Assembly (NCBI RefSeq): GCF_029688735.1
Contig: NZ_JARULD010000002.1
Location: 744,001 to 808,000 of the forward strand
Direction of reading: 5' to 3'
DNA length: 64,000 nucleotides
DNA from: Qipengyuania flavescens
GTDB lineage: Bacteria; Pseudomonadota; Alphaproteobacteria; Sphingomonadales; Sphingomonadaceae
The notes beneath the pieces were generated by a model. It was not told where the DNA came from and did not search any database. It saw nothing but the letters and a program-made list of their open reading frames with translations. Shown in pieces: positions 1 through 64,000 of this stretch (position 1 is the stretch's first letter; each line of letters begins with the position of its first letter). The position numbers were made by a program, and so were the translations under genes.

Positions 1-1
1 C

Positions 2-895
2 CAGCTTTACGGCCTCGGCCTCATTGGCGGTTTCTGCCACCTCTACATCGGTCAGGAAGCGGTTGCCGTCGGCCTGCAATCGGCGCTGACCGAAGGGCTC
101 GACAGCGTCATCACTGGCTATCGCGATCATGGCCACATGCTCGCCTATGGCATCGATCCCAAGGTCATCATGGCCGAACTCACCGGTCGCGAAGCGGGCA
201 TTTCCAAGGGCAAGGGCGGCTCGATGCACATGTTCAGCACCGAGCACAAATTCTACGGCGGTCACGGCATCGTCGGCGCGCAAGTTTCGCTCGGCGGCGG
301 GCTCGCACTCGCCCACCAGTACAATAACGATGGCGGCCTCTGCCTTGCCTATTTCGGCGACGGCGCGGCGAACCAGGGCCAGGTCTACGAGACTTTCAAC
401 ATGGCGGCGCTGTGGAACCTGCCGATCGTGTTCGTGGTCGAGAACAACCAGTATGCCATGGGCACGGCGGTCAAGCGCAGCTCGGCAGAAACCGAATTCT
501 ATCGCCGCGGCACCGCCTTCCGCATCCCCGGCATGAAGGTCAATGGCATGGACGTTCTCGAAGTGCGCCAAGCCGCCGAGATCGCCTTCAAGCATGTGCG
601 CGAAGGCAAGGGGCCGGTGTTGATGGAATGCGAAACCTATCGCTACCGGGGGCACTCCATGTCCGACCCGGCCAAGTACCGCACGCGCGAGGAGGTTCAG
701 GACATCCGCGAGCACAAGGACCCGATCGAAGGGCTGAAGAAGTTCATGATCGAGAACGGCAGCAAGGAAGACGATCTGAAAGCGATCGACAAGGACATCC
801 GCAAGGTCGTCAGCGAGGCGGCCGATTTCGCCGAGAGCTCGCCCGAACCGGAGGCTTCCGAACTCTACACCGATGTTCTGGTGGAGGAGTATTGA
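2..895 (+). CDS. pdhA: Pyruvate dehydrogenase E1 component subunit alpha (5' partial)
   Basis: This is the thiamine-diphosphate-dependent E1 alpha subunit, which decarboxylates pyruvate in the pyruvate dehydrogenase complex. The frame is open from base 2, so the N-terminus lies before the window. The visible part begins QLYGLGLIGGFCHLYIGQEA, a typical E1-alpha N-terminal region, followed by a GYRDHGH loop. The ThDP/Mg motif runs from GDGAANQGQ to VENNQYAMGT. A RYRGHSMSDP segment marks the phosphorylation-loop region of the family. The stop lies 3 nt before pdhB, so the two E1 subunits are co-transcribed. The family assignment is certain; only the length is unknown. Confidence 0.96.
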   Translation, partial: QLYGLGLIGGFCHLYIGQEAVAVGLQSALTEGLDSVITGYRDHGHMLAYGIDPKVIMAELTGREAGISKGKGGSMHMFSTEHKFYGGHGIVGAQVSLGGGLALAHQYNNDGGLCLAYFGDGAANQGQVYETFNMAALWNLPIVFVVENNQYAMGTAVKRSSAETEFYRRGTAFRIPGMKVNGMDVLEVRQAAEIAFKHVREGKGPVLMECETYRYRGHSMSDPAKYRTREEVQDIREHKDPIEGLKKFMIENGSKEDDLKAIDKDIRKVVSEAADFAESSPEPEASELYTDVLVEEY

Positions 896-898
896 GCC

Positions 899-2284
899 AT
901 GGCTATCGAACTCAAGATGCCCGCGCTGTCTCCCACGATGGAGGAAGGCACACTTGCTAAATGGCTAAAGTCGGAAGGTGACGAGATCGTCGCCGGAGAC
1001 ATCATCGCCGAGATCGAGACCGACAAGGCGACGATGGAATTCGAGGCGGTCGACGAAGGCACGCTTGGCAAGATCATGGTCGAGGAAGGCACCGAAGGTG
1101 TGAAGGTCGGTACCGTGATCGCCATGCTGGCCGGCGAAGGCGAAGATGCGTCCGACATTGAGGCACCGGCAGCGACGGACGAGGTCGAAGACGTAGAGGG
1201 CGAGGGCAAGGATGTCGGTCGGGAGGAGAGCGCGGCCGAAATCACTAAGCCGAAGCCCAAGGCCGATGTCCGCGATCCGGATGTCCCCGAAGGCACAAGC
1301 TACACCTCTACCAGCGTCCGCGAAGCACTGCGCGACGCCATGGCCGAGGAAATGCGCCGCGACGAGCGCGTCTTCGTTATGGGCGAGGAAGTCGCCGAGT
1401 ATCAGGGTGCCTATAAGGTCACGCAGGGCCTGCTCGACGAATTCGGGCCGAAGCGGGTGATCGACACGCCGATTACCGAATACGGCTTTGCCGGCATCGG
1501 CACGGGCGCAGCGATGGGCGGCCTGCGCCCGATCGTCGAGTTCATGACCTTCAACTTCGCCATGCAGGCGATCGACCACATCATCAATTCCGCAGCCAAG
1601 ACCAACTACATGTCCGGTGGCCAGATGCGCTGCCCGGTCGTGTTCCGCGGCCCCAATGGCGCGGCGAGCCGGGTCGGTGCGCAGCACAGCCAGAACTACG
1701 GACCGTGGTACGCGAGCGTGCCCGGCCTGATCGTGATCGCGCCTTACGACAGTGCCGATGCGAAAGGCCTGATGAAGGCGGCGATCCGCAGCGAAGATCC
1801 GGTCGTCTTCCTCGAGAACGAGCTGGTCTACGGGCGCAGCTTCGACGTGCCCGACATGGACGATTACGTCCTGCCGATCGGCAAGGCGCGTATCATGCGC
1901 GAAGGCTCCGACGTGACGATCGTCGCCTACTCGATCGCTGTCGGGCTCGCGCTCGAAGCTGCCGAGGAACTGGCGGGCGAGGGCATCGATGCAGAAGTCA
2001 TCGACCTGCGCACCCTGCGCCCTCTCGACAGGGAAACGGTGCTGGCATCGCTGGCGAAGACGAACCGCCTTGTGATTGCGGAAGAGGGCTGGCCAACCTG
2101 TTCGATCGCTTCGGAGATCATCGCGATCTGCATGGAGGATGGCTTCGACCATCTCGACGCCCCGGTGACGCGCGTGTGCGACGAGGACGTACCGCTGCCC
2201 TATGCGGCGAACCTCGAGAAGCTTGCGCTGATCGATACGCCGCGCATCGTGAAGGCGGCCAAGAAGGTCTGCTACCGGGACTGA
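899..2284 (+). CDS. pdhB: Pyruvate dehydrogenase E1 component subunit beta with N-terminal lipoyl domain
   Basis: Partner of PdhA in the E1 heterotetramer. The 461-residue protein has an added N-terminal biotinyl/lipoyl domain (about residues 1-80) with the lipoylation motif [15 protein letters not shown], the acceptor being Lys43. An acidic linker (about 85-125) follows, then the transketolase pyrimidine-binding and C-terminal domains, beginning near [15 protein letters not shown] and containing [19 protein letters not shown] lipoyl domain on E1 beta is known from alphaproteobacteria such as Zymomonas and rhizobia. Without the extension the protein would match the usual length of about 330 residues. 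The start ATG is 3 nt after the pdhA stop, and a strong terminator follows the gene. Confidence 0.96.
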
Positions 2285-2314
2285 CCCGGGGCGGTATAGG
2301 CGTGAAAATCAAAG

Positions 2315-2346
2315 AGGCCCGCGCCATTGGTTGGTGCGGGCCTTTT
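2315..2346 (+). terminator. Rho-independent terminator after pdhAB
   Basis: An 11-bp stem with one G-T pair (2315-2325 with 2333-2343) and a 7-nt loop is followed directly by TTTT (2343-2346). It lies 30 nt after the pdhB stop and separates pdhAB from the Tad-like genes. Confidence 0.85.
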
Positions 2347-2562
2347 GCGCCTGTTACGTAATTTCCTGCGGCAAAACCTTTCCCACCACGAGCTGACGAA
2401 GGTTAAATCCCTGCGACGCTTTTGCACTCGCTTTCTCGGATCTCCGGCAATTTGAGGGTTAAGCGGAGGCGGCGTTTTAGCGTTCCTTAACCACACCGCT
2501 TTACAGGCTTCTCATACAAGCGTGGCAAAAGGCACGCTCTGCAAAAGCCTGGGTGTGGTTTT

Positions 2563-3819
2563 ATGATCGATCGTATGAGAAATCTGGTTCGCGATATCCG
2601 CAAGGATGAAGGCGGCAATGTGCTGACCCTCATGGGCCTGTCGATGATTCCTCTGGTCGGGACGCTCGGCTTGGCCATCGATGTCGCCCAATGGATCAGC
2701 TGGAAGCGCGATCTTCGCAGTGCTGCTGACTCGGCTGCTATGGCCGGCGGGCTTGAGCTCAAGAACGGTGGCGATGCAGAGGAAGTCGATGCCGTGGTCC
2801 GCAACGTGCTGGGCCGCAACACCCAGCATTCGTATATCATCGAAGCAGTAGAGACGCCGCCGACGGCCGGCGAATTCGCTGGCGATGCCAGCATGGTCCG
2901 CGTAGTCCTGTCGACTTCGACCAAGCTGCCGTTTTCCAGCTTCTTCATGCCGACTGCACCGACGATCCGCGTCGAGGCGGTGGCTCAGGCTTCAAGTGAG
3001 GTCGCGAACTGCATGATCGCGCTTTCGCCAAACGGTACGGCGCTTTCCATCACGGGCTCTTCCTCGGTCGACATGAACTGCGGCTTGCAGTCCAACTCCG
3101 ATTTCGATGCCACGTCGAGCGACAGTATCGTGGCCGGTGCGCTCTCGGCAGTCGGCAACGTCATCGAGGGCAACAATATTTCGGAAGACACACGCATCAA
3201 CCGCGGTGTTGCTCCCGAAACCGATCCCTATGCCGACCTTATCTCGGATCCCGACGAAGTGTGTTCGAATACAGCATCGGTCTCGGGTAACGGCAACATC
3301 CTCTATCCGGGTTGCTACAAAGGGATCACAATTAATAGCAAGGCGCGAGTAACTTTACAGCCGGGCACTTACTACCTCGGCGAGGGCGGGTTCAAGGTCG
3401 CAGGTCAGGCGCAAGTTATCGGCAACGGTGTGACGCTGGTGTTCACCAACACCAGCTCTCCATTCAACGCCAACAAGGTCGGCACGTTCGATGCAATGGG
3501 GACATCGAACGTCCAGATTACCGCGCCCGACACCGGAGACTACGCCGGCATCCTGATGCATCAGGACAGCCGCACTCCGCTGTCGAACGCGAACCGCCTC
3601 TTTGTAACCGGCGACAACGATTCCGAGTTCGAGGGCACGATTTACTCGCCCAGCAACCAGGTGACCTTCAGCGGGAACAGCAGCATGACGACCGACTGCC
3701 TGCAGATCGTGGCGCAGTACATCACCTTCACCGGCAACACTTCAGTGTCCAATACCTGCCAGCCGGGTCGCGGCGTGGTCTCTTTTTCCGGTGCACAGGT
3801 TCTGAGGTTGCGCAAATGA
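2563..3819 (+). CDS. TadG-like Flp pilus assembly protein
   Basis: The N-terminal part matches the TadE/TadG N-terminal family: a short basic segment, then EGGNVLTLMGLSMIPLVG, one hydrophobic helix (about residues 19-42) and DVAQWISWKRDLRSAADSAA, typical of TadG. The 418-residue protein is presumably anchored in the inner membrane with the rest in the periplasm. From about residue 240 the sequence is rich in short G/N/T/S repeats (for example LQPGTYYLGEGGFKVAG and YSPSNQVTFSGNSS) that look like a parallel beta-helix. The stop overlaps the next gene by 4 nt (ATGA), so the three Tad genes form one operon. Function in pilus assembly is inferred; no secretin, ATPase or prepilin gene lies nearby. 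Confidence 0.75.
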   Translation: MIDRMRNLVRDIRKDEGGNVLTLMGLSMIPLVGTLGLAIDVAQWISWKRDLRSAADSAAMAGGLELKNGGDAEEVDAVVRNVLGRNTQHSYIIEAVETPPTAGEFAGDASMVRVVLSTSTKLPFSSFFMPTAPTIRVEAVAQASSEVANCMIALSPNGTALSITGSSSVDMNCGLQSNSDFDATSSDSIVAGALSAVGNVIEGNNISEDTRINRGVAPETDPYADLISDPDEVCSNTASVSGNGNILYPGCYKGITINSKARVTLQPGTYYLGEGGFKVAGQAQVIGNGVTLVFTNTSSPFNANKVGTFDAMGTSNVQITAPDTGDYAGILMHQDSRTPLSNANRLFVTGDNDSEFEGTIYSPSNQVTFSGNSSMTTDCLQIVAQYITFTGNTSVSNTCQPGRGVVSFSGAQVLRLRK

Positions 3820-4271
3820 TTACGCGAAAGAGCCGTAAGCTTCGCGGGGACCAACAGGGTACGGCGACTATCGAACTGGCTATTGCAACGCCGGTGCTCC
3901 TAATGTTCGCACTTGGGGGCATCGATCTGGCACTTGGCTTTGTCCATAAGCTGGAGGTGCAGCAATATGCGCAGATCGGCGCGGACTATGTCATGTCGGA
4001 GATGGAAACGGTGCCGACCGACGTGGAGATAAAAGCCCGCGTGCACGAAGGTAGCGGTGTGCCTCTCGGAGATATCACCGTGGAACGGTGGATCGAATGC
4101 GATGGAGAGAAAAACAGTTTGCCGGCCTGTATCAACGCTGGCTTCGACTACACGCAGTATCTTTCTATCGAAGTCGATCAAGATTACGAACCGATCCTCG
4201 ACATCGAGGGATATGCCGATTTTGTCGACACGTTCACGGCAACGGGCAGTGTTACTCTGCAGGTGGAATGA
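3816..4271 (+). CDS. TadE-like pilus assembly protein (first of two)
   Basis: A 151-residue protein with the pseudopilin-like N-terminus GTATIELAIATPVLLMFALG, including the conserved Glu at +5 of the hydrophobic helix, followed by one transmembrane segment and a periplasmic part of about 110 residues. Its two cysteines (in WIECDG and LPACIN) could form a disulfide. TadE proteins are minor pilins of the Tad/Flp system. The start overlaps the TadG-like stop by 4 nt and its own stop overlaps the next TadE-like gene, which indicates translational coupling. Confidence 0.78.
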   Translation: MITRKSRKLRGDQQGTATIELAIATPVLLMFALGGIDLALGFVHKLEVQQYAQIGADYVMSEMETVPTDVEIKARVHEGSGVPLGDITVERWIECDGEKNSLPACINAGFDYTQYLSIEVDQDYEPILDIEGYADFVDTFTATGSVTLQVE

Positions 4272-4672
4272 TGCGACTATTCAAAAATCTTTCACGAGAT
4301 CGGCGCGGCGCGGCAGCGGTTGAGTTCGGCCTCGCCATTCCAGTCGCGCTCACGCTGATACTCGGATGCATGAATTTCGGGATCTATCTCTATTTCACCA
4401 ATTCGATGGCAGCGGCGATCGACGAAACCGCGCGCTCGGCGATCCTCTGGCCGACGCCCGACGATGCGCAATTGCAGACGAATTTCGAGGAATCTCTTTT
4501 CACAGCGAAGAGTTTCGGTTCGGCAAACCTGACGGTCACGCACGGCACATCACTCGACGGCCGGGACTATGTCGATCTCGAGGGAACCGGCGCGTATAAC
4601 GTGAACCTCATTTTCGTGAATCTGGGATCAATCCCGGTGCGTTCGACGCGCAGGGCTTACCTCCAGGCCTGA
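4268..4672 (+). CDS. TadE-like pilus assembly protein (second of two)
   Basis: A 134-residue protein with the same layout as its upstream neighbour: a basic N-terminus, RRGAAAVEFGLAIPVALTLI with the conserved Glu, one membrane helix, and a short periplasmic domain ending in RRAYLQA. Two adjacent in-frame ATG codons exist (4268 and 4271). I chose 4268 because it gives a 4-nt ATGA overlap with the preceding stop. An open frame continues upstream of this start but lies inside the preceding gene and is not coding. It completes a TadG-TadE-TadE trio; alphaproteobacteria often carry such trios apart from the main tad/cpa cluster. Confidence 0.75.
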   Translation: MMRLFKNLSRDRRGAAAVEFGLAIPVALTLILGCMNFGIYLYFTNSMAAAIDETARSAILWPTPDDAQLQTNFEESLFTAKSFGSANLTVTHGTSLDGRDYVDLEGTGAYNVNLIFVNLGSIPVRSTRRAYLQA

Positions 4673-4716
4673 TCTCGGCCATAGGCGCTGGCCATGACTA
4701 TGGCCAACGCCTGCCG

Positions 4717-5370
4717 ATGACTGTCGAGGATCTGCCTCCCGAGGCGCAGGCAGCCGTGGGCTATGCCTTGCCCGAGCATCGCGGTGCATTCGCTTCGCTG
4801 CTGGCCTTCGATCGCAACCTGGCGCGATCCGTTGCGGGGGCCAGCGAGGCCATCGTAGGGCAGTTGCGGCTCGCCTGGTGGCGGGATGCGCTGGCCGTGA
4901 GCGCCGATGAGTTGCCGCGCGGAAATCCTTTGCTGGACGAACTTGCCAAGTGCTTCGGCGAGCACCGCCCGCGATTGGGAGCTTTGGTCGATGGGTGGGA
5001 AGCTGTCCTGCTGGCCGAGCCCATCGACAGGTCCGCGATACAGGCGTTGAAGGCAGGCCGCGAGGCTGGCTGGCTGGCGCTCGGGACCGCTCTCGGCTCC
5101 GAAGCGGATGATCCAGCGGTGCGACTTGCCGCAGGACGGTGGGCATTAGCCGACCTGCTTTCGGGCTTGCCGCAGGAGGATCGCACCCCGGAACTTATCG
5201 CCTATACGCAGGCATCACTGGGTCGGCCTGCTTCGATGACCAGAGCGATGCGCCCTCTCGCCGTTCTCGATGCACTGGCGCGCCGCTCGCTTGCTGCCGG
5301 CGGCGCGCCCTTGCTTGCCGGGCGCGGCAGCGCCATGGTGGCCTTGCGTGCTGGCGTCTTCGGTCGCTGA
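4717..5370 (+). CDS. Squalene/phytoene synthase-fold protein (possibly NDUFAF6-like)
   Basis: A 217-residue protein with the N-terminal signature of the squalene/phytoene synthase superfamily: YALPEHRGAFASLLAFDRNLA followed by GQLRLAWWRDAL. It is shorter than active synthases (about 280-300 residues) and lacks an obvious DDxxD-type aspartate cluster at the first substrate site. It therefore resembles the catalytically degenerate branch that includes the mitochondrial complex I assembly factor NDUFAF6. No carotenoid or hopanoid genes lie nearby. Family membership is fairly clear; the role is an inference. The gene starts 44 nt after the second tadE and 28 nt before an EF-hand gene on the same strand. 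Confidence 0.6.
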   Translation: MTVEDLPPEAQAAVGYALPEHRGAFASLLAFDRNLARSVAGASEAIVGQLRLAWWRDALAVSADELPRGNPLLDELAKCFGEHRPRLGALVDGWEAVLLAEPIDRSAIQALKAGREAGWLALGTALGSEADDPAVRLAAGRWALADLLSGLPQEDRTPELIAYTQASLGRPASMTRAMRPLAVLDALARRSLAAGGAPLLAGRGSAMVALRAGVFGR

Positions 5371-5398
5371 AAATCCCAAGCAATCAGGAGGCCAGGAC

Positions 5399-5857
5399 AT
5401 GAAGGGGTTGGTTGTCGGCAGCACCGCATCGCTGGCTCTTGTCGGTCTCGGATTGTTCTGGTGGCAGGGCAGGGCGCAAGTCGAAGAGGGCGCACCGCCA
5501 CCGATGGCTGTGGAGAGCGAAGCACCGCTTCCTGAAGTTCCACCGGTCGATCCCGGCGAGGCGATCGGCCCGGCACCGCCCGAGGCGACCGAACTGACGC
5601 GCGAGCAGCGCCGCTTCTTCCGCTACGATCGCAACCGCGACTGGCGCATCACCCGCACCGAAATGCTTTCGACCCGCTCCAACGCGTTCCGCAAGCTCGA
5701 CAAGGACGGCAACAATTTGCTCGACTTCGAGGAATGGGCAGTGGCCACGGTCGACAAGTTCGAAGGCGCCGATGCCGATGGCGATAACGAGCTGACGCCG
5801 GGCGAATTCGCGACCACCGCACCGAAGCGCCGCAAGAAGCCGCGCTGCGCCTGTTAG
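5399..5857 (+). CDS. EF-hand domain protein with N-terminal membrane anchor or signal
   Basis: A 152-residue protein with an N-terminal hydrophobic stretch (residues 4-22) acting as signal or anchor, a Pro/Glu-rich linker, and three EF-hand-type calcium loops: [24 protein letters not shown] and [12 protein letters not shown]. The acidic residues at loop positions 1, 3, 5 and 12 are mostly kept, so Ca2+ binding in the periplasm is likely; the partner is unknown. The start is set by AGGAGG 7 nt upstream. Its TAG stop interleaves with the TAA stop of the convergent trmFO gene within the same 4 nt. Confidence 0.75.
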
Positions 5858-7221
5858 GCTGCGACCAGTTCTGCGCGGGCAATCCATTCGGCGAAATCGG
5901 CCTTGGCGCGTGAGGTATAAGCCTCCTTGCGCTGCTTCTTGCCGACATCGTGGAGCGGCGGGAACAGGCCGAAATTGACATTCATGGGCTGGTAGCTCTC
6001 GGCCTCCGCATCCCCGGTGATGTGCGCGAGCAGCGCGCCCAGCGCAGTCGTGCGCGGCGGCCCCTGCCACTCGCGACCCGCCAGTTCGGCCGCGGCCATC
6101 ATGCCGGCGACAAGGCCGACCGCCGAGCTTTCGACATAGCCCTCGCAGCCCGTCACTTGCCCGGCGAAGCGGATATGCTCAGCGCCTTTCAGGCGAAGCT
6201 GCCGGTCGAGGACGACGGGCGAATTGAGGAAAGTGTTCCGATGCAGGCCGCCCAGCCGCGCGAATTCGGCATTCTCCAGGCCCGGAATTGTCCGGAAGAG
6301 TTCCACCTGCGCGCCGTATTTCAGCTTCGTCTGGAAGCCGACCATGTTCCATAGCGTGCCGAGCTTGTTGTCCTGCCGCAGCTGGACAACGGCGTAAGGC
6401 CAGCGACCTTGCGGAAACTCTGGCGTCGTGTCGCGCGGATTGTCCAGCCCGACGGGCTTCATCGGGCCGAAGCGCAATGTGTCGACGCCGCGCGATGCCA
6501 TCACCTCGATCGGCATGCAGCCTTCGAAGTAGGGAGTGTCCTTCTCCCACTCGCGGAACTCGGTCTTCTCGCCATCCATCAGACCCTGGTGGAAGGCGAG
6601 ATACTGCTCCTTGGTCATCGGGCAATTGATATAATCGCCGTCCTCGTTCGAGGCCTCGTTTCGCTTGTTCCAGCGCGACTGAATCCAGCAGATATCCATG
6701 TCGATGCTTTCGCGATGGACGATCGGCGCGATGGCGTCGAAGAAGGCAAGGCGATCCTGTCCGGTGGCTTTCACGATGCTCTCGGCGAGCGCCTGCGCGG
6801 TCAGTGGCCCCGTCGCCACGATCGTCGGGCCTTCATTGGGCAGAGCATCCACCCGTTCGCGCACGACAGTGACCTTGGGATGCTCGTCGAGCGTCCGCTG
6901 GACTTCGGCGGAGAAGACATCGCGATCGACTGCCATGGCGGACCCCGCGGGCACGCGCGCCTTTTCGCCTGCGCGCATCACGAGGCTGTCGAGTTCGCGC
7001 ATCTCGTGATGCAGCAGGCCGACGGCGTTCTTGTCGCTATCGTCGGAGCGGAAGCTGTTCGAACAGACGAGCTCGGCCAATCCGTCGGTCTGGTGGGCTG
7101 GCGTCATGTCGCCGCCACCCCGCATTTCGGACAAACGCACGCTGAAACCGCGCTGCGCGAGCTGCCAGGCGGCCTCGCTGCCGGCCAGCCCGCCACCGAT
7201 GATGTGGATATCGTGGGTCAT
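5854..7221 (-). CDS. trmFO: Methylenetetrahydrofolate--tRNA-(uracil-5-)-methyltransferase TrmFO
   Basis: FAD-dependent enzyme that makes m5U54 (T54) in tRNA, using methylenetetrahydrofolate as carbon donor. The 455-residue sequence starts with the dinucleotide-binding motif [16 protein letters not shown] and contains family stretches [49 protein letters not shown] and [17 protein letters not shown]. Cysteines in CNSF and GCEGY correspond to the family's catalytic and FAD-region cysteines. It is found in alphaproteobacteria and Firmicutes in place of the SAM-dependent TrmA. It is convergent with the EF-hand gene (4-nt overlap) and divergent from the YhhN-family gene 52 nt away. Confidence 0.95.
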
Positions 7222-7273
7222 CGCGTGCCCTGTAAGGCTTGCGCCCCTGTCGCATCAAGGCCTAGCGGGATGT

Positions 7274-7930
7274 ATGGCGCACAAAGCCCTTGCCGATCAT
7301 CGCCCCTGGTTGCTGCTGAGCCTGCTGGCGGCGGTCACCTATTTCTTCGTCATGGACGACGAGATCGGTGGCGCGTGGCTGATGATCTGGAAAGGCGCGG
7401 GCGTCGGTTTACTTTCGGTCTACGCTGCCGCGCGGGGGAGGGGCACCGATGGGCTGCTGATTGCTGCGGTCATGGCGATCGCAGCCTGTGCCGACGTGGC
7501 GCTGGAGATCAGCTTTCTGATAGGAGGCGGGCTGTTCGCGCTTTCGCACCTCGTCGCCATCGCAATGTACCTGCGGAACCGGAGAGCGAAGACGAGCATT
7601 AGCCAGCGGCTTGCCGGCCTCGCTCTGGTTGTTTTGCCTGCTGTCATCGCTGCCGGGATGACGCGCCCACTGCCGAACTGGGAACTTGCCACGGCCTATA
7701 GCGGGCTGGTCGGACTGATGGCCGCTGCCGCCTGGACAAGCCGGTTTCCCCGGTATCGCGTGGGCATAGGTGCCGTCATGTTTGTGGTGAGCGACTTGAT
7801 GATCTTCGCCCGCGAGTCGCAAACTCTCCCCGGCGAGTTGACCGAATGGTTCGTTTGGCCACTCTACTATGCCGCACAGTTCCTGATCGTGACAGGCGTG
7901 GTCCAGACATTGCGTAGTCGGAGAAGCTAA
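7274..7930 (+). CDS. YhhN/TMEM86 family integral membrane protein (putative lysoplasmalogenase)
   Basis: A 218-residue protein that is almost entirely hydrophobic, with about seven or eight transmembrane helices, matching the YhhN/TMEM86 family. Typical stretches are LLIAAVMAIAACADVALE, FLIGGGLFALSHLVAIAMYL, GAVMFVVSDLMIFARE and WPLYYAAQFLIVTGV; the conserved acidic residues within helices fit the proposed lysoplasmalogenase site. Animal members cleave lysoplasmalogens; the bacterial substrate is not settled. I chose ATG 7274 because the open frame upstream lies antisense to trmFO. Its TAA stop interleaves with that of the convergent TauD-family gene. Confidence 0.75.
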   Translation: MAHKALADHRPWLLLSLLAAVTYFFVMDDEIGGAWLMIWKGAGVGLLSVYAAARGRGTDGLLIAAVMAIAACADVALEISFLIGGGLFALSHLVAIAMYLRNRRAKTSISQRLAGLALVVLPAVIAAGMTRPLPNWELATAYSGLVGLMAAAAWTSRFPRYRVGIGAVMFVVSDLMIFARESQTLPGELTEWFVWPLYYAAQFLIVTGVVQTLRSRRS

Positions 7931-8805
7931 GGCCGCCAAGCGGCAATCGTGGCGCGATGCAACTCCCGCCGGTGACCTTCATATCCGCCCGTCGCCTTGT
8001 GCAGAACGGCGCGGTTGTCCCACACGATAAGCATGTCGGGTTCCCAAACATGGCGGTAGATGAATTTGTCGCGGGACTGCCACTGCGAAAGCTCAGTGAG
8101 GAGGGCGATCGCCTCGGTTTGGGCCATCCCTTCGATGCCGATGATATAACCAAGCGTCGAGAACAGGGCTTCCTCGCCTGTTTCCGGGTGGCGATGGACG
8201 AGTGGGTGGGCCTGGGTCGCGTTCGCGCTTTCATCGGGCCGGATCGCCATCGAACGATCGCCCGCGCGATCCTTCTCGCCATAGGTGCCATCGGGCGCAT
8301 AGGCGAGCTTTGCGCTGTGAATGGCAGTCAGCGCGCGAAGCTTCTCCTTTCTCTCCACCGGTAGGGCATCGAACGCCGCCACCTGGTTTGCGAAGAGCGT
8401 GTCGCCGCCTGCGGGCGGGATATCGAATGCCATCAGGCAGGTCCCGGCGGGCGGATGCTCGAGAAAGCTCCAGTCGCTGTGCCAATTCTCGGCGAAGAGC
8501 GGCGCTTGTTCGTCGGCCTCGCGGAGAATTGCGGCAATATGCTTTCGCCCCTCGATAGGATCGAAGAAGGGATCCTCGCCGAACCCGCCCATCGCGCGCG
8601 TTAAGAATTCGAGAGTATCGTCGCTCGCCGGTTGGCCGGGAAAAGCGAGGACACGATGTTCGAGCCATGCCGACCGGATCTCCGCGGCCAGCTCGGGACC
8701 AATCGGGCGGGACAGGTCGAGCCCGGTAACACGTGCACCGCACGCCTGTCCGCTTGGCTCGACCTTCAGCCTCACCGGAAAGGCCTCATCCGCCCGGCTC
8801 ACCAT
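7927..8805 (-). CDS. TauD/TfdA-family Fe(II)/2-oxoglutarate dioxygenase
   Basis: A 292-residue 2-oxoglutarate-dependent dioxygenase of the TauD/TfdA family. The facial triad is visible as His109 and Asp111 (ENWHSDWSF) and His269 (DNRAVLHKATGGY); Arg284 in the RRELHRATI end is the expected 2-oxoglutarate ligand. Family members hydroxylate sulfonates, phenoxyacetates or sulfate esters. The substrate cannot be read from sequence, and no sulfonate transporter or sulfur gene lies nearby. The start lies 20 nt inside the 3' end of gyrA on the same strand, so it may be read through from gyrA. The stop interleaves with the YhhN-family gene. Confidence 0.85.
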   Translation of the reverse strand: MVSRADEAFPVRLKVEPSGQACGARVTGLDLSRPIGPELAAEIRSAWLEHRVLAFPGQPASDDTLEFLTRAMGGFGEDPFFDPIEGRKHIAAILREADEQAPLFAENWHSDWSFLEHPPAGTCLMAFDIPPAGGDTLFANQVAAFDALPVERKEKLRALTAIHSAKLAYAPDGTYGEKDRAGDRSMAIRPDESANATQAHPLVHRHPETGEEALFSTLGYIIGIEGMAQTEAIALLTELSQWQSRDKFIYRHVWEPDMLIVWDNRAVLHKATGGYEGHRRELHRATIAAWRP

Positions 8806-11626
8806 CGATGTTCTTGTCCGAATGTGCGGTCGTGTGCGGGGTTGTCTGCTCGAGACCGCCGCGGGCCGCGATTTCGTCCGCGACCTTTTCCTCGGCCTCG
8901 TTCTCCGGCTCTTCGGTTTCGTCGATCAAAGCCGCGCCGACGATGCGTTCGCCTTTCGCGACCTTGAAGATGCTTACACCCGATGAGGTCCGCCCCGAGA
9001 TCGAATAGCCCGCGTGGTTTTCGAAGCCATCTTCGAGCAAGTGCCGGAAATCGATCGGCAGGCGGATGAGCTTCGCCTGGTCGGTCACCAGCATGAGCTG
9101 CGAGCCGTGCTTGACCGGGAAGCTGCCGACCACGGAGCCATTGCGGTCCGGATTGCTCGACGGCTCGCCGATATTGGTCAGGCCCTGGCCGCCGCGGCCG
9201 ATGGTGCGGTACTCGTAGGCGGAAGAAATCTTGCCGTAGCCGCGCTCGGTCAGTGTTAGGATGAACTCCTCGCACTCCTCCATCTGCTCGACCTTTTCGG
9301 CATCGAGCGTTGGATCGGTTTCGTTGTTCTTCCAGACCGCGGCGCGCAGATAAGCGTCGCGGACGTCGGTGTCGCGCTCGCAGGCGTCGAGCACAGCCAA
9401 CGAGACGACCTTCGCGCCATCCTTCAGCGTCATACCGCGCACGCCGATGCCGGTGCGGCTCTTAGTTTCGCGCGCATCGGTGGCGGCGAATCGGATCGCC
9501 TTTCCGGCGTCCGAGGCCAGGAAAATCTCCTGATCCTCGCTCAGCAATTTGACGCCGATCAGGCGGTCGCCGCTGTCCTCGACGAAGCCCATCGCATATT
9601 TGCCGTTGGAGGGGACATTGGTGAATGCGTCCATCGAATTGCGCCGGACCATGCCCTGTTCGGTCGCGAAGACGATGTTGAGCGCGCTCCATTCGCTCTC
9701 GTCTTCGGGCAAGGGCAGCACGTTGGTCACGCGCTCGTCGTCGCCCAGCGGCAAAAGGTTCACCATCGGGCGGCCCTTGGTTGTCGGTCCGCCTTCGGGC
9801 AGCTTCCACACCTTAAGGCGATAGACGCGGCCCGTATTTGTGAAGAACAGCACCGGGTTGTGCGTCGACGTTACGAACATTTCGACGACGGCATCCTCGT
9901 CCTTCGTCGCCATCGAGCTACGGCCCTTGCCGCCGCGGGCCTGCGCCCGGAACGCCTGCAAGGGGGTGCGCTTGATGTAGCCGCCGTGAGTGACGGTGAC
10001 GACCATCTCCTCGCGTTCGATCAGATCCTCGTCCTCGAGGCCGTCCCAAGCGGGCGCGATTTCGGTGATCCGCGGCGTAGCGTAGCTGGCTTTGATCTCT
10101 TCCAGCTCTTCGCGCATCACGCCGTAGAGCTTCACCCGATCGGCGAGGATCGAGAGATATTCCTCGATCGCAACACTCAGTTCCTTGAGTTCGTCGCCGA
10201 TCTCGTCGCGGCCCAGCGCGGTGAGGCGATGGAGGCGAAGGTCGAGGATCGCCTTTACCTGCCGCTCGGACAGGCGATATGTCCCGCCCGTCTGTTCGTC
10301 GCTCGGCTCGATGGCTTCGACCAGCGCAATATATTGCGCGATATCGCCGATCGGCCATTCCTTGGCGAGTAGCTTGGCGCGCGCATTGGCCGGATTGGAC
10401 GAGCCGCGGATCATTGCCACTACCTCGTCCAGATTGGAGACGGCAACCACCAGGCCGAGCAAAATGTGCGCGCGTTCGCGGGCCTTGTTCAGCTCGAACT
10501 TGGTGCGGCGGGTGATAACCTCCTCGCGGAAGCCGATGAAGGCTTGGATGAACTCGCGCAGGGTCAGCGTTTCGGGGCGTCCGCCGCGGATCGCCAGCAT
10601 GTTCGCCGGGAAGCTCGCCTGAGCGGGTGTATAGCGCCAGATCTGGTTGAGCACGACTTCGGGCGAGGCATCGCGCTTCAGGTCCACGACCACGCGTACG
10701 CCTTCGCGCGAGCTTTCGTCGCGGATGTCCGAGATGCCTTCGATCCGCTTTTCCTTCGCGGCTTCGGCGATCTTCTCGACCAGCGAGCTCTTGCCGACCT
10801 GGAAAGGGATCGAAGTCAGCACGATCGAGCGCCGATCACCGCGCTTTTCTTCGAATTCGTGCCGCGCGCGCATCAGGATCGAGCCGCGGCCCGTTGTGTA
10901 GGCCGCGCGGGCGCCGGACTTGCCGAGAATCAGGGGAGCAGTCGGAAAATCGGGCCCCGGAATGATCTCGAACAATTCCTCGCTGGTGATCGCTGGGTTG
11001 TCCATGAAGGCGAAGCAGCCGTCGATGACCTCGCCGAGATTGTGCGGCGGAATGTTCGTTGCCATGCCGACCGCGATGCCGCCCGCGCCATTGACGAGCA
11101 GGTTCGGGAAGCGGGCCGGGAGGACCGTCGGTTCGCGCCGGGACTGGTCGTAATTGTCCGCGAAATCGACCGTGTCCTTGTCGAGATCGTCGAGCAGGGC
11201 GTTGGCCACGCGCGCAAGTCGCGCTTCGGTATACCGCATCGAAGCCGGCGGGTCGGGATCCATCGAACCGAAGTTGCCCTGACCGTCTACCAGCGGCACC
11301 CGCAGCGACCAGTCCTGCGTCATGCGCGCCAGCGCGTCGTAGATCGCCGCGTCGCCGTGCGGGTGATAGTTACCCATCACGTCGCCGACGATCTTGGCGC
11401 TCTTGCGATAGGGCCGCCCGGCGACGAAGCCGCCTTCCTGGCTGGCGAAGAGAATGCGCCGATGCACCGGCTTCAATCCGTCGCGCACATCGGGCAGTGC
11501 GCGGCTGACGATCACGCTCATCGCGTAATCGAGATAGCTCGTTTTCATCTCATCGACGATGTCGATGCGCGTGTAGTCGCCTCCGTCGTAGGGAGGGGGA
11601 TCAAGGACTTCGGTATCGTCTGACAA
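8786..11626 (-). CDS. gyrA: DNA gyrase subunit A
   Basis: The 946-residue breakage-reunion subunit of DNA gyrase. The 5Y-CAP core includes [29 protein letters not shown] and the catalytic Tyr132 in MRYTEARLA. The GyrA box QARGGKGR and beta-pinwheel repeats (such as [14 protein letters not shown]) occupy the C-terminal half, followed by an acidic tail. The most likely start is TTG at 11626, giving the expected short N-terminus; the first internal Met (residue 27) is too late. In the quinolone-determining region the sequence is [10 protein letters not shown], with Ala at the position of E. coli Ser83 (Ala93 here) and Asp97 kept at the Asp87 position. Confidence 0.97.
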
Positions 11627-11927
11627 GACAGCTTTTCCGTTCTGCGAACTGCTTATGTTCTGGTCGGTCGGAGGTTACGCCAAAGCCACGCAGGTTGCCA
11701 CCGAGGGGAGGGAACACAGGGCGGTTTCGCGCGCTTTTTCCACATATGGGTGCGCGTATGCCAGATTGTATGCTGAACGAGCGGCACGGGCCGTATTCAA
11801 AGCCCGTTCAGCCCGCTTCGCCTAGAACGATTTGCAATGAGAGCGTACTGACGGCATTGCCGATTTCGTTGACAACAATCGGCGCCGCGCGCGCTCAGGC
11901 CCCCTTACCACTCTTGGGAGTATACCT
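11627..11927. other. Divergent intergenic region between gyrA and the TPR gene
   Basis: This 301-nt gap must hold the divergent promoters of gyrA and the downstream secreted TPR gene. A TTGACA hexamer lies at 11869-11874 on the + strand, but no matching -10 sits at 16-18 nt, so I do not call a promoter. A partial inverted repeat (GGGC near 11788, GCCC near 11802) is present. A ribosome binding site GGGAG lies at about 11914-11918, before the TPR gene. I see no convincing ORF. Confidence 0.5.
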
Positions 11928-13199
11928 ATGATTTTCACTCGTCTCGCCCGCGCCAACGGCGCGGCTTCCACACTCGCAATGGCCCTCGCTCTCGCGACCG
12001 GCGCAGCCGTTACCGCCACGGCGCTTGAGGCGCCCGCCCTTGCTCAGAAGAAGGCAAAGCCTAGCTATTCGAAGGGCTTCATCGCGGGGTATGCCCCCCT
12101 ACAGGAAGCCCTGAGCGCAGAAAACCCGGACCCCGCTACCGTCAAAGCCGCAATCCCGGGCGCTGTCGCTGCGATCGAGAATGAAGACGATCGCTTCGCC
12201 GCCGGCGGCGCAATCGTGAATGCCGGCCAGAAATTCAACGACAATGCTCTCGCACGCCAGGGGCTCGAGCTGATGCTCGCCAGCGGTAAGGTGGCTCCGG
12301 AGCAGGTCGGTCCTTACAACTTCATGATCGGCCAGGTCGCCTATAACGCTAAGGAATATGCCGCCGCACGTTCGGCTCTCGAGGCTGCGATGGCTGCCGG
12401 TTATACGGACAACAATCCGGAAGCGATCATCGCCGAGACCTATTTCGCCGAGAATCGCGATGCGGAAGGTCTGGCTTACCTCTCCAACGCTCTAGAGGCC
12501 CGCAAGGCGGCCGGTGGCACGCTGGAAGAGGACTGGATCAAGCGCGGTCTGGCCGTCGCGTATCGCGGCGACATGAAGGCGGAAGCGATCAAGTTCGCCA
12601 ATATGTACGTCTCGGAATTCCCGAGCGAGACCAGCTGGCGCGATGCAATTGCGATCCTGCTGAACACCGGTGGCTATGATAAGCCTGCAACACTCGACCT
12701 TCTGCGTCTCGGCCGGCGCGCTGGCACTCTAAACGATGCCCGCCTTTATGGTGAGTATGTCGAAGCAGCGGACTATCGCCGTCTGCCCGCAGAAGTGGTT
12801 TCCGTCATCGACGAAGGCCAGTCGAAGGGCTTCCTGTCGGAGAACGATGCCTATCTCGTGGATACCCGCAAGCAGGCTGCCGATCGCGCTGCGGCCGACC
12901 GTGCCGATATGGACGGTTTGCTGACCGATGCGCGCAAGTCCGGCGCAACGCTTGCCACCGTTATGGCAGCGGGTGACGCCATGCTCAGCATGGGGCGTCC
13001 TGCAGAGGCCGAGGAATTTTACCTCAAGGCTTCCACCATGTCTGGTGCGGACACGCCGATGGCGCTGACCCGCCTTGGCATCGCGCAATACGACCAAGGC
13101 AACTATGCCGAAGCGCAAGCGACCTTCAACCGGGTCGAAGGCGCGCGTCAGGCGATCGCCAACCTGTGGGGCGTCTACTCGGGTCAGCAGGGCGGCTGA
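11928..13199 (+). CDS. Secreted tetratricopeptide-repeat-like protein
   Basis: A 423-residue protein with a clear signal peptide (basic RLARANG, then the hydrophobic stretch AMALALATGAAVTATALEAPALA, cleavage near residues 38-40). The remainder is alpha-helical with TPR-like units, for example NFMIGQVAYNAKEYAAARSA, MLSMGRPAEAEEFYLKAS and TRLGIAQYDQGNYAEAQATF. It probably acts as a periplasmic protein-protein interaction scaffold; I do not recognise a named gene. GGGAG lies about 10 nt upstream of the ATG and a strong terminator follows, so it is a single-gene transcription unit. Confidence 0.7.
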   Translation: MIFTRLARANGAASTLAMALALATGAAVTATALEAPALAQKKAKPSYSKGFIAGYAPLQEALSAENPDPATVKAAIPGAVAAIENEDDRFAAGGAIVNAGQKFNDNALARQGLELMLASGKVAPEQVGPYNFMIGQVAYNAKEYAAARSALEAAMAAGYTDNNPEAIIAETYFAENRDAEGLAYLSNALEARKAAGGTLEEDWIKRGLAVAYRGDMKAEAIKFANMYVSEFPSETSWRDAIAILLNTGGYDKPATLDLLRLGRRAGTLNDARLYGEYVEAADYRRLPAEVVSVIDEGQSKGFLSENDAYLVDTRKQAADRAAADRADMDGLLTDARKSGATLATVMAAGDAMLSMGRPAEAEEFYLKASTMSGADTPMALTRLGIAQYDQGNYAEAQATFNRVEGARQAIANLWGVYSGQQGG

Positions 13200-13225
13200 T
13201 CCAAGCCGAGCCATGAAATAAGAAT

Positions 13226-13259
13226 GGGCGCGAATTCCTTGGGGAGTTCGCGCCCTTTT
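13226..13259 (+). terminator. Rho-independent terminator after the TPR gene
   Basis: A 13-bp stem with one G-T pair (13226-13238 with 13243-13255), TTGG loop, and TTTT at 13256-13259. It lies 27 nt after the TPR gene stop and 26 nt before the 3' end of the convergent NYN gene. Confidence 0.88.
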
Positions 13260-13284
13260 CGTTCATCACTAATGAAGTGTGTGC

Positions 13285-14010
13285 TCAGCGGAGGCGTTTG
13301 ACCCACACGGTGTTGTCGCGCCGCTCGATCTTGAACTGCTCTATCGCTTCGAACAGGTCGGAGAGCCGCTTGAAGCCGTAGTTGCGCACGTCGAAGCTGG
13401 AGCGGTTGCCCGCGATCTGCCCGACCTCGCCCATCTGCGCGAAGCCATCGTCATCGCGGTGCGCTGCCTTCCACGCCGTTCCAAGCAGTTCGACCAACTC
13501 GTCGTCGATCCCGGCCTTAGCCTTGCCACTATTGGATTTCGGGGCATCCGCCTCGTCGGAAGCGCCCTTGATGAGCGCGTCGATGTCGATGAAGCGCGTG
13601 CAGGCGCTCTTGAAAGCAGCGGGTGTCTTGCTCGTGCTGCCGAAGCCATAGACGACGAGCCCATCCTGCCGCAGCCGCGTGACGAGAGGGGTGAAGTCGC
13701 TGTCCGAACTCATGATGCCGAAGCCATCGACCTTGCCCTGATATAGCAGATCGATGGCATCGATTGTCATCGCCATATCGGTAGCGTTCTTGCCGGCGGT
13801 GAGATCGAATTGCTGCTGCGGCTGGATACCGTATTTGTGCGTGATCTCTCCCCACTTGGAGAGATTGTTCTTGGCGAAATTGCCATAGGCCCGCTTGATG
13901 TTGACTTGGCCCAGTTCGGCCATGACCGTCAGGACCGGGTCGATCCCCTTGGGGGTGGTGTTGTCCGCGTCGATCAGCAGGGCGATATTCTTGAGGTCTT
14001 TGTCGGCCAT
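13285..14010 (-). CDS. NYN domain protein with C-terminal LOTUS/OST-HTH-like domain
   Basis: A 241-residue protein. Residues 1-150 form a NYN (LabA/DUF88) PIN-like nuclease domain: IALLIDADNTTP supplies the first catalytic aspartates, followed by TDMAMTIDAIDLLY and IMSSDSDFTPLVTRLR with the later acidic residues. A flexible linker (about 150-168) leads to a C-terminal winged-helix domain of about 70 residues (DELVELLGTAWKAAHRDDDG to WVKRLR) of the OST-HTH/LOTUS type. The architecture implies an RNA-directed ribonuclease; the target is unknown. The 39-nt gap to the upstream carbonic anhydrase gene on the same strand suggests co-transcription. Confidence 0.82.
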   Translation of the reverse strand: MADKDLKNIALLIDADNTTPKGIDPVLTVMAELGQVNIKRAYGNFAKNNLSKWGEITHKYGIQPQQQFDLTAGKNATDMAMTIDAIDLLYQGKVDGFGIMSSDSDFTPLVTRLRQDGLVVYGFGSTSKTPAAFKSACTRFIDIDALIKGASDEADAPKSNSGKAKAGIDDELVELLGTAWKAAHRDDDGFAQMGEVGQIAGNRSSFDVRNYGFKRLSDLFEAIEQFKIERRDNTVWVKRLR

Positions 14011-14049
14011 GCGCAGCCAATGGCGTGCAGCCTCCCCGAACTCAAGAGC

Positions 14050-14688
14050 TTACTGTGCCGGCGCGAATTCCCCCGAGCTCTCGTCGAGCAAGTGAAGGAC
14101 CCCGTCCGAAATCGCGAAATAGGCGCCGCGCAACTTCAGGTCGCCTGCCGTTTCCTTCGCCTCGACATACGGGAAGGTGCGCAGGTTTTCGAGACTTACC
14201 TTGACCGCGGCAAGCTCCATCGCCCGCTCCGCGGTGCGACCCTTCGTGCCGTGTTCCGCGGCGATCGGCTCGCGGACCTCGTCGAGCATGTCGATCCAGT
14301 GTGCGACGAAGCCGCCTTCGCCCATGTCGTTGCCGTGGAGGTCTTGCGTCAGCGCGGCCTGGCAGCCTCCGCACATGCCGTGGCCCATGACGACGACTTC
14401 GCGGACCTTGAGGAACTGGACTGCAAATTCGAGCGCCGCCGAAACACCATGGCGACCGGGCGTCGTCTCGTAAGGCGGCACCAGCGCGGCGACGTTGCGG
14501 ACCACGAATATCTCGCCAGGGTCTACGTCGAGGATCTGCGCCGGATCGACCCGGCTATCCGAGCAGGAGATGACCATCACCTGGGGCGATTGGCCCTCTG
14601 CCAGCTGGCTCCAGCGTTCGTGCTGCTTTTTCCAGTCGCCGGCACGGAAACGTGCGTAGCCTTCAATCATCTCGTCGAATGTTTTCAT
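14050..14688 (-). CDS. Beta-class carbonic anhydrase
   Basis: A 212-residue beta-carbonic anhydrase converting CO2 and bicarbonate. The zinc ligands and catalytic dyad are visible: Cys42, Asp44 and Arg46 in SCSDSRVDP, then His103 and Cys106 in MGHGMCGG. Length and motif spacing are normal. I chose the ATG at 14688 (MKTFDEMIEGY) because it has GGAG upstream and matches the usual N-terminus; an open extension of 12 codons lacks a ribosome binding site. It is divergent from lipA and upstream of the NYN gene on the same strand. Confidence 0.93.
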   Translation of the reverse strand: MKTFDEMIEGYARFRAGDWKKQHERWSQLAEGQSPQVMVISCSDSRVDPAQILDVDPGEIFVVRNVAALVPPYETTPGRHGVSAALEFAVQFLKVREVVVMGHGMCGGCQAALTQDLHGNDMGEGGFVAHWIDMLDEVREPIAAEHGTKGRTAERAMELAAVKVSLENLRTFPYVEAKETAGDLKLRGAYFAISDGVLHLLDESSGEFAPAQ

Positions 14689-14773
14689 ACCTGCTCCGCT
14701 GCAACGAATTTGCGCGGCTGGCAAGAGGGTCCGAATAGCTATGTGGCTTGCCCGGAAGGGGGAGGGGGCTTAG

Positions 14774-15727
14774 ATGGGCCGCGACATGAACGATCTTTCC
14801 ACAGTTCCCCAGCCCGAAGGCGAACGCCCGGCCCGCCAGCGCAAGCCCGACTGGATTCGCGTCAAGGCGCCGGTCAGCAAGGGCTATCACGAAACGCGCA
14901 AGCTGATGCGCGAACTGAACCTGCACACGGTGTGCGAAGAGGCCGCCTGTCCCAACATCGGGGAGTGCTGGACCAAGAAGCACGCCACGGTGATGATCCT
15001 CGGCGATACCTGCACGCGCGCCTGCCGGTTTTGCAACATCAAGACCGGGATGCCGATGCCGGTCGATCCGCTCGAGCCCAAGCATACGGCGACTGCAGCG
15101 GCGGCGATGGGCCTCGAGCATATCGTCATCACCAGCGTCGATCGCGACGACCTGCCCGATCGTGGTGCAGGGCAGTTCGTAAAGGTTATCAACGCGCTGC
15201 GCCGCGAGACGCCGAACACGACGATCGAGATCCTGACGCCCGATTTCAAGGGCCGGATGAAGCAGTCCATCGCGGAAATCTGCGAGGCAGGGCCTGACGT
15301 TTTCAATCACAATCTCGAAACCGTGCCCCGGCTTTATCCGACGATCCGTCCGGGCGCGCGCTACTATGCCTCGCTACGTCTGCTGGAAGAAGTGAAGGTC
15401 CACAATCCGCTCATTTTCACCAAGTCCGGCATCATGCTGGGGCTCGGGGAAGGGCGGCTCGAAGTCCATCAGGTGATGGACGACATGCGCAGTGCCGACA
15501 TCGATTTCGTTACCATGGGCCAGTATCTGCAGCCGACGCCCAAGCACGCGAAGGTCGAGGAGTTTGTGACCCCGAAGCAGTTCGCGGCCTATGGCTCGAT
15601 CGCCCGCGCCAAAGGTTTCCTGCAGGTCGCATCCAGCCCCCTGACGCGCTCGAGTTATCACGCGGGAGACGATTTCGCGCAGATGCGCTCAGCGCGCGAG
15701 GCGAAGCTGGCGAAGCAGGTCGGCTGA
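14774..15727 (+). CDS. lipA: Lipoyl synthase
   Basis: Radical-SAM enzyme inserting two sulfurs into octanoyl groups on lipoyl domains, here needed by PdhB, PdhC and other 2-oxoacid dehydrogenases. In the 317-residue protein the auxiliary cluster comes from the N-terminal cysteines ([13 protein letters not shown]) and the SAM cluster from [10 protein letters not shown]; the C-terminal [10 protein letters not shown] serine motif is present. The true start may be ATG 14774 or ATG 14786 (MNDLST), both acceptable. The stop overlaps the RatA-like gene start by 1 nt (TGATG), so the two are coupled. Confidence 0.96.
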
Positions 15728-16185
15728 TGCCCGGAATTCGCGAAAAGCGTTTTCTTCCATACACTTGCGATCAGATGTTCGATCTGGTCGCAGATGTGGG
15801 GCGCTATGCAGAATTTCTGCCTTGGGTGATTGCCACCCGCGTCCGCTCGGACAGTGAGACCGAGATGGTGGCTGACATGTTGGTCGGCTTCAAGGCCATC
15901 CGCGAGCGTTTTACGTCCCGTGTCGAAAAGCGCCGTCCCGAGCATATCGAGGTGTTCTACGTCGACGGGCCGCTCAAGGATCTCGACAACAACTGGACTT
16001 TCACCCCGGCCCCGGGCGGCTGCGAAGTCGATTTTTGCGTCGATTTCGAGTTTCGCAACGCGGTCTTCGAAGCGCTGGCCGGCCAGTATTTCGACCGTGC
16101 TTTCCGCAAGATGATGGGCGCGTTCGAAGCGCGCGCCGATGCGCTCTACGGCAACAGCAATTCGAGCGCGCAGACCGTCGCCTGA
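15727..16185 (+). CDS. RatA/COQ10-like START-domain protein
   Basis: A 152-residue polyketide-cyclase/START-like protein of the COQ10/RatA family: [34 protein letters not shown] is the family opening (seen here as residues 1-34), and the C-terminal FDRAFRKMMGAFEARA helix closes the lipid-binding cavity. In mitochondria and alphaproteobacteria these proteins act as ubiquinone-binding chaperones; the E. coli homologue RatA was described as inhibiting ribosome association. Adjacency to lipA is common in alphaproteobacteria. Its 3' end overlaps the convergent pncC by 40 nt. Confidence 0.82.
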   Translation: MPGIREKRFLPYTCDQMFDLVADVGRYAEFLPWVIATRVRSDSETEMVADMLVGFKAIRERFTSRVEKRRPEHIEVFYVDGPLKDLDNNWTFTPAPGGCEVDFCVDFEFRNAVFEALAGQYFDRAFRKMMGAFEARADALYGNSNSSAQTVA

Positions 16186-16649
16186 CGACGGATATCGGCG
16201 CGTGAGGTAGGTTCGAAGCGTTTGAGCTCGCCGTCGGGCTCTCCCTCCTGGCCCCGGACCACCCGCGCGAAAACGACCGTGCCGACCGGCTTGAGATCCG
16301 TCCCGCCATCGGGGCCGGCCACGCCGCTGATCGCGACGGCGACGTCGGCACCGCTGTTTTGCAATGCTCCCTTGGCCATCGCCCAGACGCAGGCGATCGA
16401 GACGGCACCGAAGGTTTCGATGATGTCGAGCGGTACGCCGAGGCTCTCCATCTTGGCCTCGTTGGAATAGGTCACGAACCCGCGTTCGAGCACGGCGGAA
16501 GAACCGGGGATTTCAGTCAGCGCCGCTGCGACTAGCCCGCCGGTGCAGCTCTCCGCCAGCACGACCTTGCGGCCGCTGGCGCGGTTTGCCTCGACTACGC
16601 GCCGCGCAAGATCGTCGATATCCTCGGGCAGGAGAGCGCCGTGCTCCAT
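16146..16649 (-). CDS. pncC: Nicotinamide-nucleotide amidohydrolase (CinA C-terminal domain family)
   Basis: A 167-residue stand-alone CinA C-terminal domain that deamidates nicotinamide mononucleotide in NAD recycling. The motif LAESCTGGLVAAALTEIPGSS is characteristic (catalytic Ser in ESCTGG), followed by GFVTYSNEAKMESLGV and AVAISGVAGPDGGTDLKPVG. The competence-related N-terminal half of full-length CinA is absent, as in most proteobacterial paralogues. It lies 10 nt downstream of ispDF on the same strand and overlaps the convergent RatA-like gene by 40 nt. Confidence 0.92.
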   Translation of the reverse strand: MEHGALLPEDIDDLARRVVEANRASGRKVVLAESCTGGLVAAALTEIPGSSAVLERGFVTYSNEAKMESLGVPLDIIETFGAVSIACVWAMAKGALQNSGADVAVAISGVAGPDGGTDLKPVGTVVFARVVRGQEGEPDGELKRFEPTSRADIRRQATVCALELLLP

Positions 16650-16659
16650 ATCGCCTCCG

Positions 16660-17802
16660 TCAGCTGCGGATCACTGTGGCAATTGCTTGAGCGGCAATGC
16701 CTTCGCCGCGGCCAGTGAAACCCAGCCGCTCGGTGGTGGTCGCCTTCACCGATATGCGCTCGATGTCAACGCCCAGCAATTCGGCGATGCGCTGGCGCAT
16801 CGCGGGCCGGTGCGGGCCGATCTTCGGCGCCTCGCAGATGATGGTGAGGTCGATATTGCTAAGGTTGTATCCGGCTTCGGCCACCAATTTCGCCGCTTGG
16901 ACGAGGAAGCGGTCGCTGCTTGCCCCCTTCCACTGCGGGTCGCTCGGCGGGAAGTGCGTGCCGATATCGCCATCGCCAATTGCGCCGAGGAGCGCATCGA
17001 CGATCGCGTGCAGCGCTACATCGGCATCGCTATGGCCGGCCAGCCCCTTGTCGTGCTCGATCTGGATGCCGCCGAGCCATAGCTCCTCTCCAACGGCGAG
17101 CTTGTGCACGTCGAAGCCCATCCCTGTGCGCATGGCTGGCTGCTCGCTCACGAAATCCTCCGCATAGGTCAGTTTGGCGAGGCGCTCTTCGCCGGGGACA
17201 AGCGCGACAGTGCCGCCGGCCGCGCGCAAGACCTGCGCATCGTCGCCGGCATTGGGTTCGCCAGTCCAGGCGCGGTGCGCGGCGATAATATCGTCGAAAC
17301 GAAAGGCCTGCGGGGTCTGGACCCGGCGGAGTTGTTCGCGCTGAACAGTTCCGGTCATTACGCCATCTGTGTCTTGTGCGAGACTGTCCGCCACAGGGAG
17401 GACCGGTATAGCCCCTGGATGATCGTTTAGCGCATGCAGAACCCGCTCGATGACGGCGCGGGGGAGGTCGGGGCGGGCGGCATCATGGATAAGCACGCGA
17501 TCCGCGCCGCCGATTGCTTCCAGGCCTTTCGCCACGGATTGCTGGCGGGTGTCGCCGCCCGTGACAGCCTCGTATCCGGACAGGTCGGCGAGTGCTTCTC
17601 CCACCGCGTCCTCGGCGTTCTCCGGCACCACGATGACCAACGGCTTTGCTCCGGCATCGAGCAGGCTCTCGACCGAATGCCTGACGACCGCCTTGCCTCT
17701 CCACCGCGCGAATTGCTTGGGCAGCGGCTGTCCCGCACGCAGGCCTTTCCCCGCAGCGACCACGATTGCGGCGAACGGGGGGAGGGCGGGCGCTTCGCTC
17801 AT
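16660..17802 (-). CDS. ispDF: Bifunctional IspD/IspF isoprenoid synthesis enzyme
   Basis: Fusion of two steps of the MEP pathway. IspD occupies residues 1 to about 220 (VVAAGKGLRAG nucleotide-binding loop, HDAARPDLP, RRVQTPQAFRFDDI) and IspF about 223-380 (TGMGFDVHKL with zinc-binding Asp and His, HSDADVALHAIVDALLGA, IGTHFPPSD, KATTTERLGFTGRGEGI). The fusion is standard in alphaproteobacteria. I set the start at ATG 17802 (MSEAPALPPFAAIVVAAGKG); a much longer open extension runs antisense to dusB and is not coding. It is divergent from dusB across 75 nt and upstream of pncC. Confidence 0.95.
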   Translation of the reverse strand: MSEAPALPPFAAIVVAAGKGLRAGQPLPKQFARWRGKAVVRHSVESLLDAGAKPLVIVVPENAEDAVGEALADLSGYEAVTGGDTRQQSVAKGLEAIGGADRVLIHDAARPDLPRAVIERVLHALNDHPGAIPVLPVADSLAQDTDGVMTGTVQREQLRRVQTPQAFRFDDIIAAHRAWTGEPNAGDDAQVLRAAGGTVALVPGEERLAKLTYAEDFVSEQPAMRTGMGFDVHKLAVGEELWLGGIQIEHDKGLAGHSDADVALHAIVDALLGAIGDGDIGTHFPPSDPQWKGASSDRFLVQAAKLVAEAGYNLSNIDLTIICEAPKIGPHRPAMRQRIAELLGVDIERISVKATTTERLGFTGRGEGIAAQAIATVIRS

Positions 17803-17877
17803 GCCCCGCCCGCTAGCGGCTTGCCGTTTGTGCTGCAACGCACTATGTGGCTGCCCAATATTTAGGCACACACTGGC

Positions 17878-18897
17878 ATGAGCGCACATCTCCTTCCTCC
17901 CGTCCCGCCGAAGCCGATCCACGTCGGCCCGGTAGCCATCGACACGCCCGTCGTTCTGGCGCCGATGACCGGCGTGACGGACCTGCCGTTCCGCCGCCTT
18001 GTGCGCCGCTATGGCTCCGGCCTCAACGTGACCGAAATGATCGCCAGCGAAGCTGCGATCCGCGAGACGCGCATCAGCGTGCAGAAGGCCGAGTGGGATC
18101 CGATCGAGGAACCAGTGTCGATGCAACTGGTCGGCTGCGATCCTTACAGCATGGCCGAAGCTGCCAAATTGCAGGAAGGCAATGGCGCGGCGATTATCGA
18201 CATCAACTTCGGCTGCCCGGTGCGCAAGGTCGTCGGCCAACTGGCCGGCTCGGCGCTCATGCGCGAGGTCGAACTGGCCACGCGGCTGATGAAAGCGACG
18301 GTCGAGGCGGTCGATGTGCCGGTGACGGTGAAAATGCGGATGGGCTGGGATCATTCCGACCTCAATGCGCCGGAGCTGGCGAAAATCGCAGAAGATCTCG
18401 GCGTCAAGATGATCACCGTCCACGGCCGCACGCGCAACCAGATGTACAAGGGCAGCGCCGACTGGGCCTTCGTTCGCGAGGTCAAGGAAGCGGTCGACAT
18501 TCCCGTCATCGTTAACGGCGACATCTGCGGGATCGAGGATGCCGCGAAAGCGCTCGAACAGTCGGGTGCCGACGGGCTGATGATCGGGCGCGGCGCTTAT
18601 GGGAAGCCTTGGCTACTGGCGCAGGTGATGCACTGGTGGCGCACCGGCGAAATTCTCGCCGATCCGGACATGGACGAGCAATATGCCGTGGTCACCGAGC
18701 ACTACCGGATGATGCTCGACCACTACACGCCGACCACCGGAGTGAAGATCGCCCGCAAGCATCTTGGCTGGTACACCAAGGGATTGCGTGGTTCAGCAGA
18801 GTTCAGAAACCACGTGAACTTCGTGGATGATCCCGCGCAGGTGCTTGGCGAACTCGAGCGCTTCTACGAACCGTTCCGCCGGCAGCAGGCGGCGTGA
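17878..18897 (+). CDS. dusB: tRNA-dihydrouridine synthase (DusB/NifR3 type)
   Basis: FMN enzyme reducing uridine to dihydrouridine in tRNA. The 339-residue protein shows [15 protein letters not shown] at the flavin site, MQLVGCDP, the catalytic cysteine in [36 protein letters not shown] and IVNGDI. It is the first gene of the classical alphaproteobacterial nifR3-ntrBC-ntrYX-hfq-hflX operon. The stop overlaps the ntrB GTG start by 4 nt (GTGA). No sigma-54 -24/-12 element is visible in the 75 nt upstream. Confidence 0.95.
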
Positions 18898-19955
18898 GCG
18901 GAGACTCGCCCGCTCCCGACGCAGCGGCGCAAATTGCAGGCCTCATCTTCGCCGTACTGTTGATCGATGCCGACGGCATGATCGTGGAGGCGAATGCCGC
19001 AGCGGAAGATATGCTCGATTCCAGCGCGCAGCGCCTCATTGGCAAGCGGCTGACCGACGTAGTGGACCTTGCCGACCATCGCGTACGGTCGAGCCTCGAC
19101 CGGTCCGATGTCCAGATGATTGCTCGCGGCGTGTCCTTCGCCACAAAATACCGCGACCGACGGATCAATCTGACCAGCTCTCCGCTACACAATCATCCGG
19201 GCTGGCGCGTGCTGACGCTTTCCGATGTTGGGCAGGGCGACACGGGCGCTGCCGACGACGAGCGTATGGAGCTCCGGGCTCCGGCTGTGCTGGCCCATGA
19301 GATCAAGAACCCGCTGTCCGCTATCCGCGGTGCCAGCCAGCTGCTGGCGCGGCGCGTCGAAGGGAAGGAGAAGCCGCTCGCTCGCATGATCCTGGGCGAA
19401 GTGGACCGCATCGCGGAACTGATCGATCGCATGCAGCAGCTTGGTAGCAAGCCCGTTGCCGTAGTCGGTGATTGCAACCTGCACGAGGCTATCCGCAATG
19501 CGATGGCAACAGTTCGTGCGGGTCGCTCCGAGAATTGTGAGTTACTCGAGGAATTCGATCCGTCGCTGCCCCCGGTTGCCGCCGACCAGGCTGCGCTCGA
19601 ACAGGTGCTAATCAATCTCATCGCGAATGCCTGCGATGCGAGCGCGAAATTGGACACTCCCCAAGTCACCGTACGGACCCGGTTCGTCAGTGGATTGGTC
19701 TTCAGCGCGATCCGGCTTGGGAAAGCCACCCGGTTGCCTATAGAGATTACGGTAACCGATGCGGGCGCCGGTATAGACGAGGCGCTCCGCGATCATGTGT
19801 TCGAACCGTTCGTTTCCAGTAAGCCGCACGGCCAGGGTCTGGGCCTCGCACTCGTGAGGAAACTTGTGCGCGATATGGGCGGGCGCATCGGCCACGAGCG
19901 CGATGAACGCAACGGGCTCACCCATTTTCGCATCAACCTGCCGGTGGCGGCTTAG
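18894..19955 (+). CDS. ntrB: Nitrogen regulation histidine kinase NtrB
   Basis: A 353-residue soluble histidine kinase/phosphatase acting on NtrC, normally controlled by PII. It has an N-terminal PAS domain ([20 protein letters not shown]), a dimerisation/phosphoacceptor helix with His135 in [19 protein letters not shown], and an ATPase domain with N box ([10 protein letters not shown]), G1 (VTDAGAGI) and G2 ([10 protein letters not shown]). The start is GTG overlapping the dusB stop by 4 nt. It is translationally linked to dusB and 9 nt upstream of ntrC. Confidence 0.95.
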
Positions 19956-19964
19956 GGAGATAAA

Positions 19965-21377
<1,413 letters not shown>

Positions 21378-21402
21378 CCGCCGCTTTGTCGAATTTGTAC
21401 TT

Positions 21403-21434
21403 GCAGTCCTGCAACAGCGCTGTTGTAAGACTGC
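21403..21434 (+). promoter_or_regulatory. 32-nt near-perfect palindrome between ntrC and ntrY
   Basis: Two 16-nt arms, 21403-21418 and 21419-21434, are reverse complements at 14 of 16 positions; in RNA one of the two exceptions is a G-U pair. The centre is CAGCGCTG. It begins 26 nt after the ntrC stop and ends 4 nt before the likely ntrY ATG. No poly-T follows, so it is not a standard terminator. It may be a dimeric-protein operator, an RNA processing site, or a hairpin limiting ntrY translation. Confidence 0.7.
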
Positions 21435-21438
21435 CACT

Positions 21439-23652
21439 ATGGCGAGCGCCGCTTCAGTCCAGCCCAATACCACACCGAGATGGTGGCGCAGGTTCGTGGT
21501 GACGTCACGCAGGGCCAATCTGGTCGGTTATCTCGAGATTTTTTTCGCGGTGGCTTTTCTTGTCATGGTCGCAAGTACGTGGGCGACTTTCACTGCGGCC
21601 CCGCCAAACGGGCAGCTTCTACCTAGCAGGCAAGTCGCAGGCCTGCTGATCGGCACGCTAATTCCCGCAATGGCCTTGCTCGTCCTCGCTGGACGGCGCC
21701 TGGCTCTGCGTCGAGCTGCAGGCAGTACCGCGCGGCTTCATGTGCGGCTCGTTTTCTTCTTTTCCATGATTGCCGCAGTGCCGACACTGCTGGTGGCTGG
21801 CTTCGCCGCCTTCCTCTTCCAGTCTGGGGTGGATTTCTGGTTCTCCGATAATTCGCGCGGTCTCATGGAAAATGCCAACCAGTTGGCCGAAAGCTATTAC
21901 GAAGAGAACCAGCTCGATCTTGCCAATGAAACCATTTCCATGGCGATGGACATGCGCTCAATCCTCGAGCGGGTATCGGTGACCGATCCCAATTTCGCCC
22001 TTGTCTACCAGTTCCAGGCGCAGCCGCGCGACGTCATCGAAAGCGCAATCCTGCAGGCGCTACCCGACTCCTCGATGCGGACTGCCGTCGCGTATGGCCT
22101 ATCCGAAGAAAGCAATCCTGTGCCCTTCGCCGAGGAAACACTTGGCGATATTCGCCGCGGGGAGCAGGTTGTCGTGCGCGGCACACCGGAGAGGATCGAG
22201 GCGGTGGCTCCGATCGATCGGCAAGCGGGCATCTATCTTTACACGGCGCGGAATGCCGAAGCGACCAGCTTCCGGAGCTGGGAAAGCGCGCGGTCGATTT
22301 CGAGCGCCTATGACGAACTCACCCGGCGCGCGCGAGCTCTCCAGCTGAGATTCAATCTTGCGCTCTTCTTCGTCAGTCTCGCGCTGGTCGGGCTGGCGGT
22401 CTGGTTCGCGCTGCGTTTTGCCGACAGGCAGGTCGAACCGCTCACCGACCTCATCGCAGCCGCTCGCAAGGTCGGCGCCGGAAACTTCGCACTGCGGGTC
22501 GAGGGCCGCACCGGGGCCGACGAGATCGGCCTACTCAATCGCGCGTTCAACCGGATGACGGCGCAGCTGGAAAAGCAGACCGATGCCTTGCTCGCTGCCA
22601 ACGATGAACTGGAAGAGCGGCGCAGCTTTATCGAAGCGGTGCTGGAATCCGTGAGTGCGGGCGTCATATCGATCGACCGCGACATGAACGTCTTGCTCAT
22701 GAACGCACCGGCTCAGACCATGCTGATGGAAGACGCAGCAGGCCAGCCACGTCCTGCCACATTACGCCAGCTGGCCCCTCAACTTGCAGTCATGGTCGAG
22801 GCGGGCCTTTCACAAGGGGTTGTGAGCCATTCGCGTCGAGGTGAACTGCTCACGCTCGCGGTCAAGATCGGCGAGGAGGCCGAGGGGCACGTCATAACCT
22901 TCGAAGACATTACCCGGCAACTGCTCGACCAGCGGCAGGCTGCGTGGTCCGATGTAGCGCGGCGGATTGCACACGAGATCAAGAACCCATTGACTCCGAT
23001 CCAGCTTGCTACTGAGCGCCTCAAGCGTCGGTATCGCAAGCAAATTCATGAAGATGGCGAGCTGTTCGATGAACTTACTAGTACCATCGTCCGCCAGGTC
23101 GGCGGTCTGCGCAAGATGGTGGACGAATTCTCCAGCTTCGCACGGTTGCCGAAGCCGGTGTTCCGCACCGAAGACGCGCTCGATCTTGTCCGCCAATCCC
23201 TCTTTCTCCAAGAGGTCGGCCATCAGGACGTGAATTATTCGCTTGTCGCCGATAGCGAAGGCCCAATCCGCATCCAGTGTGATCGCCACCAGTTCGGACA
23301 GGCGATTACCAATATTCTGAAGAACGCTTATGAAGCGACCGAGGCCAAAGCCCAGAATGCGGAGCCGGATTATCGCGGCAAGATCGTGGTCACGGTCGAA
23401 GAGGCCGAGGATTCGCTGCATGTCGCGATCGAGGACAATGGCATCGGTCTGCCGCAGGATCGCGATCGGATCCTCGAACCCTATGTGACGAACCGCGAGA
23501 AGGGCACCGGCCTGGGTCTCGCGATCGTGAACAAAATCGTCGAGGAACATGGCGGCGAGATGACCTTCTCCTCACTCGAAAGCGGGGGAACGCGCGTTGC
23601 GATGCGGTTCGCGCGCGATCCCCTCACAACGCCCGTGGGGGCCGCGCAATGA
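21439..23652 (+). CDS. ntrY: Membrane sensor histidine kinase NtrY
   Basis: A 737-residue membrane-bound sensor kinase paired with NtrX. Two N-terminal helices (about residues 30-50 and 65-85) are followed by another helix at FFFSMIAAVPTLLVAGFAAFL, an extracytoplasmic region, a further helix (FNLALFFVSLALVGLAVWFA), then HAMP, PAS (FIEAVLESVSAGVISIDRDM) and the kinase core with H box [18 protein letters not shown] and G boxes IEDNGIGLPQD and GTGLGLAIVNK. I chose ATG 21439; the frame is open upstream to a TTG inside ntrC, but that extension reads through the palindrome. No good ribosome binding site precedes the ATG, which fits control by the hairpin. Confidence 0.93.
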   Translation: MASAASVQPNTTPRWWRRFVVTSRRANLVGYLEIFFAVAFLVMVASTWATFTAAPPNGQLLPSRQVAGLLIGTLIPAMALLVLAGRRLALRRAAGSTARLHVRLVFFFSMIAAVPTLLVAGFAAFLFQSGVDFWFSDNSRGLMENANQLAESYYEENQLDLANETISMAMDMRSILERVSVTDPNFALVYQFQAQPRDVIESAILQALPDSSMRTAVAYGLSEESNPVPFAEETLGDIRRGEQVVVRGTPERIEAVAPIDRQAGIYLYTARNAEATSFRSWESARSISSAYDELTRRARALQLRFNLALFFVSLALVGLAVWFALRFADRQVEPLTDLIAAARKVGAGNFALRVEGRTGADEIGLLNRAFNRMTAQLEKQTDALLAANDELEERRSFIEAVLESVSAGVISIDRDMNVLLMNAPAQTMLMEDAAGQPRPATLRQLAPQLAVMVEAGLSQGVVSHSRRGELLTLAVKIGEEAEGHVITFEDITRQLLDQRQAAWSDVARRIAHEIKNPLTPIQLATERLKRRYRKQIHEDGELFDELTSTIVRQVGGLRKMVDEFSSFARLPKPVFRTEDALDLVRQSLFLQEVGHQDVNYSLVADSEGPIRIQCDRHQFGQAITNILKNAYEATEAKAQNAEPDYRGKIVVTVEEAEDSLHVAIEDNGIGLPQDRDRILEPYVTNREKGTGLGLAIVNKIVEEHGGEMTFSSLESGGTRVAMRFARDPLTTPVGAAQ

Positions 23653-23675
23653 TACATAGCAAAGGGTAGCAGCCA

Positions 23676-25061
23676 ATGGCGTTAGACATCCTGATCGTCG
23701 ACGACGAACGCGACATTCGCGATCTTGTAGCCGGCGTGCTGAGCGACGAAGGCTACGAGTGCCGGACCGCCGGCGACAGTTCCAGCGCGCTGACGCAGGT
23801 CGACGAACGCCGGCCCAGCCTAGTCCTGCTGGACGTCTGGCTCCACGGGAGCCCCATGGATGGCCTCGAAGTGCTGGACGAGATCAAGAAGCGCGAACCC
23901 GATCTGCCGGTCATCGTGTTCTCCGGCCATGGCAATATCGATACGGCAGTAAGCGCGGTAAGCCGTGGGGCGGTCGACTTCATCGAGAAGCCGTTCGAAG
24001 CCGAAAGGCTTTTGCACCTCGTCGGGAGGGCAACCGAGACCGAACGCCTGCGTCGTGAGAACAGCAGGCTGCGCGAAGGGATGGTCCAGAACGGCGAATT
24101 CACCGGGAATTCGGTGGCGATCAATGCCGTGAGAGCCACTCTGAAGCGTGTGGCCAGCACGGGCAGCCGCGTACTCATCAGCGGTCCGGCCGGTACCGGA
24201 AAGGAGGTAGCTGCGCGCTTGCTGCACAGCTGGAGCCCGCGCGCCGACAAGGCGTTCGTCATCGTGAACTCGGCACGCATAACTCCTGAGCGGTTCGAAG
24301 AGGAGTTGTTCGGGGAGGAAGCTGACGGCAAGCTGGTGCGACCGGGGCTGCTCGAGATGGCCGACGGCGGTACGCTCTATCTCGACGAAGTGGCGGACAT
24401 GCCGCTCTCGACCCAAGCCCGTATTCTTCGGGTACTGACCGAACAGAGTTTCGTGAGGGTAGGGGGCACGCGCCAGATCGGTGTTGATGTGCGGGTTGTT
24501 TCCTCGACGGCCCGTGATCTCGAGAAGGAAATGTCGGAGAAACGCTTCCGCGAAGATCTGTTCTACCGGTTGAATGTCGTTCCAGTGGAGGTGCCGTCGC
24601 TCTCGGAGCGGCGCGACGATATCCCCTCGCTGTCAGACACATTCTTCACGCATTACGCGGCGGAACAGGGTATCCGTCCTCCGACGATCAGCGAAGAAGC
24701 GATGGCGGCGCTTCAGGCTTACGATTGGCCCGGCAATGTCCGCCAGCTTCGTAATGTCGTCGAGCGCACCGTTATCCTCACCCCCCGCGAACAGCTCGAA
24801 CAAATCGAGGCTGAAATGCTTCCCGAAGAAGTACTGGGCGGTAAGCTCGGCGGAAATGGCGGGGTCGCAGCCCTGATGGGGTCGCCGCTGCGCGAGGCGC
24901 GCGAGAATTTCGAGCGTGAATATCTGGCGATCCAGATCCGGCGCTTCTCCGGCAATATTTCCAAGACTGCCAACTTCATCGGCATGGAGCGGTCGGCCCT
25001 TCACCGGAAACTCAAGTTGCTCGGAATGGCGGACAAGAAACCGGCGTCTGGTAAGGAATAG
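23676..25061 (+). CDS. ntrX: Response regulator NtrX
   Basis: A 461-residue partner of NtrY. The receiver has Asp53 in LVLLDVWLHG; the AAA+ domain has Walker A GPAGTGKE, Walker B TLYLDEVAD and FREDLFYRLNV; the C-terminal Fis-type helix-turn-helix is SGNISKTANFIGMERSALHRKL. The GAFTGA sigma-54 contact loop is absent: after ELFG the sequence is EEADGKLVRPGLLEMADGG. This is typical of alphaproteobacterial NtrX and suggests it does not activate sigma-54 promoters in the usual way. It lies 23 nt after ntrY and 164 nt before hfq. Confidence 0.95.
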   Translation: MALDILIVDDERDIRDLVAGVLSDEGYECRTAGDSSSALTQVDERRPSLVLLDVWLHGSPMDGLEVLDEIKKREPDLPVIVFSGHGNIDTAVSAVSRGAVDFIEKPFEAERLLHLVGRATETERLRRENSRLREGMVQNGEFTGNSVAINAVRATLKRVASTGSRVLISGPAGTGKEVAARLLHSWSPRADKAFVIVNSARITPERFEEELFGEEADGKLVRPGLLEMADGGTLYLDEVADMPLSTQARILRVLTEQSFVRVGGTRQIGVDVRVVSSTARDLEKEMSEKRFREDLFYRLNVVPVEVPSLSERRDDIPSLSDTFFTHYAAEQGIRPPTISEEAMAALQAYDWPGNVRQLRNVVERTVILTPREQLEQIEAEMLPEEVLGGKLGGNGGVAALMGSPLREARENFEREYLAIQIRRFSGNISKTANFIGMERSALHRKLKLLGMADKKPASGKE

Positions 25062-25163
25062 TCTTCTCAAATCCTGCTATCGCGCGCGGAAGATAATACA
25101 AAGATTGCGAAAAGCCGTCCGAAGGGCCACATTGGACTGCGCGGCTCGGTGCGCGCATTATCG

Positions 25164-25180
25164 GGGGTGGTGGGCACCCC
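25164..25180 (+). promoter_or_regulatory. Small hairpin in the ntrX-hfq intergenic region
   Basis: A 6-bp perfect stem (GGGGTG at 25164-25169 with CACCCC at 25175-25180) with a 5-nt loop, 45 nt before the hfq ATG. This 164-nt spacer is the largest inside the operon and could hold an hfq promoter or a leader structure for autoregulation. I see no convincing -35/-10 pair. Confidence 0.3.
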
Positions 25181-25225
25181 AGACTGCGGACCCCCTAAGG
25201 GTTTGCCAACAACGGAGAGACAGAT

Positions 25226-25765
25226 ATGTCCGAACGAACCCTTTCGGCGCGTCCGCGCCCAGAAAAACCTTCAAGCGACAGCGGGGGACAGCGCAAAGGC
25301 AATCTTCAGGATGCCTTCCTCAACCTGCTGCGCAAGAACAAGACCCCGGTCACGATGTTCCTCGTGAAGGGGGTGAAGCTCCAGGGTATCGTGACCTGGT
25401 TCGACAATTTCTCGATCCTGCTGCGCCGCGACGGCCAGTCGCAGCTGGTCTATAAGCACGCGATCAGCACGATCATGCCGGCACAACCCGTCGATGCAGA
25501 ACAGTTTGCGAGCACCAACTCAAGCGCCAAGCAGCGTTTGCTGCAGGATGTATTCCTAACACGCGTACGCCAGGCTGAAGCGCAGGTGACGATGTTCCTC
25601 GTCAATGGCGTGATGCTGCAAGGCAAAATCGCGGCTTACGACCTGTTCTGCATGCTCCTGGAGCGTGACGGCTACGTTCAGCTGGCCTATAAACATGCGG
25701 TATCCACCATCCAGCCAGCCACCCCGGTCGATCTGACCGAGGAGTGGGACGAGGACGACAGCTGA
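25226..25765 (+). CDS. hfq: Tandem (two-domain) RNA chaperone Hfq
   Basis: A 179-residue protein containing two complete Hfq/Sm domains in one chain. Domain 1 (about residues 25-89) is canonical: [35 protein letters not shown] and the YKHAISTI Sm2 motif (Tyr76-His78). Domain 2 (about 104-168) keeps [19 protein letters not shown] and YKHAVSTI (Tyr155-His157) but has Met130 where domain 1 has Lys51, and RQAE in place of the basic rim patch. An acidic tail (EEWDEDD) follows. Ordinary Hfq is a hexamer of single domains of 70-100 residues, so this should form a ring from three chains. It lies in the Ntr operon, where hfq normally sits; a purine-rich GGAGAG site precedes the ATG. Confidence 0.95.
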
Positions 25766-27081
25766 GTTTCGACGACGACCTGATGGGTGAGGTGTCGCGC
25801 GGCGCGCGGGCTCTCGTCGTGTGCCCTGACATCAGAGGCATGGTCTACGATCTCGATGCAGACTCGCGTCTGGCCGAGGCGGAGGGGCTCGCGCTCGCGA
25901 TCGGCATTATCGTGGCGGAAAGCTTCGTCCTGCCGGTCAGGGAGGTGCGTCCAAACCTGCTGTTCGGCGCAGGCCAGGTAGAAAACATCCGCATCGCCTG
26001 CGAACAGGACGAAGCTGAACTGGTGGTGGTCGATGGCGCCTTGAGCCCGATCCAGCAGCGCAATCTTGAGGAAAAGCTCGAGCGCAAGGTCATCGACCGC
26101 ACCGGCCTGATCCTCGAGATTTTCGGCGAACGTGCGGCCACTGCCGAAGGTCGCCTGCAAGTCGAACTAGCCCATCTTGACTACCAGCAGAGCCGTCTTG
26201 TGCGAAGCTGGACCCACCTCGAGCGGCAGCGCGGCGGTTTCGGATTCCTGGGCGGCCCGGGCGAGACCCAGATCGAGGCCGACCGTCGGATGATCCGCCA
26301 GCGCATGGGACGTTTGCGCAAGGAACTGGAGCAGGTCCGAAAAACGCGCGGCCTTCATCGCGAACGTCGCGAACGTGCACCCTGGCCGGTGATCGCTCTC
26401 GTCGGTTACACTAACGCCGGCAAGTCCACACTGTTCAATCGCCTGACCGGGGCCGAAGTGATGGCCGAAGACCTGCTTTTCGCCACGCTGGATCCGACGA
26501 TGCGCGCCATCGCCTTGCCGGGCGTGGAGAAGGCGATCTTGTCGGATACTGTCGGCTTCATTTCCGATCTGCCGACACAACTGGTGGCGGCGTTCCGCGC
26601 CACGCTGGAGGAGGTGACCGCAGCGGACGTCATCTGCCATGTGCGCGACATGTCGAATCCGTCGAGCGATGCGCAAAAGAAGCAGGTGCTGCAGGTTCTC
26701 GCCGAATTGGGTGTAGTAGGCGAGCAGGGCGAGGGGAGTGAAATCCCGATCCTTGAGGTGTGGAACAAGCTGGATCTTCTATCTAATGAGGAGCGAGCCG
26801 AACTCGAGGAAGTTGCCTCCGCAGACAAGGACGTGGTCGCTATTTCCGCGCTGACCGGGGAAGGGATCAATGACTTCCTTTCTTGCGTCGATGCCATCCT
26901 GACGGCAGGATCACGCGAGCACGAGATCACGCTGGAAGCCGACGAGGGGAAGGCTCTCGCCTGGCTGCATCAGCACGGCCATGTTCTCTCGGACGAGCAG
27001 GAGGGCGATAACGGGCGGCGCAGTCTGGTCGTGAAACTGTCCGATAAGGAATACGGACGCTTTCAAAGTCTGCAGGACTAA
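25744..27081 (+). CDS. hflX: GTPase HflX
   Basis: Ribosome-associated GTPase that splits stalled or heat-damaged 70S ribosomes. The N-terminal HflX domain ([42 protein letters not shown]) and the glycine-rich [22 protein letters not shown] segment precede the G domain with G1 [10 protein letters not shown]3 DTVGFI and G4 NKLD. The start is uncertain: GTG 25744 gives 445 residues and overlaps hfq by 22 nt, whereas ATG 25783 gives 432 residues starting 17 nt after the hfq stop. It is convergent with mazG, their stops interleaving in 4 nt. Confidence 0.95.
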
Positions 27082-27854
27082 GCGTTCGGGCCTTTTTCGG
27101 TCGCTTTCACTTTCTGCCAGACGTCTTCCTGCTCGTCGAGCGCAAGATTAGCAAATTCGCGCCCCTCCGACCGGGTAAGGCGCTCCATGTGGCGAAAGCG
27201 CCGTTCGAATTTCGCATTCGAAGCTCGCAAAGCCTGTTCGGGATCGACGCCGTAGCGCCTCACGATATTGACTGCGACAAATAGGACGTCGCCCGCTTCG
27301 AGCAAACGTTCGTCATCGCTCTCCGCCTCATCAAGTTCGCCAAGTTCTTCCTGAAGTTTTTCGATCGGTCCGGCGGTATCGGGCCAGTCGAATCCGGCCC
27401 GTGTCGCGCGCTTCTGCAATTTGTAGGAGCGCAACAACGCCGGCAACGCATTTGCGACGCCATCCATCGCGCTGGTCGATCCACCTGCCTCGCGCTCGGC
27501 GGCTTTCAGATCTTCCCAGCGACTATCTTCCATCACGCCGCCTTCGTCCCCGAAGATGTGCGGATGGCGGGCTTCCATCTTGTCCGAAATGTCTTTGGCA
27601 ACGTCGTCGAATGCGAAGTGGCCGAGCTCTTCCGCCATCCGGGAATGGAAGACGACCTGGAACAGCAGGTCACCGAGTTCTCCACGCAAGTCCGCCATGT
27701 CATTCCGCTCGATGGCATCTGCGACTTCATAGGCTTCTTCGATCGTGTAGGGCGCGATGGTGGTGAACGTCTGCGCCGTATCCCATTCGCAGCCGCGTTC
27801 CGGATCACGTAGCCGCGCCATGATTGCGAGAAGACGGTTCAGTTGAGCGGTCAT
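27078..27854 (-). CDS. mazG: Nucleoside triphosphate pyrophosphohydrolase MazG
   Basis: A 258-residue house-cleaning enzyme hydrolysing NTPs and dNTPs to monophosphates. Two MazG folds are visible: the first with the DPERGCEWD opening, EEAYEVADAIE and GELGDLLFQVVFHSRMAEE; the second with EKLQEELGELDEAE and EAGDVLFVAVNIVRRYG (paired acidic metal ligands in each). I chose ATG 27854 (MTAQLNRLL); a 21-codon open extension upstream lacks a start signal. An AT-rich palindrome 80 nt upstream may be its promoter. Convergent with hflX. Confidence 0.93.
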   Translation of the reverse strand: MTAQLNRLLAIMARLRDPERGCEWDTAQTFTTIAPYTIEEAYEVADAIERNDMADLRGELGDLLFQVVFHSRMAEELGHFAFDDVAKDISDKMEARHPHIFGDEGGVMEDSRWEDLKAAEREAGGSTSAMDGVANALPALLRSYKLQKRATRAGFDWPDTAGPIEKLQEELGELDEAESDDERLLEAGDVLFVAVNIVRRYGVDPEQALRASNAKFERRFRHMERLTRSEGREFANLALDEQEDVWQKVKATEKGPNA

Positions 27855-27933
27855 GCAGACGAAATAGCCTGACGCTTCCGGTGGAGAAAGGGGCCCAGCG
27901 GGAACCTTCCACCGCATTTAGTCAACTGGAGTG

Positions 27934-27947
27934 ATAATATATATTAT
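27934..27947. promoter_or_regulatory. AT-only perfect palindrome upstream of mazG
   Basis: A 14-nt perfect palindrome (ATAATATATATTAT) in otherwise GC-rich DNA, 80 nt upstream of mazG and 25 nt past the stop of the small membrane-protein gene. On the minus strand a TCGACT hexamer lies 16 nt upstream of a TAATAT, so it could be the -10 region of the mazG promoter or a binding site. Confidence 0.4.
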
Positions 27948-27971
27948 GTAAAATGAAGGGGTAGTCGATAA

Positions 27972-28139
27972 TTAGCTGACAATGTCGATCACGAGGATAA
28001 CGATTGCGAAAATGCCAGCCCATGCCCCCGCCATGAACAACCCCTTGCGCCAGCTAACGTCGCGGTTGGCGAAGCCAGCGGCAATCAAGATCAGAAAGCC
28101 TGTCAAAGAAATCAGCGAGACGATTTGGTATTCGTTCAT
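27972..28139 (-). CDS. Small two-helix membrane protein (55 aa)
   Basis: A short gene of 56 codons starting MNEYQIVSLISLTG and ending VILVIDIVS. It has two predicted transmembrane helices (about residues 5-23 and 34-54) joined by a charged turn FANRDVSWRKG. Its ATG overlaps the TGA of the upstream metallo-beta-lactamase-fold gene by 4 nt (ATGA), the same coupling seen along the whole operon, which argues it is translated. I do not recognise a named family. It is the last gene of the mltB-to-tatD operon; the AT-rich palindrome lies just beyond it. Confidence 0.7.
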   Translation of the reverse strand: MNEYQIVSLISLTGFLILIAAGFANRDVSWRKGLFMAGAWAGIFAIVILVIDIVS

Positions 28140-28903
28140 GCCGCCATCTCCAGGCCATCGTAACCGACCAGCACGTTAGCGGGTACCTCGGCACAAAGAC
28201 TCCGATAGTCCATGCTCTTGTCCATATGCGTTAGGACGGTTTTTCGTGCCTTTGTTTTCCGTCCAAGCTCGAGCGCCATCTCTAAGTTGGCATGCGTCGG
28301 GTGCTTTTTCCGGCGAAGGCAATCGACCACAAGGAGATCCGCTTTCTGGAAACAGCGGAGCATCTCCTTGGTGATCTCGCTAAAATCGGTTGCATAGACA
28401 AGCGACCGGCCATCCGCTTCGAAGCGGAAACCAGTGCTTGTGACGGGCCCGTGAGGCATTTCGACGTAATCGAAAGAAAACCCTGCAACCAACGGTTTTT
28501 CCGTAACTTCTTGCAAGCCAATGAGCGTCGGGTACCCGAACTGTCCTTCGAAGACGTAATCGAACCTGCGGCGCAGGCGCTCGCAGGTCACCTTGCTTGC
28601 AAACCCAGGCAACGGATTGCTGCGGTCGTAACGCATGACGCGCAAGTCATCGATACCGTGGCAATGGTCGGCGTGATCATGCGTCCAGAACACGGCATCG
28701 ACCTTGTCGACATCGTTCGCCAGAAGCTGGCTCCGCAGATCTGTCGAGGTATCGACCAGAATCCGCTGGCCGGTATCGTTCTGGACGATGATGGACACAC
28801 GGCTGCGCCGGTTCCGCGGTTCGCCGGGATCGCATTCGCCCCAGTCGTTGCCGATCCGCGGTACCCCGGTTGACGTGCCCGAGCCGAGCATCAGCAGTTT
28901 CAC
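28136..28903 (-). CDS. Metallo-beta-lactamase-fold hydrolase (PhnP-like)
   Basis: A 255-residue metal-dependent hydrolase. The dinuclear metal motif HDHADH (His75, His77, Asp79, His80) is present, with DCLRRKKHPTHAN and LTHMDKSMDY supplying later ligands. The sequence resembles the PhnP/cyclic phosphodiesterase-like group; neighbours give no phosphonate context, so the substrate is unknown. The start is GTG at 28903 with a 4-nt GTGA overlap with the tatD stop. This tatD neighbour is common in alphaproteobacteria. The downstream 55-residue gene is coupled to it. Confidence 0.85.
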   Translation of the reverse strand: MKLLMLGSGTSTGVPRIGNDWGECDPGEPRNRRSRVSIIVQNDTGQRILVDTSTDLRSQLLANDVDKVDAVFWTHDHADHCHGIDDLRVMRYDRSNPLPGFASKVTCERLRRRFDYVFEGQFGYPTLIGLQEVTEKPLVAGFSFDYVEMPHGPVTSTGFRFEADGRSLVYATDFSEITKEMLRCFQKADLLVVDCLRRKKHPTHANLEMALELGRKTKARKTVLTHMDKSMDYRSLCAEVPANVLVGYDGLEMAA

Positions 28904-29676
28904 TGCGTCGCCTTGCTGAACAAGCTGAAGAAATTGCGCGTCGTATAATCGGCGAGGTCGTCAAGGCTCTCGCCGCGCAGTTCCGCGAGGAATGCGGCAG
29001 TGTCACGCACATATCCCGGCTCGCAGGATTTGCCGCGATGCGGGACCGGAGCAAGAAACGGACTATCAGTTTCGACCAGCAGCCGATCGCGAGGAATGGT
29101 CTTCGCAAATTCCTGCAAGTCCTTGGCATTCTTGAAGGTCACGATGCCCGAGATCGAGATCGATAGGCCCATTTCCAGCACCCGTGCGCCAAACTCCGCC
29201 GAAGCGGTGAAGCAATGGATCAACGCGGGGAAGGCCCCCTGCCCCAGTTCGTTTTCGAGAATGGAAAGCGTGTCATCTTCCGCATCTCGTGTGTGAATGA
29301 TGACCGGAAGCCTAGTTTCGCGCGCAACGTCGATATGCGTGCGGAACAGGCGCTGCTGCGCAGAGCGATCCGAATGGTCGTAATAGTAATCCAGACCGGT
29401 TTCGCCGATACCGACGACTTTCCGGCTCATCGTAGCCTCGAGCAATTCCTCCCGCTTGAGATCGAGATGTGCGTCGGCATTGTGCGGATGGATGCCAACA
29501 CTGGCGAATACTTCGGGAGTTTGCTCGGCCGTCCTCACGACCTGCGCCCATTCCGACTGCTTGGTCGATATATTCAGGAATGCCGTGACCCCGGCCGCGC
29601 GCGCGCGATCGAGGATGGCTGGCCGATCCTCTACCAAACCTTCGTATTCGAGATGGCAATGGCTATCGACGAGCAT
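28900..29676 (-). CDS. tatD: TatD-family metal-dependent hydrolase (DNase)
   Basis: A 258-residue TIM-barrel amidohydrolase-superfamily protein. The opening MLVDSHCHLEYEG gives the first His-x-His metal pair; SVGIHPHNAD, GIGETGLDYYYDHS (bridging Glu), VIIHTRDAEDD, LIHCFTASAEF and LLVETDSPFLAP are the remaining family motifs. Members have 3'-5' exonuclease/DNase activity and were linked to DNA fragmentation and quality control. I chose ATG 29676, which overlaps the metG stop by 1 nt; a GTG one codon upstream is also possible. Confidence 0.93.
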   Translation of the reverse strand: MLVDSHCHLEYEGLVEDRPAILDRARAAGVTAFLNISTKQSEWAQVVRTAEQTPEVFASVGIHPHNADAHLDLKREELLEATMSRKVVGIGETGLDYYYDHSDRSAQQRLFRTHIDVARETRLPVIIHTRDAEDDTLSILENELGQGAFPALIHCFTASAEFGARVLEMGLSISISGIVTFKNAKDLQEFAKTIPRDRLLVETDSPFLAPVPHRGKSCEPGYVRDTAAFLAELRGESLDDLADYTTRNFFSLFSKATQ

Positions 29677-31235
29677 CACGCGGCCTCCACTTCAGGGAGT
29701 TCAAGCCGCGGGAATACCGGCGTCGGCTTTTCGATCTGTCGTCCGGAAGCCACATTGGCCATGAACCAGCTTTCGTCGGTAAGCGCGGCGTAATTTCGCT
29801 GCTCCATAGGGACGCCAAGCTGATCGAGCACTGCTGCCGCTTTTTCGGGGACGACGGGCTGGATCGCGACGGCAAGGTCGCGGATCGCGATGAGCAATGT
29901 CTGGAGCACTGCCTTCATGCGCTCCGGATCGGTCTTTTTCAGCGCCCAAGGGGCCTGTTCGTCGACATATTGGTTGCAGGCAAAGACCGCGCGGAGCCAA
30001 GCTTCGATCCCAACCGAGAAATTGAGTGCCTCGAACTCCTGCGGCAGCGTGACGGCGCAGGCGTCGCGCACTTTAGCCAACAGCGCCTTGTCGTCGCCTG
30101 TAGACTCGAAAGCTTCCAGCGTGCCGTCCATGTTCTTCGCCACCATCGATAGTGTGCGCTGCGCCAGATTGCCGAAGCTGTTGGCGAGCTCGGCATTCAC
30201 TTTGGTAACAAGAGCTTCCGCGGAATAGCTGCCGTCCTGTCCGAAGGTCACCTCCGCCATCAGGAAATAGCGGAGCGCATCCACACCGAAGGTTTCGGCG
30301 AGTTCCATCGGATCGGTAACATTGCCCGCCGATTTCGATTCCTTCACGCCGCGATTCAGCAGGAAGCCGTGGCCGAAGACTTTCTTCGGTAATGGTAGAT
30401 CGGCGCTCATGAGGAAGGCGGGCCAGTAAATCGTGTGGAAACGTACGATGTCCTTGCCGATTAGGTGAAGATCGGCCGGCCAGAACGTGTCCCACAGCTC
30501 GCCGCCGTCGGGATAGCCGAGACCGGTGATATAGTTCGTCAGCGCATCGACCCAGACATACATCACGTGCCCATCGGCGTTAGGAACCTTCACGCCCCAG
30601 TCGAAGCTCGTGCGGCTGACGGAGAGATCCTGCAAGCCGCGCTCGACGAAAGCGATCATCTCGTTGCGGCGGCTTGTCGGCTCGAGAAAACCCGGCTTTC
30701 TTAGCAATTCCAGAAGCGGCTCGGCATAATTCGACAGGCGGAAGAACCAGCTTTCTTCCTCGGTCCATTCGACCGGCGTGCCTTGGGGAGATAGCTTTTC
30801 GCCCCCATCCCCATCGATCAGTTCCTTCTCGTCGTAATAGGCTTCGTCGCGGACCGAATACCAACCTTCATAGCGATCGAGGTAGAGATCGCCCTTCGCT
30901 TCCATCGCTTCCCAGATCGCCTGGCTCGCGCGATGATGATCGGCGTCGGTTGTGCGGATGAAGCGGTCGTACGAGATATTCAGAACGTCGAACAAATCCT
31001 TGAAGGCAGACGACATCTCGTCTGCCAGCTCACGCGGAGTCTGGCCGAGGTCGCGAGCTTTTTGAGCCATTTTCAGGCCGTGTTCGTCCGTGCCCGTCTG
31101 GAAGCGTACTTCTCGCCCGCGCAGACGCTGGAAACGCGCCATCACATCGGCTGCGATGGTCTCGTAGGCGTGGCCGATGTGCGGTTTACCGTTCGGGTAG
31201 TGGATCGCGGTGGTGATATAATATGGTTCAGACAT
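29676..31235 (-). CDS. metG: Methionyl-tRNA synthetase
   Basis: A 519-residue class I synthetase charging tRNA-Met. The HIGH motif is PHIGHAYE; the anticodon-binding domain follows from about residue 370 (NSFGNLAQRTLSMV). It lacks the zinc-knuckle cysteines and C-terminal tRNA-binding domain of the long E. coli type. The KMSKS loop reads GVKESKSAGNV, so the usual Met is replaced by Glu. I set the start at ATG 31235 (MSEPYYITTAIHYPNG); an upstream open extension of 41 codons overlaps holB. It overlaps holB by 8 nt and couples to tatD. Confidence 0.96.
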   Translation of the reverse strand: MSEPYYITTAIHYPNGKPHIGHAYETIAADVMARFQRLRGREVRFQTGTDEHGLKMAQKARDLGQTPRELADEMSSAFKDLFDVLNISYDRFIRTTDADHHRASQAIWEAMEAKGDLYLDRYEGWYSVRDEAYYDEKELIDGDGGEKLSPQGTPVEWTEEESWFFRLSNYAEPLLELLRKPGFLEPTSRRNEMIAFVERGLQDLSVSRTSFDWGVKVPNADGHVMYVWVDALTNYITGLGYPDGGELWDTFWPADLHLIGKDIVRFHTIYWPAFLMSADLPLPKKVFGHGFLLNRGVKESKSAGNVTDPMELAETFGVDALRYFLMAEVTFGQDGSYSAEALVTKVNAELANSFGNLAQRTLSMVAKNMDGTLEAFESTGDDKALLAKVRDACAVTLPQEFEALNFSVGIEAWLRAVFACNQYVDEQAPWALKKTDPERMKAVLQTLLIAIRDLAVAIQPVVPEKAAAVLDQLGVPMEQRNYAALTDESWFMANVASGRQIEKPTPVFPRLELPEVEAA

Positions 31236-32175
31236 TGGCCCGCTCGCTAGCCGGAGCCGCCTTGGCGAGCAAGGTGCCGATTTCCATGGCGAGCAGCCCT
31301 GCATCGAAATTATAGGTCGGCTGTTCGCCGGTGAGGCGCACAAGTTCGCTGTGTGCATCTATCAGCGCGAGCGTAGATCCCGTTTGCGCTTCCAATCTGT
31401 CCGCCAGTGCCGAGCGCGCAAGGTCGAGGACGGCTTGCAATCGTTCGCGATCCGGACGCGCGCCGATCGCCCCGGCAAGTCGACCGCGCAACGCGAAGTC
31501 CGGGTCCCCAGTCTCGAGGATGTTGCGCATCAGCGTGGCAGCCTTGCCGAGATCGAGGTCGACGAAGGACAGCGCTGCACCGGGCGATCCTGCCGCAGCG
31601 GAAACGGCTGCGTCTCGCGTTGCCTGATCGGCTCCAGGCGCAAGCTCGGCGAGAAGCGAAGCCATCGCCCCATCAGGCACGACCGGAAAACGCAAGACGC
31701 GGCAGCGGGAGCGGATCGTCGGCAGTAACCGGGCAGGACTATGGGCCACGAGCAGGAAGAACGTCCCCTCGGGCGGCTCCTCCAGGCTCTTGAGCAAAGC
31801 ATTGGCTGCGTTCCGCTCAAGATCGTCCGCCGGGTCGATGATGATGACGCGGCGATTGCCCGCCGTCGGTCGAGTGGTCAGCCGCTGCTGCATCCTCCTG
31901 ACCTGTGCGATGCGAATGCTGCGCGCGAGTTCGAACGGTTTGCCGTCGGCGCGCTTGCGCTCCTCTTTCTCGTCCTTCGGCTCGTGCGTGAGCAGGAGGA
32001 TATCGGGATGGTGCTCCAAGTCTGTGGGCGCGTCGAGCAGTTCGCGCGCCGCCGCCGCAGCAAAGCTCGCCTTGCCCACGCCCCTTCGGCCAGCGAGCAA
32101 CCAGGCGTGATGCATCCGGCTACCCTTCCCGGCTTCGCGCCATTCGCGCCATGCGTCCTGATGTCCGAGGAACAT
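31228..32175 (-). CDS. holB: DNA polymerase III delta' subunit
   Basis: A 315-residue clamp-loader subunit. Walker A is GRRGVGKAS (residues 29-37), intact unlike in E. coli delta'. Other features are RVIIIDPADDLERNAANALLKSLEEPP (visible as two adjacent conserved stretches) and the SRCRVLRF sensor-1 region. The first zinc-binding module is reduced. ATG 32175 overlaps the tmk stop by 1 nt (TGATG). The tmk-holB-metG-tatD order is widely conserved. Confidence 0.92.
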   Translation of the reverse strand: MFLGHQDAWREWREAGKGSRMHHAWLLAGRRGVGKASFAAAAARELLDAPTDLEHHPDILLLTHEPKDEKEERKRADGKPFELARSIRIAQVRRMQQRLTTRPTAGNRRVIIIDPADDLERNAANALLKSLEEPPEGTFFLLVAHSPARLLPTIRSRCRVLRFPVVPDGAMASLLAELAPGADQATRDAAVSAAAGSPGAALSFVDLDLGKAATLMRNILETGDPDFALRGRLAGAIGARPDRERLQAVLDLARSALADRLEAQTGSTLALIDAHSELVRLTGEQPTYNFDAGLLAMEIGTLLAKAAPASERANV

Positions 32176-32813
32176 CAATGGCTCTCGACGAACAAAGGTG
32201 AGAGCGCGTGGAGTACACGAGCGTGGACATCTTCCATGGAACCGGAACCATCGATCAGTGCGAAGCGGTCGGGCTCCTTCACGGCGAAGTCACGAAAAGC
32301 GGCATTGACCGACGCATGATACTCTGCCGCTCTTCCACCGATGGCGTCGGAAAACCCGCCGTCGCGTTCGGTAAGCCGCCGATCGACCTCCGCGGCTTCT
32401 GCATCGATGACAAGCGTCATGTCCGGCAGCAGCCCGTCACTGCCGATTGTGTGCAGATCACGTACGGTCTTGTCCCCGAGTCCTCCCCCGGCCCCCTGAT
32501 AAGCCCTGCTCGAGTCCAGGAAACGGTCGCAGATGACCCATCGTCCTTCTTCCAGCGCAGGTCGGATAAGCCGCGCCACATGATCCGCCCTTGCGGCCGC
32601 GAAAAGCAGGGCCTCGGCTTCCTTCGTCCAGCCTTCGCCGGGAGGATCGAGAAGCAAGCCCCTGATGGCCTCGGCGCCTGATGTGCCGCCCGGTTCGCGC
32701 GTTAGACAAGTGGAGACGCCTCGCGCCTCGAGTGCGTCTGCAAGCATGCGGGCCTGGGTCGATTTGCCCATGCCTTCCCCACCTTCGAAAGCAATGAAGC
32801 GTCCGCTTGTCAT
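32175..32813 (-). CDS. tmk: Thymidylate kinase
   Basis: A 212-residue kinase phosphorylating dTMP to dTDP. The P-loop FEGGEGMGKSTQ lies at residues 9-20; LTREPGGTSGAEAIR is the dTMP-binding DR/E motif region and VICDRFLDSSRAYQG holds the DRF motif. I chose ATG 32813 (MTSGRFIAFEGG), which overlaps the dacA-like stop by 4 nt (ATGA), rather than a TTG three codons upstream. It supplies dTTP precursors and is coupled to holB. Confidence 0.95.
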   Translation of the reverse strand: MTSGRFIAFEGGEGMGKSTQARMLADALEARGVSTCLTREPGGTSGAEAIRGLLLDPPGEGWTKEAEALLFAAARADHVARLIRPALEEGRWVICDRFLDSSRAYQGAGGGLGDKTVRDLHTIGSDGLLPDMTLVIDAEAAEVDRRLTERDGGFSDAIGGRAAEYHASVNAAFRDFAVKEPDRFALIDGSGSMEDVHARVLHALSPLFVESH

Positions 32814-33976
32814 GATACCCAACCGACAAAGCCATTGACCAAGCGCTGAACCGGGCTGGCCACTTCGACATCTCGCTCCGCATAGAGAGGGATGCGGCTC
32901 TCGGGCATGCCTTCGATCTCGACGATCAATTCCGCGATCCGCTCGCCCTCGCTTACAGGCGCGCGGATGGGGCCCTCGTAACGAATTGAAAGCGTCACCT
33001 TAGGATCTTTCCCGCGCGGAGTGGCGATCCGGACCCTTCCCCGAGCATGAAGGCCGACGGATCGCGCTGACCCTTCTTGCACGCGTGCGGTCGCGATCCG
33101 CTGCTCTGCTGGCGCGAGCAGCCTGCTATCGAAGGAGTTGAAACCCCATTCGATTAAACTGCGGGCAGCCTCGTTACGCATCGTTCCGCGCGGACTACCC
33201 GCAACCACCATGATCAGTCGTTGCCCGTCCCGCTCGGCGGAACCGAGAAAGCCGTAGCCGGCCTGGTTGGTGAAGCCGCTCTTGATCCCGTCGGCACCGC
33301 GCACGACGCCGGTAATGGGATCGTGATTGCGCTGGGCAATGCCGTTGTATTCGAAACCGGTCGCTCCGAAGAAATGGGCGTATTTGGAGGGGTGCCGGGC
33401 GATCATCGTCTGGCCGAGCAGCGCCAGATCGCGCGCCGTGGTGAATGTACCGCCTTCGTCCATCCAGCCGTTCGGTGTGCCGAAGCGGCTGTCTTTCATG
33501 CCGATCTCGCTGGCCTTGGCGTTCATGGCCGCAAGCCAGTCTTCCAGCGTGCCGGCCGCGCCTTCAGCCAGCACAATTGACCCGTCATTGGCGGAGATGG
33601 TGGTGATCCCGTGCAGCAAATCGTCCACAGTGACCCGCGCATCGGCCGGCAGGAACATGGTCGAGCCGACGCGGTGCCACTTGCGGAATGTTTCCGGGCG
33701 GATCGTGTAGACCTGTTGCGGGAAGAGCCTGCCCTCCTCCATCCACTCGAAAGCGAGGAAGGTGGTCATGGTTTTCGTGATAGAAGCGGGCATGAACCGG
33801 CGGTCGGCCTCGCGCGAAAACAAGACCTGGCCGCTCTGGGCATCGATCAGATAGGCAATCGGAGCGGCCTCGACGTTGGGGATTGCCGGTTCGATTTCGG
33901 ATCGCGGCTGCTGTGCCCCTGCAATCGTCGGTAGTGTTAGGGCCAGTGCCGAAAGAAAAGTCAGTTGCTTGCGCAT
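32810..33976 (-). CDS. D-alanyl-D-alanine carboxypeptidase (penicillin-binding protein 5/6 family)
   Basis: A 388-residue periplasmic DD-carboxypeptidase trimming the peptidoglycan stem pentapeptide. The signal peptide spans about residues 1-21 (LSALALTLPTIAGAQ). The penicilloyl-serine motif SxxK is Ser65-Lys68 (PASITKTM), SxN is Ser128-Asn130 (TISANDGS), and the third motif is KSG (Lys232-Gly234) instead of KTG. A C-terminal beta-rich domain and an end with weak amphipathic character (QRLVNGFVGWVS) match the membrane-surface anchor of this group. It resembles DacA/DacC; I leave the symbol empty because they cannot be separated. 33 nt after the RlpA/SPOR gene. Confidence 0.92.
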   Translation of the reverse strand: MRKQLTFLSALALTLPTIAGAQQPRSEIEPAIPNVEAAPIAYLIDAQSGQVLFSREADRRFMPASITKTMTTFLAFEWMEEGRLFPQQVYTIRPETFRKWHRVGSTMFLPADARVTVDDLLHGITTISANDGSIVLAEGAAGTLEDWLAAMNAKASEIGMKDSRFGTPNGWMDEGGTFTTARDLALLGQTMIARHPSKYAHFFGATGFEYNGIAQRNHDPITGVVRGADGIKSGFTNQAGYGFLGSAERDGQRLIMVVAGSPRGTMRNEAARSLIEWGFNSFDSRLLAPAEQRIATARVQEGSARSVGLHARGRVRIATPRGKDPKVTLSIRYEGPIRAPVSEGERIAELIVEIEGMPESRIPLYAERDVEVASPVQRLVNGFVGWVS

Positions 33977-34009
33977 GCGGTTCCTGCAGGCCGGATGCGG
34001 TCCGGCCGG

Positions 34010-34999
34010 CTATTCTGCGGTTTGGATCAGGGCGTCTCTATAGCCTTCACCCTGCAGCTTTGCGAGCGCCTGCGCGGCCTTTTCCCTACTCGCGAACGGG
34101 CCGGTGCGAACGAGGCTGAGCGAACCGCTCGGCGTGATGAACCCATCGACCTTCTCGGCGAGGCGCTCTGCATTGGCACGTACCGAGAATGCGCCCAATT
34201 GCACGACGAAGCGGCCGTTATTTGCAGGGGCCTGTAGGGCGAGATCGGATTGCTCCGTATCGTCGATTGCAGGCACCGGGTCCGGCTTGGCAATTTCAAC
34301 TAGAGTTAGCTCTTGGCTATCGTTTTCCTCGCTCGCATCGGTCGTCACGGAACGGCTCTCGCCAGGAGCCGGCAAGTCCACACTCGGGTCGATGGCCGGT
34401 ATTGTCGCAGTATCCGGCTCCCTGCCGCTGACCGCAGGTGGATCGCGCAAGGACGCGGAGCCGGCGTCCGGCAACCGTCGCTTGAGCACCTCGACGAGGC
34501 TGGCGGGGGTATCCATGCGCAGCGGCGCTTCCTCTCCCTGTCGCAGCATCGCACGATGCTCTTCGGGCGGATTGACCCGGCGCATACGTATCGGCGCACC
34601 GTCAGTTGCCCCAAGTTGCGCGAGCGCGCCGGGTGACAGCGCAAGCAGCCGATCGGTCGTCATTGGCCCCCGTCTCTCCAGACGTACGAGGATCGTCCGA
34701 CCGGTATCGAGCGAAGTTACCTCGACATAGCTTGGCAGAGGCAAGGTCTTGTGTGCCCCGGTAACACCGGCGCCATCTTCATCGGCGGCGATATATCCAA
34801 CGCGATCGTAATTCATCGTATCGACCGGCGTGAAGGTCTGGCCGTCGATTACATAGGGATCACCGAGCACTATCGGGTAGTCGGCGGCCGGCCCTGTCAG
34901 GGCGTCCGCTGCTTCCTGAGCATGAGCGCCGGGAGGCATCCCTGCCGCGCCCAACAAAAGCGCGGCACAGAAAACTCCAAACCTATCGGGCAATTTCAT
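34010..34999 (-). CDS. RlpA-like protein with C-terminal SPOR domain
   Basis: A 329-residue exported protein. After a signal peptide (residues 1-28, AALLLGAAGMPPGAHAQ), the region TMNYDRVGYIAADEDGAGVTG to LLALSPGALAQLG resembles the double-psi beta-barrel of RlpA, a lytic transglycosylase acting on stem-less glycan. A long Pro/Asp/Glu-rich linker follows, and a SPOR domain occupies about residues 255-329 (GRFVVQLGAFSVRANAERLAEK), which binds denuded septal peptidoglycan. I set the start at ATG 34999 (MKLPDRFG), 17 nt inside the upstream mltB-like gene. Septal localisation is inferred. Confidence 0.82.
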   Translation of the reverse strand: MKLPDRFGVFCAALLLGAAGMPPGAHAQEAADALTGPAADYPIVLGDPYVIDGQTFTPVDTMNYDRVGYIAADEDGAGVTGAHKTLPLPSYVEVTSLDTGRTILVRLERRGPMTTDRLLALSPGALAQLGATDGAPIRMRRVNPPEEHRAMLRQGEEAPLRMDTPASLVEVLKRRLPDAGSASLRDPPAVSGREPDTATIPAIDPSVDLPAPGESRSVTTDASEENDSQELTLVEIAKPDPVPAIDDTEQSDLALQAPANNGRFVVQLGAFSVRANAERLAEKVDGFITPSGSLSLVRTGPFASREKAAQALAKLQGEGYRDALIQTAE

Positions 35000-36005
35000 C
35001 TGCCAGCAGCCCCACACTCATCGCATAATAATTCGAGCAATTATATTCGAGGATCGCCCGATAATTTGAGGTTAAGAGCCAAGCGGGAGTGCCCGGGCCG
35101 TCAGGCTGGAACAGCGTCACCAGTGTGTCAGGCGCAAGCGCACGTTGGGGTTGGACGCCGAGCGCACGCCATTCGGCGGCGCTCTTGTACACGCTGTGCC
35201 GTTCATGCACCCGGTTGCATACAGGCGCATCGATGGTTGTGCGATAGGCGGCGACATTGAACCCATTGGGGACAGATGCGCGTACACCCCACGGCTGCCC
35301 AGCACGCCAGCCGGAATCGCGGAAGTAGTTTGCGATGGACGCAAGTGCGTCATTGCCGTTGTTCATGATGTCGGCACGCCCATCACCGTCTCCGTCGGCG
35401 GCCAAGCGGAGATAGACGGAAGGGAGGAACTGCGGATTTCCGAAAGCACCGGCCCAGCTGCCCTTAAGCTCGCTGCGCGAATAGCCCTTGTCGGCCACCT
35501 TCATCAGGGCAACCCATTCCCCGGCGAATAGGTCGCGCCTGCGCCCTTCCCATGCCAGAGTGGCGAGGGCCTGCGAGAGATCGAAGCCGCCCTTTACGGC
35601 GCCGTAGGCAGTTTCATGTCCCCAGATCGCCACGAGGATCTCGGCCGGTACACCGTACTCGCTTTCGATGGCGCGCAGGCGGGAACGGTAATTCGCATAG
35701 GCTCGCTGGCCACCATTGATACGCGCGCTGTCGACATGCGTGGCGATGTAAGGTGCAAGTGGAGGATAGCCGCTGCTAGTGGGTGAGCCAGGTTGCGATT
35801 GATCGAGTTCGATAACCCTTCGGTTGGGTTCGAGACCGGCGGTCATACGCTGAAGCGTGCTCTCAGAAACGCCCTCGGCGCGCGCTCGGGCGATCAGCAG
35901 CTGCATATAGGCATCGAACGACAAATCGCTCTGCGCTGTTGCGGAGGTGGCGGGCAGCGACAGGGCGAGAGCGGCGGTGAGGGCGAGGATTTTCTTCAAT
36001 GTCAT
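34983..36005 (-). CDS. Lytic murein transglycosylase (MltB/GH103 family)
   Basis: A 340-residue periplasmic lytic transglycosylase cleaving the MurNAc-GlcNAc bond. The signal peptide covers residues 1-24. The catalytic Glu131 lies in AIWGHETAYG; other family motifs are GGFDLSQALATLAW, GSWAGAFGNPQFLPS, DGDGDGRADIMNNGNDALASI (read here as a calcium-loop-like stretch) and GWRAGQPWG. It heads the nine-gene minus-strand operon that continues with the RlpA/SPOR and carboxypeptidase genes, which makes the first three genes a wall-remodelling block. Confidence 0.92.
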   Translation of the reverse strand: MTLKKILALTAALALSLPATSATAQSDLSFDAYMQLLIARARAEGVSESTLQRMTAGLEPNRRVIELDQSQPGSPTSSGYPPLAPYIATHVDSARINGGQRAYANYRSRLRAIESEYGVPAEILVAIWGHETAYGAVKGGFDLSQALATLAWEGRRRDLFAGEWVALMKVADKGYSRSELKGSWAGAFGNPQFLPSVYLRLAADGDGDGRADIMNNGNDALASIANYFRDSGWRAGQPWGVRASVPNGFNVAAYRTTIDAPVCNRVHERHSVYKSAAEWRALGVQPQRALAPDTLVTLFQPDGPGTPAWLLTSNYRAILEYNCSNYYAMSVGLLADEIAR

Positions 36006-36124
36006 GTCCCAATTCTCGCAGACGCGGGATGAATGGCAAGTGTCGGATTTCGCATGGCCTTACGAAATGAGCCGTGTCGGTCGTGACAAGCCGGATGCTT
36101 GACGCTAGCTAGCCTTTCGCTCGC

Positions 36125-36214
36125 GGACAGGTGGCAGAGCGGTTGAATGCACCGGTCTTGAAAACCGGCAAGGGTGCAAGCCCTTCGTGGGTTCGAATCC
36201 CACCCTGTCCGCCA
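36125..36214 (+). tRNA. tRNA-Ser (anticodon UGA)
   Basis: A type II tRNA with encoded CCA. The acceptor stem pairs GGACAGG (36125-36131) with CCTGTCC (36204-36210), discriminator G36211 and CCA 36212-36214. The anticodon arm CCGG-TCTTGAAAA-CCGG has TGA as anticodon; a long variable arm (AGGGTGCAAGCCCT) and the T loop GGTTCGAATCC are present. It reads UCA and other UCN serine codons. Confidence 0.97.
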
Positions 36215-36216
36215 GC
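36196..36216 (+). repeat. tRNA-Ser 3'-end direct repeat, copy 1
   Basis: The last 19 nt of tRNA-Ser plus 2 nt beyond. The same 21 nt recur exactly at 36326-36346 in the same orientation. This is the layout expected for attachment-site duplication by a tyrosine integrase using a tRNA gene. Confidence 0.8.
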
Positions 36217-36325
36217 AAATACGCCAATCGGGCGCTTCTGTTTGCAGATCGCGACGACGCCGAGGACCTGCCGGGTTCGGAATCGGAGCGCATCGCGCGG
36301 AGACGTCCGGAGCGAAGCGCAGGGC

Positions 36326-36346
36326 AATCCCACCCTGTCCGCCAGC
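36326..36346 (+). repeat. tRNA-Ser 3'-end direct repeat, copy 2
   Basis: An exact 21-nt repeat of the tRNA-Ser 3' end, 130 bp downstream of copy 1, without any other tRNA sequence around it. The 109 nt between copies hold no gene. Its last base forms part of the stop codon of the small acidic gene on the other strand. Confidence 0.8.
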
Positions 36347-36531
36347 TAGTCCTTCTTCTTTTTAGGACCGCGAACCAAAGATTGATCGGCGCGTTCCCAG
36401 GCGGGATAATCCTCTGCCTCGACGCTCGACTGGTTCTTCAGAGCGATGTGATCTTCCACGATACCGCCATCGCGCTGTGCTTCCAGATCGTCTTCCTCGC
36501 CCTGCGGCTGATCGTCGATTTCATATTCCAT
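36346..36531 (-). CDS. Small acidic hypothetical protein (61 aa)
   Basis: A 61-residue, strongly acidic protein (MEYEIDDQPQGEEDDLEAQ) with a basic end PKKKKD; no signal peptide or membrane segment, and no recognised family. The ATG at 36531 is supported by GGAGGAG six nt upstream on the minus strand; an open extension of nine codons lacks this. It lies 51 nt downstream of the sulfotransferase-like gene on the same strand. Its stop codon falls at the edge of the tRNA-Ser repeat copy, so the 3' end could have been set by a past recombination event. Confidence 0.6.
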   Translation of the reverse strand: MEYEIDDQPQGEEDDLEAQRDGGIVEDHIALKNQSSVEAEDYPAWERADQSLVRGPKKKKD

Positions 36532-36582
36532 GATCGTCTCCTCCGTACCGTAACGCATGAGAAGACAGTGGGTTGCAGCGTT

Positions 36583-37314
36583 TCAGTCGACCGAGAGTCG
36601 GTGCCGTGAGAGCGCCTCGTAATCATCGCGGCTGGCATCGGCGACCCGGGCGAATTCTCCGTCCAGCTGTGACATCTGCTTGGGGGCTTTGCCGAAACCG
36701 GTCGATGCGTTGACCTTGTCGTACCAGTGCGCACCCCAGACGCCGTCTTCGGCGTGGGGTCCGGTTTCCCAGGACAGCATGGCCGGGTCCCACGGTATCT
36801 CGAGAGCCTCGCACAAGCGTTCGAGTACGCGGGCCGGATCTGCGAGAATGTCGTCCGAGTCCACCACCGGCGGGACACGGCCCGATCGATCTCTCTCTAA
36901 CTCGAAATAGCGCCGTAGCTGCGCAAACCCCAGCATTTCGGGGCGCCGCAATTCGTTCTTCTTGCGATAGCTCGCCACGACCCTCTCGGGAGCGCGGATG
37001 AGGAAGGCGTGGCGATGTTGCGGCATGTCCTCGATCGAGACCGGCCCCACCATGTGATGCGGCATATGCTTCTGATACCAGATCGGCTTGCCGCCCGGTG
37101 CAGGCCCGGACTGTGTCTTGAGGACCGAATGCCAGTCGCAATCCATCGAATCGATCGTTTCGCGTCCGAAAGGATGATCGTCCCCGCTGGTCTGCAGAAA
37201 CGCGCCGTAGAAAGGCTCGTCGGAAACGGCGCAGTCGGCCCGCGCTCCGAAGCTGCGCATCATGGCGGTCGAGATATTGCGGGGGCCGGACCACATGGCA
37301 ATGCGAATGGTCAT
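36583..37314 (-). CDS. Sulfotransferase-like P-loop protein
   Basis: A 243-residue protein whose opening IAMWSGPRNISTAMMRSF is the 5'-phosphosulfate-binding loop type seen in sulfotransferase-like families; a second motif is FLIRAPERVVASYRKK, like the 3'-phosphate-binding RxPxxxxxS region. The acceptor substrate is unknown. ATG 37314 overlaps the stop of the aminotransferase gene by 4 nt. From memory, plants encode proteins in which a similar P-loop domain is fused to a branched-chain aminotransferase-like domain, which would link the two proteins functionally. Confidence 0.7.
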   Translation of the reverse strand: MTIRIAMWSGPRNISTAMMRSFGARADCAVSDEPFYGAFLQTSGDDHPFGRETIDSMDCDWHSVLKTQSGPAPGGKPIWYQKHMPHHMVGPVSIEDMPQHRHAFLIRAPERVVASYRKKNELRRPEMLGFAQLRRYFELERDRSGRVPPVVDSDDILADPARVLERLCEALEIPWDPAMLSWETGPHAEDGVWGAHWYDKVNASTGFGKAPKQMSQLDGEFARVADASRDDYEALSRHRLSVD

Positions 37315-38246
37315 GGGCGGTCCATCCCCGCGACATCCTTTGCAAGGCGGTCGAGATAGAGCTGCTGGAGGCGTTCGACGACAGGGCCGCGCTGCGTGGA
37401 GATCACGCGACCGTCGATCGTTCCCACCGGAGCGACACCTGCGAAGGTTCCGGTCGTGAAAGCCTCCTCGGCGCCATAGACGTGCGTCAGCGAGAAGTTG
37501 CGCTCGCGCACCGTCATGCCGGCCTCCCTAGCGATCTCGATCACCACGCCGCGCGTGATCCCGTCGAGGCAGTAGTCGCCGCTGGACGTCCAGACCTCGC
37601 CATCGCGCACGATGAAGAAGTGCGTCGAATTGCAGGTCGCAACGAAGCCGTGCGGGTCGAGCATCAGGCCCTCGTCCGCCCCGGCCTGCGCTGCCTGGAT
37701 ACAGGCGGTGATGCAGTTGAGCTTGCTATGCGAATTGAGCATCGGGTCCTGCACATCGGGATAGCCGCGGCGCACGTGGACCGTGGCGAGCGTCAGCATG
37801 CGCGTCGCCGTTTCCGGCGCGGGCTCCTTCCATTCCGGGATCATCACGATGGTCGCAGGGGTCACTACCACGCGGGGATCCTGATAGGGCGTGGAGCGGA
37901 TGCCGCGGGTGACCATCAGCCGGATATGGACGCCCTCCCCATCCATCCCGTTCGCGTCGAGCACGGCGTATAAGCGCCGCTCCATTTCCTCGCGCGGGAT
38001 GCCGATATCCATGTGGATCGCTTTTGCCCCGCGCCAGAGACGGTCTAGGTGGCGATCGAGGAAGGCGAGCCTTCCGTGGTGCAGGCGAATGCCCTCCCAC
38101 ACCCCGTCGCCGAGCATGAAGCCGCTGTCGAAGACGCTGATCTTCGCCTCGGGGCGGCGGTGGTGCTCGCCATTGATATCGATCAGAACATTCTCGTTGC
38201 GCTCGTCGGCGACGTAGAGATGTGTTCCGCGAGTTTCGGCGTCCAT
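37311..38246 (-). CDS. Class IV PLP aminotransferase (branched-chain/D-amino acid type)
   Basis: A 311-residue fold-type IV aminotransferase. The catalytic lysine lies in NSHSKLNCITA; other conserved parts are ISVFDSGFMLGDGVWEGIRLHHGRL (the family opening, partial here), GLMLDPHGFVATCNSTHFF and DGITRGVVIEIARE, with TTGTFAGVAPV near the phosphate-binding site. It belongs with IlvE and D-alanine transaminases; neither sequence nor context decides the substrate, so no symbol is given. I set the start at ATG 38246, overlapping the antiporter stop by 1 nt (TGATG). It is followed by the sulfotransferase-like gene with a 4-nt overlap. Confidence 0.85.
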   Translation of the reverse strand: MDAETRGTHLYVADERNENVLIDINGEHHRRPEAKISVFDSGFMLGDGVWEGIRLHHGRLAFLDRHLDRLWRGAKAIHMDIGIPREEMERRLYAVLDANGMDGEGVHIRLMVTRGIRSTPYQDPRVVVTPATIVMIPEWKEPAPETATRMLTLATVHVRRGYPDVQDPMLNSHSKLNCITACIQAAQAGADEGLMLDPHGFVATCNSTHFFIVRDGEVWTSSGDYCLDGITRGVVIEIAREAGMTVRERNFSLTHVYGAEEAFTTGTFAGVAPVGTIDGRVISTQRGPVVERLQQLYLDRLAKDVAGMDRP

Positions 38247-40105
38247 CAGTGGCCCCTCTTCAGGATTTCGTCCATCTGCTCTCGCAGGATCGGGTCCCAC
38301 TCGCTGCGCAGTTCCTTGACCTTGGCGATCAGCGGTTGGTTCTGCTCGAACGGAATCTCCATATCGTAGAGGTCGGCGACTTCGCGCATCGAGCTGCGGT
38401 CCATTTCCTCGAAGGCATCGGTCGCCGCGCGCGCTTGCTGGCGATCCATGCCCAGTGCCTCGAATGCCGAGCGCCCCATGCGCAGCGAACTGTCGTAGGT
38501 CTCGCGGATGATGTCGCGACAGCCATAGGCCCACAGCTCGTAGACGTGGTTTCGGTCGATCGCCCGCGCGGTCACATGCAGCTTCGGAAAGTTGGCGACG
38601 GCGTATTTCACTAACTTGTCGATCTGCTCCTTTTCGTCGAGCGCGACGACCAGCAGCCTGGCCTTGTCGATACCTGCCGAAGCCAGGAGGTCGGGCCGCG
38701 TCGCATCGCCGAAGTAGCTGCGGAAGCCGAACTTGCGAACCATCTCGAGATGCTTGCTGTCGTAGTCGATGACAGTGGTGGAGTAGCCCGCGGCCTGCAG
38801 CATGCGGTCGACGATCCCGCCGACCCGACCACGCCCGGCGATGATGACCTGGTTCTCCTCGTCGATCGTGTCCGCCTCGGCCTGCTGGCCAGTGCAGTGG
38901 GCGCGCGCCACGACCTTGTCGTAGAGGATGAATAGCAGCGGGGTGACCAGCATGGTCAGCGCGACTACGAGCAGCAGCAGGTCGGCCATCGCTTGGTCCA
39001 ACACGGCATTGCCGACGGCAAAAGCGATCAGGACGAAGGCGAACTCGCCAGCCTGCGGCAGGCTGAGCGCGAACAGCCAGAGCGCCTGTCGCCGCAGTCC
39101 GTAGCTGTATCCGACCAGCAAGAGCACTGCCAGCTTGGCGAGGATCGTCACCGCCGCCCAGAACACCACTTCGCCGATCATTCCGGCTGCCAGCCCGAAG
39201 TCGATGCCGGCGCCGACGGTGATGAAGAACAGGCCCAGCAGCAGGCCCTTGAACGGATCGACGTCGCTTTCCAGTTCGTGCCGGTACTCGCTGGTCGCCA
39301 GCACGACACCGGCGACGAAGGCCCCCAGCGCGGGCGAGAGGCCGACGAGCGACATCAGCAGGGCGATGCCGATCACTACGACCAGCGCGGCTGCAGTGAA
39401 GAGCTCGCGCAGATTAGCTGCAGCGATATAGCGGAACAGCGGGCGGATGGCGTAGATGCCGATCGCGACGACCGCGGCGACTGCGGCGACGCGCGAGAGG
39501 CCGGCAAGCCAGACGGGCATCGCCTCGGTCAGATCGATTCCGCCATGCGCGCCCTCCCCGCCGTGCCCCGCCGAGGCAGCGCTGTAGAGCTCCGGCATCG
39601 CAAGCAGCGGCAGCAACGCCAGGATCGGGATTACCGCCACGTCCTGCACCAGCAGCACCGAGAAGCTGGCCTCGCCGCCTTCGCTGCGCAGCAGGTTCTT
39701 CTCGGTCAGCGTCTGGACGATGATCGCCGTGGAGGAGAGCGCGAGGATGAGCGCGATGGCCAGCGCGGTCTGCCACGGGTTCGCCGCGATCAGCCCGATG
39801 ACGAAGATTGCGCCGGTCGTCAGCAGCACCTGCCCGCCGCCCAGCCCCGCCAGCTTGCCGCGCATCTCCCACAGGCGCTTTGGCTCCATTTCGAGGCCGA
39901 TGATGAAGAGCATCATCACTACGCCGAACTCGGCGAAGACCTGCAGTGCGTCCACGTCGACATTCAGCGCGCCGAGCAGCGGGCTGATCGCCATACCCGC
40001 CAGCAGGTAGCCGAGCACCGAGCCGAGGCCGAATCGGTTCGCCAGTGGAACGGCCACCACGCCTGCGACGAGGAGCAGGAAGGCTAGGATCAGGAAGCTC
40101 GTCAT
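38246..40105 (-). CDS. KefB-type monovalent cation:proton antiporter with TrkA-N domain
   Basis: A 619-residue CPA2-family transporter. About 12-13 transmembrane helices (residues 1-390) form the Na/H-exchanger fold (ANRFGLGSVLGYLLAGMAISP, FMLFIIGLEMEP-like stretch, ALGAFVAGVVLA). A cytoplasmic RCK/TrkA-N domain follows (VIIAGRGRVGGIVDRML, NAD-type Rossmann motif) and a C-terminal regulatory tail. Such proteins exchange K+ or Na+ for protons; control by glutathione adducts is known for E. coli KefB/KefC but cannot be inferred here. 22 nt downstream of lpdA on the same strand. Confidence 0.9.
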   Translation of the reverse strand: MTSFLILAFLLLVAGVVAVPLANRFGLGSVLGYLLAGMAISPLLGALNVDVDALQVFAEFGVVMMLFIIGLEMEPKRLWEMRGKLAGLGGGQVLLTTGAIFVIGLIAANPWQTALAIALILALSSTAIIVQTLTEKNLLRSEGGEASFSVLLVQDVAVIPILALLPLLAMPELYSAASAGHGGEGAHGGIDLTEAMPVWLAGLSRVAAVAAVVAIGIYAIRPLFRYIAAANLRELFTAAALVVVIGIALLMSLVGLSPALGAFVAGVVLATSEYRHELESDVDPFKGLLLGLFFITVGAGIDFGLAAGMIGEVVFWAAVTILAKLAVLLLVGYSYGLRRQALWLFALSLPQAGEFAFVLIAFAVGNAVLDQAMADLLLLVVALTMLVTPLLFILYDKVVARAHCTGQQAEADTIDEENQVIIAGRGRVGGIVDRMLQAAGYSTTVIDYDSKHLEMVRKFGFRSYFGDATRPDLLASAGIDKARLLVVALDEKEQIDKLVKYAVANFPKLHVTARAIDRNHVYELWAYGCRDIIRETYDSSLRMGRSAFEALGMDRQQARAATDAFEEMDRSSMREVADLYDMEIPFEQNQPLIAKVKELRSEWDPILREQMDEILKRGH

Positions 40106-40127
40106 CGCCCTTCCCTATCCTGCCCGG

Positions 40128-41543
40128 TCAGATGTGCAACGCTCTGCCGTAGCTCGCCAGCACGCTCTCATGCATGCTCTCGCTGATGGTCGGATGCGGG
40201 AAGACGGTCTGCATCAGCTCCGCCTCGGTGGTCTCCAGCGTCTTGCCGACGACGAAGCCCTGGATCATCTCCGTCACTTCCGCGCCGACCATGTGCGCGC
40301 CCAGCAGCTCGCCCGTCTTCGCGTCGAACACGGTCTTGCAGAAGCCCTCCGCCTCGCCCAGCGCGATGGCCTTGCCGTTGCCGATGAAGGGGAAGGTGCC
40401 CACCTTGACCTCGTGGCCCGCTTCCTTCGCCTTTTCCTCGGTCAGACCGACGCTGGCGATCTGCGGGTGGCAATAGGTGCAGCCCGGGATGTTGGCGCGG
40501 TCGAGCGCGTGCGGGTGAAGGCCCTTCACGCCCAGCTCGGTCGCGATGGCTTCGGCGGCGGTCACGCCCTCGTGGCTCGCCTTATGCGCCAGCCAGGGGC
40601 CGGGCGTGCAGTCGCCGATGGCCCACAGACCCTTCGACTTCGTGCGCCCCATCCCGTCGATCTGGATGAAGCCGCGGTCCATTTCGACCAGCTTGTCGAG
40701 GCCGATGCCTTCGGTGTTCGGCACGATGCCGATGGCGACGATGCAGTGGCTGAACTCGGTCTCGGCGACCTTGCCCTTGGCGTCCTTGATCTTCGCCTTC
40801 ACGCCCTTGTCGGAGACCTTGAGATCCTCGACGCCCGCGCCGGTCATGATCGTCATGCCCTGCTTGGTCAGGTTCTTCTCGAGGAAGGCGGAGATGTCCT
40901 TGTCCTCCACCGGCACGATCCGGTCGAGCATTTCGACCACGGTCACGTCCGCGCCCATGTCGTTGTAGAAGCTTGCGAACTCGATCCCGATCGCGCCGCT
41001 GCCGATCACCAGCAGCTTCTTCGGCATTTCCGGCGGGGTCATGGCGGTGCGATAGGTCCACACCCGCATGCCGTCCGCCTTGGCGAAAGGCAGGTCGCGC
41101 GCGCGGGCACCGGTGGCGACGATCACGTGTTTGGCGCTGAGCTTCTCCTCGCCCTTATCCGATTTCACGGTGAGGCTGGTCGGGCCAGTCAGCGTGCCCT
41201 CCCCCATGTGGACCGCGATCTTGTTCTTCTTCATCAGGTGCGTGACGCCCTGGTTGAGCTGCTTGGCGACGCCACGGCTGCGCTTCACCACCGCTTCGAG
41301 GTCGGCTTCGATCTTGCCCGCGACCTTCAGGCCGTAGTCGCTCGCGTGCTCCATGAAGTGCTTGATCTCGGCAGAGCGCAGCAGCGCTTTGGTCGGGATG
41401 CAGCCCCAGTTGAGACAAATCCCGCCGAGCAGCTCGCGCTCCACGATGGCGGTCTTCAGCCCCAACTGCGCGCAGCGGATCGCAGCGACATAGCCGCCGG
41501 GTCCACTGCCGAGCACGATTACGTCATATTGGGTTTCAGCCAT
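40128..41543 (-). CDS. lpdA: Dihydrolipoamide dehydrogenase (E3)
   Basis: A 471-residue flavoprotein reoxidising dihydrolipoyl groups in 2-oxoacid dehydrogenase complexes. FAD motif VLGSGPGGYVAAI, redox-active disulfide Cys43/Cys48 (GGICLNWGCIPTK), NAD motif VIGSGAIGIEFASF, second FAD motif GLWAIGDCTPGP, and the C-terminal VFPHPTISESMHE with the catalytic His-Glu pair are all present. It is downstream of pdhC, the DUF559 gene, the thioesterase and a tiny ORF on the same strand, so it probably serves the pyruvate dehydrogenase complex. Confidence 0.97.
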   Translation of the reverse strand: MAETQYDVIVLGSGPGGYVAAIRCAQLGLKTAIVERELLGGICLNWGCIPTKALLRSAEIKHFMEHASDYGLKVAGKIEADLEAVVKRSRGVAKQLNQGVTHLMKKNKIAVHMGEGTLTGPTSLTVKSDKGEEKLSAKHVIVATGARARDLPFAKADGMRVWTYRTAMTPPEMPKKLLVIGSGAIGIEFASFYNDMGADVTVVEMLDRIVPVEDKDISAFLEKNLTKQGMTIMTGAGVEDLKVSDKGVKAKIKDAKGKVAETEFSHCIVAIGIVPNTEGIGLDKLVEMDRGFIQIDGMGRTKSKGLWAIGDCTPGPWLAHKASHEGVTAAEAIATELGVKGLHPHALDRANIPGCTYCHPQIASVGLTEEKAKEAGHEVKVGTFPFIGNGKAIALGEAEGFCKTVFDAKTGELLGAHMVGAEVTEMIQGFVVGKTLETTEAELMQTVFPHPTISESMHESVLASYGRALHI

Positions 41544-41590
41544 GATTCGTCTCTGGTATCTCTCGTTTCGTCTCAGACATGGACCGGGTG

Positions 41591-41713
41591 TTACACAGTC
41601 CAGGCGGGAAAATTCTTCGGGGTCGCGAGCGGGTGCTTTCGGCTGAGGTCACGGAGGCGTAAGCGGCGGTCATGCGTTTCATCTGCCATGAACGGCCCTC
41701 TGTAGGACAGCAT
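41591..41713 (-). CDS. Candidate tiny ORF between the thioesterase gene and lpdA (40 aa)
   Basis: A 41-codon frame starting MLSYRGPFMADETHD and ending TPKNFPAWTV. Its ATG overlaps the thioesterase stop by 1 nt (TGATG), the type of coupling seen between real genes here. The product is basic and hydrophilic (RRLRLRDLSRK), with no signal or membrane segment. A second in-frame ATG at 41689 would give 32 residues. No family is recognised. The rest of the gap to lpdA (47 nt) holds no clear element. It may be a real micropeptide or chance. Confidence 0.35.
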   Translation of the reverse strand: MLSYRGPFMADETHDRRLRLRDLSRKHPLATPKNFPAWTV

Positions 41714-42099
41714 CACGCCCACTTGCTTCCGACCGCCCGGACGGGGCGCGGTTTGTCATCGTCTCCCAGCATCACGAACTTGAACGTGCCGCTCGCCACC
41801 TTGGTCTCGGCCTCGCCATTGCGTGTCCGGGCGATGGCTTCGGCGGCGATGGTCAGCGAGGTGTTGCCGGTGGCGAGGATCTCGCAATAGACCGACAGCT
41901 CGTCGCCCACCGCCATCGCGCCGGGGAAGGCGAAATCGGTTGCCGAGACCACCACCGCCTTGCCCTGCCCCTCCCGGCTCGCCAGCGATCCTGCACCGAG
42001 TGCCATCTGGCTCATCAGCCACCCGCCGAATACCCCGCCATAAGGATTGAGGTCGGTCGGCATCGCCGTGACTCGGATGAGGGGGGAGCGGTCAGGCAT
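41713..42099 (-). CDS. Acyl-CoA thioesterase (YciA-like hotdog fold)
   Basis: A 128-residue single hotdog-domain protein. The segment NPYGGVFGGWLMSQMALGAG includes the catalytic-region Asn and Gly-rich helix of the YciA/acyl-CoA hydrolase group; TDFAFPGAMAVGDELSVYCEI is the second conserved strand region. It hydrolyses acyl-CoAs; the chain length is not deducible. It overlaps the DUF559 gene by 8 nt on the same strand. Confidence 0.85.
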   Translation of the reverse strand: MPDRSPLIRVTAMPTDLNPYGGVFGGWLMSQMALGAGSLASREGQGKAVVVSATDFAFPGAMAVGDELSVYCEILATGNTSLTIAAEAIARTRNGEAETKVASGTFKFVMLGDDDKPRPVRAVGSKWA

Positions 42100-42499
42100 T
42101 GCGGGTCACCGCATCGTGGATAGCCCCTGCGACTGCATCGGTATCGAGCAGGATGTCGTTGTTCCAGAAGCGCAGGACACGGAAGCCTTGCGCTCGCAAC
42201 CAATCGTCACGGATCAGGTCTTTAGGGTTATTCGCGTGTTGCGATCCATCGGCCTCAATTATCAACCGCGTTCCGAAACAGACAAAATCCACAATGTAGT
42301 CATCGATCTGTTTCTGTCGCTTGAATTTAGCGCCAGCCATTCGACCCGCTCGCAGTAACGACCACAATCTGGCTTCTGCCTCGGTCGGTTGTTGGCGCAT
42401 GCGCTTTGCGAGTGGGAGCAGGTTGCGCTTGCCCCCTCTCCTTCCCACCGCTTCGCGGCGGGCCCCTTCCTCTCCCGCGAGGGGAGAGGAGTTTTGCAT
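42092..42499 (-). CDS. DUF559 (Vsr-like nuclease fold) protein
   Basis: The C-terminal 105 residues match DUF559, a restriction-endonuclease-like fold related to Vsr: RMRQQPTEAEARLWSLLR, GAKFKRQKQIDDYIVDFVCF, LIIEADGSQH (acidic residues of the nuclease core) and FRVLRFWNNDILLD. The role is unknown. The start is uncertain. ATG 42499 adds 34 residues encoded by a palindromic repeat; ATG 42397 gives a 101-residue protein covering the domain with little N-terminal extra. It lies between pdhC and the thioesterase gene, which overlaps it by 8 nt. Confidence 0.8.
   Translation of the reverse strand: MQNSSPLAGEEGARREAVGRRGGKRNLLPLAKRMRQQPTEAEARLWSLLRAGRMAGAKFKRQKQIDDYIVDFVCFGTRLIIEADGSQHANNPKDLIRDDWLRAQGFRVLRFWNNDILLDTDAVAGAIHDAVTRNA
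42432..42490. repeat. REP-like double inverted repeat inside the DUF559 N-terminus
   Basis: Two hairpins in tandem: CCCACCGC (42444-42451) with GCGGCGGG (42455-42462), 7 of 8 matching, and TCCTCTCCC (42468-42476) with GGGAGAGGA (42482-42490), perfect 9 bp with a 5-nt loop. On the minus strand it encodes SSPLAGEEGARREAVGRRG, a peptide signature I associate with dispersed alphaproteobacterial intergenic repeats. Copy number in this genome cannot be seen here. Confidence 0.6.
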
Positions 42500-42564
42500 C
42501 CTCTCCGCTTGCCGGAGTGGATACGCAGACTTGCGAGCTTGCTCGCTAGTCGAAGTTGGAGAGG

Positions 42565-43905
42565 TCAAACCACCAGCCCCATCGGGTTCTCGCACAGCTG
42601 CTTGAAAGCCTCCATCAGCTGCGCGCCATCGGCGCCGTCTATGGCACGGTGGTCGAACGAACCGCTGGCGGTCATCACCGTGGCAACCTGCAGCGCGCCG
42701 TCGACCACATAGGGGCGCTGCTCGCCCGCGCCGACGGCCATGATCATGCCCTGCGGGGGGTTGATGACCGCGTCGAACTGCTTGATGCCGAACATGCCGA
42801 GGTTTGAGAGGCTGGCCGTGCCGCCCTGGTATTCGTGCGGTTGCAGCTTGCCCTCGCGCGCCTTCTCCGCAAGCTCCTTCATCGTGGTGCTGATCGCGGC
42901 GAGGCCCTTAGTATCCGCCTCGGTAATGATCGGGGTAATGAGGCCGGTCGGCGCGGCAACGGCCACCGAGACATCGGCGCGCTTGTAGCGGTGGATGGTG
43001 TCGCCCTGGAAGCTGACGTTGCATTGCGGCACGCGCATCAGCGCGCGGGCCAGCGCCTTGATCAGCAGATCGTTGACCGACAGCTTGACCCCGTCCGCCT
43101 CCAGCCCGGCGTTGAGCTGCTTGCGCAGGTCGAGCATCGCATCGAGCCGCACGTCCACGGCAAGGTAGTAATGCGGGACCTGCTGCTTGCTCTCGGTCAG
43201 GCGGCGGGCGATGACCTTGCGGACATTGGTGAGCTTTTCTTCCTCGTAGGGCGCACCGTATTCGCTTTCGGCCGGCGTCTTGCTGGGTGTGCGCGGTTCG
43301 GCCATTTCGGCAGTCGCGTCCTGCTTGGCGGGAGCGGATGCCTTGCCGTCTTCCGCGCCTTCGACATCGGCCTTCACGATGCGGCCGCGCGGGCCGGAGC
43401 CAGTCACGTTGGCGAGATCGACGCCTTTCTGCTCGGCAATGCGGCGCGCAAGCGGCGAGGCGATGATACGCTCGCCGCTGTCGTCTTTCGGCGCAGCGGG
43501 GGCTTTCGTATCGACTTCGACGGGAGTGCGGGCGGGCTCGGCGCTTTTGCGGGGTGCGGCTTTGGCGGGTTCGGCCTTGGCGTCCGGCTCGCTGTCCGAT
43601 TTGCTCTCAGCAGCAGTATCGCCCCCTTCCGGAGCAGCCGCAGCCGCCTCGTCCAGGTCTTCACCCTCTTCCGCGAGCATCGCGATGACGGTCCCGACCT
43701 TCACACCCTCGCTGCCCTCGTCGACCGCGATCGAGGCGATCGTGCCTTCGTCCACGGCTTCAAATTCCATCGTCGCCTTGTCGGTTTCGATCTCGGCCAT
43801 GATGTCGCCGGCTTCCACCTTGTCGCCCGGCTTCACCAGCCATTTGGCGAGCGTGCCCTCCTCCATGGTGGGCGACAGGGCGGGCATCTTGATCGGCGTG
43901 GGCAT
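42565..43905 (-). CDS. pdhC: Dihydrolipoamide acetyltransferase (E2) of pyruvate dehydrogenase
   Basis: A 446-residue E2 core. The lipoyl domain (residues 1-80) has [15 protein letters not shown] with Lys43 as acceptor, almost identical to the one on PdhB. A long Ala/Pro/Glu-rich linker follows, then a peripheral-subunit-binding domain ([21 protein letters not shown]) and the catalytic domain with the active-site motif [13 protein letters not shown] near the C-terminus. I set the start at ATG 43905 ([17 protein letters not shown]). It is 40 kb from pdhAB and upstream of lpdA, separated from it by three small genes. Confidence 0.96.
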
Positions 43906-44033
43906 GTTTACGTTACGTCCTCGCTGGGGAGAGAGTTCGCCCGCACCTCTGGCCAAAATGGCACGGGCAAGCAAGGTCCTTGCGCAGAATACGAATTACA
44001 AGATAGGCCCGCGTGCAAGAGAGGGGACTTTGG

Positions 44034-44486
44034 ATGCGTATCTATCTGGTCGTGATGGACGAAACCGAGGAGGCGAAGCGGGCGCTGCGGTTCGCCAGCC
44101 TGCGCGCCTACAAGACCGGCGGGACCGTGCACATCCTGGCGCTGGTACCGCAGCAGACCTTCAATGCCTTCGGCGGGGTGCAGGCGACGATCGAGCAGGA
44201 AGCGCGCGACCGGGCGGAGGTGATGGCCAATTCGGCCGCGGGCAATATCTTCGGCGAGATGGGCAAAATGCCGACTATCGCCGTGCGCCCCGGCGCGCCA
44301 GCCGACGTCATCCGCAAATATATCGAGGAGCACGGCAATATCGCGGCACTGGTGCTGGCGACGAGCGCGGAGGGCAATTCCGGCCCGCTCGTAAACCATT
44401 TCGCGGCAACGGCGGGGAACCTGCCCTGCCCGCTCTACCTGATCCCCGGCGGCATTTCGAAAGACGAGCTGGACGCGCTGGCCTGA
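44034..44486 (+). CDS. Universal stress protein family protein
   Basis: A 150-residue single-domain Usp fold: RIYLVVMDETEEAKRALRFA with the strand-Asp start, then VHILALVP, and a C-terminal part ALVLATSAEGNSGPLVNHFA-ATAGNLPCPLYLIPGG resembling the ATP-binding G-x(9)-G-S/T region. Ligand and role are unknown. The start is ATG 44034, preceded by GAGAGGGG; a GTG seven codons upstream is less likely. Divergent from pdhC and convergent with the peroxiredoxin-like gene (4-nt gap). Confidence 0.8.
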   Translation: MRIYLVVMDETEEAKRALRFASLRAYKTGGTVHILALVPQQTFNAFGGVQATIEQEARDRAEVMANSAAGNIFGEMGKMPTIAVRPGAPADVIRKYIEEHGNIAALVLATSAEGNSGPLVNHFAATAGNLPCPLYLIPGGISKDELDALA

Positions 44487-44490
44487 TCGC

Positions 44491-45012
44491 TCAGGTCAGC
44501 GTGCCGCGCGTCGGGTAGCCCTTTTCGATCGAATAGGTCAGGCCTTCGAGCAGGTCGTCGAGATCGGGCCGCGTGAACGGCGCGCTCTGGACCACTGCCA
44601 GATGCAGCGTCCCGTCGGGCTTCACCAGGAACAGGCCGGGTTCGGAGAACGTATCCGGCTCCTCGCTGCCTTCGCGCTTTTCGCTGATGTAGAGGCCCCA
44701 TTCGCGGGCTTTATCCTTGGCGAGCGAGTGGGCGATGGGCAGGTCGTGGGTCTCCCACTCCTCATGCGCAACGGCGGCACGCTCGGGGCTGTCCATGCTG
44801 ACCGAGAACACATTGATGCCCTTGTCGGTAAAGTCGGACAATCGCCCGCCGAGTTCGGTCAGGTATTTCTTGCAGATCGGACAATGCTTGCCGCGATAGA
44901 ACACCAGCATGGTGTAGTTCTCGGGCTCCTGCTTCGACAGTTCGAAGCGCGCGTCGATGGTCAGCGGCAGGTCGAGATCGGGCACTTTCTGGCCGGGGAT
45001 AAGCTGGGGCAT
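44491..45012 (-). CDS. Peroxiredoxin-like (AhpC/TSA) protein
   Basis: A 173-residue thioredoxin-fold protein with YRGKHCPICKKYLTELGG: Cys44 takes the peroxidatic position, and Cys47 forms a CxxC pair, which is unusual for typical 2-Cys peroxiredoxins and resembles the AhpC/TSA-like group with thioredoxin-type active site. VFSVSMDSPERA and LFLVKPDGTLHLA are further family stretches. The substrate (peroxide or disulfide) is not deducible. A ribosome binding site GGAGA lies before the ATG. 50 nt downstream of rnr on the same strand. Confidence 0.82.
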   Translation of the reverse strand: MPQLIPGQKVPDLDLPLTIDARFELSKQEPENYTMLVFYRGKHCPICKKYLTELGGRLSDFTDKGINVFSVSMDSPERAAVAHEEWETHDLPIAHSLAKDKAREWGLYISEKREGSEEPDTFSEPGLFLVKPDGTLHLAVVQSAPFTRPDLDDLLEGLTYSIEKGYPTRGTLT

Positions 45013-45062
45013 GATGTCTCCTTTTAGAGCATCAATGACCCCTGCCCCGGCCCGTTCCGAAG

Positions 45063-47399
45063 CTACTTCTTGCGGCCCCGATGGCGGATGTTGCCCGGCC
45101 GCCCCCGCTTGCCCTGATCGTGCTTCTGGCGTGGTGCGCCCTTGCCTTTCTTGGACCCGTTCTTGGGAGCCCCCTTGCGCTGGTGCGAGCGCTTCTTCGG
45201 CTCGGCGCGATTACCGCGACTTTCGACACCATGCCCGTCGCTGTCGGGCACTTCGAACTTGAGCGCACCGGTCAGCGCATTGGCCTCGGCCAGCTTCAGC
45301 TTCAGCCGGTCGCCAACGGCGTATTCGGTGCCGCTCTTCTCGCCGACCAGCTTCTGGGCCTTCTCGTCGTAAGTGAAATATTCTCGGCCCAGCGTGCTGA
45401 CCGGGACCAGCCCGTCGCCGCCGAGCTTGTCGATGGTGGCAAAGAAGCCGAAGCCCTGTACGCCGGTAATCCGCGTGTCGAAGGTCTCGCCGACACGGCC
45501 CGAGAGCCATGCCGCGACATAGCGGTCGATCGTATCGCGCTCCGCCTCCATGGCGCGCCGTTCGGTCTGGCTGATGGCATCGGTGATCTGGCTGAGCGCG
45601 GTCTTGTCGCGATCGGACAGACCCGAGCCTTCCGGCAGGTCCAGCTTCGGCTTCGGCTTCGGTTGCTCGAGCTTGTAGGCATCGACCAGCGCGCGGTGGA
45701 CCAGCAGGTCGGCATAGCGGCGTATCGGCGAGGTGAAGTGCGCATAGCTGCCCAGCGCGAGGCCGAAGTGACCCGCATTGGCGGGCCCGTAATAGGCCTG
45801 TGTCTGGCTGCGCAGCACCGCTTCCATGATCAGCGCCTTTTCCGCCGGATCGGAAATGTCCTTCATCATGCGATTGAAGAGGCCCGGGGTGATCACCTGC
45901 CCCATGGCGAACTTGCGACCCTGGCTGGCCAGATATTCCTTGAACGCGAGTAGCTTCTCGCGGCTCGGGGTTTCGTGGACCCGGTACACGACTGGCGCGT
46001 TCTTCGCCTCCAGTGCCTTGGCTGCGGCGACGTTAGCTGCAATCATGAAGTCCTCGACGACGCGGTGCGCATCGAGCCGTTCGCGCACGGCGATTTCTTC
46101 GATCACGCCGTCGTCGTTCAGCTTCACCTGCCGTTCGGGCAAGTCGAGATCGAGCGGGTCGCGCGCCTCGCGGGCCTCGTAGAGCAGTTTCCAAGCGCCC
46201 CACAGGTTCGTGAGGTATTCCGGCGCATCGCCGGCATCGATGGCCGCCTGCGCGTCCTCGTAAGCGATGTTCTTCGCCAGCCGCACGATGGCGCGGGTAA
46301 AGCGCCAATCGGTGACCTTGCCCTCGGGCGAGATGCGGATGTGGCAGGCCATGGCCGCACGGTCGACATCCTGTTTCAGGCTGCAAACGTCGGCGCTCAA
46401 CACCTCCGGCAGCATGGGCACGACCCGGTCGGGGAAATAGACCGAATTGCCGCGCTTCCTCGCCTCGCGGTCGAGCTGGCTGCCCGGGCGCACGTAATAG
46501 CTGACATCGGCAATCGCGATGATGGCCCGGTAGCCGCCCTTGCCGTCGGGCTCGGCCCAGATGGCATCGTCGTGGTCGCGCGCGTCGGCGGGGTCGATTG
46601 CGACAATGGGGACATCGCGCAGGTCTTCGCGATGCTCGTCGCTAAGCGGCAGATCGACCGCACGCTCCGCCTCTTCGATGACTTCGCGCGGGAAAATATG
46701 CGGGATGCCGTGCTTGGCGATGGCGATCAGGCTGAAGGCCTTGGGCGCCAGCGGATCGCCGACGACCTCGACCACTTTGACCTTGGAGCGCGGCGATTTT
46801 CCCATGCGCTCGGCCAGCACCAGCTCGCCGACCTCGGCCTCGCCGACATCGCCGATGGGCGAGGAATCGCGCACCTTCTTGTCGACCGGCGCGAGCCAGT
46901 AATTCCCGCTGCCGTCCTTCTCGACCACGCCCATCAGGCCTTCTGTGCGGGCGGGCAGCTTCTTGATCGGCGTCGCGCGCCAGCCGCGTTCGGTTTCCTC
47001 GTTACGCGCAAGAATGCGATCGCCGCGCTTGAGCGCAGCCATCTTCCTGCTTTCCTTGACCATGAGGCGCGGCGGCTTTTCCTTGCTGTCGGGCGCCCAA
47101 TTTTCAGGCTCCGCAACCGTTTCACCGTCCTCGATCGCAACGATCTTCAGTACGGTGACCTTCGGCACGCCGCCCATGCGGTGATAGGCGGTGCGCTTGC
47201 CGTCGATCAGGCCTTCTTCGGCCATGTCCTTGAGGCGCTTCTTCAGCGCGATCTTCTCCTGCCCCTTGAGGCCGAACGCCTTGGCAATCTCCCGCTTGCC
47301 GGCGGGCGTCTCGGAGGTCTGGATGAATTCGAGTATCTGTTCGTTGCTCGGCAGGCCCTTAGGCTTCCGATGTTTGTTCTGTTTTGTCATGCGCGCCAT
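45063..47399 (-). CDS. rnr: Ribonuclease R
   Basis: A 778-residue 3'-5' exoribonuclease that degrades structured RNA. After an N-terminal winged-helix region, two cold-shock-like domains lead to the RNB catalytic domain with IDPADARDHDDAIW (metal-binding aspartates) and YAHFTSPIRRYADLLVHR; an S1 domain (VGETFDTRITGVQGFGFFA) follows, and the C-terminus is very basic (RNRAEPKKRSHQRKGAPKN and more), typical of RNase R. ATG codons at 47399 and 47390 are both possible. 12 nt after the M28 peptidase gene. Confidence 0.96.
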   Translation of the reverse strand: MARMTKQNKHRKPKGLPSNEQILEFIQTSETPAGKREIAKAFGLKGQEKIALKKRLKDMAEEGLIDGKRTAYHRMGGVPKVTVLKIVAIEDGETVAEPENWAPDSKEKPPRLMVKESRKMAALKRGDRILARNEETERGWRATPIKKLPARTEGLMGVVEKDGSGNYWLAPVDKKVRDSSPIGDVGEAEVGELVLAERMGKSPRSKVKVVEVVGDPLAPKAFSLIAIAKHGIPHIFPREVIEEAERAVDLPLSDEHREDLRDVPIVAIDPADARDHDDAIWAEPDGKGGYRAIIAIADVSYYVRPGSQLDREARKRGNSVYFPDRVVPMLPEVLSADVCSLKQDVDRAAMACHIRISPEGKVTDWRFTRAIVRLAKNIAYEDAQAAIDAGDAPEYLTNLWGAWKLLYEAREARDPLDLDLPERQVKLNDDGVIEEIAVRERLDAHRVVEDFMIAANVAAAKALEAKNAPVVYRVHETPSREKLLAFKEYLASQGRKFAMGQVITPGLFNRMMKDISDPAEKALIMEAVLRSQTQAYYGPANAGHFGLALGSYAHFTSPIRRYADLLVHRALVDAYKLEQPKPKPKLDLPEGSGLSDRDKTALSQITDAISQTERRAMEAERDTIDRYVAAWLSGRVGETFDTRITGVQGFGFFATIDKLGGDGLVPVSTLGREYFTYDEKAQKLVGEKSGTEYAVGDRLKLKLAEANALTGALKFEVPDSDGHGVESRGNRAEPKKRSHQRKGAPKNGSKKGKGAPRQKHDQGKRGRPGNIRHRGRKK

Positions 47400-47411
47400 A
47401 TGGGGATGGGC

Positions 47412-48761
47412 TTACTCGGTTTCATCCTCTTCCACCGGGATCGGGGCGAATTGGCCTGCCGGGACAGCGCTGGAGACCGGGCTGCGCGACCCGTCGGCAC
47501 CGGTAGCACTGACTCCGAAAATCCAGTCGTCGCCGCGCACGCCTTCCAGCCTGGCATTGGTCGCGACGATATTCTCGATCACCGGCTCTTCGCGCCAATA
47601 GGCTTCATCGGTGCGGCGCTGCCACACGGTGTAGCCGACAGCGCCCGGGACCTCGCTCCACGCGATGTCGGTGTAGGTTTGCACGGCGGCTTCCGCAGTT
47701 GAGGCTGGTGGGGCAGGGGTTCGAGCAAGTTTGTCGAGTGCGCGGATGTTGAACTGCGTCACCTTGGCGAGATAGGCGAAGTCCATCTCGTCCGCCGTGT
47801 CGCCATAGACGGTTCCGCTTTCGGTCCGCAGGTCCTGGTGCTGATGCTCGTAATCCTCGACCGCCACGGCGATGCGGATGGCGGGAAAGCCCTTCTCCAT
47901 GAACGGAATCTGGTCCCCGCCGCGCCCCATGCGGTCGACCCGCCAGATCTGGCGCACGTCGAGCCCGCCCTCGGTCTCGTCGGCGACATTGTCGAGCCAG
48001 CGCGAAAGGTTGCGGCTCGGGCTATCGTTCTCTCCGCCCTCGCGGCGCTGGGCGGCGCGGACGGCGTCGGTCAGATCGGCGCGCGGGCCTTCGGAGAACA
48101 CGCGGACGTGGTCGGGATCGCAATAGCCGTCGCTGCCGCAGCTATTGCCGACCACGTCGTTGTTAAGCACGGCCTTGACCTGCCAGCCCTGCTCTTCGGC
48201 ATAGTCCGCCATCAGGCGTCCGCCGTAGAGCCCCTGCTCCTCGCCCGAGAGCAGCGCATAGACGATGGTGACCGGATAGCTGTTTTTGGCGAGCTGGCGC
48301 GCAGCTTCGAGGACCAGCACCGTACCGGAGCCATCGTCATTTGCGCCTGGCGCATCGCTTTCCCAGTCCATCGCATCGGTGACGCGGCTGTCGATATGCG
48401 CCTGCACGATGACGACCTCGTTAGGCCGCTCGGTCCCGCGCTGGATCGCGACGGCGTTGCGGATGCGCGTCGGGCGCGGCAAGCGGCGGCCCTCTTCGAT
48501 GCGTTCGGGCGCAACCATCGTCAGGCAACCGCCGCAGCTTTCGGAAATGCGGCCGAATTCGGCCAGCCCCCAGTCGACTGCCGCACCGATGCCGCGCTCC
48601 GGATTGTCCTGCTCCGACAGCGTGTGGCGGGTGCCGAAGCCGACCAGCGTGTCGATATCCGCTCGCAGGCGCTCCTGCGAGACGTCGGCAGCAGGATCAG
48701 CCCCCTGCGCGGCGAGCGGTGTGGTGGCAAGGAGGGCGGCGAACAGGGAGAGTTTTTTCAT
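47412..48761 (-). CDS. Secreted M28-family metallopeptidase
   Basis: A 449-residue exported zinc aminopeptidase-like protein. The signal peptide covers residues 1-19 (LFAALLATTPLAAQG). Di-zinc ligands appear in IVQAHIDSR (His-x-Asp), GANDDGSGT (bridging Asp), LSGEEQGLYG (general-base Glu and ligand), NNDVVGNS and a late His in YEHQHQD. The C-terminal about 95 residues (from AVQTYTDIAWSEVPGAVGYTVWQRR) look like a fibronectin type III-like domain. It probably cleaves peptides in the periplasm or outside. 37 nt after proS on the same strand. Confidence 0.88.
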   Translation of the reverse strand: MKKLSLFAALLATTPLAAQGADPAADVSQERLRADIDTLVGFGTRHTLSEQDNPERGIGAAVDWGLAEFGRISESCGGCLTMVAPERIEEGRRLPRPTRIRNAVAIQRGTERPNEVVIVQAHIDSRVTDAMDWESDAPGANDDGSGTVLVLEAARQLAKNSYPVTIVYALLSGEEQGLYGGRLMADYAEEQGWQVKAVLNNDVVGNSCGSDGYCDPDHVRVFSEGPRADLTDAVRAAQRREGGENDSPSRNLSRWLDNVADETEGGLDVRQIWRVDRMGRGGDQIPFMEKGFPAIRIAVAVEDYEHQHQDLRTESGTVYGDTADEMDFAYLAKVTQFNIRALDKLARTPAPPASTAEAAVQTYTDIAWSEVPGAVGYTVWQRRTDEAYWREEPVIENIVATNARLEGVRGDDWIFGVSATGADGSRSPVSSAVPAGQFAPIPVEEDETE

Positions 48762-48798
48762 GGCCGAAGCTCTCGGCCAAACGCGTCGTCAAATCAAG

Positions 48799-50340
48799 CT
48801 AGTAAGCCTTCGCCAGCAGGACGCGCTCGACAGCCGGTTCGCCAGTAAAGATGCACGCCCCATCGACCGGCGCGGCGTCCATCGGCAAATTGCGGATCGT
48901 CAGCTTGTGCTCCTTGAGCCGCTCGACCACCTTTTCCAGCGCTTCTCCGGTCGGTTTGGACCACTGGACCTCGACCCAGCCGGGATATTTCGACGCTGCG
49001 AAATGCTGCTCGACTTGGGCGAATTCAGTGACACCGCGCGTTATGTTCTCGTTGCGCCGTTCCCCGGCCGCCGTCAGAAGCGATGCCTGCATGTCGGCGA
49101 GAATGTCCGGCACCGTCTGACCGGCAACCTCGCGAGTGGGCGTCTGGAAAGCAGGCTTGCCGCTCTCTGCGTCCCATAGGCGGTCGCGGCGAAGCAGGCT
49201 GACGACGCCATTGTCCATGTCGCGGCCGCCGACCTCGATGATCACAGGCGCGCCCTTGCGGACGTAATCCCAACGCTTGGCCGCGGCCTTGCCCGGACGT
49301 GTGTCGAGCAGGACCCGCAGCGGCTCGCCCAGCACATGCTGACTGGCGAGCGTTGCGCGCAGAGCTTCGCAATAGTCGATCAGCGCTTCGTCTTCGGGCT
49401 TGTCGCGCAGCATCGGCAGGATGACGACCTGCTGGGGCGCGATCTTCGGCGGCAAGCAGAGGCCGTCGTCATCGCCATGCGTCATGATGACGCCGCCGAC
49501 CATGCGGGTCGAAACGCCCCAGCTGGTGGTGTGGCAAAGGCTTTCGCTGCCTTCCCTGTTCTGGAACTTGATGCCGGAGGCCTGCGAGAAATTGGTGCCC
49601 AGATAGTGGCTGGTGCCAGCCTGCAAGGCCTTGCCGTCCTGCATCATCGCCTCGATCGACCAGGTTTCGACCGCACCGGGGAAACGCTCGTTCTCGGGCT
49701 TTTCTCCCGCTACGACAGCCAGAGCGAGATCTTCGTCGGCGAAGGCCCGATAGACTTCGAGCATCCGCAGCGTGTGCTCCTTCGCCTCGGCTTCGTCGGC
49801 ATGGGCCGTGTGGCCCTCCTGCCATAGGAATTCGCTGGTGCGCAGGAACATGCGGGTGCGCATTTCCCAGCGCACGACGTTCGCCCACTGGTTGAGCTTG
49901 AGCGGCAAATCCCGCCAGCTCTGCACCCAGCGCGCCATCGCATCGCCAATGATGGTTTCGGACGTTGGCCGCACGACCAGCGGCTCTTCCAGCTTGGCTT
50001 CGGGATCGGGGATCAGCCCTCCGTCCTTGCCCGCGATCAGGCGATGGTGCGTGACGACAGCCATTTCCTTGGCGAACCCTTCGACATGCTCCGCCTCGCG
50101 TTCGAAATTCGAGAGCGGGATGAAGATAGGGAAATAGGCATTGTCGTGCCCGGTCGCCTTGATGCGGTCGTCGAGCAGGCGCTGCATGCGCTCCCATATG
50201 CCATAGCCCCACGGACGGATGACCATGCAGCCGCGCACGCCCGATTCCTCGGCCATTTCGGCAGCGGAGATGACTTCCTGATACCAGGCTGCGAAATCGT
50301 CGGCGCGCTTGGTGTTCAGGGCATGGCGGATCTGGGCCAC
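48799..50340 (-). CDS. proS: Prolyl-tRNA synthetase (archaeal/eukaryotic type)
   Basis: A 513-residue class II synthetase. The sequence belongs to the archaeal/eukaryotic-like ProRS group, not the usual proteobacterial form: GVRGCMVIRPWGYGIWERMQ, EEPLVVRPTSETIIGDAMA, RWEMRTRMFLRTSEFLWQEG and GTSHYLGTNFSQASGIKF. It lacks the bacterial INS editing domain, has the added C-terminal domain, and ends in Tyr (LLAKAY) as that group does, although the zinc-binding cysteines are largely missing (one Cys in ACIFTG). The start is GTG at 50340. 47 nt after phaR. Confidence 0.94.
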   Translation of the reverse strand: MAQIRHALNTKRADDFAAWYQEVISAAEMAEESGVRGCMVIRPWGYGIWERMQRLLDDRIKATGHDNAYFPIFIPLSNFEREAEHVEGFAKEMAVVTHHRLIAGKDGGLIPDPEAKLEEPLVVRPTSETIIGDAMARWVQSWRDLPLKLNQWANVVRWEMRTRMFLRTSEFLWQEGHTAHADEAEAKEHTLRMLEVYRAFADEDLALAVVAGEKPENERFPGAVETWSIEAMMQDGKALQAGTSHYLGTNFSQASGIKFQNREGSESLCHTTSWGVSTRMVGGVIMTHGDDDGLCLPPKIAPQQVVILPMLRDKPEDEALIDYCEALRATLASQHVLGEPLRVLLDTRPGKAAAKRWDYVRKGAPVIIEVGGRDMDNGVVSLLRRDRLWDAESGKPAFQTPTREVAGQTVPDILADMQASLLTAAGERRNENITRGVTEFAQVEQHFAASKYPGWVEVQWSKPTGEALEKVVERLKEHKLTIRNLPMDAAPVDGACIFTGEPAVERVLLAKAY

Positions 50341-50387
50341 GGGCGTTCCTCGGGAGCTATGGTGGAAAGGCGCGGGGGCCGATGCCG

Positions 50388-50942
50388 CTATTTCGACAGT
50401 TCGTCCAGCTTCTTCTGCATGGCCGCCATCTGCTCGCGCATCTGGGCGAGTTCGTCGGTCTGCTCCGGTTTGGCATTCTTCGCGCCGGTCTTGCGGGTGC
50501 CGGGAATGAAAGCTTCCGCGGCGTTCTGCATCATCTTGAAATTGGCCTCCGCCATCTTGGCGAGCGGATTGGCCTCGATGCCCTTGGCGAAGGCTGCCTG
50601 TAGCTGTTCGCGGTTCTTGCGGAAGTTCGTCATGCTCGCTTCGAGATAGCTCGGCATCATCGACTGCATCGAATTCCCGTACATGCTGATGAGATCGCGC
50701 AGGAAGCTGACCGGCAGCATCTGCGTGCCATGGCTTTCTTCCTCGACGATGATCTGCGTCAGGATGGTGTGGGTAATGTCGTCCCCGCTCTTCGCGTCGA
50801 GCACCTGGAAATCGACATTCTCACGGACCATCTTCGCCAGATCGTCGAGCGTGATGTAGCTGCTGGTGTCGGTGTTGTAGAGCCGCCGGTTGGCGTATTT
50901 CTTGATGATGATCGGCTCGCCGTCTGCGGTACGCTTGGCCAT
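50388..50942 (-). CDS. phaR: Polyhydroxyalkanoate synthesis repressor PhaR
   Basis: A 184-residue regulator. The N-terminal PHB/PHA accumulation regulator DNA-binding domain (IIIKKYANRRLYNTDTSSYI, LDDLAKMVRENVDFQVLDAKSG-type stretch) is followed by GDDITHTILTQIIVEEES and the granule-associated domain with YGNSMQSMMPSYLE. The C-terminal helix QMREQMAAMQKKLDEL is probably a coiled coil. PhaR binds PHA granules and represses phasin genes; no pha synthase or phasin gene lies in this window. Confidence 0.92.
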   Translation of the reverse strand: MAKRTADGEPIIIKKYANRRLYNTDTSSYITLDDLAKMVRENVDFQVLDAKSGDDITHTILTQIIVEEESHGTQMLPVSFLRDLISMYGNSMQSMMPSYLEASMTNFRKNREQLQAAFAKGIEANPLAKMAEANFKMMQNAAEAFIPGTRKTGAKNAKPEQTDELAQMREQMAAMQKKLDELSK

Positions 50943-51021
50943 CCTTGCATGCTCCCCGGATTGTGCAGTGCAGAGGAAGGCTTAGCACGTGCAAAAACGG
51001 CAGCGCAACATGACGCAAAGG

Positions 51022-52056
51022 TCAACCGAAGCGGCGTCCCAGAACGGTCAACAATTCATACTGCGAAAGAGAGGTTTGCCGCGCAGCATCGGGCAGGTGG
51101 TAGGGTAGCGAGACCCAGTCCCCCTCGCCGATCCCGGAAGCGTCGGTGAGGTCCAGGACGATCATGTCCATCGACACCTTGCCGAGGATTGGAAGGCGCT
51201 TGCCGTCGACCTCGAAATGGGCTCCGGCCCAGTTGCGCAGAATCCCGTCGGCATAGCCTAGCGAAACGACGCCGACACGCATCGTTGAAGGGGCCGTGAA
51301 GGTTGCGTTGTAGCCGACGCTTTCGCCCGCTCCGATCTGCCGGGTTTGGATTATCCTCGCTTGCGGATAGGCGACCTGCTGGATACCATCGGCAAGTTCC
51401 GATCGCGGGATCCCGCCATAGAGAGCAAGCCCGGGGCGCGTCAGATCGAATGAGAAGTCGTTTCCGAGCGCCACGCCCGCGCTGTTGGCCAGGCTGGTCT
51501 CGCGATGCGCAACCTTGCCCATGACTTCGCGAAATGCACCGAGCTGGACCGGGTTCTTGTCGCTGTCTTCATCGGCACAGGCGAGATGGCTCATCAGGAC
51601 TTCGACCGATAAAGCCTGAATTGCAGGGTCGTTCACCTCGTAGGGCGAAATGCCGAGGCGATTGATGCCGGTGTCCACCATCAGATGGCAGGGATAACCG
51701 CCGTTTTCGGTCCAGATTTGCGCCTGCCTTACGCTGTCAATGACTGGCCGCACGCCGGTGGCTCTGGCGTAGTCTGCCTCCGCGGCAGAGCCGACGCCGT
51801 GCAGCACCGCGATTTGTTCTGCAGGTACATGTTTTAGAACCGCGGGGACCTCGGACCAATGCGCAACGAAAAAGTCCCGGCACCCCGAATTGCGCAGGAC
51901 CGGTACGCAGGTATTCACGCCAAGACCGTAGCAATCCGCTTTCACCGCCGCGCCCGCCCTCGCCGAGCCCGACAGACGGTCGAGCGCGCGCCAGTTATGG
52001 GCGAGCGCATCCTCGTCGATATGCAGCCGCAGGGTCGGCGGAGGCAGGTCAGCCAT
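51022..52056 (-). CDS. alr: Alanine racemase
   Basis: A 344-residue PLP enzyme making D-alanine for peptidoglycan. The PLP lysine lies in AGAAVKADCYGLGV near residue 40; the second catalytic residue is the Tyr in ESVGYNATF; HLMVDTGINRLGI and LTRPGLALYGG are family motifs. I set the start at ATG 52056 (MADLPPPTLRLHIDE), overlapping the transporter stop by 8 nt. The upstream open extension runs inside the transporter gene. Confidence 0.93.
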   Translation of the reverse strand: MADLPPPTLRLHIDEDALAHNWRALDRLSGSARAGAAVKADCYGLGVNTCVPVLRNSGCRDFFVAHWSEVPAVLKHVPAEQIAVLHGVGSAAEADYARATGVRPVIDSVRQAQIWTENGGYPCHLMVDTGINRLGISPYEVNDPAIQALSVEVLMSHLACADEDSDKNPVQLGAFREVMGKVAHRETSLANSAGVALGNDFSFDLTRPGLALYGGIPRSELADGIQQVAYPQARIIQTRQIGAGESVGYNATFTAPSTMRVGVVSLGYADGILRNWAGAHFEVDGKRLPILGKVSMDMIVLDLTDASGIGEGDWVSLPYHLPDAARQTSLSQYELLTVLGRRFG

Positions 52057-53668
52057 GCGCGTCTTCGAAGTCTTTCGGCGGGCCGTCGGGAATGCCCCAC
52101 CACGCGACCAACAACCCGAATGCCACAACCGCGATCGTGTACCAAAGCCCGGAATAGGCGTTACCCGTCATGGCCACGATATAGCCTGCGATCAGCGGCA
52201 GGAAGCCGCCGAGATAGCCTGCGCCGATGTGGTAGGGGATGGATATCGAACTATAGCGAATCTTGGCCGGAAACATCTCGCACAGCAGCGCCGCGACCGA
52301 GCCGTAGGTCAGGGCCGAAAGCATGCCGAGAACCAGCAGAAGTACGATGATCCCGATGATGCTTGTCGTCGGCGGGGTCTGCCGCTCGAAATTGTAGCCC
52401 TGCTCTTCCAGCCAACCCTGGATCGTCGCCCGGCGGTCGCTGTCGCCGACCCCGGCGTACTCATAGGGCTGCGAACCGATCGCGACCGATTGGGCAGAGC
52501 CCGCCCCGATGTCGTAGGGCACCCCTAGCGCCGTGAGATCCTGCAAAACCCGGCCGCAACTGCTCGCCTGCACTTCGGCGAAGGGATCGTAATCGCAAGC
52601 TTCGCCCGTCACCACGACCGGGGCAGCCTCCGCGCTGGCATTCAGGCCCGGATTGGCGAGCGCTCCGATGCCCCAGAACACGGGAAACAGAAGCAACAGC
52701 GAAAGGGCGGCGCCGATGATGATCGGCTTCTTGCGCCCCACCCTGTCGGACCATTTGCCGACCACGAGGTAGAACCCCATCGATATCGAACCGGCGATAA
52801 GCAGCATCCATTCGACGACATTCTCGTCGACGCGCATGGGGCCGCGCAGGAACGAAAGGCCGGAAAAGAAGGCTGTGTACCAGATCGTTGTCAGGACGCC
52901 GGTAATGCCGAACAGAGCCACGAAAATGCGCTTGCCGTTGCCGGGATAAGTCAGGCTTTCCTTAAACGGATTGGCGGAGGTCTCGCCGGCCTCTTTCATC
53001 GCCTGGAACACCGGGCTTTCGGACAGCTTTAAACGCATCCAGAGCGAAATGCCGAGGAGGACGATCGAGAGCAGGAACGGGATGCGCCAGCCCCAGGCCG
53101 CGAAATCGTCTGCCGGGATGAACGCGCGGCACGCGATGACCACGATGATCGAAAGCACGAAGCCGCCGACCACGCTGGCCTGGATGAAACTGGTGTAGAA
53201 GCCGCGTTTTTCGGGCGGTGCATGCTCCGCGACATAGATTGCCGCGCCGCCATATTCGCCGCCCAGCGCAAGGCCTTGCAGGATACGCAGGCCAATCACG
53301 ATGATCGGCGCAACGATCCCGATGCTTGCCGCGCTGGGGATCAGACCCACGCCGGCAGTCGCCACGCCCATCAACGTGACGGTCACGAGGAAGGTGTATT
53401 TGCGCCCCAGCCTGTCGCCAAGAAAGCCGAACAGGATCGCGCCAAGCGGACGGAAGCCGAAGCCGACGGCAAAGCCAGCCCACACGAGGAGGATTTCGAG
53501 GGTCTCGTTATCGCTGGGAAAGAAGGCCGCGCCGATCAGCGCAGCGAGAGTACCGTAGATGAAAAAGTCGTACCACTCGAAGATGGTCCCCGCCGAACTC
53601 GCTGCGATCACGAGGCGGATTTCCTTGTCGGTCGGTTCCCTTTGCAAGGCGGTTGTGCCCCCGGACAT
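52049..53668 (-). CDS. MFS transporter, metabolite:H+ symporter (MHS/ProP-like) family
   Basis: A 539-residue, 12-helix transporter. The start IAASSAGTIFEWYDFFIYGT and loops GDRLGRKYTFL and LRILQGLALGGEYGGAAIYVAEHAP are typical for the MHS group that imports organic acids, betaines or sugars. Between helices about 9 and 10 (residues about 345-440) is an inserted hydrophilic segment of about 100 residues with Cys at EACDYDPF and SSCGRVL, likely periplasmic. The substrate is unknown. It precedes alr with an 8-nt overlap, so both are probably co-expressed. Confidence 0.85.
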   Translation of the reverse strand: MSGGTTALQREPTDKEIRLVIAASSAGTIFEWYDFFIYGTLAALIGAAFFPSDNETLEILLVWAGFAVGFGFRPLGAILFGFLGDRLGRKYTFLVTVTLMGVATAGVGLIPSAASIGIVAPIIVIGLRILQGLALGGEYGGAAIYVAEHAPPEKRGFYTSFIQASVVGGFVLSIIVVIACRAFIPADDFAAWGWRIPFLLSIVLLGISLWMRLKLSESPVFQAMKEAGETSANPFKESLTYPGNGKRIFVALFGITGVLTTIWYTAFFSGLSFLRGPMRVDENVVEWMLLIAGSISMGFYLVVGKWSDRVGRKKPIIIGAALSLLLLFPVFWGIGALANPGLNASAEAAPVVVTGEACDYDPFAEVQASSCGRVLQDLTALGVPYDIGAGSAQSVAIGSQPYEYAGVGDSDRRATIQGWLEEQGYNFERQTPPTTSIIGIIVLLLVLGMLSALTYGSVAALLCEMFPAKIRYSSISIPYHIGAGYLGGFLPLIAGYIVAMTGNAYSGLWYTIAVVAFGLLVAWWGIPDGPPKDFEDAHG

Positions 53669-53709
53669 GCGTCGCTCCCCAATTGCCCTTTAGCGCTGTT
53701 TGCCCGAGT

Positions 53710-54150
53710 TTAGCGGGAGGCTGTTTCCTTGGAAAGCGCGTCCAGCGCAGCTCTCCACGGCAAGAGGATCGCTTCGTGACGGCCTTGATGCGGCAGCGCC
53801 GGTTCGAGCATGCCTAGGCGCGGCCAGTCCGGCAGCTCGCCCCCAGACGACAACCACGCGGCGATGCTCCGCTCCGCCGCCTCCAGGTCTGCGAAGTTCC
53901 TGCCGACTGCGTCGCCCGCAAAGATCGCCGCAGCTGCCTGGCCGACCGCGCAGGCACTCACCTTCATGCCGACACTGGATATCGCGCCAGCGCCATCGAT
54001 TGTGCAACCGATCGCCAGCGTGCTTCCGCAGGTGCGCGAACGCACTTCACCAGAATGCGGCGCGTGAGGATCGAGAGGAATATCCGCCAGCTCGACCGCG
54101 AGAGCCAGAAGTTGCGGGGAGTAAAGCGTAGTCCGCGCTGGCGCCGTCAT
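53710..54150 (-). CDS. NifU/IscU-like Fe-S scaffold-family protein
   Basis: A 146-residue protein similar to the N-terminal domain of NifU/IscU. Cys41 (SRTCGSTLAI) and Cys67 (VSACAVGQAAAA) fall at scaffold positions. At the third ligand position the sequence GRHEAILLPWRA has no Cys, so cluster binding may differ from IscU. Such divergent scaffolds are frequent in alphaproteobacteria and their role is unclear. ATG 54150 overlaps the cvpA stop by 4 nt. Confidence 0.78.
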   Translation of the reverse strand: MTAPARTTLYSPQLLALAVELADIPLDPHAPHSGEVRSRTCGSTLAIGCTIDGAGAISSVGMKVSACAVGQAAAAIFAGDAVGRNFADLEAAERSIAAWLSSGGELPDWPRLGMLEPALPHQGRHEAILLPWRAALDALSKETASR

Positions 54151-54671
54151 TCGGCTTCGGCGGCCTCTTCGCCGCGAAGGCGAGCGCGCCTTTCTGCCAG
54201 AACGTCGGACAAGGACCGTGAGCCGGCATCGACGAGCTCATAGCTGCGAGCGGTCGTGATCCATGCCGGACGACCCTTGTAGCCCCAGATGTCGTCGTAG
54301 CCGAGCACCAGCAAGGAGAAAGCGACCACGGCGATTACGATGCCCTTGATCGCCCCGAAACCGAAGCCAAGCACGCGGTCGATCGGTCCGAGGACCGTGC
54401 CACTGGATGCGGAGCTGGCATTGCTGGCGATGACCTTCATCGCCGCATAGGGAATCAGCAGCAGGATGGTGAAAGTCAGAAGCGTGGTCGTGATGCCCGA
54501 CCCAAGGTAGTCCTGCATGAACAGCGTCAAGGGTGTGTGAAGCTGCTTGATTGCAAACACCGCAAGCACCCACGCCGCGAGCGAGAAAAATTCCTGCACG
54601 AAACCGCGCATGAAACCGCCGACCGCCGCAATGCCGACGATGAACAGCACTATTAAATCGAAACCCGTCAT
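54147..54671 (-). CDS. cvpA: CvpA family membrane protein
   Basis: A 174-residue inner-membrane protein with about four helices (FDLIVLFIVGIAAVGGFMRG, FFSLAAWVLAVFAI, TTLLTFTILLLIPYA, GIVIAVVAFSLLVLGY) and a C-terminal cytoplasmic tail. The GFMRGFVQEFFSLAAW pattern is the CvpA signature. E. coli CvpA is needed for colicin V export and bile-salt tolerance; the molecular role is unknown. It lies 14 nt after radA and couples to the NifU-like gene. Confidence 0.88.
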   Translation of the reverse strand: MTGFDLIVLFIVGIAAVGGFMRGFVQEFFSLAAWVLAVFAIKQLHTPLTLFMQDYLGSGITTTLLTFTILLLIPYAAMKVIASNASSASSGTVLGPIDRVLGFGFGAIKGIVIAVVAFSLLVLGYDDIWGYKGRPAWITTARSYELVDAGSRSLSDVLAERRARLRGEEAAEAE

Positions 54672-54685
54672 GACGGGGCGCAGAA

Positions 54686-56053
54686 TTATGCGCTGCCCAT
54701 CACCCGGTCAACGAGGTTGGCGAGTTGTCCCAAACCCTTGTATTCGAGTGTGACATCCTTGCCTTTCGTATCGACCGGTCCGAACCCGCGCTCGAAACCG
54801 AGTTTCGCCGCCTCACGCAGGCGCAAACCACCATGCGCGACGGCACGAATTTCCCCGGCAAGTGAGACTTCGCCGAGCCAGACGCTGCGATCCGGCAACG
54901 GCTTGTCGGCCAACGCGCTTACCAGCGCTGCTGCCACGGAAAGGTCTGCCGCCGGGTCGGACAGGCGATAACCGCCCGCCACGTTGAGATAGACTTCCGC
55001 CGAGCTGAAATTGAGCCCGCAGCGCGATTCGAGCACCGCGAGGAGCATGGCGAGGCGCCCGCTATCCCAGCCCACGACCGCGCGGCGCGGGGTCGCGCCC
55101 GATTGTAGGCGCACGATCAGCGCCTGAATTTCCAGCAGCACCGGCCGCGTCCCTTCGATGGCCGGGAACACCGCGCTGCCCGCCATCGGCTCGTCCCGCC
55201 CCGAAAGGAAAAGCATCGAGGGATTGGCAACCTCCTCCAGCCCCTCGCCCGCCATCGAGAACACGCCGATCTCGTCCACCGCGCCGAAGCGGTTCTTGAG
55301 GGCGCGCAGGATGCGGTACTGGTGGCTGCGCTCGCCCTCGAAGCTCATCACCACATCGACCATATGTTCGAGCACGCGCGGCCCGGCGATATTGCCTTCT
55401 TTCGTCACATGGCCCACCAGCACCAGCGCAACATCGTTTTCCTTGGCGTAGCGGATCAGCTCGAAAGCGCAGCCGCGCACCTGGCTGACCGTGCCCGGCG
55501 CGCCCTCGATCGTGTCCGAATGCATGGTCTGGATCGAATCGATCACGAGGAAGCTCGGCGCTTCCATCTGACCCAGCGTGGTCAGGATATCGCGCACACC
55601 TGTCGCCGCGGCGAGCTTGACCGGCGCATCGGACAGCCCGAGCCGCGCCGCGCGCATGCGGACTTGCCCGGTCGCCTCCTCGCCGCTGACATAAACGACG
55701 CCGCGCCCCTCGCGCGCGATCTTTCCGGCGGCCTGCAGCAGGAGGGTCGATTTGCCGATCCCGGGATCGCCGCCCATCAGGATTGCCGAACCCGGTACCA
55801 GCCCGCCGCCAAGTGCGCGGTCGAACTCCGCCAGACCGGTCGGTTGGCGTGCCGGCAGCGCACCCGGCTTGTCGAGATCGACGAATTCTACCGCCCGCCC
55901 GCCGCTGGACAGATCGTGCTTCAGCGAGAAGACCGTCGCCGGTGCATCCTCGGTCAGCGTGTTCCACTCGGCGCAATCGGCACATTGGCCCTGCCAGCGG
56001 TGAGAGACACTGCCACAGGCCTGGCAGACATAGCGTTTCTTGGGCTTGGCCAT
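54686..56053 (-). CDS. radA: DNA repair protein RadA
   Basis: A 455-residue DnaB-type/RecA-like ATPase promoting branch migration in recombination. The zinc finger is Cys10, Cys13, Cys24 and Cys27 (VCQACGSVSHRWQGQCADC); Walker A GGDPGIGKSTL; KNRFG motif LKNRFGAVDE; Lon-like C-terminal domain with VYLNVAGGYRLSDPAADLS and SLAGEIRAV. Length and domain order are normal. It is first of a minus-strand run with cvpA and the NifU-like gene, divergent from the patatin-like gene by 71 nt. Confidence 0.96.
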   Translation of the reverse strand: MAKPKKRYVCQACGSVSHRWQGQCADCAEWNTLTEDAPATVFSLKHDLSSGGRAVEFVDLDKPGALPARQPTGLAEFDRALGGGLVPGSAILMGGDPGIGKSTLLLQAAGKIAREGRGVVYVSGEEATGQVRMRAARLGLSDAPVKLAAATGVRDILTTLGQMEAPSFLVIDSIQTMHSDTIEGAPGTVSQVRGCAFELIRYAKENDVALVLVGHVTKEGNIAGPRVLEHMVDVVMSFEGERSHQYRILRALKNRFGAVDEIGVFSMAGEGLEEVANPSMLFLSGRDEPMAGSAVFPAIEGTRPVLLEIQALIVRLQSGATPRRAVVGWDSGRLAMLLAVLESRCGLNFSSAEVYLNVAGGYRLSDPAADLSVAAALVSALADKPLPDRSVWLGEVSLAGEIRAVAHGGLRLREAAKLGFERGFGPVDTKGKDVTLEYKGLGQLANLVDRVMGSA

Positions 56054-56124
56054 GGGCGCTTGCTAACCGGAACATTTGCGGAACGCAATTGCCATCTGCG
56101 ATGTAGCCGTGCAAACCGGACGCG

Positions 56125-58440
56125 ATGCGCCAGAAAGAATTACGAATAGCGCTGGTCTGTTATGGCGGGGTGAGCCTGGCGGTCTACATGCACGGCGTCA
56201 CGCGCGAACTGTGGCAGCTGGCCAGGGCGAGCCGCGATTTCCATAGCGAGAATGCGCCGCGAAGCGGCGTCGATGCCGTCTATCGTCGCCTGTTCGAGCG
56301 GATGGAGGAAATCCACGACCTGCGCCTGCGGGTGCTGCCCGACATCATGAGCGGTGCGAGCGCGGGCGGGATCAACGCCGTCTTCCTGGCGCAGGCGATC
56401 TATTCCGGCCAGTCGCTCGAACCACTGACCGATCTGTGGCTGGAAGTGGCCGATGTCGATGAACTGGTCGATCCGGAGGCCAAACCCAACTGGCGCCTGT
56501 CCAAGTTCTGGGCCCAGCCCTTCGCCAATTGGCTGCTCAGCAGGCCGGGGAGCGATATTGCGGACACGGTCGCACCGGAGACGCGGCGCGAAGTCGAGCG
56601 CAAGGTATCGCACCTTATCCGCGGGCGCTGGTTCGAACCACCGTTCTCGGGGCTGGGCTTTTCGCGGCTTCTCGAACGGGCCTTTGCGGCCATGGAGCAA
56701 ACGCGGGCAGAAGCGCCTCTGCTGCCGCCGGGCCACCCGCTCGACCTTTATGTCACCGCGACCGATTTTCACGGGCACATGGAGCTGCTGCACCTCAACA
56801 GTCCGCCGGTGGTCGAGGATACCGAGCACCGGATGCCGATCTTCTTTCGCGAACGGACGCCGAAGCATGGCGGCGAAGGGCTGGCCAATCCGCTCGAGCT
56901 CGTGTTTGCGGCACGGGCAACGGCCAGCTTTCCCGGCGCTTTCCCGCTCTTGCGCCTCGACGAAATGGATGCGCTTTCGGATGCAAGCGGGCGCAGCTGG
57001 CCCGGGCGCGATGCCTTCCTCGAACGCATCATGCCGGTGCATGTGATGCGCGAAACCACCGACCACGTTTCGCTGATCGACGGGTCGGTGCTGGTCAACA
57101 AGCCCTTCGCCGGCGCGATCGGCGCGCTACGGGGCCGACCGGCCCAGCGCGAGGTGGACCGGCGCTTCATTTATGTCGACCCGCGGCCCGACAGGTTCGG
57201 CAAGCCAGACGGCAGCAAACACGAGCCGGTCGGGTTTTTCTCCGCCATCTTCGGCTCGCTCTCGACCATCCCGCGTGAGCAGCCCATACGCGACAATCTG
57301 GATCAGCTGGAGGAGCAAACGCGCGAGGCGGAAAGGATCGGGCGGATCGTCTCTTCCCTGCGGCCAGAAGTCGATGCGGCGGTCGAAAAGCTGTTCGGTC
57401 GCACGCTCTTCCTCGACCGGCCGACGCCAGCGCGGCTCGGCAACTGGCGGCGCAAGGCGCAGCAGGCGGCGGTGGAGCAGGCGGGATATGCTTTTCATTC
57501 CTACGCCCAGGCCAAGCTAAGCGGTATCGTGCAAAGGCTGGCTCGCCTCACGATGGCTGCCGCCCCGCGCCTGGCGCTGGACGATACCGGCCCGATCGAG
57601 GCGGTTCTGCGAGCGGAATTGCACCGGCGCGGGCTCAACATACTGTCTTTGCCCGGAGGCGGGGCGACGCCGCAGGCGATCGCCTTCTTCCGCGAGCACG
57701 ATATCGGTTTCCGCATCCGCCGCCTGCGCCTGCTCGCGCGCCGCCTTGCTCGCGATTGGGAGGCCGATCCGGAGATTCCCGACGAGGCGCTGCAGCAAGC
57801 CCGGGACACGGTCTATGCGATCCTGTCCCTGTATTTCGAGAAGGAGGGCACCGCCGCGCTCGGGCCGGCCTTCGAAGGCGTCGCCGAGCAGGTGCTGGCC
57901 GATCCCGGAACGCTGCTGGACATGCTCGATGCCAAGCGGCTGTTGCCGGAGATCGACGATCGGGCGGAGGTGATGCTGGCCGAGGCGCTGGAGCAAATGC
58001 CCAAGAACCTGCGGCGGCGCATGCTCTTCGCCTATCTCGGCTTTCCATTCTACGACACGGCCACTCTAGCCCTGTCGCGCAACGAGGGACTGACCGAATT
58101 CGATGTTGTGAAAGTCGACCGGATCAGTCCGGACGATGCTCGCAGTATTCGCGAGGGTGGGACACAAGCGACCTTGCGCGGGATCGAGTTCTACAATTTC
58201 GGTGCCTTCTTCAGCCGCGCCTATCGCGAGAACGATTACCTCTGGGGTCGCCTGCACGGAGCAGAGCGGATGATAGACATCGTTTGCTCCACCATGCCCG
58301 AGCCCCTGCCCGACGGGGCGTGCCGCGAATACAAACGCGACGCTTTCCATGCGATCCTAGACGAGGAGCTCGAGGCCGGGCGCTGCTCGGTCAGGCTGAT
58401 CGATCAGCTCCGCCGTGAAGTGAGCGAGCGCCTACCCTAG
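56125..58440 (+). CDS. Patatin-like phospholipase-family protein
   Basis: A 771-residue protein. The N-terminal half is a patatin-like hydrolase: CYGGVSLAVYMHGVTRELW (oxyanion region), nucleophile Ser79 in IMSGASAGGINA and the catalytic Asp in LIDGSVLVNKPF. The C-terminal half is mostly helical with no recognised domain apart from resemblance to the long patatin-related group seen in actinobacteria and alphaproteobacteria. It is probably a lipid acyl hydrolase in the cytoplasm, since no signal peptide is visible. Convergent with the next gene (10-nt gap). Confidence 0.85.
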   Translation: MRQKELRIALVCYGGVSLAVYMHGVTRELWQLARASRDFHSENAPRSGVDAVYRRLFERMEEIHDLRLRVLPDIMSGASAGGINAVFLAQAIYSGQSLEPLTDLWLEVADVDELVDPEAKPNWRLSKFWAQPFANWLLSRPGSDIADTVAPETRREVERKVSHLIRGRWFEPPFSGLGFSRLLERAFAAMEQTRAEAPLLPPGHPLDLYVTATDFHGHMELLHLNSPPVVEDTEHRMPIFFRERTPKHGGEGLANPLELVFAARATASFPGAFPLLRLDEMDALSDASGRSWPGRDAFLERIMPVHVMRETTDHVSLIDGSVLVNKPFAGAIGALRGRPAQREVDRRFIYVDPRPDRFGKPDGSKHEPVGFFSAIFGSLSTIPREQPIRDNLDQLEEQTREAERIGRIVSSLRPEVDAAVEKLFGRTLFLDRPTPARLGNWRRKAQQAAVEQAGYAFHSYAQAKLSGIVQRLARLTMAAAPRLALDDTGPIEAVLRAELHRRGLNILSLPGGGATPQAIAFFREHDIGFRIRRLRLLARRLARDWEADPEIPDEALQQARDTVYAILSLYFEKEGTAALGPAFEGVAEQVLADPGTLLDMLDAKRLLPEIDDRAEVMLAEALEQMPKNLRRRMLFAYLGFPFYDTATLALSRNEGLTEFDVVKVDRISPDDARSIREGGTQATLRGIEFYNFGAFFSRAYRENDYLWGRLHGAERMIDIVCSTMPEPLPDGACREYKRDAFHAILDEELEAGRCSVRLIDQLRREVSERLP

Positions 58441-58450
58441 AATCTTGGCC

Positions 58451-59341
58451 CTAGTCGCGCGCTTCCAAGCTGCGGTAGATCGCGCCTGCGAACCCGTCGG
58501 CATCGATGAACCCTTCGCCGCGATCGAAGCTTGCGAGCGGCTGCGTCGCGACGGCCTGTTCCAGGCTCATTCCCTCGCCCATTAAAGCGCGGACCCGATC
58601 GACTGCCTGCCCGATCATCGTGCGGTAGGCGACGAGTTCTGACTTGTTCGACACCGGACCGTGGCCGGGGATCACCACCGTCTGGTCGTCGATCATGCGG
58701 ATCACCGCATCGAGCGAATTCATAGCGTCGATCACGTTCCCGCCCGACGATGTGTCCATAAACGGGAAGCCGGGGATATTGAAATAGAGGTCGCCCATGT
58801 GGACGACATTGGCGCCGTGCCACATGACCACGCTGTCGCCATCGGTATGGCCGCCGCCGACGAACATCACATCCGTGCGATAACCGTTCAGATGCATGCT
58901 GACGCCCTGTCCATAGGTCACGACCGGCAGGGCTGCCTTGGCGGCCGGAGCAATCGGGTTTTCGCCCTCCCGTCCGTCGGCGAGGCGCGCACGGACATTG
59001 TGATGAGCAAAGATGAGCGCGCCCTTCTCGCCGAGGTTTTCGTTCCCGCCCGTGTGGTCGCCGTGCCAGTGCGTGTTGATCACATAATCGACCGGCTGCG
59101 CGCCGAGCGCTGCAATCGCGGCTTCGATCTTTGCGGTCAGCGGGGCGAACTGGTCGTCGATCAGGACCGTGCCGTCCTCGCCGTAACTCACGCCAATATT
59201 GCCGCCCGCGCCGAAAAGCACGGCGATACCGGGCGCGACTTGCTCGGCAGTGATCTCGACCTCGTCGAAATTGCGTTGGGCGGTCAAAGGCGCGGCCACC
59301 AGCGCGATGGCACCGGCAGCGAATGCGAAAAATTTGGTCAT
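58451..59341 (-). CDS. Secreted metallo-beta-lactamase-fold hydrolase
   Basis: A 296-residue exported protein; the signal peptide spans residues 1-22 (FAFAAGAIALVAAPLTAQ). The metal motif is THWHGDHTGGN (His91, His93, Asp95, His96), with GGGHTDGDSVV, MGDLYFN and VIPGHGPV giving the other ligands. It resembles SoxH/quinoprotein-relay-associated hydrolases more than true antibiotic-hydrolysing enzymes; the substrate is unknown. I set the start at ATG 59341 (MTKFFAFAAG); the longer open frame upstream lies in the dnaJ spacer and dnaJ. 49 nt after dnaJ on the same strand. Confidence 0.85.
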   Translation of the reverse strand: MTKFFAFAAGAIALVAAPLTAQRNFDEVEITAEQVAPGIAVLFGAGGNIGVSYGEDGTVLIDDQFAPLTAKIEAAIAALGAQPVDYVINTHWHGDHTGGNENLGEKGALIFAHHNVRARLADGREGENPIAPAAKAALPVVTYGQGVSMHLNGYRTDVMFVGGGHTDGDSVVMWHGANVVHMGDLYFNIPGFPFMDTSSGGNVIDAMNSLDAVIRMIDDQTVVIPGHGPVSNKSELVAYRTMIGQAVDRVRALMGEGMSLEQAVATQPLASFDRGEGFIDADGFAGAIYRSLEARD

Positions 59342-59390
59342 GGCAGTCTCCCTTGGGGCCTTGGTAGTGCCAGCCGGGAGAGCTGTCGAG

Positions 59391-60509
59391 CTAGCCGCCG
59401 AGCGCGGTCTTAAGCTTGTCGAAGAAGCCGCGACTTTCGGGGCATTCGTCTCCGGTCTCGGTCTCGCGAAATTCCTCGAGCAACGCGCGCTGTTCCTTGC
59501 TGAGCTTCGTCGGCGTCTCGACGGCAATTTCGACGACCAGATCGCCACGGCCCCGACCCTGTAACACCGGCATGCCCGCGCCGCGCTGGCGCAGCTGCTT
59601 GCCCGACTGGATGCCTGCCGGAATCTCGATCGTCACCTCGTCACCATCGATGTTCGGAATATCGATCGAACCGCCGAGTGCAGCCTTGGTGAAGCTAATC
59701 GGCACGCGAGTGGCCAACGTCGTGCCTTCGCGCTGGAAGATCGCATGCGGCTTCACGTGAACGAAGATGTAGAGATCGCCCGGAGGCGCGCCGCGCGGAC
59801 CTGCCTCGCCCTTCCCCGACAGGCGGATGCGCGTGCCGGTGTCAACGCCGGGCGGAATGTCTACCTCGAGCTTCTGCGCCCGGTCGACCCGTCCTTCCCC
59901 GCGGCAATCGCGGCAGGGTGAGGTGATGACCTGTCCGCTGCCGTGGCAGTTGGGACATGGCCGCTCGACCACGAAAAATCCTTGCTTGGCGCGGACCTGC
60001 CCGCGGCCGTTGCACAGGTTGCAGGTGCGGGCCTGCGTACCAGGCGTCGCGCCCGAACCGTGGCAGGTATCGCAATTCTGCGAGACTTCGATTTCCAGCT
60101 CGGTCGACTTACCATGGAAAGCGTCCTCGAGATCGACCTGCATATCGTAGCGCAGGTCCGCCCCGCGCCGTGCCTGGGCGCGACCGCCACCGCCGAAGGC
60201 GCTGCCGAAGATCGTCTCGAAAATATCGCCGATGTCGCCGAAATCCGCGCCGGGATGCCCGCCGCCCGGTCCGCCGTTCTGGAAGGCCGCATGGCCGAAG
60301 CGGTCGTAAGCCGCGCGCTTTTGCGGATCCTTAAGGCAATCGTAAGCGGCGCTGACCGCCTTGAACTTGGCCTCGCTCTCGGTGCAGCCCGGATTGCGGT
60401 CCGGGTGATGCTTCATCGCGAGCTTGCGATAGGCGCTCTTGATCGTTGCGCCGTCCGCATCGCGGGACACGCCGAGCAATTCATAAAAATCGATTTCAGT
60501 CGCTGACAT
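59391..60509 (-). CDS. dnaJ: Chaperone protein DnaJ
   Basis: A 372-residue class A J-protein stimulating DnaK ATPase. J domain with HHPDRNP (HPD motif), Gly/Phe region, four zinc motifs (CDTCHGSG, CNLCNGRG, CPNCHGSG, CRDCRGEG), then the substrate-binding beta domains. Full length and all motifs intact. It lies 73 nt downstream of dnaK with a strong hairpin in between. Confidence 0.97.
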   Translation of the reverse strand: MSATEIDFYELLGVSRDADGATIKSAYRKLAMKHHPDRNPGCTESEAKFKAVSAAYDCLKDPQKRAAYDRFGHAAFQNGGPGGGHPGADFGDIGDIFETIFGSAFGGGGRAQARRGADLRYDMQVDLEDAFHGKSTELEIEVSQNCDTCHGSGATPGTQARTCNLCNGRGQVRAKQGFFVVERPCPNCHGSGQVITSPCRDCRGEGRVDRAQKLEVDIPPGVDTGTRIRLSGKGEAGPRGAPPGDLYIFVHVKPHAIFQREGTTLATRVPISFTKAALGGSIDIPNIDGDEVTIEIPAGIQSGKQLRQRGAGMPVLQGRGRGDLVVEIAVETPTKLSKEQRALLEEFRETETGDECPESRGFFDKLKTALGG

Positions 60510-60532
60510 TGTTTTCCCTACCCAAAATCATA

Positions 60533-60564
60533 CCGCCACCGGAGCGTGCAAGCACCGGTGGCGG
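60533..60564 (-). terminator. Hairpin between dnaK and dnaJ (partial terminator or attenuator)
   Basis: A perfect 10-bp GC-rich stem (60533-60542 with 60555-60564) with a 12-nt loop, 18 nt after the dnaK stop in transcript direction. A short TATGATTTT follows, so termination may be partial, lowering dnaJ relative to dnaK, or it may protect the dnaK mRNA 3' end. Confidence 0.6.
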
Positions 60565-60582
60565 GTCGATTTTCATCAGCGA

Positions 60583-62511
60583 TCAGTTCTTCGAGTCTTC
60601 GTCGACTTCCGAGAATTCGGCGTCGACCACCTCTTCCTCGTCGGAGCCGGCGTCTGCGGCTGCGTCGCCTTCCGGAGCAGCCGAGGCATTCGCCTGTTCC
60701 TGCTCGTAGATCGACTGGCCCATCTTCATGGCTGCCTGGGTCAGCTCCTCGGCTGCCGAGTTGATGGCGGCCGGATCGTCGCCTTCGAGCGCGGTCTTGG
60801 TCGCTGCGAGCTTGGCTTCGACGTCGGACTTGAGCGACGCGTCGATCTTGTCGCCATGCTCCTCGAGCTGCTTTTCGGTCGTGTGCACCAGGCTGTCGGC
60901 CTGGTTGCGCGCTTCCGCGCTCTCGCGGCGCTTCTTGTCCTCTTCGGCGAACTTCTCGGCATCCTGGACCATCTGGTCGATGTCGGAGTCCGACAGACCG
61001 CCCGAGGCCTGGATGCGAATCTGTTGTTCCTTGCCCGTGCCCTTGTCCTTGGCGCTCACGTTCACGATGCCGTTGGCGTCGATGTCGAAGGTCACTTCGA
61101 TCTGCGGCACACCGCGCGGTGCGGCGGGAATGCCGACCAGGTCGAACTGGCCGAGCAGCTTGTTGTCCGCCGCCATCTCGCGCTCGCCCTGGAACACGCG
61201 GATCGTCACGGCCTGCTGATTGTCTTCGGCCGTCGAATAGGTCTGCGTTTTCTTGGTCGGGATCGTAGTGTTGCGGTCGATCATGCGGGTGAACACACCG
61301 CCGAGCGTCTCGATACCGAGAGAAAGCGGCGTCACGTCGAGCAGCAGCACGTCCTTGACGTCGCCTTGGAGAACGCCCGCCTGGATGGCAGCACCCATGG
61401 CCACGACTTCATCGGGGTTTACACCGGTGTGCGGCTTCTTGCCGAAGAATTCCTCGACCACTTCGCGGACCTTGGGCATGCGGGTCATGCCGCCGACGAG
61501 GACGACTTCGTCCACGCCGCCCTTATCGATGCCGGCATCGGCCAGCGCCTTCTTGCAAGGCTCCAGCGTACGCTTGATCAGGTCGCCGACCAGCTGCTCC
61601 AGCTTCGAGCGCGTGAGCGTCTCGACGAGGTGCAGCGGAGTGGTCGCGCCGCCTTCCATGCGCGCGGTGATGAAGGGCAGGTTGATCTCGGTCTGCGCCG
61701 AACTCGACAGCTCGATCTTGGCCTTTTCCGCCGCTTCCTTGAGACGCTGAAGAGCGAGCTTGTCGGTCTTCAAGTCCATGTTTTCCTTCTTCTTGAACTC
61801 TTCCGCGAGGTATTCGACGATCGCGCTGTCGAAGTCCTCACCGCCCAGGAAGGTGTCGCCATTGGTCGACTTAACTTCGAAAACGCCGTCGCCGATCTCA
61901 AGGATCGAGACGTCGAAAGTGCCGCCGCCAAGGTCGTAAACGGCGATGGTCTTGCCGTCTTCCTTGTCCATGCCATAAGCAAGCGCAGCCGCAGTCGGCT
62001 CGTTAATGATGCGCAGCACTTCCAAGCCGGCGATCTGTCCGGCGTCCTTGGTCGCCTGGCGCTGGGCGTCGTTGAAGTAGGCCGGGACGGTGATGACCGC
62101 CTGCTTCACGTCTTCTCCGAGATAGCTTTCGGCGGTTTCCTTCATCTTCTGCAGGATGAAGGCGGAAACCTGGCTGGGCGAATATTCCTCGCCTCCCGCT
62201 TCGACCCACGCATCGCCGTTCTTGCCCTTGACGATGTCATAGGGGACGAGATCCATGTCCTTCTTGGTGGTCGGATCGTCGAACCGCCGGCCGATCAGGC
62301 GCTTGATCGCGAACAGCGTGTTGTCGGGATTGGTGACGGCCTGGCGTTTGGCAGGCTGGCCGATCAGGCGCTCGTTATCCTTGGTAAAGGCGACGATCGA
62401 AGGCGTCGTGCGCGCGCCTTCCGAATTTTCGATCACCTTGGGCTTGCCGCCGTCCATCACGGCGACGCAGGAGTTGGTGGTGCCGAGGTCGATACCGATT
62501 ACTTTAGCCAT
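60583..62511 (-). CDS. dnaK: Chaperone protein DnaK (Hsp70)
   Basis: A 642-residue Hsp70. ATPase domain opens [20 protein letters not shown], with [30 protein letters not shown] and [14 protein letters not shown]; the substrate domain begins near [17 protein letters not shown]; the C-terminal lid ends in an acidic [18 protein letters not shown] tail. I set the start at ATG 62511, ten codons after a more distal open start. An RpoH-type promoter lies about 110 nt upstream; dnaJ follows. Confidence 0.98.
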
Positions 62512-62622
62512 GGTTTCCCCATCAATTGCTTCGTTGGACACCGCTCTGTCGGTTCCCCGCTACGGGCGGAACCACTCGGCGGCTCGTTCGAGTGGTGGTG
62601 TGTTAGGTGTGTTACGCACGGG

Positions 62623-62650
62623 ATATAGGAGCGGTTTTGCTTGGCACAAG
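62623..62650 (-). promoter_or_regulatory. RpoH (sigma-32) type promoter of dnaK
   Basis: On the minus strand CTTG (62650-62647) is followed, after exactly 17 nt, by CCTATAT (62629-62623). This matches the alphaproteobacterial heat-shock pattern CTTG-N17/18-CYTATNT. Transcription would start about 100 nt before the dnaK ATG. Confidence 0.7.
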
Positions 62651-62699
62651 GGACCCCCGCGGCTAGTTTTCAAAGCTTGTTGGACACGGAGGCCAATCC

Positions 62700-63182
62700 A
62701 TGAATTTCGCGCGTTTCGCCCCTTATGCTGTTGCCGTCGCAGCCTTTTCGGTCGCTGCCTGCTCCGATGGCGGAGATGCGCCGGAAGCCGCTGCGGATGC
62801 GAACCCGACAGGGCTGGAAGTATCCAATGCGCGGCTCGTGCTGCCGGCCGTTTCCGGCAATCCCGCCGCGATCTATTTCGAAGTGACCAACGCCGGCGAG
62901 CGCAATGTCGCCATCCGCAGCGCGTCGGTCGAAGGCGCCAGCAGCGCCCAGATCCACGACACGACGGAGTGGAGCGGTGAGATGGTCATGGGCGAAATGG
63001 GCCCGCTGACACTGAATGTGGGCGACAGCGCGAGCTTCGAACCGGGCGGCAAGCATGTCATGGCGTTCGACCTCGATCCTGCGCTCGAAGCAGGCGGCAC
63101 GACAGCGATGACGCTGACCGTTGCGGGTGGCAAGAGCATGACCACCGATGTCGAGATCGTCGCTGCCGGGGATGATCGCTGA
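62700..63182 (+). CDS. PCu(A)C-type periplasmic copper chaperone (lipoprotein)
   Basis: A 160-residue protein with a lipoprotein signal (VAVAAFSVAAC, lipidated Cys21) and a PCu(A)C cupredoxin-like domain. The Cu(I) motif H-x10-M-x21-H-x-M is exactly met by His86, Met97, His119 and Met121. Such proteins deliver copper to cytochrome c oxidase Cu-A, often with Sco; no oxidase gene is nearby. The stop TGA overlaps the CTG candidate start of the next gene by 4 nt. Confidence 0.9.
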   Translation: MNFARFAPYAVAVAAFSVAACSDGGDAPEAAADANPTGLEVSNARLVLPAVSGNPAAIYFEVTNAGERNVAIRSASVEGASSAQIHDTTEWSGEMVMGEMGPLTLNVGDSASFEPGGKHVMAFDLDPALEAGGTTAMTLTVAGGKSMTTDVEIVAAGDDR

Positions 63183-63721
63183 GCGGACCGACCGACACGC
63201 TCGGCCTCGAGAGCCATCCGGACGAGCGCGCTGCATCTTGTCCTGCCGGTGGCGAGCGCCCTCTGACGCCCGGCGAGATCGCCCTGGCGCGCACCGTTTT
63301 CGGCGATGCCATCGATTACGATCGGGTCACCATCAAACGCCGCAAGTGGTTTCCGTTTCAGCCACGCCGGGTCACCATGGCCCCGCGCGGCCACCTGCAC
63401 TTCCATCCGCATAGCGAAGCCTATTGCGACGATTTCAGCACGGCTAGCCTGACGCGACAGGGCCTGTTCATTCACGAACTGGTCCACGTCTGGCAGGTCC
63501 AGACCAAGGGCCGCTGGTATCTCGTCACGCGCCGCATGCCGTGGGCACGCTACGACTATGCGCTTAAGCCCGGATGGGGGCTGGAGCGGTACGGGATCGA
63601 GCAGCAGGCAGAAATCGTGAAACACGCCTTCTGGCTGAGGAACGGTATGCGGGTCGCAGGCGCACCCGATGTTTCGGCCTACGACCTTCTCGTCAGGTTT
63701 CGTGGAGCGGCGCAGCGCTAA
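63179..63721 (+). CDS. Conserved HExxH (zincin-like) protein with non-ATG start
   Basis: A protein of about 180 residues containing GLFIHELVHVWQVQ, a HExxH zinc-peptidase-like signature, followed by ALKPGWGLERYGIEQQAEIV. From memory, sphingomonad homologues are labelled vgr-related. The conserved N-terminal part (LTPGEIALARTVFGDAIDYDRV) lies upstream of the first in-frame ATG (63377), and the frame is closed by a TGA at 63173. No ATG, GTG or TTG lies between; the best candidate is CTG 63179, which overlaps the copper-chaperone TGA as CTGA. So either CTG is used or the 5' part is read another way. Enzymatic activity is unproven. Confidence 0.65.
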   Translation: MSGPTDTLGLESHPDERAASCPAGGERPLTPGEIALARTVFGDAIDYDRVTIKRRKWFPFQPRRVTMAPRGHLHFHPHSEAYCDDFSTASLTRQGLFIHELVHVWQVQTKGRWYLVTRRMPWARYDYALKPGWGLERYGIEQQAEIVKHAFWLRNGMRVAGAPDVSAYDLLVRFRGAAQR

Positions 63722-63785
63722 AAGGCTAAAAGGGGCCGCCCATCGATAGCGACAAGCGACCCCCTAACCGGTTCGAGATGTGTTC

Positions 63786-64000
63786 CTACCAGTAGCGTGC
63801 GTAGCGATCGTCGTAGCGGCAGTCGTCGTCCACGTAACGGCCATCGCCATAATAACCGTCGCAGCGGTCGTTCTTGTCGGTGGCGTAACCGACCACGCCG
63901 CCGATGGCCGCTCCGGCGAGGGCGTAGGTCTTGATATCTTCACCAAGGATTGCGCCTAATCCGGCACCTGCTGCGGCACCGGCCGCAGCACCTTCCACGC
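63786..64000 (-). CDS. Glycine-zipper membrane protein (5' partial)
   Basis: The frame runs off the window end, so the N-terminus (expected signal peptide) is missing. Visible are a Gly/Ala-rich glycine-zipper segment (GAAAGAAAGAGLGAILG and ALAGAAIGGVVGYATD) and a Tyr/Asp-rich C-terminal tail ending RYARYW with two Cys. It fits glycine-zipper 2TM outer-membrane or periplasmic proteins; the role is unknown. The 64 nt between this gene and the HExxH gene hold no clear terminator. Confidence 0.7.
   Translation of the reverse strand, partial: VEGAAAGAAAGAGLGAILGEDIKTYALAGAAIGGVVGYATDKNDRCDGYYGDGRYVDDDCRYDDRYARYW

What the first reader, a model, noticed from the sequence alone, without database searches (positions are those of the whole stretch)
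25226..25765. Double-domain Hfq with an intact first half and a diverged second half
One open frame encodes two full Hfq Sm folds joined by a linker of about 15 residues. Both keep the YKH RNA-binding motif. The second half lost the lysine of the KLQG strand (Met130) and most of the basic rim, and ends in an acidic tail. A ring would need three chains with alternating domains, giving a pseudo-hexamer with asymmetric distal and rim faces. I recall tandem Hfq in sphingomonads such as Novosphingobium, so the fusion itself may be known; its functional asymmetry seems little studied.
Basis: partly seen in the sequence, partly recalled or inferred. Interest (0 to 1): 0.72.

Follow-up and report, generated by a model that had tools for sequence, protein, structure and literature searches.

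The report
Two-in-one Hfq with unlike halves
This bacterium's Hfq, a ring-shaped protein that helps small RNAs find their targets, is made as two fused copies whose second half has changed in the same way in nearly all the relatives examined, which suggests that the usual six-fold ring has become a lopsided ring of three double units.

Summary
Confirmed: window 25226-25765 (+) is one 179-aa frame with two complete Hfq domains, the only Hfq found in its genome. The fusion itself is known: NCBIfam has a double-Hfq model, passed here at 304.7 bits (cut-off 270), and a 2010 Zymomonas paper reported it and asked whether three chains make the ring. What I add is spread, origin and consistency. In the order sample 225 of 236 family genomes have two Hfq matches (my count); in the class sample 5 of 289 genomes pass the tandem cut-off, all of the window's family. 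hflX follows hfq in 154 of 155 distinct loci, and on an HflX tree the tandem needs one change. In 114 tandems outside one divergent genus, domain 1 has Lys28 (114); domain 2 has Met31 (114), Gln63 (114) and Leu41 (110), fewer basic rim residues, and mean net charge -1.7 against +4.1. AlphaFold gives the single chain pTM 0.79. Most likely: a three-chain pseudo-hexamer with alternating stronger and weaker RNA-binding subunits. The ring is inferred, not shown.

The parts
25214..25219 (+). likely Shine-Dalgarno GGAGAG, 6 nt before the ATG
   Evidence: sequence printed
25226..25765 (+). tandem hfq gene, 179 aa, the only Hfq found in the genome
25304..25492 (+). domain 1 (residues 27-89): Lys48 = E. 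coli position 28, Lys51 = 31, Asn61 = 41, Met84 = 63; rim R36 K37 K39
25493..25540 (+). linker between the two Pfam matches (residues 90-105)
   Evidence: counted from P64 to L7 the stretch is 20-22 residues in 111 of 114 tandems
25541..25729 (+). domain 2 (residues 106-168): Met130 = position 31, Leu140 = 41, Gln163 = 63; rim R115 Q116 E118
25739..25762 (+). acidic C-terminal tip EEWDEDDS
   Evidence: net charge of the last 10 residues -2 to -8 in 114 of 114 tandems
25744..27081 (+). hflX directly downstream (longest frame from GTG 25744 overlaps the end of hfq; the true start may lie further in)

Best explanation
A functional Hfq RNA chaperone made as a tandem of two Sm domains. SUPPORTED by the data here: in the sample the tandem replaced the ancestral single hfq before hflX once, within the window's family (Sphingomonadaceae in the GTDB sense, by its named relatives); the second domain carries a nearly uniform set of changes, and both domains are under purifying selection. 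INFERRED: the tandem arose by duplication in place; each chain supplies two neighbouring subunits of the Sm ring, so three chains close a pseudo-hexamer with alternating subunits. Domain 1 keeps the basic rim (positions 16/17/19), the proximal amide at 41 and the distal Lys31, and has gained Lys28; domain 2 keeps the core of the U-pocket but lacks the amide at 41, the distal Lys31 and much of the rim charge. Lysines at positions 28 and 31 would still number six per ring but stand as three pairs. In Caulobacter Hfq the acidic tip of one subunit sits on the basic rim of its neighbour (PMC6561178, passages); in the alternating ring domain 2's acidic tail would face domain 1's basic rim, while domain 1's tail has become a near-neutral linker toward the rim that lost charge. 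Annealing would then occur mainly at three sites per ring, gated by three tails.
For: Only Hfq gene found, two domains in one frame. 114 distinct tandems: D1 K28 114, K31 113, N41 114, rim 16/17/19 all basic 114; D2 M31 114, Q63 114, L41 110; D2 has 0 basic residues at 16/17/19 in 18, 1 in 68, 2 in 26, 3 in 2; 29 of 29 distinct single-domain relatives have N28, K31, N41, M63 and three basic rim residues. Mean net charge D1 +4.1, D2 -1.7, singles +4.0; linker mean net charge +0.5, range -3 to +2, whole tail mean -6.3. Monomer-interface residues named in PMC11770335 (F11, L12, I24, L26, V54, I59, V62; passages) are hydrophobic in D2 in 113-114 of 114. Median dN/dS 0.12 (D1) and 0.18 (D2) over 2374 of 6441 pairs. 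AlphaFold on 82 sequences: mean pLDDT 89.3, pTM 0.79, pLDDT 96-98 in both domain cores; two domains free to move would be expected to give a lower pTM (inference). Tail on the neighbouring rim. Roles of Q8, position 41, F42, K56, H57: passages of PMC10628458. K31A and R16A lower RNA-RNA chimeras in vivo in E. coli: passages of PMC12262471.
Against: No coordinates or multimer prediction were available, so the domain contact was not examined, and AlphaFold may have carried over known Hfq rings. No biochemical data on a tandem Hfq ring appeared in my searches. D2 keeps Arg16, whose loss is the most harmful to pairing in E. coli, in 90 of 114, and 24 of 114 keep Lys17, so its rim is weakened, not dead, and part of the loss may be drift. 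In simulations of Pseudomonas Hfq the contacts named for N28 and K31 are of the backbone (PMC8121710, passages), and K31A was mild in earlier E. coli reporter tests and on total RNA, so the swaps at 28 and 31 may matter less than I suppose. The loss of an acidic tip on D1 may simply follow from its becoming a linker. In Zymomonas two sRNAs did not bind Hfq in vitro and the authors doubt that it is a strong general chaperone there (PMC7064620, passages). In the divergent genus g12 the pattern is not kept: M31 in 5 of 12, L41 in 0 of 12. Four of the 114 lack L41 and one lacks K31 in D1.
Confidence: 0.7

Rival explanations
1. Six chains form a homo-hexamer of domain 1, and the six copies of domain 2 hang outside or form a second, stacked ring.
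For: A stretch of 20-22 residues from P64 to L7 could reach out of the ring; D2 keeps its interface and U-pocket residues and so could form a ring of its own.
Against: pTM 0.79 suggests that the two domains are packed in a fixed way within one chain (inference); a near-neutral D1 linker goes with a D2 rim of reduced charge, and an acidic D2 tail with a basic D1 rim, as expected of neighbours in one ring.
Confidence: 0.15
2. Domain 2 is mainly a structural spacer that drifts under relaxed constraint; the asymmetry has no function of its own.
For: D2 is less conserved than D1 (mean pairwise identity 0.78 against 0.88; dN/dS higher in D2 in 79% of the 2374 pairs); its rim composition varies between lineages; in genus g12 the pattern has dissolved.
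Against: M31 and Q63 stand in 114 of 114 and L41 in 110, while Q8, F42, Y55, K56 and H57 are invariant in D2; plain drift would not be expected to hold new residues so uniformly.
Confidence: 0.12
3. The halves act apart, through internal translation start, frameshift or cleavage in the linker.
For: None found, beyond a linker of lower predicted order (pLDDT block means 78 and 82).
Against: One open frame in 130 of 130 tandem loci; a start codon with a Shine-Dalgarno-like motif between the domains in 3 of 114, while the same crude motif test finds one before domain 1 in 71 of 114 (the stretches scanned differ in length).
Confidence: 0.03

Closest known systems
NCBIfam NF010691 / PRK14091, double-domain RNA chaperone Hfq; Zymomonas mobilis ZMO0347
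   Same: Two Hfq Sm domains in one chain; the window protein passes the curated cut-off (304.7 against 270 bits). PMC2877685 (passages) reports two Sm-like domains in ZMO0347 and says that six other Sphingomonadales species share this, and asks whether three proteins form the ring.
   Different: The passages read do not describe a shared residue asymmetry, a single origin or basal single-domain lineages. ZMO0347 itself was not retrieved here.
Caulobacter crescentus Hfq (PDB 6gwk)
   Same: Best solved relative of domain 1 by sequence and first by Foldseek for the model (82% identity over 65 columns); short acidic tail.
   Different: One domain per chain; a hexamer of identical subunits.
Escherichia coli Hfq
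   Same: Same fold and most RNA-contact residues.
   Different: Single domain, longer tail, no alternation.
Eukaryotic Sm/LSm heteroheptamers (general knowledge; also described in passages of PMC2877685)
   Same: Duplication turning an Sm ring into one with unlike subunits.
   Different: Separate genes and seven subunits there; one fused gene and probably six domains here.
Genomes with two unlinked hfq genes (G344, G601, G726, G742, G745)
   Same: Two Hfq domains per genome.
   Different: Separate genes at different places, not a fusion. A paralogue called hfq2 in Burkholderia is named in the title of PMC3474761 (listing); whether any of these five genomes is a Burkholderia was not tested.

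Membership tests
Hfq (PF17209) | profile match above the curated cut-off | tested here: met
   two stretches; 108.7 and 84.4 bits against 27
Hfq (PF17209) | YKH motif and proximal residues Q8, F42, K56, H57 | tested here: met
   both halves
Hfq (PF17209) | Hfq fold: helix and five strands | tested here: met
   predicted twice in the chain; Foldseek to 6gwk over 65 columns
Hfq (PF17209) | hexameric ring | not testable with these tools
   no multimer prediction; single-chain pTM 0.79
Hfq (PF17209) | sRNA-mRNA annealing activity | not testable with these tools
   needs an experiment
Tandem Hfq, NF010691/PRK14091 | whole-length match above 270 bits | tested here: met
   304.7 bits, residues 13-178 to model positions 9-175 of 176

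The most novel reading that the evidence does not exclude
A clade of sphingomonads turned a homomeric bacterial Sm ring into an obligate alternating one by fusing two gene copies: a three-fold ring in which domain 1 gives the annealing rims and the lysine-rich distal sites, six distal lysines stand as three pairs, and three acidic tails each gate the one basic rim next to them. It would be an independent bacterial parallel to the heteromeric Sm/LSm rings, with the order of subunits set by covalent fusion.
Probability: 0.38. Interest if true: 0.72.

Novelty: new member of a known kind. Interest (0 to 1): 0.5.

Why it matters
How many of the six Hfq subunits need a rim, a distal site and a tail is hard to test in E. 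coli because all six are identical. A natural three-plus-three ring with fixed subunit order, if that is what this is, makes it testable. It also offers a case, with single-domain relatives still alive in the same family, of a homomeric Sm ring on the way to unlike subunits.

Tried and rejected
Frameshift, internal start and pseudogene were considered and rejected. Repeated origin or frequent loss of the fusion was rejected for the sample: one change on the HflX tree (43 of 130 tandem loci and 29 distinct singles used; quick method; SH-aLRT 94 for the tandem side, just under the program's star; no bootstrap). The order of the family's single-domain lineages and the tandem side is not resolved there (open forks), and the root split has support 53. 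Counts of changes alone cannot tell gain from loss.

Tandem Hfq elsewhere was looked for. In the class sample the cut-off is passed by 5 of 289 genomes, all of the window's family; the other 284 do not pass (24 genomes without a match are not listed by name). The cut-off is strict, so a very different tandem would be missed. In the phylum sample (249 genomes) four genomes outside the family list two matches (G601, G726, G742, G745); these, and G344 of the class, carry them at unlinked places; G540, with two matches to the tandem model, has one Pfam match. G001 of the order has a second, partial match on another contig, not a tandem.

The domain tree (27 of 126 distinct tandems, 29 singles, one reference row) puts all 27 D2 on one side (SH-aLRT 88), but D1 needs two changes; 65 columns and long branches make it weak, and it is used only as support. 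The dN/dS pairs are not independent, and only pairs with dS of 0.1-1.2 in both domains were kept (2374 of 6441).

Paper searches: (one search found none; several listings were cut at 20 or 40 rows). No paper on domain-by-domain asymmetry of tandem Hfq appeared in what was listed; most subscription journals are not held. The find calls on PMC7546472 (the terms do not occur) and PMC9797736 and PMC5770649 (passages) showed nothing on the two domains. PMC10725011 names Hfq only in its references. PMC11784078 (passages) reports that extra copies of the native hfq help Novosphingobium pentaromativorans in the cold.

The VIA-align library was not available, so no second fold comparison was made. The second structure job was not used: a chain of joined copies would be a changed sequence.

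Full report
OBSERVATION. Window 25226-25765 (+) is one open frame of 179 residues with a Shine-Dalgarno-like GGAGAG six bases before the ATG. It holds two full Hfq domains by Pfam, at window 25304-25492 (108.7 bits) and 25541-25729 (84.4 bits); these are the only Hfq matches found in the 2.98-Mb assembly, which is 99.98% complete. The two halves are 59% identical. YKH stands in both, the Lys of KLQG is Met130 in the second, and the protein ends in an acidic tip.

WHAT IT IS. NCBIfam names this architecture (NF010691, PRK14091). The five closest of the 80 named loci kept are Erythrobacter and Qipengyuania (83-87% identity in the best segment); further ones bear the names Tsuneonella, Novosphingobium, Sphingobium, Sphingomonas, Sphingorhabdus and others (more relatives were found than the 80 kept). 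Upstream lies a sigma-54-type response regulator, downstream hflX.

SPREAD AND ORIGIN. Of 297 genomes of the order 296 have an Hfq match. By my count of that table 236 are of the window's family: 225 with two matches and 11 with one (seven genus codes: g7, g13, g18, g28, g39, g44, g47). Of the 61 others one, G001, lists two, and its second is a fragment on another contig. That the two matches lie in one frame was verified only for the loci fetched (130 tandem loci). In the class sample the tandem model's cut-off is passed by 5 of 289 genomes, all of the family. hflX follows hfq on the same strand within 500 nt in 125 of 126 distinct tandem and 29 of 29 distinct single loci; the remaining tandem locus holds no hflX in its stretch. 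On an HflX tree of 72 rows (43 tandem, 9 family singles, 20 other singles) the tandem needs one change, with all single-domain lineages outside it (SH-aLRT 94; inner order open). The simplest reading is one tandem duplication in place within the family.

THE ASYMMETRY. Of 126 distinct tandems, 114 outside genus g12 were counted, in E. coli numbering. Domain 1: K28 in 114 (single-domain relatives: N28 in 29 of 29), K31 113, W38 114, N41 114, M63 112, and all three rim positions 16/17/19 basic in 114. Domain 2: N28 113, M31 114, A38 98, L41 110, Q63 114; basic residues at 16/17/19: none in 18, one in 68, two in 26, three in 2; Arg16 itself is kept in 90; the extra residue before position 47 is E in 93 where domain 1 and the singles have R. 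Domain 2 keeps Q8, F42, R47, Q52, Y55, K56, H57, S60 and T61 in 114 of 114. So the second domain did not lose its RNA pocket; it lost charge and the amide at 41. M31+L41+Q63+N28 stand together in 110 of 114, and K28+K31+N41+M63 in domain 1 in 111 of 114; the exceptions at K31 and L41 are L083, L086, L099 and L152. The nine distinct single-domain sequences of the same family read N, K, W, N, M at 28, 31, 38, 41, 63, so the set arose with or after the fusion. In genus g12 (12 sequences) it is not kept: domain 2 has M31 in 5, L41 in none, Q63 in 6.

CHARGE AND TAIL. Mean net charge is +4.1 in domain 1, -1.7 in domain 2 and +4.0 in singles; the last ten residues are net negative in 114 of 114; the stretch from P64 of domain 1 to L7 of domain 2 is 20-22 residues in 111 of 114. 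That stretch has mean net charge +0.5 (range -3 to +2), the tail after domain 2 -6.3. Passages of PMC6561178 describe, for Caulobacter Hfq, the acidic tip of one subunit lying on basic rim residues of the adjacent one. In an alternating ring the tail of domain 2 meets domain 1 of the next chain, whose rim is fully basic, and the former tail of domain 1 runs to domain 2, whose rim has lost charge. This pairing is the best sequence argument for alternation; it is suggestive only, since a linker could lose its acidic tip for other reasons.

SELECTION AND FOLD. Both domains are under purifying selection: median dN/dS 0.12 and 0.18 over 2374 of 6441 pairs. AlphaFold with 82 sequences gives mean pLDDT 89.3 and pTM 0.79, with the helix and five strands of Hfq twice. 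Foldseek ranks Caulobacter Hfq first, TM-score 0.96 by target length over 65 columns. Among the 35 distinct solved sequences matched, each gives one matched stretch and the longest has 114 residues, so none is a tandem.

FUNCTION. Passages of PMC10628458 list the proximal contacts (Q8, position 41, F42, K56, H57), distal contacts (Q52, T61, N28, L26, I30, Y25, L32) and the rim R16/R17/R19. PMC12262471 (preprint, passages) reports that K31A cuts in vivo RNA-RNA chimeras almost four-fold, with little effect on total RNA, and that R16A nearly abolishes chimeras. By these roles domain 2 should hold distal RNA and anneal less well than domain 1, though it usually keeps Arg16. Against a strong role of the swaps at 28 and 31, simulations of Pseudomonas Hfq name backbone contacts there (PMC8121710, passages). 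That the tandem works as a chaperone is plausible but not shown here: a Zymomonas hfq mutant is sensitive to inhibitors (PMC2877685, passages), two Zymomonas sRNAs did not bind Hfq in vitro (PMC7064620, passages), and the SuhB sRNA of Sphingopyxis granuli TFA is reported as Hfq-dependent (PMC6563040, passages), though I did not check TFA's hfq.

VERDICT. The protein is a new member of a known double-domain family. Its shared asymmetry, the single origin in the sample and the matching of tail and rim are not described in the passages or listings that I saw (searches), and make the three-chain pseudo-hexamer a sharp, testable proposal.

Noticed in passing
L124-L132, L137, L139, L140 (genus code g12): In one genus of the family with small genomes (2.1-2.9 Mb) both Hfq halves are strongly diverged in several species (down to 72 bits for half 1 and 45 bits for half 2); of 12 sequences domain 1 has Gln for His57 in 4, and domain 2 keeps M31 in 5 and L41 in none. 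Hfq may be changing its job there.
   Followed up: partly
L113-L123: Some genera of the same family keep a single-domain hfq before hflX: natural 'before' controls for the fusion.
   Followed up: yes
window 25744-25765: The longest hflX frame starts at GTG 25744 inside the end of hfq; the true start may be downstream, but the two genes are tightly packed and may be translated together.
   Followed up: no
window 19965-25061: Two response-regulator-like genes with a sensor-kinase-like gene (21331-23652) between them lie upstream of hfq, resembling ntrC-ntrY-ntrX (names recalled; only the second regulator was scanned; the others are judged from the frames).
   Followed up: no
window 36125-36211 (+): The only Rfam match at gathering threshold in the window is one tRNA gene; no sRNA family of Rfam was found.
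   Followed up: no
genomes G344, G601, G726, G742, G745: Genomes of other families carry two separate, unlinked Hfq genes, the second scoring lower: a different way of diversifying Hfq.
   Followed up: partly
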